Positions 1 through 64,000 of a stretch of DNA of 64,000 nt are shown here, piece by piece (position 1 is the stretch's first letter; every line of letters starts with the position of its first letter). The stretch covers positions 558,001 to 622,000 of the forward strand of contig NZ_CP082286.1 of NCBI RefSeq assembly GCF_019880245.1, given 5' to 3'. Made by a program: the position numbers and the translations under genes. The notes beneath the pieces are model-generated. The model was given only the letters and a program-made list of their open reading frames with translations, had not been told where the DNA came from and did not search any database. The DNA is from Halobaculum roseum (GTDB taxonomy: Archaea; Halobacteriota; Halobacteria; Halobacteriales; Haloferacaceae).

Positions 1-408
1 GACCGCGTACGCGAGCGCGGCGTCGGCGTCGTACTCGACGGGGCGGCCGCGGTAGTAGTCCTCCTTCAGCCGGTCGATCGTCTCCCGGAGCGCGTCCCCG
101 GAGTCGCCCTCGTGCCAGTCGAGGCCGTAGCGTTCGAACAGCAGGTCCTCGACCGTCTCGACGTGCTCGTCGGGGAACGACCCGGGCGACCACCCCGGCG
201 GGTCGACGGGCTCGTCGTTCGCGGGGACGAACGTTCCGTCCTCGCGCTCGTAGAGCCCCAGATCGAACGCCTCCTCGCGGAGGGCGGTGCGCACGACCGC
301 CGGGTGCGGTCGGTCGGGGAGGTACTCGTACACCTCGTCGGGGTCGACGGGGCGGGCGTTGCGGAGGTACTTCGCGGTGTCGCGCAGCGCCTCGCGGTCG
401 ACGCTCAC
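1..408 (-). CDS. Rsm22-like SAM-dependent methyltransferase, N-terminal part (partial)
   Basis: An open frame enters from the left edge and reads leftward, so only about 136 N-terminal residues are seen. The sequence begins VSVDREALRDTAKYLRNARP and continues with an acidic, helical region ending YYRGRPVEYDADAALAYAV. This resembles the N-terminal region of haloarchaeal proteins annotated as small-ribosomal-subunit Rsm22-family methyltransferases, recalled from memory. The catalytic SAM-binding domain would lie outside the window, so the enzyme assignment cannot be confirmed here. The start is a GTG; another GTG nine bases upstream is equally possible, and the frame stays open further upstream. 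Confidence 0.55.
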   Translation of the reverse strand, partial: MSVDREALRDTAKYLRNARPVDPDEVYEYLPDRPHPAVVRTALREEAFDLGLYEREDGTFVPANDEPVDPPGWSPGSFPDEHVETVEDLLFERYGLDWHEGDSGDALRETIDRLKEDYYRGRPVEYDADAALAYAV

Positions 409-525
409 GGCGACCACCCCGCGGCCGCCTGAGGTCGTGGCCGCGGACACGGGACAGCCTGCGGCGAGTGAGTCATTGCCGGCGGCTACTCGGTCGGCGT
501 GGGTAACGGTTCTGTCTCGCCGGCT

Positions 526-1368
526 TCACTCGTCCGCTCGCGACGCGGGGCCGTCGGATCGCTCGTCGTTTCCGGCGTCGTCGCCGGCGTCGTCGGCGTC
601 GCCGGCGTCCACTCGCGACTCGGCGTCGACAGCGTCGCCGGCGCGCTCGAACAGCGCCGCGAACTCGTTGCGGTCGGCGGCCGCCACGGCCCGGGCCGCC
701 TCCGCGACCGCGTCGTCGCCGTCGAACGCCTCGCGGATGTCGGCGTACACGCGTGGCTCGCCCTCCGTGACGGTGCGTGCGATCTCGGCGAGCGGCTCGG
801 AGACGGGCGTGTGGAATCGCTCGTCCACGTCGCCGGCGGCCAGTGCGTACGCGAGGACCGCGGTGTGGGCGCCCGTCTGGACCTTCGCCATCGCGTCGTC
901 GTGCTCGGTCGCGGTCGTCTCGAACACCTCGTTGCCCACAGTCGCGAACCGCTCGCGGACCCGCTCGACGATTCGGCCCGACTGACCGGGGACGTACGCG
1001 ATCCGGCCGGGGCCGCGGGGCGGCGCGAACAGCGGATGGAAACTGGCGTACTCGCCGGCGGCGTGATCGGCCATCGCGGAGAGGGGCTCGGCCATCACGC
1101 CCGACACGTCGACGAGCGCCCCGCCCGCGGCGTTGTCGGCGTACGTCGCGACCGCGTCGGCGACGACGGGGATCGGCACCGCGAGGACGACGCAGTCGAA
1201 CGACTCGTCGGTGTCGAGCGGGACGACGCGGCCGTCGACGACGTCCTCGGCGGCGTCCATCGCTGTCTGGGGGTTGGTGTCCGCGAGCGCGACGCGCTCG
1301 CTGACCGGGCGGAGGGTCCGCGCGGCCCACCGGCCCATCTCCCCGGCGCCGACGACGAGCAGCTTCAT
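526..1368 (-). CDS. tyrA: Prephenate dehydrogenase
   Basis: A 280-residue NAD(P)-binding protein. It opens with a Rossmann motif (LLVVGAGEMGRWAARTLRP), has a central segment YASFHPLFAPPRGPGR typical of archaeal prephenate dehydrogenases, and ends in a helical dimerisation region with an acidic tail. It would convert prephenate to 4-hydroxyphenylpyruvate for tyrosine synthesis in the cytosol. I chose the ATG immediately before the Rossmann strand; longer open sequence upstream is compositionally poor and unlike the family. The gene follows a small hypothetical gene and an M24 peptidase on the same strand, and aroA and aroC lie a few kb away, supporting an aromatic amino acid neighbourhood. Confidence 0.85.
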   Translation of the reverse strand: MKLLVVGAGEMGRWAARTLRPVSERVALADTNPQTAMDAAEDVVDGRVVPLDTDESFDCVVLAVPIPVVADAVATYADNAAGGALVDVSGVMAEPLSAMADHAAGEYASFHPLFAPPRGPGRIAYVPGQSGRIVERVRERFATVGNEVFETTATEHDDAMAKVQTGAHTAVLAYALAAGDVDERFHTPVSEPLAEIARTVTEGEPRVYADIREAFDGDDAVAEAARAVAAADRNEFAALFERAGDAVDAESRVDAGDADDAGDDAGNDERSDGPASRADE

Positions 1369-1448
1369 GCCGTTCGGTATCCGTGTGGCGACCGAAAGGG
1401 TATCGGTCGGGGCGACGGTGTCGCCACCCCGACTATGGGGGCCCGGAG

Positions 1449-1865
1449 CTACTCCACCGCCGCGATCCGGAACCACTCCGACGGGAGCGTGTCGCCGCCG
1501 TGATCCTCGGCCGAGAGGAGGCGCATCCGCACGTCCGACAGCGACACCGGCTCGGCGAACCGCACGCCGACCAGCGTCTCCGAGTCGACCGTTCGCGCCT
1601 CCCCGCGGAAGTCGACCGCGCGGACCGTGACCTTGTCCGCGCCGACACCGCCCTCGACGACCTCGAAATGCGCCTCCAGCAGTCCGGGCGCGACCTCCGT
1701 GATCTCGGCGCCGTCGGCGTCGCTGGCGTCGATCTCGATGGTGTAAGTGCGGACGCCGTCGGGGGCCTGCCGACAGACGGCGACGACGGCGTCGGTCCGT
1801 TCGTCTGCGTCCGCGTCGACGCCGGCAGCGTCGCCGTCGGCCGGCGCGTCGGGATCGCTCGTCAC
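1449..1865 (-). CDS. Conserved haloarchaeal hypothetical protein
   Basis: A 138-residue acidic protein with a disordered N-terminus of about 25 residues, then a compact predicted beta-rich domain (for example [20 protein letters not shown] and [20 protein letters not shown]) ending [10 protein letters not shown]. No transmembrane segment, signal peptide or catalytic motif is visible. It starts with GTG one base after the stop codon of the upstream M24 peptidase, so the two are almost certainly co-transcribed and perhaps translationally coupled. tyrA follows 80 bases later on the same strand. I do not recognise a function. Confidence 0.7.
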
Positions 1866-1866
1866 G

Positions 1867-3075
1867 TCACTCCACCACCAGCTCCACGGGGTAGTCCCCG
1901 GTGAGGTTCTCGTAGCCGTCCTCGGTGACGATCACGATGTCCTCGATGCGGACGCCGCCCACCTCGGGGTCGTACAGGCCGGGCTCGACGGTGATCACGT
2001 GTCCCGGCTCCAGCTCCTCCCCGCGGGGGTTGAGCCCCGGCCGCTCGTGCACGTCGAGGCCGACGCCGTGGCCCGTCGAGTGAATGAATCCCGTCTCGGT
2101 GTCCGGGTCCGACCGAAGCGTCGGGTGGCCCGCCTCTTCGTACACGTCGCAGGCGGCGGCGTGCACGTCGGCGCCGGTTGCGCCCGGCTCGACGGCGTCC
2201 AGCGCCGCCTCCAGCGCCTCCTCGGTCAACTCGAACCATTCGGCGACCGTGTCGCTCGCCTCGCCCTTCGAGAACGTACGGGTCATGTCCGAGTGGTACT
2301 TGCTCGCCTTCTCGCGCGGGAAGATGTCGATGATGATGCTCTCGCCCGGTTCGAGCGGACCCGACCCCCGGTCGTGGGGGTCGGCGGCGTCGGCGCCGCA
2401 GGAAACGATCGTCTCGTCGAGCGCGCAGCCGTGCCGGAGGAGGGTGACCTCGATCTCCTCTTTCACGCGCTCGCTGGTGAGCGCGGTCGTCCCGCCGCCC
2501 TCACCGTCCGAACCCTCCTCGATGACGAGCGTGCCGTCGTCGGCAACGTCGGCCGCGGCGATCAGCTCCTCGGCGGCCGCCATGGCGGTCTCGTTGGCGG
2601 CGGTCGCCCGTCGGACGGCGTCAAGCTCCTCCTCGGTCTTCGTCGCGCGGACCGTCTCGATCACGTCGTCGCGGTCCACGTCGACGGCGATCCCCGCCTC
2701 GCGGAGGGCGTCGGCGACGCCGACCGGGAAGCGCTCGGGGACGAGCGTCGACTCGACCTCCAGGTCCGCCAGGAAGTCGGCGTACACGCCCGCCTGCGCC
2801 GCGGCCTGTCCCTCCTCGGCGGCCCGCTCGGCGTAGTCGTACGTCGACAGCCGCCCGACGGTGTCGGCGTGGGATTCCTTCTTCGCCCTCCCGTATTCGA
2901 GCCCGGAGACGAGCACGGCGAGCTCGTCGCCGGTGTAGGCGGTGAAGAACGGGTCCGGCGCGTCGAAGCCCGAGAGGTACAGCTGGTTCGAGTCGTCGCT
3001 TCCGGCGTCGATACAGTACGCGTCGGCGTCCGTCGCCGCGAGTATATCGTCGAGCGCGGCGAGGCTGCGTGTCAT
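1867..3075 (-). CDS. M24 family metallopeptidase (Xaa-Pro aminopeptidase-like)
   Basis: A 402-residue protein with the two-domain layout of proline-type aminopeptidases. Residues 1-150 form a creatinase-like N-terminal domain ([20 protein letters not shown]). The C-terminal pita-bread catalytic domain carries the metal ligands: the Asp of [10 protein letters not shown], the Asp of [10 protein letters not shown], the His of [15 protein letters not shown] and two Glu residues in [18 protein letters not shown]. It would hydrolyse N-terminal X-Pro bonds in the cytosol using a dinuclear metal site. The ATG used lies where homology begins. It heads a probable operon with the 138-residue hypothetical and tyrA. 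Confidence 0.88.
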
Positions 3076-3167
3076 ACTGGTGGGTGCGGCGACCGGCGGG
3101 ATAGTCGTTTTCGTCGCGGGAACGCGGCCGCGAACCCTCGCGGTTGCGCCGCGATCGCGTCCGGCCG

Positions 3168-3347
3168 TCAGGTGCGCTCGGCTTCCGCCGGCCACCGTTC
3201 GCTGATCTCGCCGTTCATCCCGTACTCGAGCGCCCGCCAGACCTCCCCCGCGTCGCGAAGTCGCTCCACGCCGGCGACCCGATCGTCGGGGACCATCCCG
3301 CGGTCGAGGAGCTCGTCGATGAGGCATTCCGCGTGCGATTCGTCCAT
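3168..3347 (-). CDS. Small acidic hypothetical protein (59 aa)
   Basis: A short gene that begins [20 protein letters not shown] and contains a helical segment followed by [20 protein letters not shown]. Its promoter region is A/T-rich, with an AATAATAC-like box about 30 bases upstream on the minus strand, as expected of a leaderless haloarchaeal gene. A GTG six bases upstream of the ATG is an alternative start. It has no recognisable domain. It is divergent from aroA and 92 bases upstream of the M24 peptidase on the same strand. Confidence 0.6.
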
Positions 3348-3516
3348 GAACACATATTTACTACATCTGTTGTATTATTTCTTCCCAACTATTTCGGTGT
3401 GTCACGTGTGGCCGTGCACCCCGTCGACGGGGTCGCTCGGTGTCGTCGCCGCATCCGCACCCGCAACCGCTGTCGCGGTCGGTACACACTTGCCCGGCCG
3501 GGCGCACCTCCGCCAC

Positions 3517-4836
3517 ATGGACGCACACGTCTCCCCCTCGCGGGTCGCCGGCCGCGCGCGCGCCCCGCCGTCGAAGAGCTACACGCACCGCGCGATCCTC
3601 GCCGCCGGCTACGGCGCGGGGACGACCGTCACGGACCCGCTCGACTCCGCGGACCCGCGAGCCACCGGCCGCGCGGTCGAGGCGTTCGGCGGCGAGGTCG
3701 CGTGGGTCGGCGGAGACGACGCCGACGGCGCCCAGGGCGGCGCGAGCGCCGTCGAGGTCGAGGGGTTCGCGGGCCGACCGAACACGCCCGACGACGTGAT
3801 CGACTGCGCAAACTCGGGGACGACCATGCGACTGGTCACCGCGGCCGCCGGGCTGACCGACGGCCTCGCCGTGCTCACCGGCGACGAGTCGCTGCGCTCG
3901 CGCCCGCAAGGGCCGCTCCTCGACGCCGTCGCGGGCCTGGGCGGCCGGGCGGAGTCGACCCGGCGCAACGGACAGGCGCCCCTGGTCGTCGGGGACGCGA
4001 TGGCCGGCGGGACGGTCGCCATCCCCGGGGACGTATCTTCGCAGTTCGTCACCGCGCTGCTCATGGCCGGCGCGGTGACGGAGGAAGGGATCGAGATCGA
4101 TCTGGAAACCGAACTCAAATCGGCCCCGTACGTCGAGATCACCCGCGAGGTGCTGGCCGACTTCGGCGTCGACACCGAGCGCACGGGGACGGGCTTCCGA
4201 GTCCCCGGCGGCCAGACCTACGAGGCCGACGAATACGCGGTTCCCGGCGATTTCTCGTCGATGTCGTACCTGCTCGCGGCGGGCGCGGTCGCCGCCGCCG
4301 AGGGCGAGGCGGTCGTCGTCGAGGGCGCCCGCCCGAGCGCGCAGGGCGACTCCGCCATCGTCGACGTGCTCGACCGCATGGGCGCCGACATCGACTGGAA
4401 CGAGGACGACGGCGAGATCACCGTCCGCGGCGGCGACCTCTCCGGGGTCGAGGTGGACGTGGGCGACACGCCGGACCTCCTCCCCACCATCGCCGTGCTC
4501 GGTGCCGTCGCCGACGGCGAGACGCGGATCGTGAACGCCGAGCACGTCCGGTACAAGGAAACCGACCGCGTCGCCTCGATGGCCGAGTCGCTGGAGGCGA
4601 TGGGCGCCGAGGTGACCGAGACGCAGGACTCGCTGACGGTCCACGGCGGCGACTCCGAGCTCGTCGGCGCGACGGTTCACGGTCGCGGGGACCACCGGCT
4701 CGTGATGGCGCTGACCGTCGCCGGCCTCGTCGCCGACGGGGAGACGACCGTCACCGGCGCCGAACACGTAGACGTGTCGTTCCCCGGCTTCTTCGCGACG
4801 ATGGGGGAACTGGGCGCGGACGTGTCGGTGGAATAG
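3517..4836 (+). CDS. aroA: 3-phosphoshikimate 1-carboxyvinyltransferase (EPSP synthase)
   Basis: A 439-residue enzyme joining shikimate-3-phosphate and phosphoenolpyruvate, the sixth step of the shikimate pathway. Family signatures are clear: [14 protein letters not shown] near the N-terminus (substrate-binding Lys and Arg), [26 protein letters not shown], the middle [15 protein letters not shown] segment and the C-terminal [15 protein letters not shown] and [16 protein letters not shown] motifs. Length matches the family. The start is the ATG in [12 protein letters not shown], which directly precedes the first conserved strand; the frame is open further upstream but that part lacks family character. 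Confidence 0.95.
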
Positions 4837-4992
4837 GCCGGTTCCGTCTCCCGCGGGGCGACGACGCGTCGCTCCGCCGGCCTCGTCTGACTCGCCGGAT
4901 CCGAGGAGCGGCGAGTCCGTCGACGCCGCCGGGCTCTCGATCCGAACAGCTTTGCTACTACACAACATACTTCCCAGATCGGTGATCTACTC

Positions 4993-5517
4993 ATGGCAAC
5001 CGAGGACGTCGGCGGAACCGTAACTGAGCCCGAGGAGGCGGTCGTCGAGGGATTCCTGACGGCGTTCGTCGCCGGCGACGCCGACCGGATGAGTGACCTC
5101 GTGACGGACGACTGCGTGCTCCACCGGCCGCGGTGGCCGCTCGATACGGAGGGTCGGGCCGCGATCGTCGAACTGACCGAGGGCAACGAGGGGATCTTCA
5201 CTGACGTGACCGTCACGGTCGAGCAGTCCGTTCGATCGGGCGACCGCATCGCCGCGTACGCCACCGCGAGCGGGCGCAACGTCGGGCCGATGCGGATGGA
5301 GGGTCGCGAGATCGCCCCGACGGGGCGGCGCTTCGAGGTGCCGCAGTTCGGTATCTACCGGGTCGAAGGCGGCCGAATCGCCGAGACCTGGGTGCTCGCG
5401 GACGCGCTCGGGATCGTCGAGCAGCTCGACAATCTCCCGACGGGACCGAGCACGATGGCTCGGATCGCGCTGAGGCAACTCCGGTGGCGCCTCGGCGGCC
5501 GACAGCGGCTCCACTGA
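4993..5517 (+). CDS. SnoaL-like / NTF2-fold polyketide-cyclase family protein
   Basis: A 174-residue protein. Residues 15-145 match the cone-shaped NTF2-like fold of SnoaL proteins: an initial helix with VVEGFLTAFVAGDADRMSDLV, the strand CVLHRPRWPLDTEGR, and the sheet GRRFEVPQFGIYRVEGGRIAETWVLADALG. Members of this family are often small-molecule cyclases or isomerases, but many are uncharacterised, so no substrate is assigned. The C-terminal 30 residues are basic (LRQLRWRLGGRQRLH), unusual in an acidic halophile proteome. It has its own upstream region of about 155 bases and precedes an alcohol dehydrogenase by 60 bases. Confidence 0.75.
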   Translation: MATEDVGGTVTEPEEAVVEGFLTAFVAGDADRMSDLVTDDCVLHRPRWPLDTEGRAAIVELTEGNEGIFTDVTVTVEQSVRSGDRIAAYATASGRNVGPMRMEGREIAPTGRRFEVPQFGIYRVEGGRIAETWVLADALGIVEQLDNLPTGPSTMARIALRQLRWRLGGRQRLH

Positions 5518-5577
5518 CCGGCCGGTCCCCCTTCCGCCGTCGGTGCCGTTTTCGCCCGGGAGAGAGACGATCCGGCC

Positions 5578-6810
5578 ATGACCGACCTCGACACGCCGCC
5601 GTTCGCGTTCGACTACGACCCCGGCGCGATCCACTACGGGCGCGGCTGTATCGCCGACATCGGCGACGCGCTCGACGAGCGCGAGTGTGACACCGCGCTC
5701 GTCGTCTGCGGGTCGAACGTCGCCGCCAACGCGGAGCTCATGGACGCGGTCGGCGACGGCCTCGGCGACCGCCTCGCGGAGGTGTTCGCCGGAACGACGC
5801 CCGACAAGCGACTTCGCGAGGCCGCCCGCGCGGTCCAACGCGCGGACGATCTGGACGCCGACGCGTTCGTCCCGGTCGGCGGTGGTTCCAGCCTCGATGT
5901 GGCGACGGTCGCGTCTGTGGTTCGCGCTCGCGGGCTCTCGCTGGACGACGCCCGCGCGGAGGTGGCCGAGACGGGCGGGATCGCGACGCCCGAGGACTCG
6001 GCCTCCCTCACGCCGCTGTTTCCGGTGCCGACGACGCTCGCGGGCGCGGACCTCTCCGTCATCGCGGGCATCGCCGCCGAGGTCGACGACGGTGCGGGCG
6101 GCACCGAACTCGTCTCGACGGGCGTCGGCGGCGCCGACCTCATGCCGGAGGCGCTGTTCTACGACCCGGACCTCTTCGAGACGACGCCCGAGGGCGTGCT
6201 CGCTGGGTCGGCGATGAACGGGTTCGACAAGGCGATCGAGTCGCTGTACGCCAGCACCCGGACCGCCGTCACGGACGCGACCGCGACGCGGGCGGTCCGG
6301 CTGCTCGCCGACGGGCTGCCGGAGATGACCGACGACCCGACGGCGATGAACCGCGCGGTCGCGGGAGTCGTCCTCGCGCAGTACGGTATCTCGCGCCCGG
6401 GCGACATGACGATCAACGTGATCCACGCGTTCGGCCACGGCCTGCGCGACGCCTTCGGGATCCAGCAGGGGCTCGCGCACGCGGCGGTCGCCCCCCACGC
6501 GCTGCGGGCGATGGCCGACGCCGGCGTCGACCTCTCGCTGCTGGCGGCGGCCTTCGAGGTGGACGGCGACGGCGACGGTGGCGACGGCGTCGTCGAAGAC
6601 CCTGCGGTCGAGGAAGCGATCGCCGAGGTCGAACGGATCCGCGACGCGCTCGGCCTGCCCGCTTCGATGTCGGCGATCGACGGCGTCGACGCGGACGGAC
6701 TCGCAGAGGCCGCGCGCGTGACCGCCGGCGACTCGCTGTTGTCGTACGCGCCCGACGGATACGATCTCACGGAGGCGGACGCGCGGGCGGTGCTGGAGGC
6801 GGCGTTCTGA
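5578..6810 (+). CDS. Iron-containing alcohol dehydrogenase family protein
   Basis: A 410-residue protein of the group III (iron-type) alcohol dehydrogenase fold. The N-terminal dinucleotide domain shows FVPVGGGSSLDVATV, and the metal-binding C-terminal domain shows NVIHAFGHGLRDAFGIQQGLAHAAVAPH, whose spaced histidines are the usual metal ligands. It would reversibly oxidise an alcohol or reduce a carbonyl with NAD(P). The physiological substrate is not evident; related haloarchaeal genes include glycerol-1-phosphate-dehydrogenase-like and generic forms. A short Gly/Asp-rich insert (DGDGDGGDG) lies in the C-terminal domain. The gene stands 60 bases after the SnoaL-like gene and 99 bases before the P450. 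Confidence 0.85.
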   Translation: MTDLDTPPFAFDYDPGAIHYGRGCIADIGDALDERECDTALVVCGSNVAANAELMDAVGDGLGDRLAEVFAGTTPDKRLREAARAVQRADDLDADAFVPVGGGSSLDVATVASVVRARGLSLDDARAEVAETGGIATPEDSASLTPLFPVPTTLAGADLSVIAGIAAEVDDGAGGTELVSTGVGGADLMPEALFYDPDLFETTPEGVLAGSAMNGFDKAIESLYASTRTAVTDATATRAVRLLADGLPEMTDDPTAMNRAVAGVVLAQYGISRPGDMTINVIHAFGHGLRDAFGIQQGLAHAAVAPHALRAMADAGVDLSLLAAAFEVDGDGDGGDGVVEDPAVEEAIAEVERIRDALGLPASMSAIDGVDADGLAEAARVTAGDSLLSYAPDGYDLTEADARAVLEAAF

Positions 6811-6909
6811 AGCCACGGAGATTCGGACGCGCCACGGACCGGCGACAACCGAACTGAACCGACCCGGCGTTCACCAACCGCTTTGCCCCCTCGACACGGA
6901 TCGGGTCCC

Positions 6910-8286
6910 ATGAGCGACACGGATTCCCCGCCGCGCCCGCCCGACGCCGTCCCCGGCCCGGACGGCCTCCCCGTCCTGGGCTCGTTTCTCGAGAACCGCC
7001 GCGACTTCTTCGCCTTCCGCGACCGCGTCGCCGCCGAGTACGGCGGCGTCGCGCGCTATGAGATCCTCGGACAGGACGTGATTCTGCTGACCGACCCGGA
7101 CCCGATCCGGAAGGTGCTCGTGGCCGAGAACGAGAAGTACGTGAAGGGGGAGCTGTTCCAGCAACAGCTCCGACCAGTGCTCGGCAACGGCCTGCTCAAC
7201 AGCGAGGGCGACTTCTGGCGGCGACAGCGCCACCTGATCCAGCCGGCGTTCACGCCCGACCGGATCGCGGGCTACGCCGACATGATGGTCGACGTGACCG
7301 AGCGCACGAGCGCCCCTTGGGACGACGGCGAGGTCCGCGACGTGCACCGCGACATGATGGGGCTGACGCTCGACATCGTCGCGCGCGCGCTGATGGGCGT
7401 CGACATCCGCGACCGCACGCCCGCGATCGGCGGCGCGCTCGACACGGTGATGGAGCAGTCCGCGGGCGGAAGCCTGCTCGATCTCCTTCCCCCGTCGGTG
7501 CCGACGCTCGGGCGTGAGAGGCTCCGCGAGGCGGTCGCCTCGCTCGACCGCATCGTGGACGAGCTGGTCGACGAGAAGCGCCGCGCGCTGCGCGAGGGCG
7601 AGATCGAACCCGACGCCGACGTGGTCTCGGCGCTCCTCACGGCCGAGGACGACGACGGCGAGCGGATGGCCGCCGAGCAGGTGCGCGACGAGGTGAAGAC
7701 GCTGCTGCTGGCGGGCCACGAGACGACGGCGCTGTCGCTCACGTTCACGCTCCACCTGCTCGCGCGCCACCCCGACATCGAGCGACGACTGCTCGACGAA
7801 CTGGAGGCCGAACTCGGCGACGACCCCGCCGGGTTCGACGCCGTGCGGGATCTGGAGTACCTCGATCAAGTCGTCACCGAGTCGATGCGGCTGCTCCCGC
7901 CGGTTCACGGCATCCTCCGTGAGCCGACGGAGGACGTGGAACTCGGCGGGTACCGCGTTCCCGAGGGAACTCCCATTGCGATCAGCCAGTGGGTCGTCCA
8001 CCGCGACCCCGCCCACTACGACGACCCGCTGGAGTTTCGCCCCGACCGCTGGACCGACGAGATGGAGGCCGACCTGCACCCGTTGGCCTACTTCCCGTTC
8101 TCCTCGGGCCCGCGCCGGTGCGTCGGCGATCGGTTCGCCCTGTTGGAGGCGAAGCTGATCCTCGCGACGTTGCTGCGGCGGTACGCCTTCGAGGTCGTCG
8201 ATCCCGTCGACCTCGAATCGAACCTGGAGGCAAGTATCACCACGCGCCCGACCCAACCGGTTCGGATGCGGCTTCACGAGCGCTGA
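6910..8286 (+). CDS. Cytochrome P450
   Basis: A soluble 458-residue P450 with no membrane anchor. The I-helix oxygen-activation motif AGHETT begins at residue 268, the K-helix ExxR pair is Glu324 and Arg327, and the heme-binding loop FSSGPRRCVGDRFA places the thiolate at Cys404. Together these make an active monooxygenase likely; redox partners would be ferredoxins, which haloarchaea have. The substrate is unknown; haloarchaeal members of this type are close to class I fatty-acid or terpenoid hydroxylases, but that is inference. Start: ATG of MSDTDSPPRPPD, just before the proline-rich P450 N-terminus. Confidence 0.93.
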   Translation: MSDTDSPPRPPDAVPGPDGLPVLGSFLENRRDFFAFRDRVAAEYGGVARYEILGQDVILLTDPDPIRKVLVAENEKYVKGELFQQQLRPVLGNGLLNSEGDFWRRQRHLIQPAFTPDRIAGYADMMVDVTERTSAPWDDGEVRDVHRDMMGLTLDIVARALMGVDIRDRTPAIGGALDTVMEQSAGGSLLDLLPPSVPTLGRERLREAVASLDRIVDELVDEKRRALREGEIEPDADVVSALLTAEDDDGERMAAEQVRDEVKTLLLAGHETTALSLTFTLHLLARHPDIERRLLDELEAELGDDPAGFDAVRDLEYLDQVVTESMRLLPPVHGILREPTEDVELGGYRVPEGTPIAISQWVVHRDPAHYDDPLEFRPDRWTDEMEADLHPLAYFPFSSGPRRCVGDRFALLEAKLILATLLRRYAFEVVDPVDLESNLEASITTRPTQPVRMRLHER

Positions 8287-8349
8287 CGGGGACCGTCCGA
8301 CCGATCCCGTCCGCCGCCTCCGCCCCGGCGGTTCTTCGCACGTTCGCCG

Positions 8350-8359
8350 CATTTTATAC
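8350..8359 (+). promoter_or_regulatory. TATA-like box of aroC
   Basis: The sequence CATTTTATAC lies about 27 bases before the aroC ATG, the usual distance for a haloarchaeal leaderless transcript. Confidence 0.55.
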
Positions 8360-8381
8360 CGCCGACCCCCCGAACACGAGC

Positions 8382-9569
8382 ATGAACGGCAACGAGTTCG
8401 GCCGGCTGTTCCGGCTGACCACCTACGGCGAGAGCCACGGCGAGGCCATGGGCTGTACGGTCTCGGGCGTGCCGGCGGGCGTCGAGTTGGACGAGGAGCG
8501 CATTCAACGCGAGCTCGACCGCCGCAAGCCCGGCCAGTCGATGATCACGACCAGCCGCGGCGAGCCGGACGAGGTGCGGATCAACTCCGGGATCCAGGAC
8601 GGCTACACCACCGGCACCCCGGTCGGGATGGTCATCCAGAACAAGGACGCCCGCTCGGGCAAGTACGAACCCTTCGTCACCGCGCCCCGGCCAAGCCACG
8701 GCGACTACACCTACTCCGCGAAGTTCGGCACGCGCAACTGGGGCGGCGGCGGCCGCTCCTCGGCCCGGGAGACGGTGAACTGGGTCGCCGGCGGCGCCGT
8801 CGCGAAGGCGGTGCTCGACCAGAGCGACTACGACGTACAGATCAAGGCCCACGTCAACCAAATCGGCGACATCGTCGCGCCGGAGGTCACCTTCGAGGAG
8901 ATGTTGGAGCACAGCGAGGAGAACGAGGTCAGATGCGCCCACCCGGAGACGGCCGCGAAGATGCGGGAACTGATCGACGAGTACCAGGAGGCCGGCGACT
9001 CCATCGGCGGCGCCATCGAGTTCGAGGCGCGCGGCGTCCCGCGCGGGCTCGGCGCGCCGCGGTTCGACGCCTTCCCCGCCCGCCTCGGACAGGCGATGAT
9101 GTCTATCCCCGCGACGACGGCCTTCGAGTTCGGGCTCGGCCGCGACGCCCGCGAGGTCGCGGGCCACGACCGCAACGAGAACTGGGAGTTCGACGAGGGC
9201 GACCACCCGGAGACGGTCAGCGAGGAGGGCGACCCCGTTCCCGTCGGCAACGATCACGGCGGTCTCCAGGGTGGTATCACGACGGGCGAACCGATCTACG
9301 GCGAGGTGACCTGGCACGCGCCCACATCGATCCCGAAGGAGCAGACGACCGTGGACTGGGAGACGGGCGAGGAGAAGCAGGTGCAGGTCGTCGGCCGGCA
9401 CGACCCCGTCCTCCCGCCGCGTGCGGTCCCCGTGGTCGAGGCGATGCTCTACTGTACGGTGCTCGACTTCATGCTGCTCGGGGGACGGATCAACCCCGAC
9501 AGGCTGGACGACCGCCCGGGCGAGTACGACACCGACTACCACCCGAGCAGCCCAGGGAACGAGGAATAG
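8382..9569 (+). CDS. aroC: Chorismate synthase
   Basis: A 395-residue enzyme that eliminates phosphate from EPSP to make chorismate, with reduced FMN as cofactor. The N-terminal signature MNGNEFGRLFRLTTYGESHG and internal GRSSARETVNWVAGGAVAK, together with the C-terminal HDPVLPPRAVPVVEAMLY segment, are diagnostic of chorismate synthase. Length is slightly above bacterial homologues because of acidic loops. A TATA-like box precedes the start at leaderless distance. It completes the shikimate route begun by aroA upstream. Confidence 0.96.
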   Translation: MNGNEFGRLFRLTTYGESHGEAMGCTVSGVPAGVELDEERIQRELDRRKPGQSMITTSRGEPDEVRINSGIQDGYTTGTPVGMVIQNKDARSGKYEPFVTAPRPSHGDYTYSAKFGTRNWGGGGRSSARETVNWVAGGAVAKAVLDQSDYDVQIKAHVNQIGDIVAPEVTFEEMLEHSEENEVRCAHPETAAKMRELIDEYQEAGDSIGGAIEFEARGVPRGLGAPRFDAFPARLGQAMMSIPATTAFEFGLGRDAREVAGHDRNENWEFDEGDHPETVSEEGDPVPVGNDHGGLQGGITTGEPIYGEVTWHAPTSIPKEQTTVDWETGEEKQVQVVGRHDPVLPPRAVPVVEAMLYCTVLDFMLLGGRINPDRLDDRPGEYDTDYHPSSPGNEE

Positions 9570-9623
9570 CGGAAACGAAGCCGGAGGACGGATCGCACGC
9601 ATCCGGCCGCCAGGCACATCCTG

Positions 9624-10331
9624 TTATCGTCTCGATTCGACGAATTCCCTGAGATCGGCGGCGGTGGATCCCTCGATCGGGTCGGTTCCCCACCGGAACG
9701 CCGGGAGCGTCTCGACGCCGCTGTCGCGGCCGAGTTGTCGGTCGGAGAACGTCTGATTCCGCCGCCGTCGCGTCCGTGCGGCCTCGACCACCGCGTCGCC
9801 GTCGACGCCCACGTCTCCGGCGAGGTCTCGGAGTAGGTCGAACGAGTACTCCGGCGCCGCCTCGACGAGCGCCTCGTGGAACGCCCACGCGTCGGCGCGG
9901 GTGCCCCGGGCGCGAACCTCGAACAGCGCGCTCGGCAGCAGCATCGACCACTCGTTGACCGGAAGCGGGAACATGAGCAGCGTCGGTCGGAACCTGTCCT
10001 CGACGAGGAGGTCCGACAGCTTTGGGAACTCCTCACGCCACCACCGGATCGACGGCTCGTGGGCGTAATCGAAGTAGACGGCGACGAGTGTGCCGCCGCC
10101 CGCGTATATCTGCTTCACGCCGGCGTAGGGGGTACGAGTTCCCTCGCGGTAGCTGAACGTCTTCGTCGCCTCGACGGTGGTGAACTCCTCCGTGTGCCAG
10201 CCGCCGTTAGGTTCGTCGCCGTCGGAGTCGCCGCGCAGCCAACCGAGGCAGCCGGACGTTCCGACGAGTGTCGCGGTGCCTGCGGCCGCGAGGAAGCGTC
10301 TGCGCGTAGGGTCAGGGTCGAGGTCCGTCAT
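9624..10331 (-). CDS. Tat-exported lipoprotein with degenerate DsbA/thioredoxin-like fold
   Basis: A 235-residue protein starting with a twin-arginine signal (RRRFLAAAG, residues 10-18) and a lipobox (TSGC) with Cys28 as the likely lipid anchor, so it should sit on the outer face of the cytoplasmic membrane. The mature part has the order of a DsbA-like thioredoxin fold: strand TLVAVYFDY, helix with WWREEFPKLSDLL, an inserted helical domain and the cis-proline loop VETLPAFRW. Where a CxxC should follow the first strand there is AHEPSIRW, so the redox cysteines are absent. It overlaps the upstream CAP-domain gene by four bases (ATGA), indicating one operon. Confidence 0.7.
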   Translation of the reverse strand: MTDLDPDPTRRRFLAAAGTATLVGTSGCLGWLRGDSDGDEPNGGWHTEEFTTVEATKTFSYREGTRTPYAGVKQIYAGGGTLVAVYFDYAHEPSIRWWREEFPKLSDLLVEDRFRPTLLMFPLPVNEWSMLLPSALFEVRARGTRADAWAFHEALVEAAPEYSFDLLRDLAGDVGVDGDAVVEAARTRRRRNQTFSDRQLGRDSGVETLPAFRWGTDPIEGSTAADLREFVESRR

Positions 10332-10993
10332 GGTTCGGTTTCCTCCCCCGGGTTAGCGTCGCAGAAATTCACTGTGGCGTACGTTCGCCCGTCCTCGGCG
10401 ATGTATATCCCGACCCCGATGGTGTCGTGACTCGGGAGGAGCATCCCCGTGTTGTGTTCTGGGGACCGAATGAATCCACGAAGGATGACCTCTGCAAGCT
10501 CCTCCTCGGTTTGCGTATAACTTCTGTTCCAGAAGACCCCCCTGAGGTTTTCGCCACCGCCACCACAGGCATAACTGCTTGCTTGGACACGGTCGGAGAA
10601 CGTCTCACCATCGGGATTGGTATGGTTGAAGAAGTCCCGCGTGGCCATGTCATAAGAGTGATGGCGAGCGATACGGGCAAGTCGGGGGTCAGAGACTAAT
10701 GTGCTAACATCGTTGTTGTGTCTATGATCGTCTATTTTCAACTTCAATATCTCTTCTGCTAATGACACATTAACATCATCTCGCGGCGTTTTATTCTCCA
10801 ACGGAACTGGAGTATCAACTTCATCATCCGCCTGATGATGACCAAATTTCGCTGTTTCCGGATTGGAGTCTTCTATTTCTACTGGCTCTTGGCTATGGAC
10901 GACCGGCTCGGGATTCGAACCGACGGAGGAGAGACATCCAGCTAACGAGATCATCGCGACAAGTGTGAGTGCAATCGTGAATCTCCTACTCAT
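10328..10993 (-). CDS. CAP (SCP/PR1)-domain lipoprotein
   Basis: A 221-residue secreted protein with a Sec-type signal and lipobox LAGC (Cys20). After an acidic linker, residues 75-215 form a CAP domain. The cavity residues expected of the family are present: His124 (FFNHTNPDG), Glu148 (GGGENL), and Glu179 with His180 (SPEHNTGML), and the fold closes with YATVNFCD. Microbial CAP proteins are secreted and mostly of unknown activity; some bind lipids or act as proteases. Base composition across the middle of the gene is clearly A/T-richer than neighbouring core genes, suggesting later acquisition. It ends in a four-base overlap with the DsbA-like lipoprotein gene. Confidence 0.85.
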   Translation of the reverse strand: MSRRFTIALTLVAMISLAGCLSSVGSNPEPVVHSQEPVEIEDSNPETAKFGHHQADDEVDTPVPLENKTPRDDVNVSLAEEILKLKIDDHRHNNDVSTLVSDPRLARIARHHSYDMATRDFFNHTNPDGETFSDRVQASSYACGGGGENLRGVFWNRSYTQTEEELAEVILRGFIRSPEHNTGMLLPSHDTIGVGIYIAEDGRTYATVNFCDANPGEETEP

Positions 10994-11088
10994 TGTACCA
11001 ACCTCGAGCGGAACAAACCGGTTTGAAGGGTCGAGATTGCCATAATATCAGTGATAATTTATTGTATATGTATGTTCGTAATTAGTCG

Positions 11089-13809
11089 TCAGCACATGAC
11101 GGAATCGTGGTTGCTCTCCTCAGATCCACACCGAACTTCAACAGTCCGGAGAGTCCCCGAAATATACGAACCAGTCTCGGGCTTCTTGAGTGAGTACTCC
11201 TGTCTCACGGTACTTCCTTCACGTTCCCACAACCATTCGGTCCAGGATTCCGTTTCCGCGAAGGTCTCCGTGGTAACGGTGAACTCGCGCTCGCTCGCGT
11301 ACTCGTGGTAGTGAACTGTCCGGGTCCGTTCGACCTCGGTCTTGTACAGGTAGTCGGTGTCGTAGTACGTGTAGCCGCTGTGGTCGTGGCCGGTGTACCA
11401 GACATCGGTGTCGTATCTCCAGTTGGAGCACTCGCGTGAGAACCCGCCGTACGGGCTCGGATCGAGGTCCCAGTTCGTACACGTTCTCGTGGTCCGGGTG
11501 TGTCGCTCGCGGTCGTGATTATGTCCGTCGCCGACGACGACCCGATCAGTTCTGGTTTCGCCAGTGTAACTCCACCCCGGGCGCTGGAACTTGCTCGAAA
11601 GCCACTGGTATTTGTCCTCGTAGTACGTCCGTTCCTCGGTCCGAACGTTCCGTTCCACGAGCTGCCAGTCGTCTCCTGCCCCGTCCGGGTCCGACTGCCT
11701 GACGCGAGTGATCCGGCGCGATCGCTGCTCAACGCTCGTCCCCGTCGATACCCAGTTGTCCCCGAGCATCGACGGTCGTCCCGCGTCTGCCCTCACAGAT
11801 ACCGTTCGTCCAGTGCGAAATGTTCCGGAGTCATGGACAGATCGCTTCTGCCACCTGTCTCCTTTGGGGCTATCCTCTGATACGACCTGAGTTATTGTAC
11901 TCCCCAAAATATCGTACCAGTACTCCGTGTAGGTCTTCGGTCGAACGTTGATGTCGACGGTTTTCAACGCTTCACCGTTCGGGCCTTGTGTCGAGATAAG
12001 TCTCGCCTTGTACGTTCCAGGGTCGTCGTAGGTGTGAGCGATTGCGACGTTCCGCAGTGACGAGGTTCCCGACCCGCGTGCAGCACTCCCGTCACCGAAG
12101 GCTAGACGGTAGTTCTGGTTCGATCCGACGATGAACTCGACCTGATCGCCGGGTTCGACCTCCAAGCTGTTTTTTCTCGCTGACTCGCCCGACTTCATCG
12201 CATAGAACACGATGTGGTCGTGAGTCTGTACTGAGTGAACCCGGCTAATCCACTTCTGTTCGTCCCTATCGCCGTCCGCGTCGACCGCCGAGAGTGAAAC
12301 CTCTCTCGTGACCTTGCCACCGTGTTCGGAGACGAACATATGACGGATCCCGGTGTCGCGGGTGCCCGAGAATCGGCCGAGCGTATCGACGACGACGGCC
12401 CGATTCGTGTCGTTCACCCGCCATGTCGCGCGAACGATCTTCGGTTCTTCATGTGTGACCGTCGCTAGAAATTCGTAGGTGCCGAGCTCTACGGAGTCCG
12501 TTTCCGATGTCTGTTTCGTGTCGTCAGTGACGTATCTCGACGAGATTTCCGAGATATAGGGCACGGCCTCTCCGGTCCCGAAACTCGTCTGTGTCTCCAC
12601 GTTCGTCTCCTTCACCGCGGTCACGGTGTTCCCCTCGTCGTCCGTAACCGTCGCCGAGACTTCCACCGTGTCCCCAAGCATCCCGTCGATCCCGACGTGG
12701 TTCACGTACCGATCCGACTCCCGCTCAAGCTGGGTCTGTGGAGGACCCCAACTGATCGTCAGCTCCCCGCCGTCCGGATCGTACGCCTCCAGCGTGTACT
12801 CCTGTGTGCTCCCCATCGGCGCGGTGTCGGGGCCGTCTATCGAGACCACCGGCGGCCCCTCGTCGTACACTTCGACGGTCTTCGTCGCGGTCGCTCGCGC
12901 CCCGTCGTCGTCAACGGCAACGCCTCGCAGCGTGTACGTCCCCGTATCCGTGAACGTGCGCTCGAGGGTCGCGCCCCTCTCGGAGTGATCGGGCCACAGT
13001 CGTCGAACCACGGTTCCGTCCGGGTCGCTCGCCCGGAGCACGAACGTCGCCTCGTGGCCGGACGCGACGCGGTCCGGGCCCGCAATGCGGGCGGTCGGTT
13101 CCTCGTTGTCCGACCCGGAACTCGTGGATCCGGTGTCGCCGTCCGGCGCGAGCACGCGCACCGACTTCCGGACCGTCGCCGTCGCGCCGTCGTCGTCCGT
13201 GACGCGGACGCTGAACGCGAACGTCTCGCCCGCCGGAAGATCGACGGTGCGGTCGACCTCGCGGGTCGACTGCCCGTCCGACCAGGCGTAGGAGGCGATC
13301 TCCCCGTCGGGGTCGTACACGTCGGCCGTGAACGTCGCCGTCTCGCCGCGGACCACGCTGTCCGGCCCCTCGATGTCCCCTGTCGGCGGTTCGTTCGGCT
13401 GCGGGGTCGATTCTCCCGACTCGGCGTCGGACGGCTCCTCGTCCGGGGCGGCCACGTCGACGTACAGCGTGTCGCTCCGCTCGACGCCGTGGTCGTCGGT
13501 CACGGTCAGCGTGACCTCGTATCTGCCGACGGTCGACGCGGTGAACGTCGTCGAGACCGCCGTCGGATCGCTCGGCTCGATCTCCCGGCCGTCGGGAGTT
13601 CGGATCGACCACTCGTGGGCGACGAGCTCCCCGTCGGGGTCGAGCGAGCCGCCGCCGTCCAGCCACACTACGGTGCCGCGCTCGACGTGTTGATCGAGAC
13701 CGGCGTCGGCGAGCGGCGGATCGTTTTCCGCCGCATCGTGCGCGGCGACCGACGCGGGAACGGCCGCCACGACGAGGATCGCCGCGACGGCCAGGGAAGC
13801 GCATCTCAT
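11089..13809 (-). CDS. Large secreted multi-PKD-domain protein
   Basis: A 906-residue protein with a Sec signal peptide (MRCASLAVAAILVVAAVPAS, cleavage near VAA-HD). Four PKD-like beta-sandwich domains follow, about residues 32-119, 142-221, 238-316 and 320-405, each with the DPDG and VTDD signatures. A further PKD-like unit lies near 555-655 (LAFGDGSAARGSG, YDDPGTYKARLIS). The last 250 residues are strikingly rich in Tyr, Trp, Thr and Arg, with alternating charged and aromatic residues, four cysteines and no anchoring motif. I expect a cell-surface adhesin or structural protein. The 3' half of the gene is A/T-richer than the PKD-coding 5' half. It lies upstream of the CAP lipoprotein on the same strand. 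Confidence 0.85.
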   Translation of the reverse strand: MRCASLAVAAILVVAAVPASVAAHDAAENDPPLADAGLDQHVERGTVVWLDGGGSLDPDGELVAHEWSIRTPDGREIEPSDPTAVSTTFTASTVGRYEVTLTVTDDHGVERSDTLYVDVAAPDEEPSDAESGESTPQPNEPPTGDIEGPDSVVRGETATFTADVYDPDGEIASYAWSDGQSTREVDRTVDLPAGETFAFSVRVTDDDGATATVRKSVRVLAPDGDTGSTSSGSDNEEPTARIAGPDRVASGHEATFVLRASDPDGTVVRRLWPDHSERGATLERTFTDTGTYTLRGVAVDDDGARATATKTVEVYDEGPPVVSIDGPDTAPMGSTQEYTLEAYDPDGGELTISWGPPQTQLERESDRYVNHVGIDGMLGDTVEVSATVTDDEGNTVTAVKETNVETQTSFGTGEAVPYISEISSRYVTDDTKQTSETDSVELGTYEFLATVTHEEPKIVRATWRVNDTNRAVVVDTLGRFSGTRDTGIRHMFVSEHGGKVTREVSLSAVDADGDRDEQKWISRVHSVQTHDHIVFYAMKSGESARKNSLEVEPGDQVEFIVGSNQNYRLAFGDGSAARGSGTSSLRNVAIAHTYDDPGTYKARLISTQGPNGEALKTVDINVRPKTYTEYWYDILGSTITQVVSEDSPKGDRWQKRSVHDSGTFRTGRTVSVRADAGRPSMLGDNWVSTGTSVEQRSRRITRVRQSDPDGAGDDWQLVERNVRTEERTYYEDKYQWLSSKFQRPGWSYTGETRTDRVVVGDGHNHDRERHTRTTRTCTNWDLDPSPYGGFSRECSNWRYDTDVWYTGHDHSGYTYYDTDYLYKTEVERTRTVHYHEYASEREFTVTTETFAETESWTEWLWEREGSTVRQEYSLKKPETGSYISGTLRTVEVRCGSEESNHDSVMC

Positions 13810-14127
13810 ACTCTCTGTCCGAGATGCCGCGCTATCTGTTATAAGATTTTAGAACTCAAGCGAAAAATTATGGTTCCGAAACGAGAGTCTCAGATCCCGG
13901 AGCGTGTCGATCTACCGAGCTGTGGGCCGACCGTCACCGATATCGTGATCGCCGCGTGTCATTTGGTGAACCGACACCGGTTCCGGTCGGACTGGGCAGC
14001 CGATCACTCGTCGGCGGGGTCGATCCCCGAAACCCTCACGATCGACCCTTTGCGAACCCATAGCAAGGCATTTTACGTGGGCAAGACAACCGTCAAATAC
14101 TGCCCATCGGAGGGCCGATCAGTACCT
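13810..14127. other. Divergent intergenic region upstream of porA and the PKD gene
   Basis: 318 bases with no convincing gene. The left end is A/T-rich (around TTATAAGATTTTAG) and can hold the leftward promoter of the PKD gene. On the right, a CAAATAC box about 30 bases before the porA ATG can serve as its TATA element. The middle part resembles no coding frame. Confidence 0.5.
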
Positions 14128-16020
14128 ATGTCAGCCGACGAACTCATCTGGCGGATCGCTGGCGGGTCGGGGGACGGTATCGCCTCGACCAGTCAGAACT
14201 TCGCCAAGGCCCTGATGCGGTCGGGGCTGCACGTCTTCACGCATCGTCACTACCCCTCGCGCATCCGGGGCGGCCACACCTACGTCGAGGTACGCGCCTC
14301 CGCCGATCCCGTCAAGTCGCGGGGCGACGGCTACAACTTCCTGCTGGCGCTCGGCGACTCGTTCGCCCGCAACCCGCAGGACGAGGCCTACTACGGGAAC
14401 GAGGAGGCCAAGCCGCTCGCGGAGAACCTCGACGAGCTCCGCGAGGGCGGGGTCATCGTCTACGACTCCGGGCTGCTCGACCCCTCGGAGGTTCCGAACT
14501 TCGAGGAGCGCGTCGAGGAGAACGACTGGCACGTGTACGACATCGACCTCCGGTCGCTCGCGCGCGAGCAGGGCCGGGAGGTCATGCGCAACACCGCCGG
14601 CGTCGGCGTCACCTGCGCCATCACCGGGATCCCCCTCGAGGCCATCGAGGAGCTGATGCGCGACGCGATGCCCGAGAAGATCCTCGAGCCGAACCTCGAG
14701 ATCATGCAGACGGGCTACGACCTCGTGCACGAGGAGTACGATGTCGACGCCCCCGACGTGTCCGTCCCCTCGGGCGACCACGACGAGGAGCAGGTGCTCA
14801 TGTCCGGCTCCGACGCCATCGCCTACGGCGCCATCGACGAGGGCTGCCGGTTCATCGCCGGTTACCCCATGACGCCGTGGACCGAGGTGTTCACCATCAT
14901 GAGCCAGAACCTGCCCGAACTGGGCGGGATCTCCGAGCAGGTCGAGGACGAGATCGCCGCGGCCGCGCTCGCCATCGGCGCCTCCCACATGGGCGTCAAG
15001 GCGATGTCCGGCTCCTCCGGCGGCGGCTTCGCCCTGATGGGCGAGCCGCTCGGCCTCGCGGAGATGACCGAGACGCCGCTGGTGCTCATCGAGGCCATGC
15101 GCGCCGGTCCCTCGACGGGGATGCCGACGAAGCCGGAGCAGGCCGACCTGGAGCACGTCCTGTACACGTCGCAGGGCGACTCCCAGCGCGTCGTGCTCGC
15201 GCCCGGCACCGTCGCCGAGGCGTACGAGGCGTCGCGACGGGCGTTCCAGCTCGCCTACGAGTACCAGATCCCGACGATGATCGTCTACGACCAGAAGCTG
15301 TCGGGCGAGCTGACGAACGTTCCGGCCTCGCACTTCGACCGCGAGCCCAACGGCGACATCGGCATGACGCTCACCGAGGACGAGCTGGCCGAGCAGCCGC
15401 ACACGGCCGACGGCAAGTTCCACCGCTTCCAGCACGAGGGCGAGAACGGCGTCTCGCCGCGCTCGGTGCCCGGCCAGAAGGCCGGCCGCTACCTCGCGAC
15501 CGGCAACGAACACAACCCGGCCGGCCACATCAGCGAGGACCCGGACAACCGGGTCGCGCAGATGGACCGTCGTCAGCGCAAGCTCGACGCCATCCGCGAG
15601 GACCTCGACGGCGACGGACTGCTCGTCGAACACGGCCCCGAGGACGCCGAGTACGGCATCCTCACCTTCGGTTCCCAGCAGGGGACCGTCGAGGAGGCCG
15701 TCGACCGGCTCAACGAGAACGGCACGTCGGTGAAGGCGCTGACCGTCGCCGAACTCGCGCCGTATCCGGTCGACGCGGTTCGGTCGTTCCTCGACTCCGT
15801 CGACGAGGCGCTCGTCGTCGAGATGAACGCGTCGGCGCAGTTCCGCGGTCTGACCCAGAAGGAGCTCGGCACGCACGGGGAGATGCTCTCCTCGCTGCTG
15901 AAGTACAACGGCAACCCCTTCGAGCCCGCGGAGATCGTCGAGGGGTTCACCACGAAACTCGTCGACGGCGGGGAGCTTCCCGGCAACGAGACGAAGTTCG
16001 TGCCCGCGGCAGGTGACTGA
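14128..16020 (+). CDS. porA: 2-oxoacid:ferredoxin oxidoreductase, alpha chain (fused gamma-alpha)
   Basis: A 630-residue subunit. Residues 1-190 are the gamma-type domain (WRIAGGSGDGIASTSQNFAK, RHYPSRIRGGHTYVEVRA). From about 210 comes the pyrimidine-binding alpha domain (AYGAIDEGCRFIAGYPMTPW, SGGGFALMGEPLGLAEMTET), and the C-terminal domain contains AELAPYPVDAVRSFLDS. With the beta chain it oxidatively decarboxylates a 2-oxoacid to acyl-CoA and reduces ferredoxin. Haloarchaea carry pyruvate and 2-oxoglutarate versions with this layout; the chain lengths (about 630 and 312) and the adjacent lrp gene match what I recall of porAB in Halobacterium, so pyruvate is favoured but not proven. Confidence 0.88.
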   Translation: MSADELIWRIAGGSGDGIASTSQNFAKALMRSGLHVFTHRHYPSRIRGGHTYVEVRASADPVKSRGDGYNFLLALGDSFARNPQDEAYYGNEEAKPLAENLDELREGGVIVYDSGLLDPSEVPNFEERVEENDWHVYDIDLRSLAREQGREVMRNTAGVGVTCAITGIPLEAIEELMRDAMPEKILEPNLEIMQTGYDLVHEEYDVDAPDVSVPSGDHDEEQVLMSGSDAIAYGAIDEGCRFIAGYPMTPWTEVFTIMSQNLPELGGISEQVEDEIAAAALAIGASHMGVKAMSGSSGGGFALMGEPLGLAEMTETPLVLIEAMRAGPSTGMPTKPEQADLEHVLYTSQGDSQRVVLAPGTVAEAYEASRRAFQLAYEYQIPTMIVYDQKLSGELTNVPASHFDREPNGDIGMTLTEDELAEQPHTADGKFHRFQHEGENGVSPRSVPGQKAGRYLATGNEHNPAGHISEDPDNRVAQMDRRQRKLDAIREDLDGDGLLVEHGPEDAEYGILTFGSQQGTVEEAVDRLNENGTSVKALTVAELAPYPVDAVRSFLDSVDEALVVEMNASAQFRGLTQKELGTHGEMLSSLLKYNGNPFEPAEIVEGFTTKLVDGGELPGNETKFVPAAGD

Positions 16021-16022
16021 CA

Positions 16023-16961
16023 ATGAGCGCATTCAGTGCAATCGGCGAGGAACGCGAGATCGACCGTAACGAGTACACGCCCGAGATCGAACCGCAGCCG
16101 ACGTGGTGTCCGGGCTGTGGCGACTTCGGCGTCCTGAAGGCGCTGAAGGGCGCGCTGCCGGAGGTCGGCCGCACGCCCGAGGAGACGCTGCTGGTCACGG
16201 GGATCGGCTGTTCGGGCAAGCTGAACAGCTACCTCGACAGCTACGGCTTCCACACGATCCACGGCCGCTCGCTGCCGGTCGCCCGTGCGGCGAAGCTCGC
16301 CAACCCCGGCGTCGAGGTCGTCGCGGCCGGCGGCGACGGCGACGGCTACGGGATCGGCGGGAACCACTTCATGCACACCGCCCGGGAGAACCACGATATG
16401 ACGTATATCGTGTTCAACAACGAGATCTTCGGGCTGACGAAGGGGCAGACGTCCCCGACCAGCCCGAAGGGGCACAAATCGAAGACGCAGCCCCACGGCT
16501 CGGCGAAGACGCCGATCCGGCCCCTGTCGCTGTCGCTGACCTCGGGCGCGTCGTTCGTCGCCCGGACGGCCGCGGTCAACCCGAACCAGGCCCAGCGTAT
16601 CCTGAAGGAGGCGATGGAGCACGACGGGTTCGCACACATCGACTTCCTGACCCAGTGCCCGACGTGGAACAAGGACGCGAAGCAGTACGTCCCGTACACG
16701 GACATCAACGAGTCCGAGGACTACGACTTCGATCCGACGAACCGCGCGGACGCCCAGGAGCTGATGCGGGAGACCGAGGACAAGCTGTACGAGGGCGAGG
16801 TGCTCACCGGTGTCTACTACCGCGAGGACGACCGCCCCTCCTACCAGCAGGAGAAACAGGAGATCGGTGAGATGCCCGAGGAGCCGCTGGCGGAGCGGTA
16901 CTTCGACGGTGACTACGAGTGGGAGCGCTCGTACGACAACTTCATCGACAAGCACAAGTGA
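16023..16961 (+). CDS. porB: 2-oxoacid:ferredoxin oxidoreductase, beta chain
   Basis: A 312-residue thiamine-diphosphate subunit starting two bases after porA. Iron-sulfur cysteines are visible in WCPGCGDFG, GIGCSGKLNSY and TQCPTWN. The ThDP/magnesium motif runs from GGDGDGYGIGGNHF to IVFNNEIFGLTKGQ. The following TSPTSPKG is the loop seen in the KorB/PorB family. It transfers electrons to ferredoxin in the cytosol. Operon arrangement and translational proximity with porA make heteromeric assembly certain; which 2-oxoacid is used remains open. Confidence 0.9.
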   Translation: MSAFSAIGEEREIDRNEYTPEIEPQPTWCPGCGDFGVLKALKGALPEVGRTPEETLLVTGIGCSGKLNSYLDSYGFHTIHGRSLPVARAAKLANPGVEVVAAGGDGDGYGIGGNHFMHTARENHDMTYIVFNNEIFGLTKGQTSPTSPKGHKSKTQPHGSAKTPIRPLSLSLTSGASFVARTAAVNPNQAQRILKEAMEHDGFAHIDFLTQCPTWNKDAKQYVPYTDINESEDYDFDPTNRADAQELMRETEDKLYEGEVLTGVYYREDDRPSYQQEKQEIGEMPEEPLAERYFDGDYEWERSYDNFIDKHK

Positions 16962-17120
16962 GCTGTCGGGCGGACGCACCCGTCTGACGGCCTCGTCGTC
17001 ACGCGAATCGGCGGTCGCGGACCGCCGTCCGCTTCCGGCCGGCTCGCGGGGTTATCGTCGACACAACTACCGTTTTCTTATTCGCAAGGTATTTTTTCTG
17101 CGGGGCGAAATCATACGGCA

Positions 17121-17549
17121 ATGAGTACGTCCTCGACGGCCGACCGCATCCTCGAAGCGCTCGAGGAGGATGCCCAGGCCTCCTACGCCGAGATCGCCGA
17201 CCGCGCCGGCGTCTCGAAGCCGACGGTGCGGAAGTACATCAACAAGCTCGAAGACGAGGGCGTCATCGTCGGGTACTCCGCGGAGATCGACCCCAAGAAG
17301 CTCTCCGGGCAGACGATCGCGCTCGTCGGCATCGACGTGGACAGCGAACGCTACGTCGAGGCGACGCGGGCGCTGAAGGAACTCGACTCGGTCGTCTCGC
17401 TGTACACCTCCTCCGGCGACCACATGTTCATGGCCGAGGTCCGCGCGGCCGACGGCGAGGAACTCGGCGAGGTGATCTCCGAGGACATCGGCGGGGTCGA
17501 GGGCGTCACCGCGGCGCACCCGTCGGTGCTGCAGGAACGGCTGAAGTAG
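17121..17549 (+). CDS. lrp: Lrp/AsnC family transcriptional regulator
   Basis: A 142-residue regulator. Residues 5-60 form a winged helix (ASYAEIADRAGVSKPTVRKYINKLEDEG), and residues 66-140 an Lrp-type ligand-sensing alpha-beta sandwich (TIALVGIDVDSERY, YTSSGDHMFMAEVRA, GVTAAHPSVL). It lies 159 bases after porB on the same strand with its own T-rich promoter region. In Halobacterium salinarum an Lrp gene also neighbours porAB (recalled from memory), so control of the oxidoreductase operon in response to amino acids is plausible but not visible here. Confidence 0.9.
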   Translation: MSTSSTADRILEALEEDAQASYAEIADRAGVSKPTVRKYINKLEDEGVIVGYSAEIDPKKLSGQTIALVGIDVDSERYVEATRALKELDSVVSLYTSSGDHMFMAEVRAADGEELGEVISEDIGGVEGVTAAHPSVLQERLK

Positions 17550-17657
17550 CAGACTGGACGGCTGGCGGGACAGTCGGCGGGGACGCTTCGACAGTCTGGC
17601 TTCACTTTCACCGCGGGTGGCGACGGTTTTTGAGGGTTCGGGGACTCACCGACTCGT

Positions 17658-19097
17658 ATGGAGGAGACGCTTCCGGGGGCGCCGACGGACGAGAGTCGCG
17701 GCGAGCGCGTCGTCCTCCACGTCGACATGGATTGTTTCTACGCCTCCTGCGAGCGACTGAAGGAGCCCGACCTCGCGGGCGAGCCGGTGGTCGTCGGGAT
17801 GGGGTACGAGCCGGGCGACACGATCGGGGCGGTCGCGACCGCGAGCTACGAGGCGCGCGAGTTCGGCGTCGAGTCCGCCCAGCCTATCTCGAAGGCGCTG
17901 GAGCGGCTCCCCCGCGTCGCCGACGCGGACCCCGACGACCCGGACGCGCCCGACCCCGCGGAGGCGGGCCACTACCGGCCCGTCGACATGGCGTTCTACA
18001 AGGAGGTCGCCGGCGACGTGAAGTCGGCGCTGCACGACCTCGCGGACACGGTCCGGGAGGTGAGCATCGACGAGGCGTACCTCGACGTGACCGACCGTAC
18101 CTCCTGGAACACGGGCGAGGGCGCCGGCGACGCCCCGCTCGCGGAGGGATTCGCCCGCCACGTCCGCGAGCGTATCGAACGGGAGGCGGGCGTATCCGCA
18201 AGCGTCGGCGTCGCGCCGAACATGGCGACCGCGAAGGTCGCCTCCGACTACGACAAGCCCGAGGGTCTGACGGTCGTCGAGCCGGGGGAGGTGGCCGACT
18301 TCCTCGCGCCGCTTCCCGTCTCGGACATCCACGGCGTCGGTCCGGTCACGGCCGGCGACCTCGCGGACATGGGCATCGAGACGGCCGGCGACCTCGCCGA
18401 CGCGGACCCCGCCGAGCTGGAGGCGCGGTTCGGCTCGCGCGGCCGGGAGTTCCACGAGCGCGCGAACGGGCGCGACGACCGCGAGGTGACGCCGACGGGG
18501 CGCCCGAAGTCGCTGTCGCGGGAGTCGGCCGGGCGGACCGCCGACGCGGAGACGCAACGCGAGCGGGTTCGCGCCTTGGCGGCCGACGTGGCCGAGCGTG
18601 CGCGCTCGCGCGGCGCGATGTACCGCACGATCGGCGTGAAGGTCGTGTGCCCCCCGTTCGACGTGAACACGCGCGCCGACTCGCTGCCGGGGCCGGTCGA
18701 CGACCCCGACCTAGTCGAGGAGGTGGCGCTGGACCTGCTGGAGGAGTTCGCGGGGGAGACGGTCCGCAAGCTCGGGGTCCGCGTGTCGAACCTCTCGTTC
18801 GCCGCCGAGGAGCAGGCGACGCTCGGCGGGTACGAGGGTGCGGCGCCCGCGTCGGCGGCCGACTCCGAGGAGGACAGCGACGACGACCGCGGAGCCGACG
18901 CGGACGCCAACGCAGACTCGGATGCGGAGGCCAACGCCGACGCCGCCGGCGACGCGGACGCGGACGACGTGACGCGCCGGTCGGCCGACGGCGACGCGAC
19001 GCTCGACGAGTGGGCCGACGAGGGCGACCCCGACGCCGAGCGGGAGCGCCGCCGGCGACGCCGACGGGGACAGGTCGACCTCGGGGAGTTCGGGTAG
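17658..19097 (+). CDS. dinB: Y-family DNA polymerase (DinB / Pol IV)
   Basis: A 479-residue translesion polymerase. Metal-binding residues are Asp23 (HVDMDCFYAS) and Asp138-Glu139 (SIDEAYLD); the palm includes ASVGVAPNMATAKVASDYDKP and the helix-hairpin-helix is at HGVGPVTAGDL. The little-finger domain ends near residue 390. A low-complexity acidic Ala/Asp tail of some 80 residues follows, and the last residues are a PCNA-interacting peptide (Gln472, Leu475, Phe478 in GQVDLGEFG). It would be recruited to the sliding clamp to bypass damage. The extra Asp/Pro-rich insert after residue 88 is unlike bacterial DinB and looks like a halophilic loop. Confidence 0.93.
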   Translation: MEETLPGAPTDESRGERVVLHVDMDCFYASCERLKEPDLAGEPVVVGMGYEPGDTIGAVATASYEAREFGVESAQPISKALERLPRVADADPDDPDAPDPAEAGHYRPVDMAFYKEVAGDVKSALHDLADTVREVSIDEAYLDVTDRTSWNTGEGAGDAPLAEGFARHVRERIEREAGVSASVGVAPNMATAKVASDYDKPEGLTVVEPGEVADFLAPLPVSDIHGVGPVTAGDLADMGIETAGDLADADPAELEARFGSRGREFHERANGRDDREVTPTGRPKSLSRESAGRTADAETQRERVRALAADVAERARSRGAMYRTIGVKVVCPPFDVNTRADSLPGPVDDPDLVEEVALDLLEEFAGETVRKLGVRVSNLSFAAEEQATLGGYEGAAPASAADSEEDSDDDRGADADANADSDAEANADAAGDADADDVTRRSADGDATLDEWADEGDPDAERERRRRRRRGQVDLGEFG

Positions 19098-19166
19098 GCC
19101 GTCGCCGACCGCGGCGGGTTGCCGACCGCCGACGAACCTTTCGGGCGCGGACGACACGGATCGAGC

Positions 19167-19568
19167 ATGGCAGGCATCGCGACCGGACTCGTGCTCGGGA
19201 GCCTCGTCGGCGCGGTGGCGACGGCCGCCGGATCGTACTTCGTGTTCCGCCGCCGGCGACGCGCCGAGACGGATCACCTCCGGCTCGCGTTCCGAACCGA
19301 ACTGGAGGCGCTGTCGTACGTGGCCGACCTCGCCGAGGAGGGTCGCTACGAGGCGCTCGCCGCGAGCGTCGAGCCGCCGCAGGTGTACGAGAACAACGCC
19401 GACCGCGTGGGGCACCTGACGGACGACGAGGTCGAGGCGCTGGTCGCCTTCTACACGGACCTGTACTGGCTCCGGGACCAGCAGGACATCGAGGACAAGA
19501 AGGAGCGCGCCGACGAGGTGGCGCGCGAGTGGCACGAGGCGGTCGAGGCGGTCCGGGCGGCCGGCTGA
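19167..19568 (+). CDS. Single-pass membrane protein, conserved haloarchaeal hypothetical
   Basis: A 133-residue protein with an N-terminal transmembrane helix (ATGLVLGSLVGAVATAAGSY) followed by a basic stop-transfer stretch RRRRRAETD. The rest is cytosolic, helical and acidic, with VADLAEEGRYEALAASVEPP and a C-terminal coiled-like helix. No catalytic motif is evident. The ATG chosen directly precedes the helix. It follows dinB by 69 bases on the same strand and is convergent with the DehI-like gene. Confidence 0.65.
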   Translation: MAGIATGLVLGSLVGAVATAAGSYFVFRRRRRAETDHLRLAFRTELEALSYVADLAEEGRYEALAASVEPPQVYENNADRVGHLTDDEVEALVAFYTDLYWLRDQQDIEDKKERADEVAREWHEAVEAVRAAG

Positions 19569-19663
19569 CCGCGCGGGCGGCCGACCGGGCAGTCGCCTGA
19601 CCGGATCACTTCCGTCACCTCGCTTGCCGCCGCCGCGCCTCGCGTCCTACAGCCGTTCGCGTG

Positions 19664-20536
19664 CTACAGTCGACGCCGTCCGCTCGCGCCGACGGCGTCG
19701 GCGAACAGCGGCAGCGCGGGGATCACCGTCTCGACGGGACCGCCGTTGAACCGTGCGAACAGTCCCGCCACGTCGTCGACGGCCTCGGCGTCGAAGCCCG
19801 CCGCCACCGCGGATTCCCGCGAGAGCGCCGGGCGGTAGGCCAGCCCCTCGACGTAGTCGTCGACGACCGCCGACGCATCGGCGACAGCGGCGTCGAAGTC
19901 ATCGGAGCGCAGTTCGGGTTCGAGGTCGCCCCACAGCCGATCGAGGAAGCCGGGCCACTGCGCGAGACAGCGGTAGATACTCGGGAGGCTGTCGTCGTCG
20001 AAGCCGTGGAACGCGCGGATGGCGTCGACAGCGTCGGCCGCGGCGTCGGGGACGGCGTCGACGGCGACCATCGAGGGGTCGAGCCCGCGGTCGGCGTCGA
20101 GGCCGGCGGGGTACGGCCCGGTCGCGGCCGGGTCGTCGGGCACCGCGGTCCCAACGTCGCCGCCGTTCATCGCGCGGTCGACCAGCTCGAACAGTACGGC
20201 GAGCCGCGGCGCGACGGCGTCGAAGGTGGCGATCTGCCCGCGCAGTTCCCGCGCCTCGGCCGGCGCGAGGTCGAGGTCGCCGGGGCGGTAGCGGGGGCCG
20301 TCGACGGCCGAGAGAACGGCGTCGCGGTATGCGACCGACGCCGCCGCGAACGCGCGCGTCTCGAAGGCGGGCTTGACCTGTCCCCACAGGTAGCGGGTGA
20401 ACTCGGGGTGGTTCGCCGTCGCCGTCCGCCAGATCCAGTTGACGACCGGCGCGCGGACGGTGGCGCGGATGTCGTCGTACATGCCGGCGCGCCAGCCGGT
20501 CGCGTCGGCCGCGTGGAGTTCCAGGCTCGTGTCCAT
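19664..20536 (-). CDS. DehI-like halocarboxylic acid dehalogenase family protein
   Basis: A 290-residue, mostly helical protein built of two similar halves: residues 15-120 (VRAPVVNWIWRTATANHPEF, GQVKPAFETRAFAAAS) and 165-285 (DAIRAFHGFDDDSLPSIYRC, LWGDLEPELRSDDFDAAV). This internal duplication and the order of motifs match the group I (DehI) 2-haloacid dehalogenase fold. DehI enzymes hydrolyse 2-haloalkanoic acids; haloarchaeal relatives are annotated by homology only, and I cannot verify the catalytic Asp. It is divergent from the HerA-like gene and convergent with the membrane protein gene. Confidence 0.65.
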   Translation of the reverse strand: MDTSLELHAADATGWRAGMYDDIRATVRAPVVNWIWRTATANHPEFTRYLWGQVKPAFETRAFAAASVAYRDAVLSAVDGPRYRPGDLDLAPAEARELRGQIATFDAVAPRLAVLFELVDRAMNGGDVGTAVPDDPAATGPYPAGLDADRGLDPSMVAVDAVPDAAADAVDAIRAFHGFDDDSLPSIYRCLAQWPGFLDRLWGDLEPELRSDDFDAAVADASAVVDDYVEGLAYRPALSRESAVAAGFDAEAVDDVAGLFARFNGGPVETVIPALPLFADAVGASGRRRL

Positions 20537-20669
20537 GCGCGGGGCGTCGATCGGTGCGCACCTAAATCCACGCCGCGGCTGTGCTGCCGACGCATCCCGG
20601 AACGACGAAGCCCAATGAGCGTCCGCCGCCGGTCGCCGGCGTCAGACGCGCGTCGGACGCGACTGCCGA

Positions 20670-20677
20670 AGTTTAAG
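20670..20677 (+). promoter_or_regulatory. TATA-like box of the HerA-like ATPase gene
   Basis: AGTTTAAG sits 26-33 bases before the ATG, consistent with a leaderless transcript. Confidence 0.5.
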
Positions 20678-20702
20678 CCCGGTGGGGAGCCAGGGTTCGG
20701 TA

Positions 20703-22571
20703 ATGAGCGACGAGACCATCACCGTCGCGGACGTGAGCGACGGGACCGGCGGCGAATCGGAGCTGTCGGCGGGTACGCCCATCTCGCTTCCGGTGGTCGA
20801 GATCCTGACGGGCCGAGGGTTCATCACGGGGAAGTCGGGATCCGGGAAGTCCAACACCGCCTCGGTCGTCATCGAGAAGCTGCTGGAGAACAGCTTTCCG
20901 GTCCTCATCGTCGACTCCGACGGCGAGTACTACGGGCTGAAGGAGGAGTTCGAGATCCTCCACGTCGGCGCCGACGAGGAGTGCGACATCCAGGTGTCGA
21001 GCGAGCACGCGGGCAAGATCGCCTCGCTCGCGCTGGAGGACAACGTCCCGATCATCCTGGACGTGTCGGGGTACCTCGACGAGGACGAGGCCTCCGAGCT
21101 GATCCGCGAGACGGCCAGACAGCTGTTCGCCAAGGAGAAGAAGCTCAAGAAGCCGTTCCTCATGCTGGTCGAGGAGTGTCACGAGTACATCCCGGAGGGC
21201 GCCGGGATGGACAAGACGGGCAAGACGCTGATCAAGATCGGGAAACGCGGGCGCAAACACGGCCTCGGCATCGTCGGCATCTCCCAGCGCCCGGCCGACG
21301 TGAAGAAGGACTTCATCACCCAGTGCGACTGGCTCTGCTGGCACCGGCTCACCTGGGACAACGACACGAAGGTCGTCTCCAGGATATTGGGAAGCGACTA
21401 CGGCGAGGCCATCGAGGACATGGACGACGGCGAGGCGTTCCTGATGACCGACTGGGCCGAGTCGATCCGCCGGGTGCAGTTCCACCGCAAACAGACGTTC
21501 GACGCGGGCGCGACGCCCGGCCTCGACGACTTCGAGCGCCCCGACCTCAAGTCCGTCTCGGGCGACCTCGTCTCGGAGCTGCAGACGATCACGGACGAAC
21601 GCGAGCGCACGGAGTCGGAACTCGCGGATCTGCGCCAGGAGCTGGACAAGAAGGAACAGCAGATCACTCAACTCGAACGCGAGCTGGAGGAGGCGCGGGA
21701 CATGTCCGACATGGCCGACACCTTCGCGCAGGCGCTGCTCCAGAAGGCCGATGCACCCTATCGCGGCGGAAGCGGGCGGAACTTCGGACGGGGGGCGGGC
21801 GACGCCGGGCCTGCACCCGGGGGGAACGGCTCGGCGCCGGAGCCGCAACGCCGCGATGGTGACGCAGAGTTCGGTGGTACCCCCGTCGAGGACCAAGCAG
21901 AACTGCACGACTACGAGGACCCCGAGGCCGCGGCGGCGCCCGCCGCGCCGGCCGAAGCGGACGACGGGAGACGGGACCGCCCCGCGTCCGAGCAGGCGGG
22001 GGAGCGCACGAGCGACGCGTCCGACACGGCCGCCGGCAACGGAACCGCGGAGGCGACGACGGGGTCGGACGCCGCCGGCGACCCGGCGGACTCGCCCGCG
22101 GGGGCGAGCGACGACCGCGTCGCGAGCGCGGTACCGCCGACCGACGGCGTGGACATCTCGCCGGCGCGGTCGCGCTCCGGGTTCGACGGCGTCGAGGACG
22201 CGGCCGCGTTCATCGACGGCGACGAGTTGCGCCGCCGCGAGGCCGTCGTCGCGGGGTTCGTTCGCGCCGTCGAGTCGCTGGAGGAGGTGACCCGCGGGAT
22301 GCTGACGGCCTACCGCCGCGCCGGCCGAGCGACGCCGGTCGAGGCGCACCGCGCCGCCGACGGTTCGGGCGACCGACGGTACGCGTACGCCCGAAACAAA
22401 GTGTTGCGACGGGCGGGGTTCGTGGAGCATCGCAGCCGGGGCGAGTACGCCTACGCCCTGCCGGAGCTGGTCCGGCGGGTGTACGGCGAGCACACGGACG
22501 AACAGGACCTCGTGGAAGTGATCGCCGAGATCGAGGCGCGCGCCGGGCTCGACCCGGACGTGTCGCCGTGA
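20703..22571 (+). CDS. HerA/VirB4-like ATPase with C-terminal helical domain
   Basis: A 622-residue protein. The P-loop is GKSGSGKS (Lys49), Walker B is in FLMLVEECHEYIPEG, and further ATPase signatures are LIKIGKRGRKHGLGIVGISQRP and WHRLTWDN. A coiled coil (about 290-345) follows the ATPase core, then a long disordered Asp/Ala/Gly linker (about 360-490), then a folded domain (about 505-620) with FVRAVESLEEVTRGMLTAYR and YAYARNKVLRRAGFVEH that looks like a winged-helix module. It may be a DNA translocase; no nurA or mre11 lies nearby, so a role in end resection is not supported. A small gene follows four bases after its stop. Confidence 0.85.
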   Translation: MSDETITVADVSDGTGGESELSAGTPISLPVVEILTGRGFITGKSGSGKSNTASVVIEKLLENSFPVLIVDSDGEYYGLKEEFEILHVGADEECDIQVSSEHAGKIASLALEDNVPIILDVSGYLDEDEASELIRETARQLFAKEKKLKKPFLMLVEECHEYIPEGAGMDKTGKTLIKIGKRGRKHGLGIVGISQRPADVKKDFITQCDWLCWHRLTWDNDTKVVSRILGSDYGEAIEDMDDGEAFLMTDWAESIRRVQFHRKQTFDAGATPGLDDFERPDLKSVSGDLVSELQTITDERERTESELADLRQELDKKEQQITQLERELEEARDMSDMADTFAQALLQKADAPYRGGSGRNFGRGAGDAGPAPGGNGSAPEPQRRDGDAEFGGTPVEDQAELHDYEDPEAAAAPAAPAEADDGRRDRPASEQAGERTSDASDTAAGNGTAEATTGSDAAGDPADSPAGASDDRVASAVPPTDGVDISPARSRSGFDGVEDAAAFIDGDELRRREAVVAGFVRAVESLEEVTRGMLTAYRRAGRATPVEAHRAADGSGDRRYAYARNKVLRRAGFVEHRSRGEYAYALPELVRRVYGEHTDEQDLVEVIAEIEARAGLDPDVSP

Positions 22572-22575
22572 GGCC

Positions 22576-22866
22576 GTGACGCTGAAACTCCCGCCCAGCG
22601 GCGACGACCGCTGGCGGCTGGCGGCGCACGCGCGGGTCATCGTCTACGAGACCGACGACGGCAACGAGCTCCTCACCGTGTACGACTGCGGCGCCGCCCA
22701 GAAGCCGCCGTCGGCGCAGGTGATCGGCAACCTCGTGCGCGTGAACGCCGATCACGAGCTCGAACGCGGCCCGACGGGGTACGCCGTCAGCATGCGGGAG
22801 GCCGCGGACCTGGTCAAGCAGGACGACCACCACTACCTGATCGAAGCGGTCGACCGGGACGACTGA
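22576..22866 (+). CDS. Small conserved haloarchaeal hypothetical protein
   Basis: A 96-residue protein read from a GTG four bases after the HerA-like stop codon, so the pair is probably one transcript. It begins with a short hydrophilic tail, then HARVIVYETDDGNELLTVYD and VIGNLVRVNADHELERGPTG, suggesting a small beta-rich fold, and ends in an acidic helix. No known motif is recognised. Close coupling hints at a partner role for the ATPase, which is inference only. Confidence 0.65.
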   Translation: MTLKLPPSGDDRWRLAAHARVIVYETDDGNELLTVYDCGAAQKPPSAQVIGNLVRVNADHELERGPTGYAVSMREAADLVKQDDHHYLIEAVDRDD

Positions 22867-23138
22867 ACTCCGCTGGACGGCGATCGAGTGCCGACGCCCG
22901 CGTCGGAGTGTGAGTCGTTCACGACCCGGGGGAAGCCTCTTGACGCTCGGTGTCGACGCTGTCGTCAATGGAGACCTCTTCTCCGTCCCGTTGACCGACG
23001 CGTCGGCGAGGGCGCGCCGGTCGACACGGCGGGGGCCGCGCGGTCCCCGGGACGCACGACCAGCGAGCGATCGGCGGCGGGCGCGGCGGGGTCGGGACTC
23101 ACCTTCCGACTCCGGCGGGCGCGCGGCCACGACACACA

Positions 23139-24509
23139 GTGAACGTACGAGACAGACTCACCGGCGGGCGCGCGGTCGTCGCCGCCCGGGACGCGGATTC
23201 GACGCCCGACACGACGGAGATCCGGCGCCTCGCCGAGGCGGCTGGCTACGACGTGGTCGGCGAAGTGACACAGCGACGCACCGAGGACCTGCGCTACAAC
23301 CTCGGCGAGGGGAAGGCCGGCGAGTTGGCGGACCTCGTCGCCGAGGTCGACGCCGACGCGGTCGTCTTCGACGGCGGGCTCACGCCGGGACAGTACGCCG
23401 ACCTGCTTGACCTGCTCCCGCCGGCGGCGACGCTGGCGGACCGCTACCGGCTGGTGCTGGAGATCTTCGCCGAGGGGGCGGGGTCGGCCGCGGCGAGGAC
23501 GCAGGTTCGGCTGGCGACGCTCCGGTACGAACTGCCGCGGGTGCGACGCGCGACCGAGGAATCCGTCCTGAACCGGGCGACCGAGAAGGGGTCGCCGGTG
23601 CTGGACGTGGAGCGTCGGATCGACACGCTGGAGGCGAACCTCCACGACATCGCCGACGCGGCGGCCGACCGCCGCGAGCGACGCCGCGAGGAGGGGTTCG
23701 ACCTCGTCGCGCTCGCGGGCTACACGAACGCCGGGAAGTCGACGCTGCTGCGGCGACTGGCGGACGACCTCGCGGTCGACTCCGGCGGCGAAGGCGCCGA
23801 GAGTGACGAGGACGCCGATCGTCCGGGGCACGTGGACGACCCCGGTCACGCGGATCTGCCCGAGACGGCGACGACGGAGGACCGCCTGTTCGAGACGCTT
23901 GAGACGACGACCCGCCGGGCGACGCTCGGCGGACGGCGGGCGCTCCTCACCGACACCGTCGGACTGGTGGCCGACCTCCCGCACGACCTCGTTCGCTCCT
24001 TCTCGGCGACCCTCGACGAGATCGGTACCGCCGACGCCGTGCTCGCGGTCGTCGACGCGAGCGCCGACGAGGAACGGCTCCGGCGTCGCCTCGAAACGAC
24101 CGTCGACGTGCTCGCGGCGGACGCGACCGGGCCGGTGATCCCCGTCGTGAACAAGGTGGACCGACTGGACGACGCCGAGCGCGAGGCGGCGCTCGCGGTC
24201 GTCGACGACGCGCTCGCCGCCGGCGACGTGGACACCCGCGAGCCCGTGGCGATCAGCGCGCTCGACGGGACGGGCGTGGACGCCCTCCGCGCGGCGGTAC
24301 TCGATGCGCTCCCCGGCACGACGGCGACGTTCCGGGTGGCGAACTCGGGCGAGGCGCAGGCGTTCGTCTCGTGGCTCCACGACCGCGGCGACGCCGACGT
24401 GACGTACGGCCCCGAGTCGATCGAGGTCGCGTTCGCGGGGAGGCCGTCGGTCGTCGAGGAGGCCCGGCGCCGCGCGGCCGACCTCCGGCCGGCGGACGGC
24501 GTGGGGTAG
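23139..24509 (+). CDS. hflX: GTPase HflX
   Basis: A 456-residue ribosome-associated GTPase. The N-terminal HflX domain (residues 1-180) includes RRTEDLRYNLGEGKAGELAD, RYRLVLEIFAEGAGSAAART and LRYELPRVRR. The G domain begins at about residue 190 with P-loop GYTNAGKST (Lys200), continues with the G3 region LLTDTVGLVADLPHDLV and has G4 NKVD and G5 SAL. A 35-residue acidic insert follows switch I. HflX splits or rescues stalled 70S ribosomes in bacteria; archaeal versions bind large subunits. The start used is GTG; the 270 bases upstream contain no gene I can support. Confidence 0.92.
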   Translation: MNVRDRLTGGRAVVAARDADSTPDTTEIRRLAEAAGYDVVGEVTQRRTEDLRYNLGEGKAGELADLVAEVDADAVVFDGGLTPGQYADLLDLLPPAATLADRYRLVLEIFAEGAGSAAARTQVRLATLRYELPRVRRATEESVLNRATEKGSPVLDVERRIDTLEANLHDIADAAADRRERRREEGFDLVALAGYTNAGKSTLLRRLADDLAVDSGGEGAESDEDADRPGHVDDPGHADLPETATTEDRLFETLETTTRRATLGGRRALLTDTVGLVADLPHDLVRSFSATLDEIGTADAVLAVVDASADEERLRRRLETTVDVLAADATGPVIPVVNKVDRLDDAEREAALAVVDDALAAGDVDTREPVAISALDGTGVDALRAAVLDALPGTTATFRVANSGEAQAFVSWLHDRGDADVTYGPESIEVAFAGRPSVVEEARRRAADLRPADGVG

Positions 24510-24545
24510 CCGAAGGCACATCCGCGTCGAACGCCGTTCACCGGT

Positions 24546-24908
24546 ATGGACGCGACGCTCGAACTCCCGACGGGCGAGACGGTCGACACGGAGACGGTGT
24601 TCAGCTTCAACGGCTACCCGTACCGCTTCCGTCCCCTCGACCACGGGGAGTACGGGTTCGCGCTCTCGCCGCTGGTGTGGGGCGGCGGCGACATGGACGT
24701 GCCCTTCGAGGACCGCGCGGAGCTCCGCGAGCAGTGGGGCCCCGAATCGCGGGGCGTCCTGACCGACGAGGAGTGGCGCGACTGGCTGGTCGAGGCCCGG
24801 GCGGACGACCGCTTCGGCGACGACGAACTCGACGCCGTGGAGCGGGAACTGTTCGGGACCGACGGGGGATTCCTCGACCGCGTGAAGCGGACGTTGGGCG
24901 TGGGATGA
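24546..24908 (+). CDS. Conserved haloarchaeal hypothetical protein
   Basis: A 120-residue acidic protein opening MDATLELPTGETVDTETVFS and holding FNGYPYRFRPLDHGEYGFAL, RGVLTDEEWRDWLVEARADD and a C-terminal amphipathic helix (FLDRVKRTLGVG). No membrane segment or enzyme motif is visible. It lies 36 bases after hflX on the same strand and 103 bases before hisC, which has its own promoter. Function unknown. Confidence 0.7.
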   Translation: MDATLELPTGETVDTETVFSFNGYPYRFRPLDHGEYGFALSPLVWGGGDMDVPFEDRAELREQWGPESRGVLTDEEWRDWLVEARADDRFGDDELDAVERELFGTDGGFLDRVKRTLGVG

Positions 24909-24980
24909 CGGCGCGCGGCGACCGCGTCGCCCTGGGCCGCGCGGTCGCCGATGACCCGAGCGCGCGGCCGGAGTACGCAT

Positions 24981-24988
24981 CCTTAAGA
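24981..24988 (+). promoter_or_regulatory. TATA-like box of hisC
   Basis: CCTTAAGA lies 24-31 bases upstream of the hisC ATG, the typical leaderless spacing. Confidence 0.5.
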
Positions 24989-25011
24989 AGCGTCCACCAC
25001 TTCTCTCGCGC

Positions 25012-26106
25012 ATGAACACGCGCGACCTCTCGGCGAACGCGCCGTACGTCCCCGGCCGAGGCGTCGAGGAGGTGGCCCGCGAGCTCGGGCTCGACCCCGA
25101 CGAGCTGGTGAAGCTCTCCTCGAACGAGAACCCCTTCGGCCCGTCGCCGAAGGCCGTCGAGGCGGCGAAGACAGCCGCCGAGTCCGCCCACGTCTACCCG
25201 AAGGCCGCACACGCGGACCTCACCGAGGCGCTGGCCGAGCGGTGGGACCTCGCGCCCGAACAGGTGTGGGTGAGCCCCGGCGCCGACGGCGCGCTCGATT
25301 ACCTCTCGCGGGCGATGCTGTCGCCCGGCGACCGGGTGCTCACGCCCGACCCGGGGTTCGCCTACTACCCGATGAGCGCGCGCTATCACCACGGCGAGGT
25401 GGCGACGTACCCCGTCGAGAAGGGCGACGGCTTCGCCCAGACCGCCGACACGATCCTCGACGCCTACGACGGCGAGCGGATCGTCTACGTGACGACGCCG
25501 CACAACCCGACGGGGAGCGAACTTCCCCGCGACGAGCTCCTCGCGCTGTTGGAGGGCGTCGACGAGGAGACGCTCGTCGTCGCCGACGAGGCGTACGGCG
25601 AGTACACCGAGACGCCCTCGGCGGCGGGGCTGCTCGGCGAGTACGAGAACCTCGCGGTCACGCGCACCTTCTCGAAGGCGTACGGGCTCGCGGGCCTGCG
25701 GATCGGCTACGCGCTCGTCCCCGGAGCGTGGGCGGACGCATACGCCCGCGTCAACACGCCATTCGCGGCCAACGCCGTCGCGCTCGACGCCGCCCTCGCG
25801 GCGCTCGGCGACGACGAGCACGTCGAGAAGAGCGTCGAGTCGGCGAGGTGGGCCCGGGAGTACATCGCCGACGAACTGGACGCGCCGACGTTCGACAGCG
25901 CCGGCAACTTCGTGCTCGCGGAGGTCGGCGACGGAAACGCCGTCGCGGAGCGCACACAGGAGCGGGGCGTGATCGTCCGCGACACCGGCTCGTTCGGGCT
26001 TCCCGACTGCGTACGGATCTCCTGCGGCACGGAGGCGGAGACCCGCGAGGCGGTCGCGACGCTGAACGAGGTGCTCGCGGACCTGGAACTCGGGGTCGAA
26101 GCGTGA
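25012..26106 (+). CDS. hisC: Histidinol-phosphate aminotransferase
   Basis: A 364-residue PLP-dependent fold-type I aminotransferase. Signature regions are KLSSNENPFGPSPKAVEA, the substrate/PLP region TPHNPTGSELP, VADEAYGEY with the PLP-contacting Asp and Tyr, the Schiff-base lysine in TRTFSKAYGLAGLRIGYAL, and the phosphate-binding Arg in VRISCGTEAE. It converts imidazole-acetol phosphate to histidinol phosphate; homologues can also act on aromatic 2-oxoacids, which would fit the tyrA/aroA neighbourhood. Its stop overlaps the next gene's GTG start. Confidence 0.93.
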   Translation: MNTRDLSANAPYVPGRGVEEVARELGLDPDELVKLSSNENPFGPSPKAVEAAKTAAESAHVYPKAAHADLTEALAERWDLAPEQVWVSPGADGALDYLSRAMLSPGDRVLTPDPGFAYYPMSARYHHGEVATYPVEKGDGFAQTADTILDAYDGERIVYVTTPHNPTGSELPRDELLALLEGVDEETLVVADEAYGEYTETPSAAGLLGEYENLAVTRTFSKAYGLAGLRIGYALVPGAWADAYARVNTPFAANAVALDAALAALGDDEHVEKSVESARWAREYIADELDAPTFDSAGNFVLAEVGDGNAVAERTQERGVIVRDTGSFGLPDCVRISCGTEAETREAVATLNEVLADLELGVEA

Positions 26107-26633
26107 CTGGGGGCGGTCCCGTCGACCGCCTCGCGGTCACGGGCACCCCGGGGACCGGGAAGACCACCGCGACGGACCTTCTGGCGGCCGAACGCGGGAT
26201 CGAGGTGGTCCACCTCAATGACGTGATCCGCGAGGAGGGGCTGTACGTCGAGCGCGACGAGGAGCGCGACTCCCTCGTGGCCGACCTCGACGCGGTCGCC
26301 GAGCACCTCGGCGACTGGTCGGGCGTGGTCGACTCCCACCTCGCGCACTACCTCGACGCCGACCGGGTCGCGGTGTTGCGCTGTCGCCCCGACGTGCTCG
26401 AACGGCGCCTGATCGAGCGCGGGGAGAGCGAGGCGAGCGCACGCGAGAACCGCGAGAGCGAGGCGCTGGACGTGATCCTCGGCGAGGCCGTCGACCGCTT
26501 CGGCGAGGATCAGGTGTACGAGATCGACACGACCGACCGCGACCCGGAGCGCGTCGCGACCGAACTGGGCCGCGTGCTCGACGGCGACCGCGAGCCGTCG
26601 GCGGGCGAGGTCGACTTCGTGGAGTACCTATGA
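26103..26633 (+). CDS. AK6/Fap7-like adenylate kinase family protein
   Basis: A 176-residue P-loop kinase. Walker A is GTPGTGKT (Lys20), followed by VVHLNDVIREEGLY in the NMP-binding position, SHLAHYLDADRVAVLRCRP and an Arg-rich lid with RENRESEALDVIL. The short size and lack of a long lid match archaeal AK6/Fap7-type enzymes, which act as adenylate kinases and in eukaryotes assist small-subunit assembly. It starts at GTG overlapping the hisC stop (GTGA) and itself overlaps the next start by four bases, so three genes are tightly coupled. Confidence 0.85.
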   Translation: MTGGGPVDRLAVTGTPGTGKTTATDLLAAERGIEVVHLNDVIREEGLYVERDEERDSLVADLDAVAEHLGDWSGVVDSHLAHYLDADRVAVLRCRPDVLERRLIERGESEASARENRESEALDVILGEAVDRFGEDQVYEIDTTDRDPERVATELGRVLDGDREPSAGEVDFVEYL

Positions 26634-27247
26634 CGCTGGATCAGCTCCGGCCCTTGGCGGAGAAGGGCCTCAGCCCGTTCGTCCGAGTCGCCGACGGCCT
26701 CGGGCTCTCCCCCGACGGCGTGAGCATCATCGCGTTCGCGTGCGCCGTCGCCGCCGGCGTCGCGTTCGGGCTCGCGCCCCCCGCGGAGGCGCCGCTGTCG
26801 TACGTCGCCGGCTCGCTGCTGGTGTTCGCCAACGGGTGGCTCGACCTCGTCGACGGCGCGCTCGCGCGGGCACAGGGGACCGACTCCTCCGGCGGCGATC
26901 TGCTGGATCACGTGCTCGACCGCTACGCCGACATCGCGGTGCTCGTCGGCCTCTCGGCCGGGATCGGCCGCTACGGCCTCGGGCTCGCGGCGGTGACGGG
27001 GGTGTTGATGACCTCGTATCTCGGCACGCAGATCCAGGCCGTCGGCATCGGCCGCGAGTACGGCGGGCTGTTGGGCCGCGCCGACCGGCTCGCGCTCGTG
27101 GGCATCGTCGGCGTCGTCGCCGCCGCGGTTCCGGGGTCGCTTGTCGCCGGCCTCGGGGTCGTCGGCCTGCTGCTCGTCGTGTTCGCGGTCGTCGGCCACC
27201 TCACCGCCTTGCAGCGCTTCTGGGGCGCGTGGACCGACCTCCGGTGA
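26630..27247 (+). CDS. CDP-alcohol phosphatidyltransferase family protein
   Basis: A 205-residue polytopic membrane enzyme with five or six hydrophobic helices. The family motif D-G-x2-A-R-x8-G-x3-D-x3-D is complete: Asp75, Gly76, Ala79, Arg80, Gly89, Asp93 and Asp97. It would transfer a phosphate alcohol (glycerol-phosphate, inositol-phosphate or serine) onto CDP-archaeol to make polar membrane lipids. The specific head group cannot be read from the sequence. The ATG overlaps the stop of the AK6-like gene (ATGA). Confidence 0.9.
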   Translation: MTLDQLRPLAEKGLSPFVRVADGLGLSPDGVSIIAFACAVAAGVAFGLAPPAEAPLSYVAGSLLVFANGWLDLVDGALARAQGTDSSGGDLLDHVLDRYADIAVLVGLSAGIGRYGLGLAAVTGVLMTSYLGTQIQAVGIGREYGGLLGRADRLALVGIVGVVAAAVPGSLVAGLGVVGLLLVVFAVVGHLTALQRFWGAWTDLR

Positions 27248-27330
27248 CCGCGGTCGTGTCGCGCGAACCGAGCGACGCGGGACGTGTGTACGGACGAATA
27301 CTTTTGTCCCCCGGGTGGAATGGCGATGGT

Positions 27331-28227
27331 ATGACCGGTACGACGGAGGACCCCGACGCCGCCGAGTCGATCCGCCGAGGATCGGACTCCACGCTCTCGG
27401 CGGCGCTGGCGGAGCTCGACGACGGGTGTTGCGTGCTCGTCACCGGGGACGTCTCCGAGGAGGCCTATCGCGTCGCGTCCTCGCGGTACTTCGGCGCGAC
27501 GCAACGACGGCGACGGCGGGTGCTCGCGCTCACGGCCGGGGGGACGGAGTCGCCGGAGGCGTGGCTTCCGGACGGCGTCGACGCGGCGGACGACGGCGCC
27601 GCGGTCGTTCGCCTCGACGGGACCGTCCGGGACCCGGCGGCCGCGGCGGGATCGGACGCCGCCGGGTCGGGACCCGACGCCGACTCGGCGGGACCTGACG
27701 CGGCCGCGCCGACGGCGTTCGGATCGGAGCCGGAGGCGACCGACACGCCGAACGCGACCACCGACCCCGACACCGGGCCGGATCGGATCGACCTCGACGG
27801 GACCGTCAGCGACGATGGGACCGTCGCGAACGACGGGGCTGGGGACGGGGACGCGGCGACCGTGCGGACGACGCTGCTCGAAGCGATCGACGAGGTCGAC
27901 GAGGACCGCTCGAACCGACTCGGGCTCCGGGTCGGCATCTATCGGGTCGACATGCTCTGTGCGACGCTGGGAAGCGAGGCGACGGGGGATCTGTTGCGAG
28001 AGGTGTCGCGCACGACGCGCGACCGCGGCGGCATGGCGCACTTTCACCTCCCACGGCCCACGGACGAGGATCCGCGATCGGACCCGATCGTCTCCGAGTT
28101 CGCCGAGCTCCTCGACGACGACCTCGACGTGATCGTCGAGCTACGATGCCGTGAGACAACCCCCGTTCCCGAGGAGCGATGGCACATCGTCGGGTGGGGA
28201 ACGACCGAGTGGAACGCCCTCCGGTGA
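27331..28227 (+). CDS. DUF7504-like protein, degenerate RecA/KaiC-like fold
   Basis: A 298-residue acidic protein. The first 90 residues resemble the start of a RecA/KaiC-type ATPase (CCVLVTGDVSEEAYRVASSR), but the position of the P-loop (about 36-44) has no Lys-Ser/Thr, so nucleotide binding looks lost. A disordered Asp/Ala/Thr linker spans about 105-190. The conserved C-terminal part holds RLGLRVGIYRVDMLCATLGS and closes IVELRCRETTPVPEERWHIV, a tail I associate with Pfam DUF7504 (from memory). The CHAT-like gene starts four bases after its stop, so they form an operon. Its own promoter has TTTTGTCC about 27 bases upstream. Confidence 0.7.
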   Translation: MTGTTEDPDAAESIRRGSDSTLSAALAELDDGCCVLVTGDVSEEAYRVASSRYFGATQRRRRRVLALTAGGTESPEAWLPDGVDAADDGAAVVRLDGTVRDPAAAAGSDAAGSGPDADSAGPDAAAPTAFGSEPEATDTPNATTDPDTGPDRIDLDGTVSDDGTVANDGAGDGDAATVRTTLLEAIDEVDEDRSNRLGLRVGIYRVDMLCATLGSEATGDLLREVSRTTRDRGGMAHFHLPRPTDEDPRSDPIVSEFAELLDDDLDVIVELRCRETTPVPEERWHIVGWGTTEWNALR

Positions 28228-28231
28228 CCGC

Positions 28232-30511
28232 ATGACGGAACGAACCTCCCGAACGCCGACGGACGAGGATCCGGACACGGACGCGGACGCCGGCGCGACC
28301 GCGGTTCGGCTCGTCCCGGCGCGGGGGCGTGGCCCGGGAACGTTCGAGCTCGTCGACTCCATCGAGGAGGTCCGCCTCCCGGTCGCCATCGAGGGCACCG
28401 AGGCCGGGGCCCGTCCGGCGACGACGCGGCTGACCACCGCCGATCGGTTTCACGCGCCGGTCGACGGCTGCTGGGCGGTCGAGGCGACGGCGGTGACGCC
28501 CCTTTGTACGGCCGACGTGTACGTCCGCGACGCGGACAACACCGTCGTCGCGACCGCGACGGCGGAGGCGCCCGCCCGGATCCCACCCGGGCCGCACGTG
28601 CTGGAGCTGTCGACGGCCCCCGTGAAGACCTACGTCGCCGTCGACGGGCCCGCGCGCGTCTCCTACGAGGACCGGTACCCGCGGGTCTCGTTGGATTCCC
28701 CGGAGCGCGGCTCAGGTGACGACGCCGACGGCGAGATCCTGCTCGGCGCTCGGTCGCGGCGCACGTCGCCGGCGGGGACGGTGACGGTTCCGGACTCGCC
28801 GGCGGGGCTCGCGCGGGCGGTCTCGACGTTCGGGTCGGCGCTCGCGACCACGTCGCCCGAGCGGTCGTTCCCGACGCTTCGGGGACACCCGCCGCTGGTC
28901 GAACGCGGGGAGTCGTTCGAGACTCCGCGGTTCGTCGAGCGCGTCGACACCGGCGTCACGCTCGGACTGCCGTTCGCGTACGACGCCCTGTACTCGGCGA
29001 CCCCGCTGGCGTTCTACCTCAGCGCGGATATCGAGGAGAGCGCCGAGCCGTACCTACGGGCCGGGGAGTACCGACACGAACTCCCCCGGGACCCGGACGC
29101 GCTCGCGGCCGAGCTCGGCGACCTCCTCCGGCACTGCTTCACGCTCGATTGTGCGACGCGGGCCTGCTCGGTCGGCCTGTACGACGTTGACCTGCACGTC
29201 CACGAGGTGCTCACCGAGCGCCTCGACCCGCCGTGGGCGGAGTGGTACGAGGCCGATCTCGCCGAGCGTACCGCCGCGTACCTCGACGTGCCGACGGAGG
29301 CGACGCTCGACTGCCTCGACTGGCCCCACACGACGGACGTGGTTCCGGTCGCGGAGAACGCCTCCGCGCTACCGTTCCTCGCGGCCGACCTCTCGGTCGT
29401 GCGCTCCCCGCCGCCCGAGACCGACGCGACGAGCGACGGGGGCGTGACCGAGCTCGACGACTTCGTTCGCACGTCGCGGGAGGCGGTCAGGAACGCGGCG
29501 CTGACTCGGAGCGCGAGCGAGGCGGACGGCCCCGCCCGCGACCCGACCCGCGGACCGACGCAGAACGCCCTCGACGACTCCGAGTCGATCGTGACCCCAG
29601 AGCCCGCCGACAGCATCGCGCAGGCGTGGATCGGCCCCGGGTTCCCGATGCGTGCGGCCAAGCCGACCGTCGAGACGTACCGCCGCCGCCTGGATCGCAC
29701 GCCGGCGGAGGACCTGACGATCGGCGTCACGGTCGTCTGCAACGACGAGGCGATGGTCGACGAGCTCGGCGACACGTACGGTTTCCGCGATCACGTCACG
29801 TTCGACATTCGCGAGGAGCGCGACCTGACCGTCGAGGAACTGCGCGAACTGCTCGCCGACGAGCACGACTTCTTCCACTACGTCGGCCACGTCGACGAGC
29901 GCGGGATGGAGTGTTCCGACGGCTTCCTCGACCTCCGGAGCCTGCAGACGACGGGCGTCGACGCGTTCCTACTCAACGCCTGTACGTCCTACCAGCAGGG
30001 CATGGGACTGGTCGAGGCGGGCGCGCTCGGCGGCGTCGTGTCGCTGACGGACCTGCCGAACTCGCTGGCGACGCGCGTGGGACGGGACCTCGCGCGGCTG
30101 TTCGACGCCGGGTTCCCGCTGTATGCCGCGCTCGACGTGGTCGGGACGGGCCCGTTCGCCGAGAGCGCGTACAGCATCGCGGGGGATCCACTGGTGCAGT
30201 TGTGTCAGTGCTCGACTGGCGTCGGGTTTTTACTAGAAATAACGGACATAGAGATGGAACAGCGGGAAGTAGAAGTCACACCGAGCTGGTATCCTACAAA
30301 GCGACATGGCTTGGGTGGGATGGCAAAGCCAATTATGATGAGTGTAGAGAAGCAGTGGATCGCAACCGGAGTAACAGCTGCTATCGATACTTCGATAGAC
30401 CGCCTATTCGAGTGTCTGAACTCTGGCAGATTCCCAGTCCGATTTGACGGGGATCTGTTGTGGAATTGGGATATTACGGAAGAAATGTTGTCATCTACGG
30501 GCCAGACGTGA
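28232..30511 (+). CDS. CHAT-domain (caspase-like) protein, haloarchaeal
   Basis: A 759-residue protein. The first 240 residues are beta-rich and unassigned. A large middle region follows, including LGLPFAYDALYSATPLAFYL and LLRHCFTLDCATRACSVGLY. Residues 545-640 look like a CHAT peptidase domain: HDFFHYVGHVDERGMECSDG gives candidate catalytic His553, and AFLLNACTSYQQGMGLVEAG gives candidate Cys584, followed by ALGGVVSLTDLPNSLATRVG. CHAT proteins are clan CD peptidases related to caspases. The last 95 residues (from about base 30225) are encoded by visibly A/T-richer DNA. Its 3' end overlaps by 17 bases the convergent 45-residue membrane protein gene. Confidence 0.75.
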   Translation: MTERTSRTPTDEDPDTDADAGATAVRLVPARGRGPGTFELVDSIEEVRLPVAIEGTEAGARPATTRLTTADRFHAPVDGCWAVEATAVTPLCTADVYVRDADNTVVATATAEAPARIPPGPHVLELSTAPVKTYVAVDGPARVSYEDRYPRVSLDSPERGSGDDADGEILLGARSRRTSPAGTVTVPDSPAGLARAVSTFGSALATTSPERSFPTLRGHPPLVERGESFETPRFVERVDTGVTLGLPFAYDALYSATPLAFYLSADIEESAEPYLRAGEYRHELPRDPDALAAELGDLLRHCFTLDCATRACSVGLYDVDLHVHEVLTERLDPPWAEWYEADLAERTAAYLDVPTEATLDCLDWPHTTDVVPVAENASALPFLAADLSVVRSPPPETDATSDGGVTELDDFVRTSREAVRNAALTRSASEADGPARDPTRGPTQNALDDSESIVTPEPADSIAQAWIGPGFPMRAAKPTVETYRRRLDRTPAEDLTIGVTVVCNDEAMVDELGDTYGFRDHVTFDIREERDLTVEELRELLADEHDFFHYVGHVDERGMECSDGFLDLRSLQTTGVDAFLLNACTSYQQGMGLVEAGALGGVVSLTDLPNSLATRVGRDLARLFDAGFPLYAALDVVGTGPFAESAYSIAGDPLVQLCQCSTGVGFLLEITDIEMEQREVEVTPSWYPTKRHGLGGMAKPIMMSVEKQWIATGVTAAIDTSIDRLFECLNSGRFPVRFDGDLLWNWDITEEMLSSTGQT

Positions 30512-30632
30512 CCGTAGCGCCGGCGACGGCATTCCCCGCACTCGACAACAACAGCACGAGCGCGAACAGCGCGCCCATCATCCGCGGGTGGTCAGCCAGC
30601 CATTCCGTCATCGTGGCGTCGTCTTCGGACAT
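30495..30632 (-). CDS. DUF7503-like 45-residue membrane protein
   Basis: A short gene read leftward, converging on the CHAT gene. The product begins MSEDDATMTEWLADHPRMMG, has one hydrophobic helix (ALFALVLLLSSAGNAVAGA) and ends VTSGP. This plan of an acidic N-terminus with TEWLADHPRMMG and a helix ending in AGNAVAGA is what I recall of Pfam DUF7503, tiny haloarchaeal proteins. A TATA-like ATATATTC lies 32-39 bases upstream. It may be a signal-peptide-like or membrane-anchored peptide. It ends inside the last codons of the CHAT gene on the opposite strand. Confidence 0.7.
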   Translation of the reverse strand: MSEDDATMTEWLADHPRMMGALFALVLLLSSAGNAVAGATVTSGP

Positions 30633-30663
30633 GACACTCGCTTCCTTCGTTGGTTTCTGAATG

Positions 30664-30671
30664 AATATATC
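30664..30671 (-). promoter_or_regulatory. TATA-like box of the 45-residue protein gene
   Basis: Reading leftward the sequence is ATATATTC, placed 32-39 bases before the start codon inside an A/T-rich stretch of about 100 bases. Confidence 0.4.
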
Positions 30672-30760
30672 GGAAAGATTCTGATATCAAATAACGCGAA
30701 CCAACTACTGATATTTAGGGTATTTAAATACCGGTCGAACGGGCCGGCGGTGGCACACGT

Positions 30761-30768
30761 TTTATACC
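30761..30768 (+). promoter_or_regulatory. TATA-like box of the aMBF1 gene
   Basis: TTTATACC lies 23-30 bases upstream of the ATG in a spacer that also serves the divergent small-protein gene. Confidence 0.55.
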
Positions 30769-30790
30769 GCACACCGCGCTAGGTCGAGGT

Positions 30791-31321
30791 ATGCCCCAGT
30801 GTGAGATGTGCGGCGCGGAGAAGGCGTCGCTCACCACCACGAAAGTCGAGGGCGCGGAGCTGGAGCTGTGCTCGGACTGCTCGGACTTCGGCACCGAGGT
30901 CCGCACCGAGAGCTCCTCCTCGACATCCACGAAGTACTCCACCTCCTCGTCTTCGTCGTCCTCGTCGGACTCCGCGAGTTCCTCGTCGTCGTCCTCGTCA
31001 TCGTCGTCGTCGGGACGCCGCCGCGACATGTTCGACGACATGGAGACGGTCGCGGGCGACTACGACGACCGGATCCGGCAGGCCCGCGAGTCGGCCGGGC
31101 TGAGCCAGGAGGACCTCGCGAGCGACATCAACGAGAAGGCATCCGTCATCCGGAAGCTCGAGCGCGGGGACATCCTCCCCTCCGACGAGGTCCAACAGAA
31201 GATCGAGAAGAAGCTCGGCATCTCGCTTGTCGAGGGTGACGCCGTCGACGACGCCGACTGGGAGAGCTCCTCCTCGGGGAGCATGACCCTCGGCGACGTT
31301 GTCAAGCGCAACGACAACTGA
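30791..31321 (+). CDS. Archaeal multiprotein bridging factor 1 (aMBF1)
   Basis: A 176-residue protein with an N-terminal zinc ribbon (Cys4, Cys7, Cys27, Cys30) and a C-terminal Cro/C1-type helix-turn-helix (DDRIRQARESAGLSQEDLAS, VIRKLERGDILPSDEVQQKI). This domain pair is the hallmark of archaeal MBF1, which associates with small ribosomal subunits and resembles the eukaryotic coactivator. The linker, about residues 40-75, is almost pure serine and is encoded by a TCC/TCG-type simple repeat, longer than I expect for the family. The final 30 residues are acidic and Ser-rich. Confidence 0.93.
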   Translation: MPQCEMCGAEKASLTTTKVEGAELELCSDCSDFGTEVRTESSSSTSTKYSTSSSSSSSSDSASSSSSSSSSSSSGRRRDMFDDMETVAGDYDDRIRQARESAGLSQEDLASDINEKASVIRKLERGDILPSDEVQQKIEKKLGISLVEGDAVDDADWESSSSGSMTLGDVVKRNDN

Positions 31322-31465
31322 GCGACGCCGCGGTCATCGCGATCGTCCCCGCCCCCTCCGGCGCCGCACGATGTCGGGTGCATCCCCCGCCGTCGGCACC
31401 CGCGCCGTCCGCAACCGCTGTCGCGACCGAAGCGACTTTTCGCGCGCCCCCCGGACCCATCGACC

Positions 31466-32125
31466 GTGAGCGACTCCGACACCCTGATCCTCGTCAACCT
31501 GAAGGCGTACCCGTGTGACCCCGTCGAGATCGCCGAGGCGTGCGCGACCGTCGCCGACGACACCGGCGCGCGGGTCGCCGTCGCGCCGCAGGCGGCACAC
31601 CTATCGGCCGTCGCGGACACCGGCGTCGAGACGTGGGCACAGCACGTCTCACCCGTCGAGCACGGCAGCCACACCGGCTCGACGCTGGCGGAGGCCGTCG
31701 CCGACGCGGGCGCGACGGGCACGCTGATCAACCACTCCGAGAACCGGCTGAAGCTGGCCGACATCGACGCCTCCCTCGCGGCCGCCGGGCGCGCCGGACT
31801 GGAGACGGTCGTCTGCGCCAACAACCCCGCGCAGTCGGGCGCGGCCGCGGCGCTCGGTCCCGACGCCGTCGCCGTCGAGCCGCCGGAGCTCATCGGCGGC
31901 GACGTGTCGGTCGCGACCGCCGACCCCGCGATCGTGGAGGACTCCGTCGCGGCGGTGGAGGCCGTCGACGCCGACGTGGACCTGTTCTGCGGCGCCGGCG
32001 TCTCGACGGGCGAGGACGTGACCGCCGCGGGCGAGCTCGGCGCGACGGGCGTGCTCCTCGCCTCCGGCGTCGCGAAGGCCGACGATCCCGAGGCGGTGCT
32101 GCGGGATCTCGTCTCGGGGCTGTAA
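31466..32125 (+). CDS. tpiA: Triosephosphate isomerase (archaeal type)
   Basis: A 219-residue TIM barrel, the short archaeal form. Catalytic residues are visible: Lys13 (VNLKAY), His90 (INHSENR) and Glu138 (VEPPELIG); the phosphate loop [10 protein letters not shown] and the final helix with [20 protein letters not shown] follow. It interconverts glyceraldehyde-3-phosphate and dihydroxyacetone phosphate. The start is GTG, preceded at about 27 bases by ACTTTTCG. Convergent with the membrane hypothetical gene, with only four bases between the stops. Confidence 0.95.
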
Positions 32126-32129
32126 GCGA

Positions 32130-32480
32130 CTACCCCTGCTCTCGGTCACTTTCGCGCCGGGCCTGTTCGTCGATCTCCCGGATCGCCTGCTCCTGTTCGC
32201 TGCGGGTGATCCCGCCGGCCTCGGCGAACCGACCCTCGTACTGCCAGTCGGGAACGAGCGACCAGCCGTCGCCCTCGCCGTCGTCGCCGCTGCCGCCGCG
32301 ATCGGCGTCGGTCCGGCCGCTCGCGACCGCGCGAAGGCGTCCGAGGAGGACCAGTACGACCAGCGCGAGCGTGGCGGCCGCGATCGCGATCCCCAGCCGC
32401 TCGTCGAGGTTCCAGAGCACGGAGGCGACGATCGGGCCGATCAGGAGGGACACGAGGACCACGGCGGTGACTCGTCGCAT
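32130..32480 (-). CDS. Two-helix membrane protein, conserved haloarchaeal hypothetical
   Basis: A 116-residue protein with two transmembrane helices (VTAVVLVSLLIGPIVASVLW and LGIAIAAATLALVVLVLLG), a cytosolic acidic Gly/Asp linker and a C-terminal segment with WQYEGRFAEAGGITRSEQEQ. The last part resembles a short SHOCT-like tail (inference). A TTG 27 bases upstream could extend it, but the ATG gives a better membrane protein start. No role is assigned. Confidence 0.65.
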   Translation of the reverse strand: MRRVTAVVLVSLLIGPIVASVLWNLDERLGIAIAAATLALVVLVLLGRLRAVASGRTDADRGGSGDDGEGDGWSLVPDWQYEGRFAEAGGITRSEQEQAIREIDEQARRESDREQG

Positions 32481-32548
32481 CAGGAACCGATCGAGGCGAC
32501 GGTACAAACGAGTACCGCCGCGTTCGCCGGGACCGTCCCGCTCGACCG

Positions 32549-33286
32549 TTACTCCTGATTAACGTCGTGTTCGAGGACGCCGACGCCCTCGACCTCGACC
32601 TCGACGCGGTCGCCGTCCGAGAGCGGACCGACGCCCGCTGGCGTCCCGGTCGCGACCACGTCGCCCGGCTCCAGCGTCATGTACGTCGTGATCTCCTCGA
32701 CGAGCTCGGGGATGGAGAACATGAAGTAGTCGCGAGAGGAGGACTGCTTCGTCTCGCCGTTCACGCGGAGTTCGACCGCGGCGTCCCCGGGCACGTGCTC
32801 GGGGTCGGCGATGCAGGGGCCGATCGGCGCGGCGCCGTCGAACGCCTTGCCGCGCACCCAGTTCTGTTCCTCGTTCTGGTCGTCGCGGTTCGACACGTCG
32901 TCGAGACAGGTGAAGCCGGCGACGTGGTCCATCGCGTCCGCGGCGGCGACGTTGCGCGCCTGTTCGCCGATCACGAACGCGATCTCGGCCTCGTGGTCGA
33001 CGCGCTCTTTCCCGGCCGGCAGCGTGACTGTGGACCCGGGGTCCGCGACCGCGTTGGGCGGCTTCAGAAACAGCAGCGGTCGGTCCGGGACCTCGTTGCC
33101 GAGCTCCTCGGCGTGATCGGCGTAGTTGCGGCCGACACAGACGATCTTCGTGGGCGCACAGGGCGCGAGCAGGTCCACGTCGTCGGCGTCGGTGTCGTAC
33201 GTCTCGCCGCCCGCGGTCACGGTGCCGTCGTCGTACGTGCCGCGGCGAACGGTGCCTGCCGGGTCGCGGATCCTGGCGTAGCGCAT
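32549..33286 (-). CDS. Fumarylacetoacetate hydrolase family protein
   Basis: A 245-residue member of the FAH fold. The N-terminal strand region is short; the catalytic core starts at KIVCVGRNYADHAEELGNEV, where the His is a conserved active-site residue. It continues DHEAEIAFVIGEQARN (metal-binding Glu residues), DDVSNRDDQNEEQNWVRGKA and ends VVATGTPAGVGPLSDGD. Enzymes of this family include acylpyruvases, oxaloacetate decarboxylases and 2-hydroxyhepta-2,4-diene-1,7-dioate isomerases; sequence alone does not choose among them. It is most likely cytosolic and magnesium-dependent. Confidence 0.9.
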   Translation of the reverse strand: MRYARIRDPAGTVRRGTYDDGTVTAGGETYDTDADDVDLLAPCAPTKIVCVGRNYADHAEELGNEVPDRPLLFLKPPNAVADPGSTVTLPAGKERVDHEAEIAFVIGEQARNVAAADAMDHVAGFTCLDDVSNRDDQNEEQNWVRGKAFDGAAPIGPCIADPEHVPGDAAVELRVNGETKQSSSRDYFMFSIPELVEEITTYMTLEPGDVVATGTPAGVGPLSDGDRVEVEVEGVGVLEHDVNQE

Positions 33287-33390
33287 TGACGAGGGGTCGG
33301 CTGGCTGGTGCTTAGGCGTTGTGAGTCCGGTAGACCACGGCGCCGCCGCTGGCGACCTGGAAAACGAGAGAACCGCGACGGCTGCAGCGT

Positions 33391-33999
33391 TTACAGCTCG
33401 ACTGCCTGCTTCTGCCCGAGCGATTCGGGCACCGTGAAGCGGATGGTCGTCGTCGCGCCGGCCATCGTGTTGATCTTGATCGTGACCTCGTCGCCCTCGC
33501 CGAGATTGTTCGGGGCGTTCGTGTCGCCGAAGCCGTTGTCGTTCAGGTTGAACTCGATGTTGAACCGGTCGTCTGCGTCGTTGAGCACCGTGTTCGAGCT
33601 GTCGGTGTTCTTCACCTGGTAGGTGTTGAACTCCCACCCGGTCTCGGCGGAACTGGAGTGCGTCAGCGTCTCGGTCCCCTGTGGGCCGATCCAGTTGATC
33701 GTCGCGTTCGAGAGGTCGATCTCTCCGGCACCCGGTGCCTGCGTCACGGTCACGTTCACCGACTTGACCGAGTTGTCGGTCGTGTTGACCGTCCCGGTCG
33801 TCACGACCTCCTGCAGGCGGTTACTGACCTGTTTGCTGGACTGCTGTCCCGTCTCCTGCGACTTGCTCTGGAGGAATCCCGCGGTGTTGATCAGGACACC
33901 CGCGGCGATCGCCGCCACGAGTACCATCGCGATGAACACGATGAGCGTCCCGATACCAACCTGGCCGCGCTCTTCCTCGTCCGTGATGAATTCGAACAT
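33391..33999 (-). CDS. Archaellin (flagellin), lone copy 1
   Basis: A 202-residue type IV pilin-like filament protein. It has the class III signal [17 protein letters not shown], cut by the prepilin peptidase after Gly12. The hydrophobic N-terminal helix ([20 protein letters not shown]) packs into the filament core. The remainder is a beta-rich exposed domain with several N-x-S/T sequons, ending [20 protein letters not shown] and AVEL. No arl/fla accessory genes lie in this window, so it is an orphan archaellin locus. A second copy is at 58566-59171, sharing the N-terminus, the C-terminus and an upstream element. Confidence 0.92.
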
Positions 34000-34056
34000 C
34001 TGTGGTGTGCTCCCGAGCGCTCTCGCACGTCGGTTACCCGAGTCGATGCCGTTCCC

Positions 34057-34099
34057 CTACAAATACCTCAGCCGCCGAGAATCAACGCTGAATATCGGA
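34057..34099 (-). promoter_or_regulatory. Archaellin 1 promoter element shared with archaellin 2
   Basis: Reading leftward this contains CTCGGCGGC followed by GAGGTATTTG, a TATA-like core about 60-70 bases upstream of the start. A closely related stretch with the same spacing precedes the second archaellin at about 59236-59276. Confidence 0.5.
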
Positions 34100-34137
34100 C
34101 CGGGGGGCCGGGCACGGGCTCACCGAACGGTCCCGTC

Positions 34138-35658
34138 TCACCGGACGGTCGCGTCCGTGATCCGCGCGAGCCGTTCGGCGACGGCGTCGTTCAGGCCGTC
34201 CTCGGTGACGCGCCAGCGCCAGTTCCCCTCGGTCGTGCCGGGAGTGTTGAACCGGGCGTGGCTGTCCAGCCCGAGCAGGTCCTGCATCGTCGTGACCGCG
34301 AGCGTCGCATCCGAGTTCCACACCGCCTCGACGAGGTCCCACTCGATCTCGACGCCGTCGGTGCCGAGGTTGTAGTGGAGGCAGTCGCGCTGTCGGTCCC
34401 CCAGCGACTCGTAGTAGCCGACGGCGGTGTCGGTGTCGTGGGTCGACGTGTACGCGACGCAGTCCTCCGGGTAGTGCATCGGCTGATACATGTGGCCCTG
34501 CTGGCACCAGTCGGCGTACTGGGGCACGCGCATCCCCGGGAGGTCGAACGCCTCGCGTAGCCCCGCGCTCTCGGCGTCGAGAAAGCCCAGGTCCTCCGCG
34601 ACGAACGGAAGGCGACCGAACTCCCCGCGCACGGCCTCGAAGAACGCCTCCCCCGGACCCTCGCGCCACTCGCCGTCGGCGGGGTCGTCGCTGTCGGCCG
34701 GGATCGCCCAGAACTCGTCGAACCCCTTGAAGTGGTCGAGGCGGGCGTAGTCGACGAGGTCGAACAGCCGACGGAGCCGGTCGAGCCACCACTCGTACCC
34801 CGTCTCGGCGAGGCGGTTCCAGTCGTACACCGGGTTCCCCCAGCGCTGCCCGGAGTCGCCCATGTTCGGCGGGACGCCCGCGACGGCGGCGGGGCGGCCG
34901 TCGTCGTCGAGGTCGAACGCCTCGGGCGCGGCCCACACGTCGGCGGAGTCGAGCGCGACGTAGATCGGGAGGTCGCCGAGGATCTCGACCCCGCGGTCGG
35001 CGGCGTCCGCACGCAGGTCGCGCCACTGTCGGTCGAACGTCCACTGGCAGAACGCCCGGAAGTCGACCGCGTCGGCGAGCTCGTCGCGGTAGTCGGCGAG
35101 CGCGTCGGGGTCGCGCGTCCGAACCGGCTCGGGCCACTCGGTCCACAGGGTCCCGTCGAACTCGCGTTTGAGCGCGCGAAACAGCGCGTAGTCGGCGAGC
35201 CAGTCGCCCTCGCGCTCGCGGAACGCGGCGAACGCTTCGCGCTCGCCGTCGCTCGCGACCTCGCGGAATCGTTCGAACGCCGTCCGGAGACGGTCCAGCT
35301 TGACGGACTCGACGGCGTGGTAGTGCACCTCGTGGCGCGAGAAGTCGGCGTCCCGATCGGGTTCGCCGGTCGAGTCCCCCTCGGCGGCGAGTTCGTCCTC
35401 CTCGAGGTAGCCGCGCTCGGCGAGGTCGACGAGGTCGATCAACAGGGGGTTCCCGGCGAACCCGGAGAACGTCTGGTACGGGGAGTGACCGTGGATCCCG
35501 ACGGTCGGTCCCAGCGGGCACACCTGCCAGATCGACTGGTCGGCGCGGTCGAGGAACTCGAGGAACGAGCGCGCGCCCGCGCCGAGGTCGCCGATGCCGT
35601 GCGGACCGGGCAGCGCGGTGGGGTGGAGCAGGACGCCGCTCCGTCGGTCGAATCGCAT
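34138..35658 (-). CDS. malQ: 4-alpha-glucanotransferase (amylomaltase, GH77)
   Basis: A 506-residue GH77 enzyme. Typical segments are LHPTALPGPHGIGDLGAGAR at the N-terminus, QVCPLGPTVGIHGHSPYQTF, the nucleophile region DYARLDHFKGFDEFWAIPAD, the acid/base region FVAEDLGFLDAES and STHDTDTAVGYYE near the end. It transfers malto-oligosaccharides between chains and feeds glucan metabolism with the GH13 and GH15 enzymes downstream of the divergent glycosyltransferase. The ATG lies just before the first conserved strand. Confidence 0.92.
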   Translation of the reverse strand: MRFDRRSGVLLHPTALPGPHGIGDLGAGARSFLEFLDRADQSIWQVCPLGPTVGIHGHSPYQTFSGFAGNPLLIDLVDLAERGYLEEDELAAEGDSTGEPDRDADFSRHEVHYHAVESVKLDRLRTAFERFREVASDGEREAFAAFREREGDWLADYALFRALKREFDGTLWTEWPEPVRTRDPDALADYRDELADAVDFRAFCQWTFDRQWRDLRADAADRGVEILGDLPIYVALDSADVWAAPEAFDLDDDGRPAAVAGVPPNMGDSGQRWGNPVYDWNRLAETGYEWWLDRLRRLFDLVDYARLDHFKGFDEFWAIPADSDDPADGEWREGPGEAFFEAVRGEFGRLPFVAEDLGFLDAESAGLREAFDLPGMRVPQYADWCQQGHMYQPMHYPEDCVAYTSTHDTDTAVGYYESLGDRQRDCLHYNLGTDGVEIEWDLVEAVWNSDATLAVTTMQDLLGLDSHARFNTPGTTEGNWRWRVTEDGLNDAVAERLARITDATVR

Positions 35659-35854
35659 CGGGTGTGGGCTCGGAGGCGAGCGGTATCAAGTTCCGGGTCG
35701 TCGGGGAGGGATCGGGACGCCCGGCGAGCGTCGAGTGACCGGGAAGACGAGTCGCCGACCGAGCCATCCGAGGGCGTCACGAGGGCGTCCCGAAGGATCG
35801 ATCCCCCACGCCGACGCCAAGTGACTAAGTACCGGACCCGCGATACTCGACTCG

Positions 35855-36925
35855 ATGCCGTACACGGTCCTAATGCTCGGGTGGGGGTTTCCGCCGAACG
35901 TGACCGGAGGACTGGACACGGCGGTCGGCGAGCTGTTCGAGCGCCTCGACGCTCGCGAGGGCGTCGAGGTGGAACTGGTGTTGCCGGCGGAGTACGCCCC
36001 GGAGGGACGCGACGGAATCTACGGCGTACCGACCGGCGAGGGCGACATCATCACCCGGATCGGCCGCCTGTCTGGGACGTTCGTCGAGCGCGCGGCCGAC
36101 GCCGACATCGTCCACACGAACGACTGGTTCGGCTACAACCCCGGCTCGCGCGCGCAGGCCAGCCACGACGTGGAGTGGGTGACGACGTTCCACTCGCTGT
36201 CCTCCGACCGCAACGCGGACCCGCCCGAGCGCGAGAAGCGAACCGAGGCCCGCGTGGTGAACCGTTCGGATCACCTGCTCGCGGTGAGCGAGTTCACCGC
36301 CCGCAAGATCGCCCACGAGTACGGCGGCGACGCGGAGGTCATCTACAACGGCTTCTCGCGGGTCGAGCCGACCGGCCGGGACCTGAAATCGGAGCTCGGG
36401 ATCGACGGCGAGATGCTGTTCTTCGTCGGCCGCCACACCGACCAGAAGGGCCTGGCGTACCTGCTGTACGCGCTGCCGAAGGTCCGCCGCGACGACGTGA
36501 CGCTCGTCATCGGCGGCACCGGCCACCTCACCGACCAGCTGAAGCGGTTCGTCGAGCTGCTCGGGATCGGGGACCGCGTCGAGTTCGTCGGCTACGTCCC
36601 CGAGGAGGAGCTGGGCGACTACTACGCGAGCGCGGATCTCTTCGTCTCGCCGTCGCTGGCGGAGCCGTTCGGGATCACCATCGTCGAGGCGCTGTCGGTC
36701 GGCACGCGCGTCGTCGCCGGCCCCAGCGGCGCCGCGGAGGTGCTCCCCGGCGACTGCCTCATCGAGGTCGAGCCCAACTCCGACGCGATCGCCGCCGGCA
36801 TCGAGCGCGCGCTCGCGCTGGACACGCCCATCGAGTACGAGGAGCGAACCTGGGACCAGGTCGCGGACGAACACGTCGCCTTTTACGAACGGATCCTTGC
36901 GGAGGAGTCGCCCGACGGGGAGTGA
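35855..36925 (+). CDS. Glycosyltransferase family 4 protein
   Basis: A 356-residue GT-B fold enzyme. The N-terminal domain begins VLMLGWGFPPNVTGGLDTAV and holds DIVHTNDWFGYNPGSRAQAS. The C-terminal nucleotide-sugar domain has FFVGRHTDQKGLAYLLYALP, GYVPEEELGDYYASADLFVS and the E-x7-E type PSLAEPFGITIVEALSVGTR. It resembles glycogen-synthase-type and sucrose-synthase-like GT4 enzymes; its place between malQ and the GH13/GH15 genes suggests alpha-glucan synthesis. Whether it makes glycogen, trehalose or another glucoside is not visible. Confidence 0.88.
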   Translation: MPYTVLMLGWGFPPNVTGGLDTAVGELFERLDAREGVEVELVLPAEYAPEGRDGIYGVPTGEGDIITRIGRLSGTFVERAADADIVHTNDWFGYNPGSRAQASHDVEWVTTFHSLSSDRNADPPEREKRTEARVVNRSDHLLAVSEFTARKIAHEYGGDAEVIYNGFSRVEPTGRDLKSELGIDGEMLFFVGRHTDQKGLAYLLYALPKVRRDDVTLVIGGTGHLTDQLKRFVELLGIGDRVEFVGYVPEEELGDYYASADLFVSPSLAEPFGITIVEALSVGTRVVAGPSGAAEVLPGDCLIEVEPNSDAIAAGIERALALDTPIEYEERTWDQVADEHVAFYERILAEESPDGE

Positions 36926-36958
36926 CCCGGCGGGGGATCACGAGACCCGCCGGTTCCG

Positions 36959-37411
36959 CTACCTGAGCAGCCGGAAGTCCGTGACCGGCTCGGGGTGAAC
37001 GATCCGGAAGCCGTCGGCCGTCGGCTCGAGTCCGACCCGCTCGGACGCGGGGCCGCCGCGCTGGTAGGGGCTGTCCGATTCCCCGGGCGACTGATAGGGA
37101 CTGTCGGCTGTCGCCGACTGGTACGGACTGTCGGACGCCGCCGACTGGTAGGGGCTGTCCGACGGCCGAGGGCCGGTTCCGTAGGCGTCCTGGCGCGCGT
37201 CGCCCTCGGACTCGGGCGGGCGCTCGAAGTCCTCCGGCGGGAGATAGATCCGCTCGCCGGAGGCCGACTCGACGACGACCGCCGCGTCGCGATCGCCCGT
37301 GACGACGATCACGGTCCGGCCGTCGGCGATCTCCACGTCGACGGAAACCGGGCGGTCGTTCCCGTCCGTCTCTCGACGCCCGTCCTCCGCGTCCTCGGCG
37401 GTTCCGTCCAT
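36959..37411 (-). CDS. Haloarchaeal hypothetical protein with SPYQ repeats
   Basis: A 150-residue protein lying between the glycosyltransferase and amylase genes on the opposite strand. The N-terminal half is a compact strand-rich segment (VSVDVEIADGRTVIVVTGDR, ASGERIYLPPEDF). Residues about 84-120 hold four tandem copies of a unit centred on DSPYQ, encoded by a near-perfect DNA repeat. The C-terminal part GLEPTADGFRIVHPEPVTDF is conserved-looking. A GTG 15 bases upstream is an alternative start. Function unknown, perhaps linked to glucan metabolism by position. Confidence 0.65.
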   Translation of the reverse strand: MDGTAEDAEDGRRETDGNDRPVSVDVEIADGRTVIVVTGDRDAAVVVESASGERIYLPPEDFERPPESEGDARQDAYGTGPRPSDSPYQSAASDSPYQSATADSPYQSPGESDSPYQRGGPASERVGLEPTADGFRIVHPEPVTDFRLLR

Positions 37412-37522
37412 ACCTCGAGGATTCACCGGCGGGCACTTAGCGATTCCCCGCCTCGAGGGGAGCCGGAGCCCCGCGGGCCTCCCGGCGAAAGAGCGAAACC
37501 GCTACCGCTCCAGCGGCCTGCC

Positions 37523-39460
37523 ATGGAACATCCGGGGCAACCGCGCGTGTGTGCGGCGGGCGAAGCGGTCGAGCTCGCGCCGCGCGATCCCGATCCGAGC
37601 GTCGACTACGAGTGGAGCGTCGTGCAAGCACCAGCGGATTCAACGGCGGAGACCGGCGACGGGCCGGTTCAGTGGTTCGAACCCGACGTGCCCGGTCGGT
37701 ACCTGCTCCGGCTCGACGCCGGGGGAACGACACACGACCTGACCGTGCGGGCGTTCGCCCAAGGAACTGCCCCCGACAGCGGCGACGGCCGGTCCGCCAG
37801 CGGCGACGCCGTCGGCGACGACCGGTCGGGGCAGGAGAGCGGGCGGTCAGGATCGGGCTCGGCGGTCGGGTCGGCGAGACATTCCGGGTCCATCGGCGGC
37901 GGGGGCGACCCCGAGCGCCCGCGCGTCCACCTGGAGACCGCCGTCGGCGACGAGGAGGTCCGGATCGACGCGCGCCTCGATCCGACGGCCGGAACGCGAG
38001 TCGAGTTCCTGCTGGACGACCGCGACGACCTCGACGAGTCGGACGTGACTGTCGAGGGCGGGACGCTCACGGTCGCGCGCGAGCGCCTCCCCGAGCAAGC
38101 TCGGGTGTACGCCGTTCCCCTCACCGACGACGCCTACGGCGTGCAGGACGCCGTCGATCTGCGCCGCGACGGCGACGAGGTCGTCGTCGACCGCCCGTAC
38201 GACCCGCCGGAGTGGGCGCTCGACTCGACCATCTACGAGGTGTACGTCCGCACGTTCGCCGACCCCGAACGCGGCCGCGAGCCGTTCGAGGCGATCCGCG
38301 AGCGGCTCGACCGCCTCGACGAACTGGGGGTCGACACGCTCTGGCTGACGCCCGTCCTCCAACACGACGGCGAGCCGCACGGCTACAACATCACGGACTT
38401 CTTCGAGATCGCCGCGGACCTGGGCGGCCGCGAGGAGTACGAGGCGCTGGTCGACGCCGCCCACGAGCGCGGGATGACCGTCCTGTTCGATCTGGTGTGC
38501 AACCACTCGGCGCGCGACCACCCGTTCTTCGAGGACGCGTACCGGAATCCGGATAGCGAGTACTACGACTGGTACGAGTGGCAGGAGAACGGCGAGCCGG
38601 GCACGTACTTCGACTGGGAGCTGATCGCCAACTTCGACTTCTCCTCGTTGGAGGTGCGCCGGCACCTGCTCGACGCCGTCGACGAGTGGGCGCCGCTGGT
38701 CGACGGCTTCCGCTGTGACATGGCGTGGGCCGTCCCCGACGGCTTCTGGACGGAGGTCCACGACCGCGTGAAGGCCCACGACTCGGAGTTCCTCCTGCTC
38801 GACGAGACCATCCCGTACATCCCCGACTTCCAGGGGGGGCTGTTCGACATGCACTTCGACTCGACGACGGCGTTCACCCTCCGCGAGATCGGCGCCGGAA
38901 ACCGGCCCGCCGAGGCCGTCCTGGACGCCGTCGACCAGCGCCGGAGCGTCGGGTTCCCGGATCACGCCTCGTTCATGCTGTATCACGAGAACCACGACGA
39001 GTCGCGCTACCTCGCCTCCTACGGGGAGGATGCGGCGTTCGCCTCCGCGGGAGCGCTCGCCACGCTGCCGGGCGCGCCGATGGTGTACGCCGGCCAGGAG
39101 ACCGGCCAGCTCGGCCGCCGCGACCAGCTCGATTACGGGAACGCCCGCACGGACCTCACCGAGCACTACCGGCGCCTGCTGGCGCTGCGCGGGGACCACC
39201 CGGCGCTGGCCCATCGCGCGACGCTGTCGCGCGTCGACTACGAGGTCGCCGCCGGCAGCGCCGAGTCGGTCGTCGCCTACCGCCGCGAGGCCGCCGACGG
39301 CGAGGCGGTCGTCGTCGCCCTCAACTTCGCCGCCGGCCCCGCGGAGGTCGCCGTCGACCCCGCCGTCGGGACCGAGGACCTCGTGACGGGCGCGGCGGTC
39401 CGGGGCGACGACGGGGCGGTGACCGTCGACGACGTGGTCGTCGTGCCCGTCCGCGGGTAG
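37523..39460 (+). CDS. GH13 alpha-amylase family enzyme with N-terminal beta domains
   Basis: A 645-residue glycoside hydrolase. Residues 1-75 and 130-220 form beta-sandwich domains separated by a Ser/Gly-rich linker. The GH13 barrel starts near residue 232 (STIYEVYVRTFADPERGREP). The catalytic set is complete: nucleophile Asp399 (FRCDMAW), acid/base Glu428 (LLDETIP) and Asp492 (HENHDESR). No signal peptide is present, so it acts inside the cell, probably on glycogen-like or malto-oligosaccharide substrates. It is 172 bases upstream of the large GH15 gene. Confidence 0.9.
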   Translation: MEHPGQPRVCAAGEAVELAPRDPDPSVDYEWSVVQAPADSTAETGDGPVQWFEPDVPGRYLLRLDAGGTTHDLTVRAFAQGTAPDSGDGRSASGDAVGDDRSGQESGRSGSGSAVGSARHSGSIGGGGDPERPRVHLETAVGDEEVRIDARLDPTAGTRVEFLLDDRDDLDESDVTVEGGTLTVARERLPEQARVYAVPLTDDAYGVQDAVDLRRDGDEVVVDRPYDPPEWALDSTIYEVYVRTFADPERGREPFEAIRERLDRLDELGVDTLWLTPVLQHDGEPHGYNITDFFEIAADLGGREEYEALVDAAHERGMTVLFDLVCNHSARDHPFFEDAYRNPDSEYYDWYEWQENGEPGTYFDWELIANFDFSSLEVRRHLLDAVDEWAPLVDGFRCDMAWAVPDGFWTEVHDRVKAHDSEFLLLDETIPYIPDFQGGLFDMHFDSTTAFTLREIGAGNRPAEAVLDAVDQRRSVGFPDHASFMLYHENHDESRYLASYGEDAAFASAGALATLPGAPMVYAGQETGQLGRRDQLDYGNARTDLTEHYRRLLALRGDHPALAHRATLSRVDYEVAAGSAESVVAYRREAADGEAVVVALNFAAGPAEVAVDPAVGTEDLVTGAAVRGDDGAVTVDDVVVVPVRG

Positions 39461-39480
39461 GCGAACGCGACGCTCCCGCG

Positions 39481-39540
39481 TGTCGCCAGTTCGGACGGGT
39501 CGCAATCGCGTGTCGCCGGTTCGGGCGGGTCGCAACCGCG
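39481..39540. repeat. Tandem 30-base repeat, two copies
   Basis: Two adjacent 30-base units starting TGTCGCCAGTTCGGACGGGT and TGTCGCCGGTTCGGGCGGGT match at 27 of 30 positions. They lie between the GH13 and GH15 genes. Confidence 0.75.
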
Positions 39541-39632
39541 GTTCGACGGGGCCGGACCGCCCGCGTCGACCCCGACTGTGAACTGATCACGTACCGCTGA
39601 GACTTTACCCGCCCGAGTTGTTGCTCGGGTAA

Positions 39633-42600
39633 ATGCGGCTGCGAACGGCACTCAACGACTACAAGCGCGACCGGGAGCACGGCTCGGCCGGCACCGCCAG
39701 CACCGTCCGCGGCGGGCTGTCCGGACGCGGCGAACGGCTGGTTCACGTCGCCCCGACCGGCGGGATCCGCGACTTCTCGTCGGCGCTGTCCGGGCTCTCG
39801 GGTATCGACCGCTCCCGGTTCGGTATCGAGACCGGCGAGCGAACCTACTGGTTCGACGAACTGGAGACGGTCCGCCAGCACTACTACCGCGAGACGACGC
39901 TCGTCGAGACGGAGTACGACGCCGGCGCGTTCACCGTCCACCAGTACGACCTCACGCTCGGACGCGAGCACGTCACCCACGTCGAGCTGCGCGGGTCGAT
40001 CCCGCCCGAGGCCCACCTGGTCGCGTTCCTCACGCTCGCCCCGGAGGGTCAGGAGACGCGCGTCGGCCGGCTCATCCACGAGGGCGCCGGCCCGCTCGAC
40101 GGCGACGCGGTGGAGGTGTTCCACCGCGACGAGCACGACTTCGTCACCGCCTCCACCGGTCTCGAGGACGTGCGCGCGCAGATCCCCGAGCGCTTCGAGG
40201 AGCTCCTCGACCCCGACCCGATCGCGCTCCCGCGCGACGGCGCGTTGAACCGCTACGAGGACACCCACCTCAGCGGCGACGTGGTCGTCACCGCGCCCCT
40301 GGAGCGGGCGGGTCGCGGGCTCCGAACGACGCTCGTGAGCGCGTTGACCGACAGCGACGCCGACCGCGAACGCGCCCTCGCGGACCTCCGCGAGTGCGCG
40401 ACCGACCACGCCGACGCCGACGAGCTCCGGACCGTCGCGCGCGAGCGCGCCGCCGTCGCGATCGCCGACGACGGTCCGCGGCGCGGGACGGTCCGCGCCG
40501 ACATGCGGGCGCTGTCGCTGCTTGAGGCGCCCAGCGGCGCGCGGATCGCCGGCCCGGAGTTCGATCCGTTCTTCCGTAACTCCGGCGGCTACGGCTACAC
40601 CTGGTTCCGGGACGACGCGCGGATCTCCCACCACCTGCTCGATGCGAGCGAGCCGCTGGGGCTGGATCTCGACCCCGAGGTGCTCGCGCGAAGCGCCCGC
40701 TTCTACTGTGAGGCCCAGGGCTCCGACGGCTCCTGGCCCCACCGCGTGTGGGCGGTCGACGGGTCGCTGGCGCCCGGGTGGGCCAACGCGCACGTCGAGG
40801 GACGCGCCGGCTCGGACGAGTACCAGGCCGACCAGACCGCGATCACCGTCGCGTTCCTCGCGACGCTGCTTCGCGAGCACCGCGACGCGCTGTCGCCCGA
40901 GGACGAGCGGCGGATCCGCGAGAGCGTCGCCGCCGGCGTCGACGCGCTCGACGACGCCCGCGGCGACGACGGCCTGCCGCGGCGCTGTCAGAACCTCTGG
41001 GAGGACATGGCGGGGCGGTTCACCCACACCGCCGCGACGTTCGTCGAGGCGTACGCCGCCGTCGCCCGCGCGCCGGTGAGCGAGGACCTCCGCGAGCGCG
41101 GGCGGGCGGCCGCCGAGGGGACGTTCGAGGCGCTCGACGCGCTGTGGGACGACGAGCGCGGGACGTACGCCGTCCGGCTCGTCGGCGGCGAGCGCGACGA
41201 CCGCCTGGACGCCTCGACGTTCGCGCTGGTCGACGCGCTCGCGGCCGTGGAGGCGGTCGACGGGATCGGTGTCGACCCCGAGGACGTCGACCGCGTGGCC
41301 GATCACGTGCGGGCGTCGCTGGAGGGGCTGTACCGCGACCCGGCCGAGTCGGCCGTCGAGGGGCTGATCCGCTACGAGGGAGACGAGTGGCGCACCGAGG
41401 GGCAGGACGGCGAGAAGGTGTGGACGCTCGCGACCGCGATGGGCGCCGGCGGCGCCGCGACGCTCGGGGCGCTGTTGGAGGACCGCGGCCGCGAGCAGAC
41501 CGCGGCGTGGCTGTTCGATCGCGCGGCGGAGCTGTACGGCCTGCTCGAGGACGGCGGGCCGCTGACGACGCCGATGGGCTACCTCCCGGAGCAGTGGTAC
41601 GACGACGGCACGCCCGACAGCGCGACGCCGCTGGGGTACGCCCACTGCTTCCGGCTGGGCGTGACCGCCACGCTCGCCGAGCACGACGCCCTGCCGAGCG
41701 CGGCCGCGGCGCCGTCGGCGCCCACCGACCGGCCGCGGTGGACGACCGGCGAGAAGTTCGGCGTCGGCACCGTCGCCGACCACGGCGAGCCCGACGCCTC
41801 CCGCGTCTGGTTCACGCTGACCGAGGGGGCGCTCACCGAGGTGCGGTTCCCCCGCGTGGACCTGATGAACCTGCGCACGCTGGATTTCATCGTCTCGGCT
41901 GCCGACGACGACTACACGGTCCGGACCCACGTCGAGGGCCAGCGCGACGAGGAGGACACCGTCGAGCGACGCGTCCACCCGATCGCCGACGACGCGCTGG
42001 CGTACGAGCACGTGATCACCGAGACGGGCGACGGCCGCGGCCACGAGTGGGAGCTGCGCGTCGAGTACGCGGTCGACCCGAACCACGACGCGCTCGTCGC
42101 GGACGTCGAGTTCCGCGCCGGCGACGACGGCGAGTACCACGTGTTCGCGGCCGCGGACACGGCGCTCACGAACACCGGCACGCGCGACCGCGGGCTGCGC
42201 CTGGGCCAGCCGGGGAGCCACCACCTCGTCGCCCGCGACGCCGGCGCCTACACGGGCGAGCGGGGCGACGCGCGGCTCGTCGACGAGGGCGGGAACGGCT
42301 ACTCCGTCGCGGTAGCGATGGCGACGGCCGACCGCTTCGACTGGGCGACGGTCTGTGCCGCCGGCAGCGACGAGCTGTCGGCGCTGTTCGCGACCGGGGA
42401 GGTGCCGCGGACGCGTTCGTCGGTCGACAACGACAACGTCGTTCTCGTGGGTCGCCTCGGCGCCGGCAGACACACCAGTGAGACGCTCGCGCTCGGGTTC
42501 GCGCGGCAGGCGGACGCCTCGGCGGCGCTGGGCGAGGCGGTCGGGTCGCTCGCGACCGGCTACGACGAGGTCGCGACGGCGTACCGCGAGTCGTGGCGGG

Positions 42601-44192
42601 ACTTCCTCGCGGACCGACCCCTGCCCGACGCCGTCGCCCGCGACGACGAGCTCGCGAACCAGTACCGCACGGCGCTGATGACGCTTCGCGCCGTCGAGGA
42701 CAAGACCTACCGCGGGGCCAGCGTCGCCTCCCCGTCCGTGCCGTGGGGGGAGGCCGTCCACGCCGACGAGCAGAAGGGGTACGGCTACAACTTCGTGTGG
42801 GCGCGGGACCTGTATCAGGTGTTCACCGCCTCGCTGCTCACCGACGACATCGGCACCGCCGTCGATCAGCTGGAGTACGTCTACGAGTACCAGCAGGACG
42901 AGGACGGCTTCATCCCGCAGAACACCTACCTCAACGGCATCACCCGCTGGGGCGGCGAGCAGATGGACAACATCTCGTTCCCGGCGGTGATGGCCTACCA
43001 GCTGTGGGAGGCGGGCGTCGACTTCGCGGACACGCTGTACGACTACGAACACGTCCGCCGGTCGGCCGACTACGTCGCCCGCAACGGCCCCGCCAGCGGG
43101 CAGGAGCGCTGGGAGGAGGAGGCGGGCTACTCGCCGTCGTCGATCGCCGCCGAGATCGCCGGGTTGGCCTGCGCCGGGAAGCTCGGGCTGGAGACCGGCG
43201 ACGAGGCGAACGCGCTGGTGTGGCTCGCGCTGGCCGACCGCTGGACGGGCGAGGTGGAGACGTGGACCGCCACCGAGACGGGCACCGCCCGCCACACGCA
43301 CACGCCGTACTACGTCCGCGTCACCCGCGACGGCGACCCGGAGGCGGGCCACCTCCGAACCCTCGCCAACGACGGCCCGCGCCTCGACGAGCGCGACATC
43401 ATCGACGCCGGGTTCCTCGAACTCGTGCGCCTCGGGATCAAGCCGTGGGACGACGAGACGGTCCGCAACTCCGTGCGCGAGGTCGACGACACCATCCGCG
43501 TCGACCTGCCCGCGGGCGTCGCCTTCTACCGCTACAACGGCGACGGCTACGGCGAGCTCGACGAGGGGGACGTGGGCGCCCCGTGGTCGGTCGAGAACCA
43601 CGGGAAGGGGCGGCTGTGGCCCCTCCTGACGGGCGAGCGCGGCGAGTACGAGCTTCGGGCGGACCCGGCCGAGACCGACCGCGAGCCCGAGCTGGATCCG
43701 ACGGCGCTGCTGCGGACGATGCAGCGGTTCGCCAACTCAGGCCGGATGATCGCAGAGCAGGTGTGGGACCGCGACTACCGCACGGAGTACGACTGGGAGT
43801 ACGGCGAGGGGACCGGGAGCGCGACGCCGCTGGCGTGGTCGATGGCGCAGTTCGTCCGCCTCGCCCACGGCGTCGACGCCGGCGAGCCCGTCGAGACGCC
43901 CGCGTTCGTCCGCGACCGCTTCCTCGACCGGCGGCTCCACGACAGCGACGAGAAACCCGCCCTCCGCGTCGACACGAACTTCCAGGGCAACAGCGTCGTC
44001 GTCTCCGGCGAGACCACCGGCGCGCGCGTCGCCGTGACGACGCCCGTCGACTCGGCGATCGTCGACGCCGAGGACGGGGAGTTCGAGGCGACGCTCGACA
44101 TCGGCTACGGCGAGAACGACATCACCGTCGCCGCCGCCAGCGACGCGGACCTGGAGACGGCCGCGACGACCGTCTCCCGGTTCACGGTCTGA
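39633..44192 (+). CDS. Double GH15 glucoamylase/glucodextranase-like protein
   Basis: A 1519-residue protein built from two GH15 modules. Module 1 (about 1-690) has an N-terminal beta domain and an alpha/alpha barrel with candidate acid Glu457 (CQNLWEDMAGRFTHTAA) and base Glu653 (YLPEQWYDDGTPD). Module 2 (about 712-1430) has its own beta domain (WTTGEKFGVGTVAD, GYSVAVAMATADRFDW) and barrel with candidate acid Glu1161-1163 (RWEEEAGYSPSS) and base Glu1375 (MIAEQVWDRDYRTEYDW). A C-terminal beta domain (1437-1519) follows. No signal peptide is present. GH15 enzymes release glucose from chain ends. Both modules retain catalytic residues, which is unusual. Confidence 0.85.
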   Translation: MRLRTALNDYKRDREHGSAGTASTVRGGLSGRGERLVHVAPTGGIRDFSSALSGLSGIDRSRFGIETGERTYWFDELETVRQHYYRETTLVETEYDAGAFTVHQYDLTLGREHVTHVELRGSIPPEAHLVAFLTLAPEGQETRVGRLIHEGAGPLDGDAVEVFHRDEHDFVTASTGLEDVRAQIPERFEELLDPDPIALPRDGALNRYEDTHLSGDVVVTAPLERAGRGLRTTLVSALTDSDADRERALADLRECATDHADADELRTVARERAAVAIADDGPRRGTVRADMRALSLLEAPSGARIAGPEFDPFFRNSGGYGYTWFRDDARISHHLLDASEPLGLDLDPEVLARSARFYCEAQGSDGSWPHRVWAVDGSLAPGWANAHVEGRAGSDEYQADQTAITVAFLATLLREHRDALSPEDERRIRESVAAGVDALDDARGDDGLPRRCQNLWEDMAGRFTHTAATFVEAYAAVARAPVSEDLRERGRAAAEGTFEALDALWDDERGTYAVRLVGGERDDRLDASTFALVDALAAVEAVDGIGVDPEDVDRVADHVRASLEGLYRDPAESAVEGLIRYEGDEWRTEGQDGEKVWTLATAMGAGGAATLGALLEDRGREQTAAWLFDRAAELYGLLEDGGPLTTPMGYLPEQWYDDGTPDSATPLGYAHCFRLGVTATLAEHDALPSAAAAPSAPTDRPRWTTGEKFGVGTVADHGEPDASRVWFTLTEGALTEVRFPRVDLMNLRTLDFIVSAADDDYTVRTHVEGQRDEEDTVERRVHPIADDALAYEHVITETGDGRGHEWELRVEYAVDPNHDALVADVEFRAGDDGEYHVFAAADTALTNTGTRDRGLRLGQPGSHHLVARDAGAYTGERGDARLVDEGGNGYSVAVAMATADRFDWATVCAAGSDELSALFATGEVPRTRSSVDNDNVVLVGRLGAGRHTSETLALGFARQADASAALGEAVGSLATGYDEVATAYRESWRDFLADRPLPDAVARDDELANQYRTALMTLRAVEDKTYRGASVASPSVPWGEAVHADEQKGYGYNFVWARDLYQVFTASLLTDDIGTAVDQLEYVYEYQQDEDGFIPQNTYLNGITRWGGEQMDNISFPAVMAYQLWEAGVDFADTLYDYEHVRRSADYVARNGPASGQERWEEEAGYSPSSIAAEIAGLACAGKLGLETGDEANALVWLALADRWTGEVETWTATETGTARHTHTPYYVRVTRDGDPEAGHLRTLANDGPRLDERDIIDAGFLELVRLGIKPWDDETVRNSVREVDDTIRVDLPAGVAFYRYNGDGYGELDEGDVGAPWSVENHGKGRLWPLLTGERGEYELRADPAETDREPELDPTALLRTMQRFANSGRMIAEQVWDRDYRTEYDWEYGEGTGSATPLAWSMAQFVRLAHGVDAGEPVETPAFVRDRFLDRRLHDSDEKPALRVDTNFQGNSVVVSGETTGARVAVTTPVDSAIVDAEDGEFEATLDIGYGENDITVAAASDADLETAATTVSRFTV

Positions 44193-44365
44193 CTGTCGGT
44201 CGGGCTGGCGCCAGCCAGCGCCGACCCCCGCCCGCGTCGTCCGTTCCACGCCGGTTCCCGAGATCGGTGACCGGTGATCGCTCGTCCACACATCGCCGAA
44301 ATTCCTAGTAGGAGTATATACAACATCAGGGGTACCTTTACCACCGGACGAGTCAATCAACTCAT

Positions 44366-44836
44366 ATGACCGAGCCGGAGACGACGTACGTCGGGAAGGC
44401 GTGCGCGTACATCACTCGCGGCGGCTCGCAGCTACTGGTGTTCGAGGGACCGGGACACGACGGCCTCCAGATCCCGAAGGGAACGATCGAACCCGGCGAA
44501 CGGCCGCGAAGCGCGCTGTTTCGGGAGGTACGAGAGGAGAGCGGCCTTGCGACGCTGGCGAGCGTCGACAAGCTGGCGACGGACGTGTGGACCCGGCGCG
44601 AGTCGCCGCCGAAGGCGTACGTGCGCCACTTCTATCACGCGAGCGTCCACGAGCCGCGCGACGAGTGGACCCACGTCGTCCGCGACGGCGGCGGCGAGCA
44701 CGGCAGCGAGTTCGAGTTCTCCTGGGTCGACATCGGCGAGGCGCGCGACCGGGAGTTCGCGCTGGCGCTCGACGACTACGTCCACCGCCTCTCGGCGGTC
44801 CCAAGCGCCGTCGAGGTCGCCGGGGCCGCCGACTGA
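44366..44836 (+). CDS. Nudix hydrolase family protein
   Basis: A 156-residue protein. The Nudix box G-x5-E-x7-R-E-x2-E-E-x-G is complete: Gly39, Glu45, Arg53, Glu54, Glu57, Glu58 and Gly60. Strands before and after follow the family order (KACAYITRGGSQLLVFEGPG, FEFSWVDIGEA). It would hydrolyse a nucleoside diphosphate linked to another moiety, with magnesium. The substrate is not evident. The upstream region contains GTATATAC and CCTTTACC boxes, the latter about 27 bases from the ATG. Confidence 0.88.
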   Translation: MTEPETTYVGKACAYITRGGSQLLVFEGPGHDGLQIPKGTIEPGERPRSALFREVREESGLATLASVDKLATDVWTRRESPPKAYVRHFYHASVHEPRDEWTHVVRDGGGEHGSEFEFSWVDIGEARDREFALALDDYVHRLSAVPSAVEVAGAAD

Positions 44837-44895
44837 GTCGCGGCCGCCGGCGAGTAGCCTGCGAATCGACTACCGGGGTCCCGCAGCCGGCGAAC

Positions 44896-44904
44896 GGATT
44901 TATG
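44896..44904 (+). promoter_or_regulatory. TATA-like box of the UPF0173 gene
   Basis: GATTTATGT lies about 27-35 bases before the first ATG, supporting the longer of two possible starts. Confidence 0.45.
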
Positions 44905-44930
44905 TGTAATTCGACCGAACACACGGGTGC

Positions 44931-45659
44931 ATGACACCCATGGACCTCACCTGGCACGGCCATTCCACCTGGACCGTCGAGATCGAGGACACCACCTTCC
45001 TGATCGACCCGTTCTTCGACAACCCCCACACCGACACCGACCCGGAGGAGGTCGACCCCGACCACGTGCTGCTCACGCACGGCCACGCCGACCACATCGC
45101 GGACGTGGACCGCTTCCGCGGCGCCCACGTCGTCGGCACGCCCGAGGTCACCGGCTACGTCACCGACGAGTACGGCGTCGATGACACCACGGGAATGAAC
45201 CTCGGCGGCACCGTCGAGCTGGGCGACGCGTTCGTGACGATGGTCCGCGCGGACCACACGAACGGGCTCGACACCGGCTACGGCGCCTCCGGCGGCACCC
45301 CCGGGGGGTACGTCATCTCCGAGACGAAGCCGACCCAGGAGTCCGACCCCGATAGCACCTCCTTCTATCACGCCGGCGACACCGCGCTCATGACGGAGAT
45401 GCGCGACGTGATCGCGCCGTTCCTCGAGCCCGACGCGGCCGCGGTCCCCGCCGGCGACCACTTCACGATGGGGCCCGCGCAGGCGGCCATCGCCGTCGAC
45501 TGGCTCGACGTGGACTACGCGTTCCCCATGCACTACGACTCGTTCCCGCCGATCGAGATCGACCCCGACGACTTCGTCCGCGAGGTCCGCGCGACCGGCA
45601 GCGACGCCGAGGCGATCGTTCTCGGCGACGACGAGACGTTCACGATCGGGGGAGAGTAA
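44931..45659 (+). CDS. UPF0173 metal-dependent hydrolase (metallo-beta-lactamase fold)
   Basis: A 242-residue protein. The MBL metal motif is [12 protein letters not shown] (His50, His52, Asp54, His55), with later ligands in [16 protein letters not shown] and [10 protein letters not shown]. The whole pattern, including WHGHSTW at the start and [15 protein letters not shown], matches the UPF0173 family. The reaction is unknown; members are presumed zinc- or manganese-dependent hydrolases. An ATG nine bases downstream is an alternative start. OsmC follows on the same strand with its own promoter. Confidence 0.9.
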
Positions 45660-45720
45660 GTCGCCGCCGGAACCGGACTCGGCGTCGGTACCCGTGAACC
45701 GGTGTCGTCCGCAGTAACAA

Positions 45721-45728
45721 GGTTTACG
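45721..45728 (+). promoter_or_regulatory. TATA-like box of the OsmC gene
   Basis: GGTTTACG lies 27-34 bases before the ATG. Confidence 0.45.
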
Positions 45729-45754
45729 CGCGAACCGCCCTTGGTGCCGGACGC

Positions 45755-46153
45755 ATGTCCGATATCGAGACCTCCACCGTCAGCGAAGAGGGCTTCACCA
45801 GCACGAGCCAGATCGGCGACTTCTCGCTCACCGTCGACGCGCTCGGCGAGGACGGCCCCGACCCGAACTCCGTCCTCGTGGCCGACTACGCCTCCTGCTT
45901 CCTGCCCGCCTTCCGCGTCGGGGGGCAGCAGCGCGGGCACGAGGACCTCGGGCAGGTCCAGATCGACGCCGAGGCCGACCTCGACGACGACGACGACCTC
46001 ACCGCGATCCGCTTCGACATCCACGTCGAGGCGGACGTCGACGACGAGACGCTCGCCGACATCGTCGAGCGTGCCGAGGGCATCTGCCACGTCCACTCGG
46101 CGCTGCGCGAGGGGCTCCGCGCCGACATCACGGCCCACGCCGACGCCTTCTAA
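45755..46153 (+). CDS. OsmC family protein
   Basis: A 132-residue OsmC/Ohr-fold protein. The two characteristic cysteines are present, Cys48 (DYASCFLPAF) and Cys111 (EGICHVHSAL), placed as in peroxide-reducing family members. It would reduce organic or hydrogen peroxides using thiols, as dimers in the cytosol. No regulator of the OhrR type lies nearby. A T-run terminator-like sequence follows at 46185-46190. Confidence 0.88.
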   Translation: MSDIETSTVSEEGFTSTSQIGDFSLTVDALGEDGPDPNSVLVADYASCFLPAFRVGGQQRGHEDLGQVQIDAEADLDDDDDLTAIRFDIHVEADVDDETLADIVERAEGICHVHSALREGLRADITAHADAF

Positions 46154-46184
46154 GGCCGGCGCGGCCGCTCACGGGACGAACTCA

Positions 46185-46190
46185 TTTTTT
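46185..46190 (+). terminator. T-run terminator-like sequence after osmC
   Basis: Six T residues follow the GC-rich stretch immediately after the osmC stop codon; archaeal RNA polymerase stops at such T-tracts. Confidence 0.4.
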
Positions 46191-46235
46191 CGGGAAACGA
46201 CGACCGGGAGCGACGGCTTCGCGTCGCCTGCGGAC

Positions 46236-46385
46236 TCAGCGACGGCTGTCGTCGCCGCGGTAGGATCGGTACGTCATCGCGCGGCCGTCGATGATCACGA
46301 CCTCCTCGTCGGTGCGGTCGCTCGCACCCCCGACGGGGTCGTCCGGCTCGTCACGGAAGACGTACGGTGAGTCGCGCTCTTCCAT
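46236..46385 (-). CDS. Small hypothetical protein (49 aa)
   Basis: A 49-residue highly charged product, starting MEERDSPYVFRDEPDDPVGG, then EEVVIIDGRAMTYRSYRGDD and ending SRR. A clear TATA-like GTATAAAT lies 24-31 bases upstream when read leftward from the start, so it is very likely a leaderless transcribed gene despite its length. It has no cysteines or membrane helix. It is convergent with osmC. Function unknown. Confidence 0.6.
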   Translation of the reverse strand: MEERDSPYVFRDEPDDPVGGASDRTDEEVVIIDGRAMTYRSYRGDDSRR

Positions 46386-46692
46386 GGTAGTGGATACCAC
46401 ATCACCACGTATAAATCTTCGTCAGACAGTCTCTGGCATGATTTTTGGGGCCGCGCCGTCGTCCGTCGGATCGCCGGATCTCCGGACTACCGGCGGGCGA
46501 GATTTCAGACCGCCGGCCCGTTCACTCTTCACGGGGCCCGTTGACTCGTCGCGGGCGATCATCACCCGCGGGCGCGTTGATTCCCCGCGGCCGTGGGACT
46601 CCCAGCCCGTCGCTGGCCGGTGTGAACTCCCACCCGTCACGGATCCGTGAACGGTAACGCGTATGTGTCGTCGGTCCTCGAATCGACATACA
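46386..46692. other. Intergenic region before GTP cyclohydrolase III
   Basis: 307 bases. The left end holds the leftward promoter of the 49-residue protein (TATA at 46409-46416). A short T-run lies near 46441. The rest is G/C-rich with repeated GGCCCGTT/CGGCGGG-like words; I see no supported gene, and the cyclohydrolase promoter is not obvious. Confidence 0.5.
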
Positions 46693-47445
46693 GTGACCGC
46701 CGCGCAGTTGACGTTGGTGCAGATCGACAACTACGGTCCGTGGACCGTGACGCCGGAGCCCCGTCGGGAGATGGACCTCCAGACGCTCCAGTCGCGCCTG
46801 TTCGCGGACATGGCACAGTACATCGGCAACCGGGGCGGCTACGTCTTCTTCACCCGCTTCGACAACATGGTCGCCGTGACGAACGGCCTCGACCGCCGGG
46901 ACCACGAACTCCTCCAGGAGTCCGTGGGGAACCGCTACCCCGTCACGGTGAGCCTCGGCGTCGGCGTCGACGAGGTGCCGATCGAGGCGCTGGAGACGGC
47001 CACCGAGCGCGTGCAGGCGGCCGGATCCGCCCAGTCGTCGGACCGCAGCGAGGTCCTCGCGGGCGAGTTCCACGGCGGCGACGCCGCGGACGACGTTCAC
47101 ATCGCGCACTTCGACGTGAACGACGCGACGGGGAAGTACACCGACCGGCTCAACGAGTTCGACTCGTTCATCAACATCGAGCAGGGGTACGCCTCGCTGA
47201 TGAAGTACATGCGCGAGGAGCACGGCGCGCTCTCCTTCTTCGTCGGCGGCGACAACGTCATCGCGGCGTGTCCGAACCTCTCGCACGAGGAGTACATGGG
47301 CGCGATCGACCACGTGGCGGACGACGCCGACGTCCAGCTCAAGGTCGGGGTCGGCTCGGGCGCGACGCCCCACGAGGCCGGCTTCGCGGCGAAACACGCC
47401 CTCGAGGACTGCCGCTACGAGGGGACGCTCGTCGAGTTCGCCTGA
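46693..47445 (+). CDS. gch3: GTP cyclohydrolase III
   Basis: A 250-residue protein of the archaeal-type GTP cyclohydrolase III family: it opens QLTLVQIDNYGPWTVTPEPR, then GNRGGYVFFTRFDNMVAVTN and the second related half SLMKYMREEHGALSFFVGGDNVIAACPNL. The two halves form GGDEF-like cyclase folds, each with a metal site. It hydrolyses GTP to 2-amino-5-formylamino-6-ribosylaminopyrimidinone phosphate, the first archaeal step to riboflavin or F420 precursors. The start is GTG; the frame is open 10 codons upstream but these lack family similarity. Confidence 0.92.
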   Translation: MTAAQLTLVQIDNYGPWTVTPEPRREMDLQTLQSRLFADMAQYIGNRGGYVFFTRFDNMVAVTNGLDRRDHELLQESVGNRYPVTVSLGVGVDEVPIEALETATERVQAAGSAQSSDRSEVLAGEFHGGDAADDVHIAHFDVNDATGKYTDRLNEFDSFINIEQGYASLMKYMREEHGALSFFVGGDNVIAACPNLSHEEYMGAIDHVADDADVQLKVGVGSGATPHEAGFAAKHALEDCRYEGTLVEFA

Positions 47446-47504
47446 ACGCGACCGAACGTCCCGACACCGACACGGTTGTGTCGCCGCCGACCCGACGCAC
47501 CCCC

Positions 47505-48395
47505 ATGACCGACCGCGACTCCGAACCGCCGGCCGCGACGGATCCGTCCGGGTCCCGCCGCGATCGCGCCCGCGCGAGCCTCCTCGGGGTGGCCTGCGGC
47601 GACGCCCTCGGGCGCCCCGTCGCCGGCGACGCCCCGGCCGCCGTCCGCGACCGCCACGGCCGCGTGACGGAGATGCTCGGCGCCGACGGCCGCCCCGCCG
47701 GAACGACTACCGACCCAACGGCCGCCGCCGTCGCGTCGGCGGACCGACTGCTCGGTCGGGGCGACGGCGACCGGTCGGATCGCTCGGCGGACCCCGGAGT
47801 GACGACGGGCGCCGCCTCACTTCTCGCCGCCGTCCCGTACGGCTGCCTCGTGGGGGACGCGCACGACCGGGCCGCCGCGGCGGCCGAGGCCGCCGTCGCG
47901 ACCGGAACGGCCGCCGGCGACGATGTCGCGGCCGAGTCGTCCGCGGCGCTCGCGGCGGTCGTGGGTGAACTCGTCGACGGCGAATCCGTCGCGGACGCGG
48001 TGTCGACGGCCATGAGCGTCGCCGTGGCGCGGGACGCGCCGGTTCCAGTGCGCGAGACGCTGTCGGTCGTCGGCGACCGCGGCGCCGTGACCATCGACCC
48101 CGCGGGCGACCCGGCGGCGGTGTTCGAGACGGCACTCCACGAGGCGGTCGCCGCGGCGGACGCCGAGGAGGCGATCGTCTCGGCGGTCAGCCGCGGGGGG
48201 CACGCGAGCGTGCTCGGCGCCGTCGCCGGCGCGGTCGCGGGGGCGCGCTTCGGAGCGGTCGAGGAGGGGGACGCGATCCCGGCGCGCTGGTTGAACGAAC
48301 TCGGCGGGGCGGCGGATCTCCGGGCGCTCGCCGACGCGCTCGTCGCGCGGGAGGTCCGGGTCGACTCCGGGGTCGACACCGGCAGGGACGCCTGA
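47505..48395 (+). CDS. ADP-ribosylglycohydrolase (DraG) family protein, degenerate
   Basis: A 296-residue helical protein. The N-terminal signature LLGVACGDALGRPVA (Gly32, Asp33) matches the DraG family. However, the two metal motifs are altered: the expected TDDT is TDPT (residues 69-72), and the expected GGDTD near the C-terminus is GGHAS (231-235), so the dinuclear magnesium site should not form in the usual way. The surrounding helix ASVLGAVAGAVAGARFGAVE is otherwise intact. It may bind ADP-ribosylated ligands without hydrolysing them. It is 59 bases after the GTP cyclohydrolase gene. Confidence 0.8.
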   Translation: MTDRDSEPPAATDPSGSRRDRARASLLGVACGDALGRPVAGDAPAAVRDRHGRVTEMLGADGRPAGTTTDPTAAAVASADRLLGRGDGDRSDRSADPGVTTGAASLLAAVPYGCLVGDAHDRAAAAAEAAVATGTAAGDDVAAESSAALAAVVGELVDGESVADAVSTAMSVAVARDAPVPVRETLSVVGDRGAVTIDPAGDPAAVFETALHEAVAAADAEEAIVSAVSRGGHASVLGAVAGAVAGARFGAVEEGDAIPARWLNELGGAADLRALADALVAREVRVDSGVDTGRDA

Positions 48396-48437
48396 ACCGA
48401 CGGCAGTGGGAACCCGTGTCACCGTTCCCGAAGCTTC

Positions 48438-49253
48438 GTGAGGGGGGCCGCCATCGGATCGGCCGTGCACCACGACTACCACGTCCACTCGACGTACTCG
48501 GACGGGTACTTCATCGAGTTCATGGCGACGGCGGCCGCGGAGGCGGGGCTGTCCGGCATCGGCATCGCGGACCACTGCGTCGTCTCGGAGGACCCGGCCG
48601 AGGACCGCTATCGTCGCGAGATGGGGTTCAACCTCGACCTCACCTACGAGCGCCGCCGCGACGCGATCGAGCGACTGCGCGACCGCGTCGACGTGCGCCT
48701 GTTCGACGCGGTGGAGTTGGACTACGAGCCCCGCGACGAGGCGGCGATCGCGTCGTTCCTCGAGGAGGCGGAGTTCGATTACGCGATCGGGAGCGTCCAC
48801 GACCTGGAGGACGTGAACGTCCACGTCCGCGACTACTTCGCCGACAAGTCCGAGCGGGAGCGCCGCGCGCTCGTCGACGAGTACTTCGAGAAGCTGGTCG
48901 CGCTCGCGGAGTCCGAGCTGTTCGCCATCGCGGCACACCCGGACCTCGTGGAGCGGAACCCCGCCCTCCGCGGGCTTGCGACCCGGGATCACTACGACCG
49001 CGCGGCCGCGGCGTTCGCCGAGTCGCGGACGGTGCCCGAACTCAACGCCGGGCGCGTGCTCGACGACTACGGCGCGTTGCACCCCGCGCCGGGGTTCCTC
49101 GACGCGCTGGCCGACCACGGCGTCGCCGTCGCGGTCGGCACCGACAGCCACCGGCCGGCCGCCATCGAGCCCCGCGTCGAGCGCATCGACGCCGAGTTGG
49201 CCGAGCGCGGGCTGGAGCCGGTTCGAGTGATGGACGTCCCGGACGCCAGTTGA
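48438..49253 (+). CDS. PHP-domain phosphoesterase (histidinol-phosphatase-like)
   Basis: A 271-residue PHP fold protein. Metal ligands appear in the usual places: DYHVHSTYSDG near the start, GIGIADHCVVSE, VELDYEPRD, IGSVHDLEDVNV, AIAAHPDLVE and VGTDSHRPA near the end. It resembles archaeal histidinol-phosphatase-like members, but the family also includes other phosphoesterases, and hisC is more than 20 kb away. A GTG is used; a second GTG 27 bases later (before HHDYHVH) is an equally likely start. Confidence 0.8.
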   Translation: MRGAAIGSAVHHDYHVHSTYSDGYFIEFMATAAAEAGLSGIGIADHCVVSEDPAEDRYRREMGFNLDLTYERRRDAIERLRDRVDVRLFDAVELDYEPRDEAAIASFLEEAEFDYAIGSVHDLEDVNVHVRDYFADKSERERRALVDEYFEKLVALAESELFAIAAHPDLVERNPALRGLATRDHYDRAAAAFAESRTVPELNAGRVLDDYGALHPAPGFLDALADHGVAVAVGTDSHRPAAIEPRVERIDAELAERGLEPVRVMDVPDAS

Positions 49254-49270
49254 CTGCGAGAATCCCGCGG

Positions 49271-49558
49271 TTATTGGATGTGGCCTTCCTCGCGGAGCTG
49301 CTGGGCGTCGTCGGACTCGTAGCGCCAGACGACCTCCGCCTTCTCGTCCTGCCAGTCCCACGGCTCGGCGATGACGATGTCTCCCTCCTTGACCCACGTC
49401 CGGAAGCGCATTCGACCGGGGATCCGGCCCATGCGCTCTTCCCCGTCGGCACACCGGAGCGTGACCCGCCGGCCGCCGAGCATGTCGGTGACGGTGGCGA
49501 ACACCTGGTTGTCGTCGGGCATCCTGAGGGGTTTGCGATTTCCTGTGTCGTCGCTCAT
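49271..49558 (-). CDS. eif1A: Translation initiation factor aIF-1A
   Basis: A 95-residue S1-like OB-fold factor. After a short basic tail ([20 protein letters not shown]) come the OB strands with [20 protein letters not shown] and [20 protein letters not shown], all hallmark eIF1A features. It binds the small ribosomal subunit A-site during initiation. A TATA-like stretch (TACTTATCCC on the minus strand, about 49578-49590) lies 25 bases upstream. It is convergent with the PHP gene. Confidence 0.95.
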
Positions 49559-49751
49559 GGACGCCGGTAGGTGACCGAGTGGGATAAGTACGTGTATTCG
49601 GCGAGCGACGGACGCCGGCGCCGACAGCCGACGGCCGACACCGGTCGCGTCCGACTCGGTCCCCTCAGCGGTCACGTCCCGCGGTTTTCGGTCGTTCGCT
49701 AAAACTCCGTTTAGGGAGGCTTTTTCCGGCGTCGACCCATACCCTGGAGCG

Positions 49752-49796
49752 ATGACCGCACTCGCGACGACGACTCACGTCGGTGGTGACCGATGA
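49752..49796 (+). CDS. Upstream mini-ORF overlapping the proteasome alpha start
   Basis: A 14-codon reading frame, [14 protein letters not shown], ends with TGA in the sequence ATGA, in which the ATG of the proteasome alpha gene lies. Such an overlap permits translational coupling. The peptide has no recognised function and the frame may be chance. Confidence 0.25.
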
Positions 49797-50554
49797 GGGG
49801 GAACGACCAGCAGGCGTACGACCGCGGCACGTCGCTGTTCTCCCCGGACGGCCGGATCTATCAGGTCGAGTACGCCCGCGAGGCCGTCTCCCGGGGCGCT
49901 CCCTCCGTCGGCGTCCGCACGAGCGAGGGCGTCGTGCTCGCGGCGCAGGCACAGGCGTCCTCCAGCCTGATGGAGTCGGAGTCGATCGAGAAGCTCCACA
50001 AGCTCGACGACCACATCGGCACCGCCAGCGCGGGCCACGTCGCCGACGCCCGCCAGCTCATCGACTACGCCCGCCGGATGGCACAGGGCAACCGCCTGCG
50101 GTACACGGAGCCGGTCGGCGTCGAGACGCTGACGAAGTACGTCACCGACCACATCCAGGAGAACACCCAGCGCGGCGGCACGCGCCCGTACGGCGCCGCG
50201 CTCCTCGTCGGCGGCTTCGAGGACGGCAAGCCACGCCTGTTCGGCGCCGACCCCTCCGGGACGCCCCACGAGTGGAAGGCGACCGCGATCGGCGGGTCCC
50301 GCCAGGAGATCCAGGAACTCCTGGAGGAGGAGTGGAGCGAGGAGCTCACGCTCGACGACGGGATCAGCCTCGCGCTGCGCTCGCTGTTCGAGGTCAACGA
50401 CGAGCTCACCCCGAACGATGTCTCGCTCGCGACCGTCTCCGAGGACGGCTACACCTCCTTCACGGCCGACGAGATCGCCGACCTCGTCGAGGGTCTCGAT
50501 CTGAATACCGAGGAGGACGCGGACGAAGACGCGGACGACGACGCCGAAGAGTAA
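49793..50554 (+). CDS. psmA: Proteasome alpha subunit (PsmC-type)
   Basis: A 253-residue alpha-type 20S core subunit. The N-terminal gate and H0 helix region reads QAYDRGTSLFSPDGRIYQVE, followed by YAREAVSRGAPSVGVRTSEG and HIGTASAGHVADARQLIDYA. No propeptide or catalytic Thr is present, as expected of alpha subunits. Haloarchaea have two alpha types; the start and the LMESESIEKLHKLDDHIG stretch look closer to the second type (PsmC/alpha2 of Haloferax, from memory). The last 20 residues are an acidic tail. A 14-codon frame precedes it, overlapping at ATGA. Confidence 0.92.
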   Translation: MRGNDQQAYDRGTSLFSPDGRIYQVEYAREAVSRGAPSVGVRTSEGVVLAAQAQASSSLMESESIEKLHKLDDHIGTASAGHVADARQLIDYARRMAQGNRLRYTEPVGVETLTKYVTDHIQENTQRGGTRPYGAALLVGGFEDGKPRLFGADPSGTPHEWKATAIGGSRQEIQELLEEEWSEELTLDDGISLALRSLFEVNDELTPNDVSLATVSEDGYTSFTADEIADLVEGLDLNTEEDADEDADDDAEE

Positions 50555-50687
50555 CGCGCTCGCTCGGCCGCGACGCCGTTCGAACCGGGTTCCGTTTTCT
50601 CCACCCGTGCTCCGGCGATAGCGACCGCGTCGGCGACGCCGACATCGGACCGGTCGATTCAACGGCGCCGGCGTCGTACGACGGACG

Positions 50688-51509
50688 ATGACCGACGACG
50701 CGCTCGCGACGACGCTCGATCGGATACGCGTGTTCCCGATCAAGTCGCTCGACGGAGTCGACGTTGACGCCGCAACCCTGGCGCAGGCCGGCGGGCTCGC
50801 CCCCGACCGCGAGTTCGCGATCCTCGACGCCGACGGCGACTACGTGAACGGGAAGAACGAACGGCGGATCCACCGTGTCTCGGCCGACTTCGACCTCGAC
50901 GGTCGGACCGTCCGGCTCACGGCCCCGCACGACGCGGACGCGCCAGACGCCGCCGCCTTCCACCTCGACGACGACCGCGACGGGATCGAGTCGTGGCTCG
51001 GGTCGTTCCTCGGGTACGAGGTGTCGCTGACGGGCGAGCGAGACGGCGGGTATCCGGACGACACGGAGCTGCCCGGCCCGACGGTGATCTCGACGGGGAC
51101 GCTCCGCGAGATCGCCTCGTGGTTCGACGGCGTGACGGTCGACTCGATGCGACGACGCTTCCGCGCGAACGTCGAACTCGCGAGCGAGGAACCGTTCTTC
51201 GAGGACCGACTCGTTGCCGAGCCGGGCGAGCGCGTCCGGGCCCGCGTCAGCGACGCCGAGCTGATCGGGGTGAACCCCTGCCAGCGCTGCGTCGTTCCGT
51301 CCAGGAACCCCGACACGGGGGAGGAACTCGACGGCTTCCGGACCCGGTTCATCGGAAAGCGCGAGGAGACGATGCCCCCGTGGAGCGGCGGCGGGCGCTT
51401 CGATCACGCCTTCCGGCTGATGGTGAACACCGAGGTTCCGGAGGCGAGCGTGGGGGCGACGCTCCGCGTCGGCGACGACATGCGCGTCCTCGACGTCGAG
51501 AAGGAGTGA
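50688..51509 (+). CDS. MOSC-domain protein (YcbX/mARC-like)
   Basis: A 273-residue protein. The N-terminal beta-barrel domain reads IRVFPIKSLDGVDVDAATLA and APDREFAILDADGDYVNGKN. The C-terminal MOSC domain carries the candidate molybdenum-ligating cysteine in NPCQRCVVPSRNPDTGE (Cys198, Cys201). It would act in molybdenum cofactor-dependent N-reduction or sulfur carriage; the redox partner is not adjacent. The gene is divergent from nothing and lies 134 bases after the proteasome gene. Confidence 0.88.
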   Translation: MTDDALATTLDRIRVFPIKSLDGVDVDAATLAQAGGLAPDREFAILDADGDYVNGKNERRIHRVSADFDLDGRTVRLTAPHDADAPDAAAFHLDDDRDGIESWLGSFLGYEVSLTGERDGGYPDDTELPGPTVISTGTLREIASWFDGVTVDSMRRRFRANVELASEEPFFEDRLVAEPGERVRARVSDAELIGVNPCQRCVVPSRNPDTGEELDGFRTRFIGKREETMPPWSGGGRFDHAFRLMVNTEVPEASVGATLRVGDDMRVLDVEKE

Positions 51510-51542
51510 GAGTCTGGCCGCGGCCGGGAATCGGCAGCCGTC

Positions 51543-51812
51543 CTACTCCCCGCGTTCCTCGTACTCCTCGGGCGTGTACGTCTTGATCTCCAGGGCGTGC
51601 ACCTCCCGCGTCATCGCGTCGCCGACGGCGTCGTACACGAGTTCGTGTTGCTGAACGAGCGACTTCCCCTCGAAGGCGGGCGAGACGACGACCGCGGCGA
51701 AGTGGGCGTCCTCGTGGTCCGGGTCGGGCGCTCGCGGGGTCGTGACGGTCGCCTCGCAGTCCTCGATGCCGGCCTCGATGGCCGCCTCGACCTCCTCGGT
51801 GCTCATGCTCAT
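51543..51812 (-). CDS. BolA-like protein
   Basis: An 89-residue protein with the BolA fold: acidic N-terminal helix (TEEVEAAIEAGIEDCEATVT), strand HFAAVVVSPAFEGKSLVQQH with the conserved FxGxxxxxxH signature, and helix HELVYDAVGDAMTREVHALE. BolA proteins partner monothiol glutaredoxins in iron-sulfur handling; the archaeal role is less clear. An ATG six bases downstream is an alternative start. It is convergent with the MOSC gene. Confidence 0.85.
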   Translation of the reverse strand: MSMSTEEVEAAIEAGIEDCEATVTTPRAPDPDHEDAHFAAVVVSPAFEGKSLVQQHELVYDAVGDAMTREVHALEIKTYTPEEYEERGE

Positions 51813-51919
51813 GGGCGAGAGTGGGCGGTCGTCGGGGAAAAAGCGGTCGGTGCGGGCGTCGACATCGGCGGACGCGCGGTCCCGACGGGCTTACGAGCCG
51901 AGGCGGGAAACGGGCGGTC

Positions 51920-52384
51920 GTGAGCGCCGGCACCGCCGAGGGCGACGACCCCGCGGACGCGGTTCGCGAGCGGTTGCTGTCCGAGCACGGCCCGCTGTTC
52001 GACGCCGTCGACGCCGTCGCCGACGCGGTCGCCGGACGGTGGGACGACCCCGGCCACGGCGACACTCCCCGGACGGCCGATCGCGACGCGGTGGTGCCGG
52101 CGCTGCGCGGGGCGCTCGAGGCCGCGGACGTGCTCGACTATCTCCCCGCGATGCTCGCGACGGGCGCGAACGCGCTGGGCGTCGACCTGCCGGCCTCGCC
52201 CGTCCCGGCCCCGCCGTACCTGGTCGTGACCGCGACCGGGCCCGTGGTGCGGGCGACGCTCCCCGACCGAGGGCGACTCGTGATCACCGTCCGCGTGTTC
52301 GACGTGGACCGATCGGGCGCGTCGCCGCGATACCGCCGGCTCGATCGCGGCGTTCGCGAGACGCTGACCGTCGAACTCCGGTAA
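51920..52384 (+). CDS. Conserved haloarchaeal hypothetical protein
   Basis: A 154-residue protein starting at GTG (SAGTAEGDDPADAVRERLLS). It is rich in Ala and Asp with an amphipathic N-terminal half and a beta-strand-rich C-terminal half (LVITVRVFDVDRSGASPRYR). It lies between bolA and the dgoD-like gene on the plus strand. No motif is recognised. An upstream open extension lacks protein-like composition. Confidence 0.6.
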   Translation: MSAGTAEGDDPADAVRERLLSEHGPLFDAVDAVADAVAGRWDDPGHGDTPRTADRDAVVPALRGALEAADVLDYLPAMLATGANALGVDLPASPVPAPPYLVVTATGPVVRATLPDRGRLVITVRVFDVDRSGASPRYRRLDRGVRETLTVELR

Positions 52385-52441
52385 CGCCGGGAGGAGGACA
52401 CGACACCGTGGAGTTTTCACCCGGGACGCGAACCCCGAGGT

Positions 52442-53593
52442 ATGACCGAGATCGTCGACTACGAACTGTATGCGGTGCCGCCGCGGTGGCTGTTCCTGAA
52501 ACTGGAGTGTGCTGACGGCTCCGTCGGTTGGGGCGAACCGGTCGTCGAGGGGCGCGCGCGGACCGTCCGCGGCGCCGTCGAGGAACTCGTCGAGGAGTAC
52601 CTGCTCGGTGAGGACCCCGCACCCGTCGCCGACCACTGGGAACGACTGTATCGCGGTGGGTTCTACCGCGGCGGTCCCGTGCTCATGTCCGCCATCGCGG
52701 GGATCGACCAGGCCCTCTGGGACCTGAAGGGCAAGCACCTCGGCGCGCCAGTTCACGAACTCCTCGGCGGCCCGGTTCGCGAGCGCGTCCGCGTGTACCA
52801 GTGGGTCGGCGGCGACCGGCCCGCGGGCGTCGCGGAGGCGGCCGAGGCGAAGGTCGACGCGGGCTTCACCGCGCTGAAGATGAACGCGACGCCGGAGCTG
52901 GAGCGCGTCGAATCGCCCGACACGATCGATCAGGCCGCCGAGCGCCTCCGGACGGTCCGGGAGGCCGTCGGCGACGAGGTCGACATCGGCGTCGACTTCC
53001 ACGGCCGCGCGACGAAGACCGCGGCGAAGCAACTGGCGGCGGCGCTGGAACCGCACGATCCGTTCTTCATTGAGGAGCCGGTCCTGCCGGAGCACAACGA
53101 CGCCCTCGCCGATATCGCCGCGAGCACGAGCACCCCGATCGCGACCGGGGAGCGGATGTTCCATCGCACCGACTTCAAAGAGGTGCTGGAGACGAACGCC
53201 GTCGACGTGATCCAACCGGACCTGAGCCACGCGGGCGGCATCACCGAGTGCCACCGCATCGCGTCGATGGCCGGCGCCTACGACGTTTCCGTCGCGCCCC
53301 ACTGCCCGCTCGGCCCGGTCGCGCTCGCCTCGTGTCTCCAGATCGACGCGGTCGCCCCGAACGCCCTGATCCAGGAGCAGACCCTCGACATCCACTACAA
53401 CGAGACGAGCGACGTGCTCGATTACCTCGCGGACCCCTCGGTGTTCGAGTACGAGGACGGCTTCGTGCCCGTGCCCGACGACCCGGGGCTCGGCGTCGAC
53501 ATCGACGAGGATGTGCTCCGCGAGCGCGAGGGCCACGACGACTGGCACAACCCCGTCTGGCGTCGCCCCGACGGCAGCGTCGCCGAGTGGTGA
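52442..53593 (+). CDS. dgoD: D-galactonate dehydratase family enolase
   Basis: A 383-residue mandelate-racemase/enolase-fold enzyme. Metal ligands are Asp185 (GVDFHG), Glu211 (FFIEEP) and Glu237 (IATGERMF). Candidate catalytic histidines are His187 and His287 (SVAPHCPLGP), the same pairs as DgoD of Escherichia coli. It dehydrates a sugar acid to a 2-keto-3-deoxy acid. The specificity may be galactonate or gluconate, since haloarchaea use a semi-phosphorylated Entner-Doudoroff route. An SDR dehydrogenase gene lies 405 bases downstream. Confidence 0.87.
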   Translation: MTEIVDYELYAVPPRWLFLKLECADGSVGWGEPVVEGRARTVRGAVEELVEEYLLGEDPAPVADHWERLYRGGFYRGGPVLMSAIAGIDQALWDLKGKHLGAPVHELLGGPVRERVRVYQWVGGDRPAGVAEAAEAKVDAGFTALKMNATPELERVESPDTIDQAAERLRTVREAVGDEVDIGVDFHGRATKTAAKQLAAALEPHDPFFIEEPVLPEHNDALADIAASTSTPIATGERMFHRTDFKEVLETNAVDVIQPDLSHAGGITECHRIASMAGAYDVSVAPHCPLGPVALASCLQIDAVAPNALIQEQTLDIHYNETSDVLDYLADPSVFEYEDGFVPVPDDPGLGVDIDEDVLREREGHDDWHNPVWRRPDGSVAEW

Positions 53594-53718
53594 GCCGACG
53601 ACGCGATCCCCGACCGACGGCGAACGGCGACTTCCGACTACCCACGGCGATATCGGGGTAGTCCGGGCCGACGACGCCGAACAACCGCCAGCGACGATGA
53701 CCGGACCGGGAACAGGGC

Positions 53719-53845
53719 GGGACTGAAAGGGGCCGGCGGGCTACGCGAAGCCCGACGACGTAAGCACGCGAGGGAGCGAACACCGTGAGCGACCGAGCGC
53801 GCGCAGCGAGTCGCGCGAGCGTAGCCCGCCGGGGGCTTTCGGACG
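53719..53845. repeat. Long inverted-repeat intergenic element
   Basis: The 22-base arm GAAAGGGGCCGGCGGGCTACGC at 53725-53746 pairs with 53819-53840 at 19 of 22 positions, with three central mismatches. The loop of about 70 bases contains words such as ACGTAAGCACGCGAGGGAGC. This arrangement resembles recurrent palindromic elements found between genes in haloarchaea, recalled from memory, and the element could fold into a long hairpin in RNA. Confidence 0.65.
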
Positions 53846-53852
53846 GGTCGTC

Positions 53853-53915
53853 GCGGCCACAGTCACCGTGACGGCGGCCACAGACACCGGGGTGGCGGCC
53901 GCAGTCACCGCGACG
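53853..53915. repeat. Three tandem 21-base repeats
   Basis: Units beginning GCGGCCACAGTCACCGTGAC, GCGGCCACAGACACCGGGGT and GCGGCCGCAGTCACCGCGAC follow directly one after another. They are imperfect, A/C-balanced and not in an obvious reading frame. Confidence 0.6.
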
Positions 53916-53998
53916 AGCTCACCGACGAACTCGGCGGCGACACGGTTCGATCACGAACCAAGCATCAAGGCACCCGACCGAGACACGTAACACGAACA

Positions 53999-54823
53999 AT
54001 GACCAGCTACGACACCTCCGCCATCGACGAACTCGAACCGCGAGCGCGATACGCGAACAGGGTCGCCGTCGTCACCGGCTCGACCCGCGGGATCGGGGCG
54101 GGCGTCGCCAAGCGCCTCGCCGCCGAGGGGGCACAGGTCGTCGTCACCGGCCGCAGCGAGGACGCCGGGGCGGAGACGGTCGCCGCCATCGAGGACCTGG
54201 GCGGCGAGGCCGTCTTCGTCCGCGCGGACATGCGCGAGCCCGACGACATCGCGGCGCTCTTCGAGGCCACCGCCGACGAGTTCGGCCGCCTCGACGTGCT
54301 CGTGAACAACGCCGGCGTCGAGACGTACACCGCCGCCGACGAGGCCGAGCTGGACGACTGGAACTTCGTCCTCGAAACCGACTTCCGCTCCTACTGGCTC
54401 TGTGCCAAGCACGCCCGCGAGCACATGGACGAGGGGGCCATCGTCAACATGTCCAGCAACCACGCGTTCGCGACGACGCCGAGCATCTTCCCGTACAACG
54501 CCGTCAAGGCGGGGATCAACGGGATGACCCGCGCGATGGCGATCGACTTCGGCCCCGACGTTCGCGTGAACACGGTGAACCCGGGCTGGGTCGCCATCGA
54601 CCGCACCACCGGCGACATGGACGAGGAACGCCGCGAGGAGCTCGCGAGCATCCACCCGACCGGCCGGATCGGGGTTCCGGGCGACGTGGCCGCGGCGGTC
54701 GCGTTCCTCGCCAGCGACGAGGCCGGCTTCGTCACCGGCGCGAGCCTGACGGTCGACGGCGGCCGCGACGCCGTGTTGCAGGACGACTTCCTCCCCGACT
54801 ACCGCGAGCGCCGCGAGGAGTAG
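53999..54823 (+). CDS. SDR family oxidoreductase
   Basis: A 274-residue short-chain dehydrogenase. The cofactor motif TGSTRGIG (Gly27, Gly31, Gly33), NNAG (103-106) and the catalytic Ser153, Tyr166 and Lys170 (NMSSNHAF; FPYNAVKAG) are all in place. It uses NAD(P) to interconvert an alcohol and a ketone. Being next to the dgoD-like dehydratase it may oxidise a sugar or sugar lactone, but sequence does not name the substrate. The first 18 residues are a halophilic extension absent from many SDRs. Confidence 0.9.
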   Translation: MTSYDTSAIDELEPRARYANRVAVVTGSTRGIGAGVAKRLAAEGAQVVVTGRSEDAGAETVAAIEDLGGEAVFVRADMREPDDIAALFEATADEFGRLDVLVNNAGVETYTAADEAELDDWNFVLETDFRSYWLCAKHAREHMDEGAIVNMSSNHAFATTPSIFPYNAVKAGINGMTRAMAIDFGPDVRVNTVNPGWVAIDRTTGDMDEERREELASIHPTGRIGVPGDVAAAVAFLASDEAGFVTGASLTVDGGRDAVLQDDFLPDYRERREE

Positions 54824-54891
54824 CGCTGCTCCGGCCGGCGCTCCACCGCGACTCCGGCGGAGGTAAACCGCAGCGTCCCCTGCCCCCGGAT

Positions 54892-55509
54892 ATGAACCCC
54901 GACGAGGTCCGCGACGACTGGGCCGAGCGCGAGGGAGAGTTCTCCCCGCGCTACTACGCCGAAAAGGGCCCCGACGACACGAGCGACGCCCTCCGCTCGG
55001 CGATCGACTTTTACGTCGGCGCCGACGCCCGGGTGCTCGAACTCGGCTGCGGCTCCGGTCGACACCTCGAACACCTCCGCCGCAACGGCTTCGGGGACCT
55101 CGCCGGCGTCGACATCAACGACGAGTCGTTCGACGTGATGGCCGAGTACTTCCCCGACCTCGCGGAGACGGGCGAGTTCCACACGGGCGCCATCGAGGAC
55201 CTGCTCCCCGAGTTTGAGGACGACGCCTTCGATGCGGTCTACTCGGTCGAGACGCTCCAGCACGTCCACCCCGAGGACACGTGGGTGTTCGAGGAGGTCG
55301 TCCGGGTCGCCTCCGACCTGCTCGTGACCGTGGAAAACGAGGGCAACGGAGCACAGCGCGGCCGCGAGGGCGCCGAGGTGAGCTACGTCAACGACGAGTT
55401 CCCGCTGTATCACCGCAACTGGAAGGACGTGTTCTCCCAGTTTGGCGGCGTGCAGGTCGTGAAGGAGCCGACGAAGCGGGATACGGTCCGGGCGTTCAAG
55501 CTAGCCTGA
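54892..55509 (+). CDS. Class I SAM-dependent methyltransferase
   Basis: A 205-residue protein with the Rossmann-like methyltransferase fold. Motif I is VLELGCGSGRHLEHLR (residues 48-63), followed by the acidic loop AGVDINDESFDVMAEYF and the post-motif IEDLLPEFEDDAFDAVYSVE. The C-terminal half holds LVTVENEGNGAQRGREGAEV and FKLA. The methyl acceptor is unknown. It lies 68 bases after the SDR gene. Confidence 0.87.
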   Translation: MNPDEVRDDWAEREGEFSPRYYAEKGPDDTSDALRSAIDFYVGADARVLELGCGSGRHLEHLRRNGFGDLAGVDINDESFDVMAEYFPDLAETGEFHTGAIEDLLPEFEDDAFDAVYSVETLQHVHPEDTWVFEEVVRVASDLLVTVENEGNGAQRGREGAEVSYVNDEFPLYHRNWKDVFSQFGGVQVVKEPTKRDTVRAFKLA

Positions 55510-55533
55510 CCGGAAACAGTCTCGCGTACATAG

Positions 55534-55647
55534 TGGGCGGCTCGCCACAGGGAGCTCGCCGCCGCTGCGCCGAGACGCTCGCTCTCTTACTGGGCGGCTC
55601 GGCACGGGGACCTCTCCGCCGTTTCGCCGAGGTCTCGCTCGCGGTGC
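55534..55647. repeat. Tandem 57-base direct repeat
   Basis: Two imperfect copies of a unit starting TGGGCGGCTCGCCACAGGGA and TGGGCGGCTCGGCACGGGGA, with a period of 57 bases, lie between the convergent methyltransferase and FadB-like genes. The repeat shares CGCCGAGxCGCTCGCTC-type words and could fold. Confidence 0.65.
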
Positions 55648-55661
55648 TCGCTCGACCTCGT

Positions 55662-57641
55662 TTACTTCCCTTCGAACTCCGGCTCCTCGTCGGACATGAA
55701 CGCCATCACGCCCTCCATGAGGTCGTCGGTGTTCATCAGCTGCCCGAACGCCTGTGCCTCGATCTCCAGCCCGGCGTCGGTGTCGTCGCGCCCGGCGAGC
55801 ATCGCGCGCTTCGTGTAGCGCTGGGCGACGGGCGGCCCGCCGGCCAGATCCTGCGCCAGCTCCATCGCACGCGCCTCCAGCTCGTCGTTGGTGACGACCT
55901 CGTTGACGAAGCCGTAGTCGGCCATCTCCTCGGCGTCGTAGCGCTCGGCGGTGAAGATGATCTCCTTGGCGCGCCCCTCGCCGACGATGTGGCGCAGGCG
56001 CTGGGTGCCGCCCCACCCCGGCAGGAGGCCGAGGTTGTGCTCGGGTTGGCCCAGCTCCGAGCGCTCGGAGGCGACGCGCAGGTCCGCGCAGGTGGCGAAC
56101 TCCATCCCGCCGCCGAGGCAGAAGCCGTCGATGCCGGCGACGACCGGGAGGTCCGAAGACTCGAACTTCCCGAACGTCGACTGCCCCTTCCGGGAGAGCT
56201 CGACCGCGTGCAGGGGGTCGCCGCCGCCGGCGGCCATGCTCTGCACGTCGGCGCCGGCGGAGAAGGCCCGCTCGCCCTCGCCGGTCACCAGCACCGCGCG
56301 CACGTCGTCGTCGGCCTCCAGCTCGTCGATTGCCACGCCGAGCTCGTCGAGCAGCTCGCCGGAGATGGTGTTCATCCGGTGGGGGCGGTCGAGGACGATG
56401 TGGCCGACGCGCCCCTCGCGCTCGATGCGGATCGTCTCGAAGTCGACCGCACCCTCGCCGTCGTCGTCGTCACTGCCGTAGAAGCCGTGACCCTCGTCCA
56501 CGAGGTCCCGGAGGTAGTCGACCGCCTCGTACCGCTCGGCGCCCGTCTCCTCGTGGCGCTCGTCGAGCGTCTCGAGCAGTGCGTCGAGGCCGACCGAGTC
56601 GGCCATCTTCGCGGGCCCGTCGGGGAAGCCGGCGCCCAGCTTCACCGCCTGGTCGATGTCGCCGGCGTCGGCCACGTCGTTGCCGATCAGGCCGGCGACC
56701 TCGTTCGCCATGACCGCGAGCAGGGCGCGCTTGACGCCCTCGTCGGCCCCGTCGGAGGGCACCTCGGCACCGGGGCCGTCCTCGTAGTCGTAGAAGCCCG
56801 TCCCGGTCTTCTTGCCGAGGTTCTCGTCGTCGACCTTCTCGACGAGGAGCGGGCACGACTCGTAGGCGTCGCCGAGCACCTCGTGCATGTACTCCAGCAC
56901 GTGGACGCCCACGTCGATGCCGACCTGGTCGGCCAGCTCGAAGCTCCCCATCGGGAGCCCCATGTCGTACTTCGTCGTGGAGTCGACTTCCTCGATCGTC
57001 GCCTCGCCCTCGTGGACGAGCCACGCCGCCTCGTTCATCAGCGGGACGAGCACGCGGTTGACGATGAAGCCGGGCGAGTCCTTGCGGACCCGGACGGGCG
57101 TCTTGCCCATCCGTTCGGCCACGTCCTCGACCAGGTCCATCGTCTCGGCCGACGTGTGGGCGCCGGAGATGACCTCGACGAGCTGCATGCGCACCGGCGG
57201 GTTGAAGAAGTGCATCCCGCAGAAGCGCTCCTCGCGCCCGGTCACCTCCGACAGCTCCGTGATGGAGAGGCTGGAGGTGTTCGACGCGAAGACGGCGCGG
57301 TCGGGGGCGTGCTCCTCGACCTCGGCGTACACGTCCTTCTTGATGTCCATCTTCTCGGGTACCGCCTCGATCACGAGGTCCGCGTCGGCGACGGCGTCCT
57401 CGACGGGGACGACGGGCGTCACCCGGTCGAGGGCGGCGTCGGCCTCCTCCTCGGAGATCTGGTCCTTCTCGGCGAGCTTGCCGAGCGACCACTCGATCTG
57501 GTCGTAGCCGTTCCGGACGAACTCCTCGTTGATGTCCCGCAGGTTCACTTCGTACCCGGCGAGCGCGGCGACCTCCGCGATACCGTGACCCATGTTTCCG
57601 GCGCCCAATACCGCGACCGTGTCTACGTCATCAACGTCCAT
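55662..57641 (-). CDS. 3-hydroxyacyl-CoA dehydrogenase / enoyl-CoA hydratase fusion
   Basis: A 659-residue bifunctional protein. Residues 1-395 are a 3-hydroxyacyl-CoA dehydrogenase with Rossmann motif VAVLGAGNMGHGIAEVAALA, catalytic His region FCGMHFFNPPVRMQLVE and dimerisation helix with EADAALDRV. Residues about 410-659 form an enoyl-CoA hydratase of the crotonase fold (RAFSAGADVQSMAAGGGD, LGGGMEFATCADLRVASERS, PGWGGTQRLRH), with a hydratase Glu visible near ELGQPEHNLG. It performs two beta-oxidation steps. The order is dehydrogenase first, unlike bacterial FadB. The ATG used precedes the Rossmann strand; the upstream extension is rich in Arg and Ser and unlike the family. Confidence 0.92.
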   Translation of the reverse strand: MDVDDVDTVAVLGAGNMGHGIAEVAALAGYEVNLRDINEEFVRNGYDQIEWSLGKLAEKDQISEEEADAALDRVTPVVPVEDAVADADLVIEAVPEKMDIKKDVYAEVEEHAPDRAVFASNTSSLSITELSEVTGREERFCGMHFFNPPVRMQLVEVISGAHTSAETMDLVEDVAERMGKTPVRVRKDSPGFIVNRVLVPLMNEAAWLVHEGEATIEEVDSTTKYDMGLPMGSFELADQVGIDVGVHVLEYMHEVLGDAYESCPLLVEKVDDENLGKKTGTGFYDYEDGPGAEVPSDGADEGVKRALLAVMANEVAGLIGNDVADAGDIDQAVKLGAGFPDGPAKMADSVGLDALLETLDERHEETGAERYEAVDYLRDLVDEGHGFYGSDDDDGEGAVDFETIRIEREGRVGHIVLDRPHRMNTISGELLDELGVAIDELEADDDVRAVLVTGEGERAFSAGADVQSMAAGGGDPLHAVELSRKGQSTFGKFESSDLPVVAGIDGFCLGGGMEFATCADLRVASERSELGQPEHNLGLLPGWGGTQRLRHIVGEGRAKEIIFTAERYDAEEMADYGFVNEVVTNDELEARAMELAQDLAGGPPVAQRYTKRAMLAGRDDTDAGLEIEAQAFGQLMNTDDLMEGVMAFMSDEEPEFEGK

Positions 57642-57808
57642 GTGACTCGCCTCGAAGTCCCCCCGATTCAACGTTTCCCTCCGCCGCGACGGGAACACGA
57701 CACCAGTTTTCCGGAGTTGCTCGCTCCGCCTCGAATCGCCTCTCGTCCCCGCGAAATCTTCCCCCGATCCCCGAAAGCCGTTTCTCGCCCGCGCCCCCAC
57801 CACGGGGT

Positions 57809-58468
57809 ATGCCAGTGGATGCGGACGCCGACGCGTTCGACGAGCTCGACCCGAGCGACCGCGAGGCGCTCTCGGCGCTGCGCGACGACGACCTGCTCGG
57901 TCCGGTGATCGACCGACACGGACCGCTCACGATCGAACCCGCCGCCGATCCCTTCGAGCGACTCGTCGTGTCGATCCTCCGTCAGCAGGTGTCGATGGCG
58001 TCCGCGAAGGCGACGCGCGAGCGCCTGTTCGACGCCGTCGATGTGACGCCCGCGGGCCTGCTCGCGGCCGAGGAGACGACGCTGAAGGACGCGGGGCTCT
58101 CCCGACAGAAGACGCGGTACGTGTGCAACGTCGCCGAGGCGTTCGCCGACAACGACTGGGACCACGAGGCGTTCGCCGCGATGAGCGACGACGAGGTCCG
58201 CCAGGAGTTGACCGCGATCACCGGCGTCGGCGAGTGGACCGCGAACATGCAGTTACTGTTCACCCTCGGTCGTCCGGACGTGTTCCCCGTCGGCGACCTC
58301 GGGATCCGGAAGGGGATGGAGGAGCTGTACGGCCGGGAGATGAGTCGCGCGGAGATGGTCGAGGAAGCCGAGCGGTGGGCGCCGTACCGCAGCTACGCGT
58401 CGCTGTACCTGTGGCGCGCGAAGGAGGACATCGCCGCCGGGGTAGACGAGGTCGTCGGCGACGAGTAG
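57809..58468 (+). CDS. DNA-3-methyladenine glycosylase (AlkA-like, HhH-GPD)
   Basis: A 219-residue HhH-GPD glycosylase. The helix-hairpin-helix is LTAITGVGEWTANMQLLF (residues 135-152) and the catalytic Asp is Asp163 (VFPVGDLGIRKG). The N-terminal helical part has FERLVVSILRQQVSMASAKA. It excises alkylated bases for base-excision repair. It has no iron-sulfur cluster cysteines. It is divergent from the fused fatty-acid gene. Confidence 0.9.
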   Translation: MPVDADADAFDELDPSDREALSALRDDDLLGPVIDRHGPLTIEPAADPFERLVVSILRQQVSMASAKATRERLFDAVDVTPAGLLAAEETTLKDAGLSRQKTRYVCNVAEAFADNDWDHEAFAAMSDDEVRQELTAITGVGEWTANMQLLFTLGRPDVFPVGDLGIRKGMEELYGREMSRAEMVEEAERWAPYRSYASLYLWRAKEDIAAGVDEVVGDE

Positions 58469-58565
58469 GGGACGGGACGGGGAGCGTCCGCACCGGCGTC
58501 CCGAACCGGCCGCGTCGCCACTCGGTGGCAGCTGAGATCGAGAGATCGAGAAGCGGCGAGCCGAC

Positions 58566-59171
58566 TTACAGCTCGACCGCGCTCTTCTGTCCGAGCGACG
58601 AGGGCACCGTGAAGCGGATGCTCGTCGTCGCGCCGGCCATCGTGTTGATCTTGATCGTGACCTCGTCGCCCTCGGTCAGCTCCTCCCCGGTGAACTCGCT
58701 CACGTCGAACACGAGGTTCAGGCGGTCGTCGGCGTCGTTGAGGACGTTATCGGAGTTGTCGGAGTCCTTCACCGCGACGTAGGAGAACTCGTCGCCGGTG
58801 GGACCGCTACCGGCGGTGTAGTTCTGTGTGGTCGAAACGAGCTGGTAGGTCCCGCTGTTGTCGATCCACGACACCGTCGCGTTCTGGATGTCGATCTCGC
58901 CGGCGCCGGGCGCCTGCGTCACCGTCACGTTCACGAGGTCGATCTCGCCGGCGTTGGTCACGTTGCCGACGGTGGCGACCTCCTGCACGCGGTCGCTGAC
59001 CTGCTTACTGCTCTGTTGACCCGTTTCCTGCGACTTGCTCTGGAGGAATCCCGCGGTGTTGATGAGGACGCCGGCGGCGATCGCTGCCACCAGCACCATC
59101 GCGATGAACACGATGAGCGTCCCGATCCCGACCTGCCCGCGCTCTTCCTCGTCCGTGATGAATTCGAACAT
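58566..59171 (-). CDS. Archaellin (flagellin), lone copy 2
   Basis: A 201-residue archaellin with the same signal ([17 protein letters not shown]) and N-terminal helix as the copy at 33391-33999, followed by [20 protein letters not shown]. The beta domain diverges ([25 protein letters not shown]-type sequons) but converges again at the C-terminus ([20 protein letters not shown]). At DNA level several blocks of more than 30 bases near the 5' end are identical between copies, suggesting recent duplication or conversion. No arl/fla cluster lies beside it, so it too is an orphan. Confidence 0.92.
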
Positions 59172-59235
59172 TGTGTCTCGTTCCGACCCGTCCGCGACGG
59201 CGGATCGGGTATACCCGGATCGGCGCCGAGCGCGT

Positions 59236-59276
59236 TGATATACCTTCGCCGCCGAGTTTCAGCGTCGATAACGGGA
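59236..59276 (-). promoter_or_regulatory. Archaellin 2 promoter element shared with archaellin 1
   Basis: Leftward it contains CTCGGCGGC followed by GAAGGTATAT and TCAACGC, matching the stretch upstream of archaellin 1 in order and spacing, about 66-75 bases from the start. Confidence 0.5.
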
Positions 59277-59420
59277 CGGGCAGCGTCGTCGCCACTGCGG
59301 TCGGGAAGCGTCGAATGAACGGAAAACGGGAATGAACGGAAAACCGGATGCCGAACGGGCGCGCCTCGCGGGCGGGATCGGTCGGTCCGGTCAGGAAGAC
59401 GCGAACCGCGTGGACCGGGA

Positions 59421-59624
59421 TTACTCGTCGTCGCCGTCGTCGTCGCCGTCGTCCTTCATCGTCTGGAGCTGCGAGACCAGGTCGTCGGTGGAGGCGCCCG
59501 CCTCGAAGCTCGCCTCGCCCTCGTGTTCGTTCTCGTGGGCGTCGACGGTCGAGCCGTCGCCCGCGTCGCCGCCGTCGTTCTGTTGACGCTCCTGCTCGGA
59601 TTCGTCGTAGCTCCCGAAGCCCAT
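59421..59624 (-). CDS. DUF5786 family protein
   Basis: A 67-residue acidic protein starting MGFGSYDESEQERQ, continuing TVDAHENEHEGEASFEAGAS and ending DDLVSQLQTMKDD with an Asp run. The N-terminal pattern MGxGSYDESEQE and the central FEAGAS are what I recall of Pfam DUF5786, small haloarchaeal proteins of unknown role. A TATA-like box (reading GCTTATCC) is about 24-31 bases upstream. It lies between the archaellin and the RimK-like fusion, all leftward. Confidence 0.75.
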   Translation of the reverse strand: MGFGSYDESEQERQQNDGGDAGDGSTVDAHENEHEGEASFEAGASTDDLVSQLQTMKDDGDDDGDDE

Positions 59625-59709
59625 ACCCCACAGTGGTGAGCCGAGAGGGATAAGCGACCCGGCCTGTCGGGCGAGTGTGAGTCGCTGCCGCGTTACTCCT
59701 CGCGCCGTC

Positions 59710-61068
59710 CTACTCCTCGCTTCCCTCTTCCTCCTCCTCGTCGCTCTCGGGGTCACGACCCTCGTCGGCACGCCGCTGCACGTCGACGCGGTAATGCTGG
59801 AGGATGTCGCGTCCGAGAAGCACGGGATACTCCATGTGCGAGCGGTCCTCCACGCTGGCGGTGACCGTGTGTTGCTCGCCGCCGATGCCGACGACGAGGT
59901 CGACGACCGGTCGAGCCTTCCCCGACTTCACGGAGCCGGACTTGATCCGGGTCATGCTCTTGATCGGGCCGGCGCCGATCTCGGCGGCGAGCTTCGTGTC
60001 GATCGACGAGCGCGTCGCGCCGGTGTCGGACTTGGCGAACGCCTGGGTCGACCCCCGCGTACCGGCCACGTGGACCTCCTCGATGTAGCCGATGAGCGTG
60101 GTCTGGCCGTCGTTGATCCGGCGCTGAGGCGGCATGCACGCCGGCGTCGAATCGTCGAGCACCGCCGACAGCTCGGCGACGCTGTCGTCGTCGACGGCGC
60201 CGCCGCCGCGCTCGATCGCCAGCCGAGCGATGTGGGGAGCCGGCGAGCGGCCGCTCGCCTTGAACAGCCCCTTGAACCCGGCGGTGGGGTTGACCTCCAG
60301 TACGTACCACCCGTCGTACCCCTGCACGAGGTCGACGCCGGCGTAGTCGAGGCCGATCGTCTCGGTCGCGTCGAGCGCCATCTCCCGCACCTCCTCGTCG
60401 AGGGTCCCGGTCGCGTCCTCCACGTCGCCGCCGAGCGCGACGTTGGTGCGCCAGTCGCCCTCCGGCGCGTAGCGGTTCATCGCGGCGACGACCTCGCCGC
60501 CGACGACGTACACGCGGGTGTCGTGGTGGCGCTCGTCGTCGCGGTCGATGAGGTCCTGGAGGAACGCCTGTCTGTTCCCGACCATCGGGTTGACCGGCTC
60601 GTCGAGGGGGATCTTCCAGGTACCGCCGCCGTGGGTACCGATCGCGGTCTTGTACACGCCCTCCTCGCCGAAGCGGGCGCGGCCCTCGTTGAGGCGGTCG
60701 TTCGACAGCGCCAGCAGCGCGTCCGGCACGCGGATGCCGGCCTCCGCCAGCGCGACGGCGGAGGCGAACTTGTGCATCGCCGTGAGCACCGCGGACGGAT
60801 CGTTGAGGACCGGTCGCGCGCGGCCGAACGTGTGGGCGAGCCCGAGCCCCTCGGCCGGCTGTTCGATGTTCGACAACAGCATCCGGTTGGCGATCACGTC
60901 GACCTCCGGCTCGATGGTTACTTCGCCGTCCTCGATGCTGACGGCCGCGTTCTCGCGACGGAGCCACACGGGCTCGTGACCGAGCGCCTCGATCGCGTTG
61001 CAGATAGCCTTCGTCTCCTTGCTCGTGTGCAGCGAAAGTACGCCGACGCGTACCGGATCTCCACTCAT
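59710..61068 (-). CDS. RimK-type ATP-grasp ligase fused to a retropepsin-like domain
   Basis: A 452-residue fusion. Residues 1-290 are ATP-grasp of the RimK type: MHKFASAVALAEAGIRVPDA, a nucleotide-binding Lys140 (VYKTAIGTHGGGTWKI), and metal-binding Glu258 and Asn260 (VLEVNPTAGFKGLF). Residues about 310-430 form an aspartic-protease-like domain with Asp348-Thr-Gly (AKSDTGATRSS) and the hydrophobic strand VLLGRDILQHYR. The end is an acidic tail. RimK-like ligases add amino acids, typically glutamate, to a carboxylate, and the small pepsin-like partner in bacteria is separate (RimB). The ATG is about 27 bases from GTCAAATG read leftward. Divergent from the metallohydrolase gene. Confidence 0.85.
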   Translation of the reverse strand: MSGDPVRVGVLSLHTSKETKAICNAIEALGHEPVWLRRENAAVSIEDGEVTIEPEVDVIANRMLLSNIEQPAEGLGLAHTFGRARPVLNDPSAVLTAMHKFASAVALAEAGIRVPDALLALSNDRLNEGRARFGEEGVYKTAIGTHGGGTWKIPLDEPVNPMVGNRQAFLQDLIDRDDERHHDTRVYVVGGEVVAAMNRYAPEGDWRTNVALGGDVEDATGTLDEEVREMALDATETIGLDYAGVDLVQGYDGWYVLEVNPTAGFKGLFKASGRSPAPHIARLAIERGGGAVDDDSVAELSAVLDDSTPACMPPQRRINDGQTTLIGYIEEVHVAGTRGSTQAFAKSDTGATRSSIDTKLAAEIGAGPIKSMTRIKSGSVKSGKARPVVDLVVGIGGEQHTVTASVEDRSHMEYPVLLGRDILQHYRVDVQRRADEGRDPESDEEEEEGSEE

Positions 61069-61090
61069 ACAAACTGACTCGTCGGCGGCG

Positions 61091-61098
61091 TCAAATGT
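61091..61098 (-). promoter_or_regulatory. TATA-like box of the RimK-like fusion gene
   Basis: Reading leftward the box is CATTTGAC, 23-30 bases before the start codon. Confidence 0.4.
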
Positions 61099-61220
61099 GT
61101 CCCGGTCGACCGAACGGCGTGCGAACCGGGATCACGCGCCGCCGGTCGACCCGTCGCCGTGCGGTCCGTCAGCCTGGTGGTCTGTCCGCCGGTCGGGCCG
61201 TCAACCGACCGGCCGACGCG

Positions 61221-61230
61221 GTAGTTTATC
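61221..61230 (+). promoter_or_regulatory. TATA-like box of the succinylglutamate desuccinylase-like gene
   Basis: GTAGTTTATC lies 25-34 bases before the ATG, giving the divergent pair separate promoters. Confidence 0.45.
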
Positions 61231-61254
61231 ACGCTCGGTCGCACACCGGCGATC

Positions 61255-62277
61255 ATGACCGACGCCGACGCCTTCACGTACAACGGGGGCCGGGTGGACC
61301 CGGGGGAGCGACAGAACATCCGGTTCGTGGTGTCGGAGACGTACCTCGGCGACCCGGTCCGGATCCCGGTGACGATCATCAACGGCGAGCGACCGGGCCC
61401 GACGGCGTTCCTCTCGGCGGCCGCTCACGGCGACGAGCTCAACGGCATCGAGGTCGTCAGGGAGGTCGCCCACGAGTGGGACCTCTCGGAGCTGTGCGGG
61501 ACGATCATCTGTCTGCCCGTGTTGAACGTCCCCGGGTTCCTCGCCCAACAGCGCTACCTCCCGGTGTACGACCGGGACCTGAACCGCTCGTTCCCCGGGT
61601 CGGCCGACTCGACGAGCGCCAAGCGGATGGCCGCGCGCATCTACACGAACTTCATCGAGCCGTGCGACTTCGGCCTCGACTTCCACACGTCGACGCGAGG
61701 GCGGACGAACATGATCCACGTCCGCGCCGACATGGGCGACCCCGACGCCGCCCGCCTCGCCCGTGCGTACGGGACGAACGTCATCATCGACAGCGAGGGC
61801 GCCTCGGGGATGCTCCGGACGGAGGCGGTGACCGACGACATCGCGGCGATCACCGTCGAGATGGGCGAGGCACACCGCTTCCAGCGGGCGCTCATCGACG
61901 AGGCGCTCTCCGGGGTTCGGTCGACGTTCGCCGAGTACGGCATGCTCGAGGCCGAGCAGGTCCGCTGGCCCGGCTGGCGGACCGTGATCACCGAGGAGCG
62001 CGAGAAGACGTGGCTCAGAGCCGACGCCGGCGGGATGGTCGACATGCACTTCGAGCGGGGGTCGCTGGTCCACGAGGGGGACACCGTCTGCACCATCACG
62101 AACCCGTTCAAGAACGACAACGCCCCCGTCGAGGCCCCCTTCACCGGACTCCTCGTCGGGATCCTCGAGAACCCGGTCGTGTACCCCGGGAACCCGCTGT
62201 GTCACCTCGTCGAACTCGACGAGCGGACCCGGCGGGTGGTCGAACTCGACCAGAGCCCGTCCGGGACGGTGGGGTAG
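61255..62277 (+). CDS. Succinylglutamate desuccinylase/aspartoacylase family metallohydrolase
   Basis: A 340-residue zinc-dependent hydrolase of the M14-related AstE/AspA family. Zinc ligands are His58 and Glu61 ([10 protein letters not shown]) and His144 (LDFHTST); DLNRSFPG (108-115) and the candidate general-base Glu in [10 protein letters not shown] complete the active site. The C-terminal 80 residues form a beta domain ([20 protein letters not shown]). It cleaves an amide at a terminal carboxylate. Its divergent neighbour is an ATP-grasp ligase, so it may remove what the ligase adds. No signal peptide is present. Confidence 0.87.
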
Positions 62278-62290
62278 CCGGCCGACCCGT

Positions 62291-63238
62291 TCACTCGACG
62301 ACGCGCAGGTCGGGAGCGACGACGACACCGCTCCCTCCCTCCGGCGGCTCGAAGACGACGGTCCCGTCCTCCCGCGGGGACGCCGACCACGTGATGAACT
62401 CGCCGAACCGCCGCCAGGCGGCCTCGCCGGCGGCGGTCGGTTCGGCGGGTTCGCCCCGCCGCTCGGGACGGGCGTCGATCCCGTCGGCCCCGGGGTTCCC
62501 GAACAGCGGATGGGTCACGCGCCCCCTGCCGCACGTCTCGCAGACGACCTCCGCGAGGACGGGATACGCGGCGTGACAGTCGGGACAGATCCCGTCGCGG
62601 TCGTGGTCGAGACACTGCCTGAGCCGGCCGTCGACGACGCCCCCACACTCCAGACAGATCCCGTCGACCATGGGCCGCAGCCGGCGTTCGAACACTCGGT
62701 GTGCCCGCCGGAACAGCGGGGTCGGATCAAGCTGTTCGACGGCCGTCGGCGGAAGGACGATCCCCGTGAGCGTCCCCGAGGGGCACTCGTCGGCGCCGAA
62801 GAGTCCCTCGCAGGCCGAACAGCAGGTGAACAGGTGATGGTCGGCGTAGATCACGTGTACGTCGCCGCCGCAGCGGGGACACCGCGCGTCGACCGGCTCG
62901 GCCTCGAGGTCGGCGTCGCCGTCGACGATGCCGCGTTCCAAGAGTCGAACCGTCTCCCGGCCGGGTTCGAGCAACCGGTAGCCGCCCGGCGTCTTCTCGA
63001 CGAACCGCCCGACGAGCTTTCCGAGGTGGTAGCCGAACTTCCCGCTGTCGCGCTCCCCGACGGCGCGGCGCAGGTCGCTGTAGGCCATGGGGTCGGTCCG
63101 GGGACCCGCACGCTCCTCGTGTTCGGCGAGCACGCGGAGGATCGACAGCCGGAGGTCGTCGCCGAGAAAGGAGAACGCGTCGACCGCGCGTTCCGTCGAC
63201 CGATCGGTCACTACCGCCAGTGCGGTGCACGGCGGCAT
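62291..63238 (-). CDS. ArsR-type winged-helix regulator with zinc-ribbon domains
   Basis: A 315-residue protein. The N-terminal 100 residues form a winged helix ([40 protein letters not shown]). The middle carries zinc-finger-like pairs: [12 protein letters not shown] with [24 protein letters not shown] with [12 protein letters not shown], and VCETCGRGR. The C-terminal part is acidic and beta-rich. It is likely a DNA-binding regulator that senses something through a Cys-rich domain. A GTG 21 bases upstream could extend it. It is divergent from sdhC. Confidence 0.8.
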
Positions 63239-63373
63239 AACGTTCACGCAGTCGGACACCTTCGCCGAGCCCTCGGCGATCCGGCGGTAGAGGTCGTTCT
63301 CGGTGTCTCGTTCGGCCGGTCGAGGGCCCGACCCCGCGGCGATCGGCCCCGCGGGCGTGCGAGTGCGTCACGT

Positions 63374-63384
63374 AACTACTATAC
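63374..63384 (+). promoter_or_regulatory. TATA-like box of sdhC
   Basis: AACTACTATAC lies 26-36 bases before the sdhC ATG. Confidence 0.5.
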
Positions 63385-63409
63385 CCCCATAGGACGGAGC
63401 CACGGACGT

Positions 63410-63835
63410 ATGAGCCAGTCGTATGACAGGGGCCTCGTCGAGGACTTCGGTCGGTGGCGGGAGTTCTCGGCGGGGATGTGGGCCTGGGTGTTCCACAAGT
63501 TCACGGGCTGGGTGCTCGTGGGCTACCTGTTCACCCATATCGCCGTGCTGAGTACCGCCATCTCCGCGGCCGGGCAGACGCAGCGGATCGCAGCCGAGAA
63601 CGACGTGTACACGATGGTCATCCAGAACCTCGAGAGCCTGCTGGTCGTCCGCATCCTCGAGGTCGGGCTGCTCGCGGTGGCCGTCTTCCACATCCTGAAC
63701 GGCTGCCGGCTGCTGCTGGTCGACCTGGGGATCGGGCTGGAAAGCCAGGACAAGAGCTTCTACGCGTCGCTGGTGCTGACGGGCGCCATCGTCGTGGCGT
63801 CGGTGCCGACGTTCCTCTCGGGGGTGTTCGGCTGA
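63410..63835 (+). CDS. sdhC: Succinate dehydrogenase cytochrome b-556 subunit
   Basis: A 141-residue membrane anchor subunit with three hydrophobic helices. [20 protein letters not shown] contains the first conserved His, and [20 protein letters not shown] contains the second, which ligates heme b, followed by a final helix ([20 protein letters not shown]). It anchors the succinate dehydrogenase complex and passes electrons to quinone. Its stop overlaps the start of the next gene (TGATG). The iron-sulfur and flavoprotein genes would follow outside the window. Confidence 0.93.
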
Positions 63836-64000
63836 TGGCCGAGCGCTACTCCTCGTTCGAGAAGGGCGGGCGCCGGTGGCTGTGGCAGCGCATCACCGCC
63901 GCGTTCCTCGTGGTGGTGCTCGCGTTCCACTTCTTCCTGCTCCACTTCGTCAACCACGCGGACGAGGTGACGTTCCTCGCCTCGAGCGCCCGGATGACGG
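63835..64000 (+). CDS. sdhD: Succinate dehydrogenase hydrophobic membrane anchor (partial)
   Basis: The ATG overlaps the sdhC stop, and the frame runs off the right edge, giving about 55 residues. It begins [20 protein letters not shown], then TAAFLVVVLAFHFFLLHFVN with a His in the first helix, matching SdhD. The order sdhC-sdhD is the usual haloarchaeal operon order. Confidence 0.87.
   Translation, partial: MAERYSSFEKGGRRWLWQRITAAFLVVVLAFHFFLLHFVNHADEVTFLASSARMT

Follow-up and report, generated by a model that had tools for sequence, protein, structure and literature searches.

Which function would be served by a ligase and a protease joined in one polypeptide and encoded back to back with a zinc hydrolase? 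This question is raised by a locus within a 64,000-nucleotide stretch of Halobaculum roseum DNA, which is called the window here. A sequence-only reading of the window had described one protein with both an ATP-grasp fold (Lys140, Glu258, Asn260) and a DTG motif (Asp348), divergent from an AstE/AspA zinc hydrolase. The coordinates, domains and residues of the fusion are all as it described (Table 1), and the neighbour was correctly assigned.

Table 1. Features of the fusion gene, its divergent neighbour and the region between them; positions are those of the window.
Feature	Position	Strand	Basis
Fusion gene, 452 aa: RimK-family ATP-grasp ligase (N-terminal) and retropepsin (C-terminal)	59710..61068	-	ORF, Pfam
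ATP-grasp region, PF08443, residues 98-275	60244..60777	-	Pfam; K140, D246, E258, N260 invariant in 41 orthologues
Retropepsin-like domain, residues ~323-433 (PF05618 matched at 369-433)	59770..60102	-	Pfam, alignment
DTG catalytic triplet, D348-T349-G350	60019..60027	-	Sequence, orthologue alignment
Divergent intergenic region, 186 bp	61069..61254	.	Sequence
AstE/AspA-family zinc hydrolase, 340 aa (PF24827), DoeB-like fold	61255..62277	+	Pfam, profile, structure match
H58-G-D-E61, predicted zinc ligands	61426..61437	+	Invariant in AstE alignment
H144, predicted third zinc ligand	61684..61686	+	Invariant in AstE alignment
E202, predicted general base	61858..61860	+	Invariant in AstE alignment

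The N-terminal part of the fusion matches PF08443 (E 3.6e-26, 92.4 bits against a cut-off of 21) and just passes the threshold of TIGR00768 (144.4 against 143.4 bits), which makes it a member of the RimK-like ATP-grasp family. The C-terminal part belongs to PF05618, with a match of 42.8 bits (E 6.2e-11, cut-off 27) and a DTG triplet. Pfam labels this family 'zinc protease'; those of its members that have been characterised are aspartic proteases of the retropepsin type (PMC11957791, PMC12239564), and the latter reading fits the fusion because it carries the D-T-G-A motif, D348 sitting within K-S-D-T-G-A. Across all 41 aligned orthologues, K140, D246, E258, N260, D348-T-G, R386, R409 and R420 are invariant. 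The AlphaFold2 model of the fusion reached a pLDDT of 85.7 and a pTM of 0.78, with low confidence in the interdomain stretch 317-321 and the acidic C-terminus; for both this protein and its neighbour, the input alignments were built without sequences from plasmid records. A Foldseek search with the whole fusion returned ATP-grasp matches alone among its top 50, and the retropepsin fold is assigned from the sequence and from the strands predicted for it.

The divergent neighbour matches PF24827 (AstE_AspA_cat; E 9.3e-44, 149.7 bits against a cut-off of 25), and its H58, E61, H144, E202 and N110-R111 do not vary among 31 AstE sequences of haloarchaeal, methanogen and bacterial origin. Its AlphaFold2 model (pLDDT 84.9, pTM 0.84) finds its nearest fold in DoeB and a more distant one in CphZ, whose PDB annotation is cyanophycin dipeptide hydrolase. 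Because these are its nearest folds, the role of a finishing hydrolase is reasonable for AstE. The protein scores 97 bits against the DoeB equivalog TIGR02994, under the cut-off of 402.7. A TTTATC motif lies ~27-30 bp 5' of its ATG, as in leaderless haloarchaeal promoters, which it resembles.

The same three kinds of protein occur unfused elsewhere. In Methanosarcinaceae, RimB (155-169 aa), RimK (~301 aa) and AstE (~348 aa) are encoded consecutively, with minimal gaps or short overlaps, and, by record annotation, Vibrio, Salinivibrio, Acaryochloris and Phaeobacter plasmids carry the same rimB-rimK-astE trio. When bacterial and archaeal genomes were scanned, 52 of 80 RimB loci had both RimK and AstE nearby, a proportion that describes loci picked by similarity to a methanogen RimB alignment and is not a population frequency. 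The haloarchaeal locus is most likely a divergent, fused version of this three-gene cassette of bacteria and Methanosarcinaceae, and the three-activity module predates the haloarchaeal fusion and extends beyond it. In the openly licensed literature searched we found no description of the trio or of the haloarchaeal fusion, and no paper treating AstE as part of a rim system.

What might such a module act on? RimK ligates Glu to ribosomal protein S6 and also makes poly-alpha-Glu, and RimB cleaves poly-Glu or polyglutamylated protein and stimulates RimK (PMC11957791, PMC7343187). The Pseudomonas aeruginosa protease RloA cleaves stretches of at least eight Glu; its K46, R114 and R137, placed around D48, contact poly-Glu and are also present in RimB (PMC12239564). 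In our alignment with PDB entries 9g59/9g58, these residues correspond to K346, R386 and R409 of the fusion. The Arg-Arg spacing (R386/R409 and R114/R137) is 23 residues in both, K346 lies two residues before D348, and while R386 and R409 occur in 41/41 orthologues, K346 is kept in 90% or more of the rows aligned. Since the fusion retains these poly-Glu-contacting Lys and Arg residues and their 23-residue spacing, its retropepsin domain probably cleaves acidic peptides. The target is another matter. The sequence-only reading had looked to a ribosomal protein by analogy with S6, and this did not hold: PF01250, the profile for S6 (bS6), had no match in any of nine archaeal carrier genomes, including that of H. 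roseum, and the control was positive in ten bacteria. S6 was thus rejected as the target for the nine carriers tested.

Our model, to which we assign a probability of about 0.5, is a reversible acidic-peptide system in which the ATP-grasp domain ligates Glu, the retropepsin clips and the zinc hydrolase finishes. The ATP-grasp domain would add an acidic amino acid, probably Glu, via alpha-peptide bonds to an acceptor. As a dimer, the retropepsin domain would make endoproteolytic cuts in the resulting acidic stretch, and AstE, whose Asn-Arg pair seems suited to gripping a terminal carboxylate, would remove the remaining terminal residue or hydrolyse short products. Between them, the three activities would determine how long an acidic peptide on a non-S6 acceptor becomes and would also erase it; this acceptor could be the tail of a protein or else free oligoglutamate. 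The analysis establishes the domains, the conserved catalytic residues, the linkage, the co-loss described below and the lack of an S6 match in nine carriers; all catalytic activities are inferred, as are Glu as the donor, the preference of the protease for acidic stretches, the exo role proposed for AstE and the nature of the acceptor. The invariance in orthologues of the catalytic residues of all three activities counts for the model, and the addition, trimming and removal envisaged by the sequence-only reading are plausible. Several points count against it, among them that a protease that cuts poly-Glu is awkward within the acidic haloarchaeal proteome, that AstE could prove to be a simple deacylase and that the bacterial RimBK hybrid assayed in vitro gave no S6 ligation (PMC11957791). 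We regard as rather doubtful the more ambitious proposal that haloarchaea reversibly modify a non-S6 protein with acidic peptides by means of a single write-and-cut enzyme and a zinc hydrolase dedicated to erasing. Such a system, spread through nearly the whole class and with an origin separate from that of the bacterial RimBK hybrid, would be a prokaryotic equivalent of polyglutamylation of the tubulin type.

The alternative that survives best, improbable but worth serious attention, is that the acceptor is not a protein at all. The module would then make and recycle free oligo- or poly-alpha-glutamate, or some other acidic peptide, that buffers Glu or serves as an osmotic device; the retropepsin would be the endo-hydrolase and AstE a dipeptide or terminal hydrolase. 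Cyanophycin provides a parallel, since its synthetase is an ATP-grasp enzyme and separate hydrolases degrade it, and the AstE model resembles CphZ. RimK indeed produces poly-alpha-Glu and is stimulated in this by RimB (PMC11957791), RloA proteases are required in hypo-osmotic medium (PMC12239564), and S6 is unmatched in the nine archaeal carriers. MscS-type channels adjoin some trio loci as well; however, a gene of this type lies within the retrieved flanks of just 13 of the 80 RimB loci (a raw count), and no channel is found beside the main haloarchaeal locus. The channel genes beside rimB-rimK-astE were seen in Vibrio, Salinivibrio and one methanogen (L107, L110, L112, L072), where a role tied to mechanosensitive channels is suggestive; it was set aside as not conserved elsewhere.

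The ligase itself differs from RimK in several respects. It scores 70.9 bits against the RimK equivalog NF007764 (S6--L-glutamate ligase), below the cut-off of 331, and in the alignment its acceptor loop reads WRTNVALGG, compared with RSNxHRGG in true RimK. In the tree of ATP-grasp domains, the haloarchaeal fusions form a single deep clade (support 100/99). The methanogen RimKs are nested within the bacterial trio RimKs, which suggests that they were acquired from bacteria, whereas the haloarchaeal ATP-grasp domains are not; a RimBK hybrid from Thioclava groups with bacterial RimK. Because the loop differs and the clade is deeply separate, both donor and acceptor may differ from those of RimK. 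The sequence-only reading had also stated that the two activities are separate proteins in bacteria. This has to be revised, as RimB-RimK hybrids are known (PMC11957791), and the unusual feature of the haloarchaeal protein is its reversed order: in a survey of 249 Pseudomonadota genomes, all five RimB/RimK fusions examined had RimB first. The reversed order and the separate clade disfavour descent from a bacterial RimBK hybrid and favour an independent fusion, with the qualification that the haloarchaeal branch is long, so that the root of the tree is uncertain and an ancient shared cassette may lie behind both.

For AstE, a first tree with long branches did not settle the relation between haloarchaeal and trio sequences. 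In a pruned tree, from which the long branches had been removed, the partner AstE joins the trio AstE, apart from other haloarchaeal paralogues, with a support of 93/95 that is under the tool's starred threshold. These results bear on another reading, in which the ATP-grasp domain is a biosynthetic ligase like LysX, ArgX or MptN, acting on a carrier protein or cofactor, while AstE releases or deprotects an intermediate and the retropepsin processes the carrier. Foldseek ranks LysX/ArgX level with RimK for the ATP-grasp fold, MptN and LysX are the best NCBIfam matches of the fusion after the RimK subfamily, and the acceptor loop is unlike that of RimK. However, the scores are far under the MptN and LysX equivalog cut-offs, there are no conserved biosynthetic genes beside the pair, and the AstE partner falls in the clade of the rim trio. 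We consider a biosynthetic ligase distinctly unlikely.

A search for fusions and their neighbours across haloarchaeal genomes found that the two domains co-occur and that the pair is conserved, as the sequence-only reading had expected. The full-length fusion is present in 132/145 haloarchaeal genomes and a matching AstE in 133/145. Given this spread of full-length homologues and the residues invariant in 41/41, the fusion is neither a chance product nor a broken gene. Among the matches listed, where a copy scored as lacking a partner may in fact have a weaker AstE match nearby, an AstE lies within 6 kb of at least 127 of the 150 fusion copies (paralogues included), 125 of these pairs being divergent; counted by genome, at least 124 of the 132 fusion carriers hold a close pair and at least 122 a divergent one. 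Twelve of the 13 haloarchaeal genomes that lack the fusion also lack the matching AstE, and they span nine genera and six families. Since four of these nine genera have other members with both genes, the losses have been repeated. A naive Fisher test of the co-occurrence, in which the kinship of the genomes is ignored, gives 1e-16. Duplicated fusion-AstE pairs were found elsewhere, several of them plasmid-borne, and Haloferax volcanii, a control genome, has both PF05618 and PF24827 matches. The divergent pairing, the co-loss and the unfused, adjacent trio in Methanosarcinaceae and bacteria together support the earlier suggestion of a single module made up of the three activities.

At most of the chromosomal haloarchaeal loci that were examined (window 61255-63835, L087-L106), the succinate dehydrogenase genes sdhCDBA adjoin the pair. 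The gene order is sdhCDBA - astE - fusion - alkA, with the HhH-GPD neighbour conserved in most chromosomal loci examined, so that part of the linkage between fusion and AstE may be inherited synteny. It is nevertheless very unlikely that AstE is functionally unrelated and just part of this stable order: both flanking neighbours are kept in most of these loci, and one genome (G110, L103:4819-5019) retains an intact AstE beside a mere 67-residue remnant of the fusion, but against this stand the co-loss in 12 genomes of nine genera, the duplicated pairs that lie apart from sdh and the side-by-side trio of Methanosarcinaceae and bacteria. Between astE and sdhC, the window has a DUF7347/DUF7351 gene. 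At two loci of the f4 family (L089:5372-7949, L100:5270-7809), ~2.8 kb separates astE from the fusion, a stretch that contains a GNAT/DUF5816 gene together with one resembling a polysaccharide flippase gene.

Some haloarchaeal genomes carry extra copies of the fusion. Two paralogues (L070:5935-7308, L099:4839-6170) have lost the DTG, reading N-P-A and E-P-V, and retain the ATP-grasp residues; with no AstE found in their retrieved flanks, they are candidate pseudoproteases. The AstE-less copies L070, L099, L102 and L104 read ARGG in the acceptor loop, and AstE-paired copies ALGG; the correlation is incomplete, as L093 and L101 read ALGG with no AstE in their retrieved flanks. On a Natribaculum luteum plasmid (NZ_CP095398.1:654559-654894), the region under a hypothetical protein matches the retropepsin part alone in tblastn (35%) and may encode a stand-alone haloarchaeal retropepsin. 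Seven methanogen loci (L054-L058, L060, L062) encode a second, more distant PF05618 type of ~180-200 aa (profile 25-138), and their retrieved flanks match neither RimK nor AstE. Among Pseudomonadota, one protein (L280:1134-2528) has a C-terminal PF05618 after ~290 residues without a Pfam match, and two of 650-660 aa (L285:1694-3652, L286:467-2461) contain several weak RimB-like repeats, with one good repeat at the C-terminus.

RimK and RimB have hitherto been studied as a bacterial S6 modifier. These two enzymes, accompanied by a conserved third one, also occur across an archaeal class in which the search for S6 found none. This implies a different acceptor, and the bacterial rimB-rimK-astE cassette may likewise have a non-S6 acceptor. 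Haloferax volcanii is genetically tractable, and with ligase and protease in one polypeptide beside the putative third enzyme, the question is directly testable there.

Compared with known systems, the new element here is a rim ligase/retropepsin pair that is reversed and fused, is nearly class-wide in haloarchaea and has an AstE partner in common with the bacterial and methanogen cassette. With Pseudomonas RimK/RimB (RimABK) and the RimBK hybrids it shares a RimK-family ATP-grasp, a PF05618 DTG retropepsin, the catalytic residues and, in some cases, their union in one polypeptide. The hybrids, reported in 2025 (for example Desulfotalea DP2392), run from RimB to RimK, and the one assayed in vitro showed protease activity and no S6 ligase activity (PMC11957791); the haloarchaeal order is RimK then RimB. 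The haloarchaeal protein further differs from bacterial Rim in its separate ATP-grasp clade, acceptor loop, shorter retropepsin and AstE partner, and in the lack of an S6 match in archaeal carriers. RloABC of P. aeruginosa (PMC12239564) likewise combines a PF05618 retropepsin with an ATP-grasp protein and shares the poly-Glu-contacting Lys and Arg residues, but RloA is secreted and separate, and the operon includes RloB, an inactive transglutaminase membrane protein of which no counterpart was noticed next to the haloarchaeal pair. DoeB (N-acetyl-diaminobutyrate deacetylase) and CphZ have fold and zinc site in common with the AstE neighbour, at ~22% and ~14% identity, respectively. The closest counterpart is the rimB-rimK-astE cassette of Methanosarcinaceae, Gammaproteobacteria and others, which has the same three kinds of protein and the same AstE subfamily; the cassette is unfused and co-directional, whereas the haloarchaeal locus is fused and divergent.
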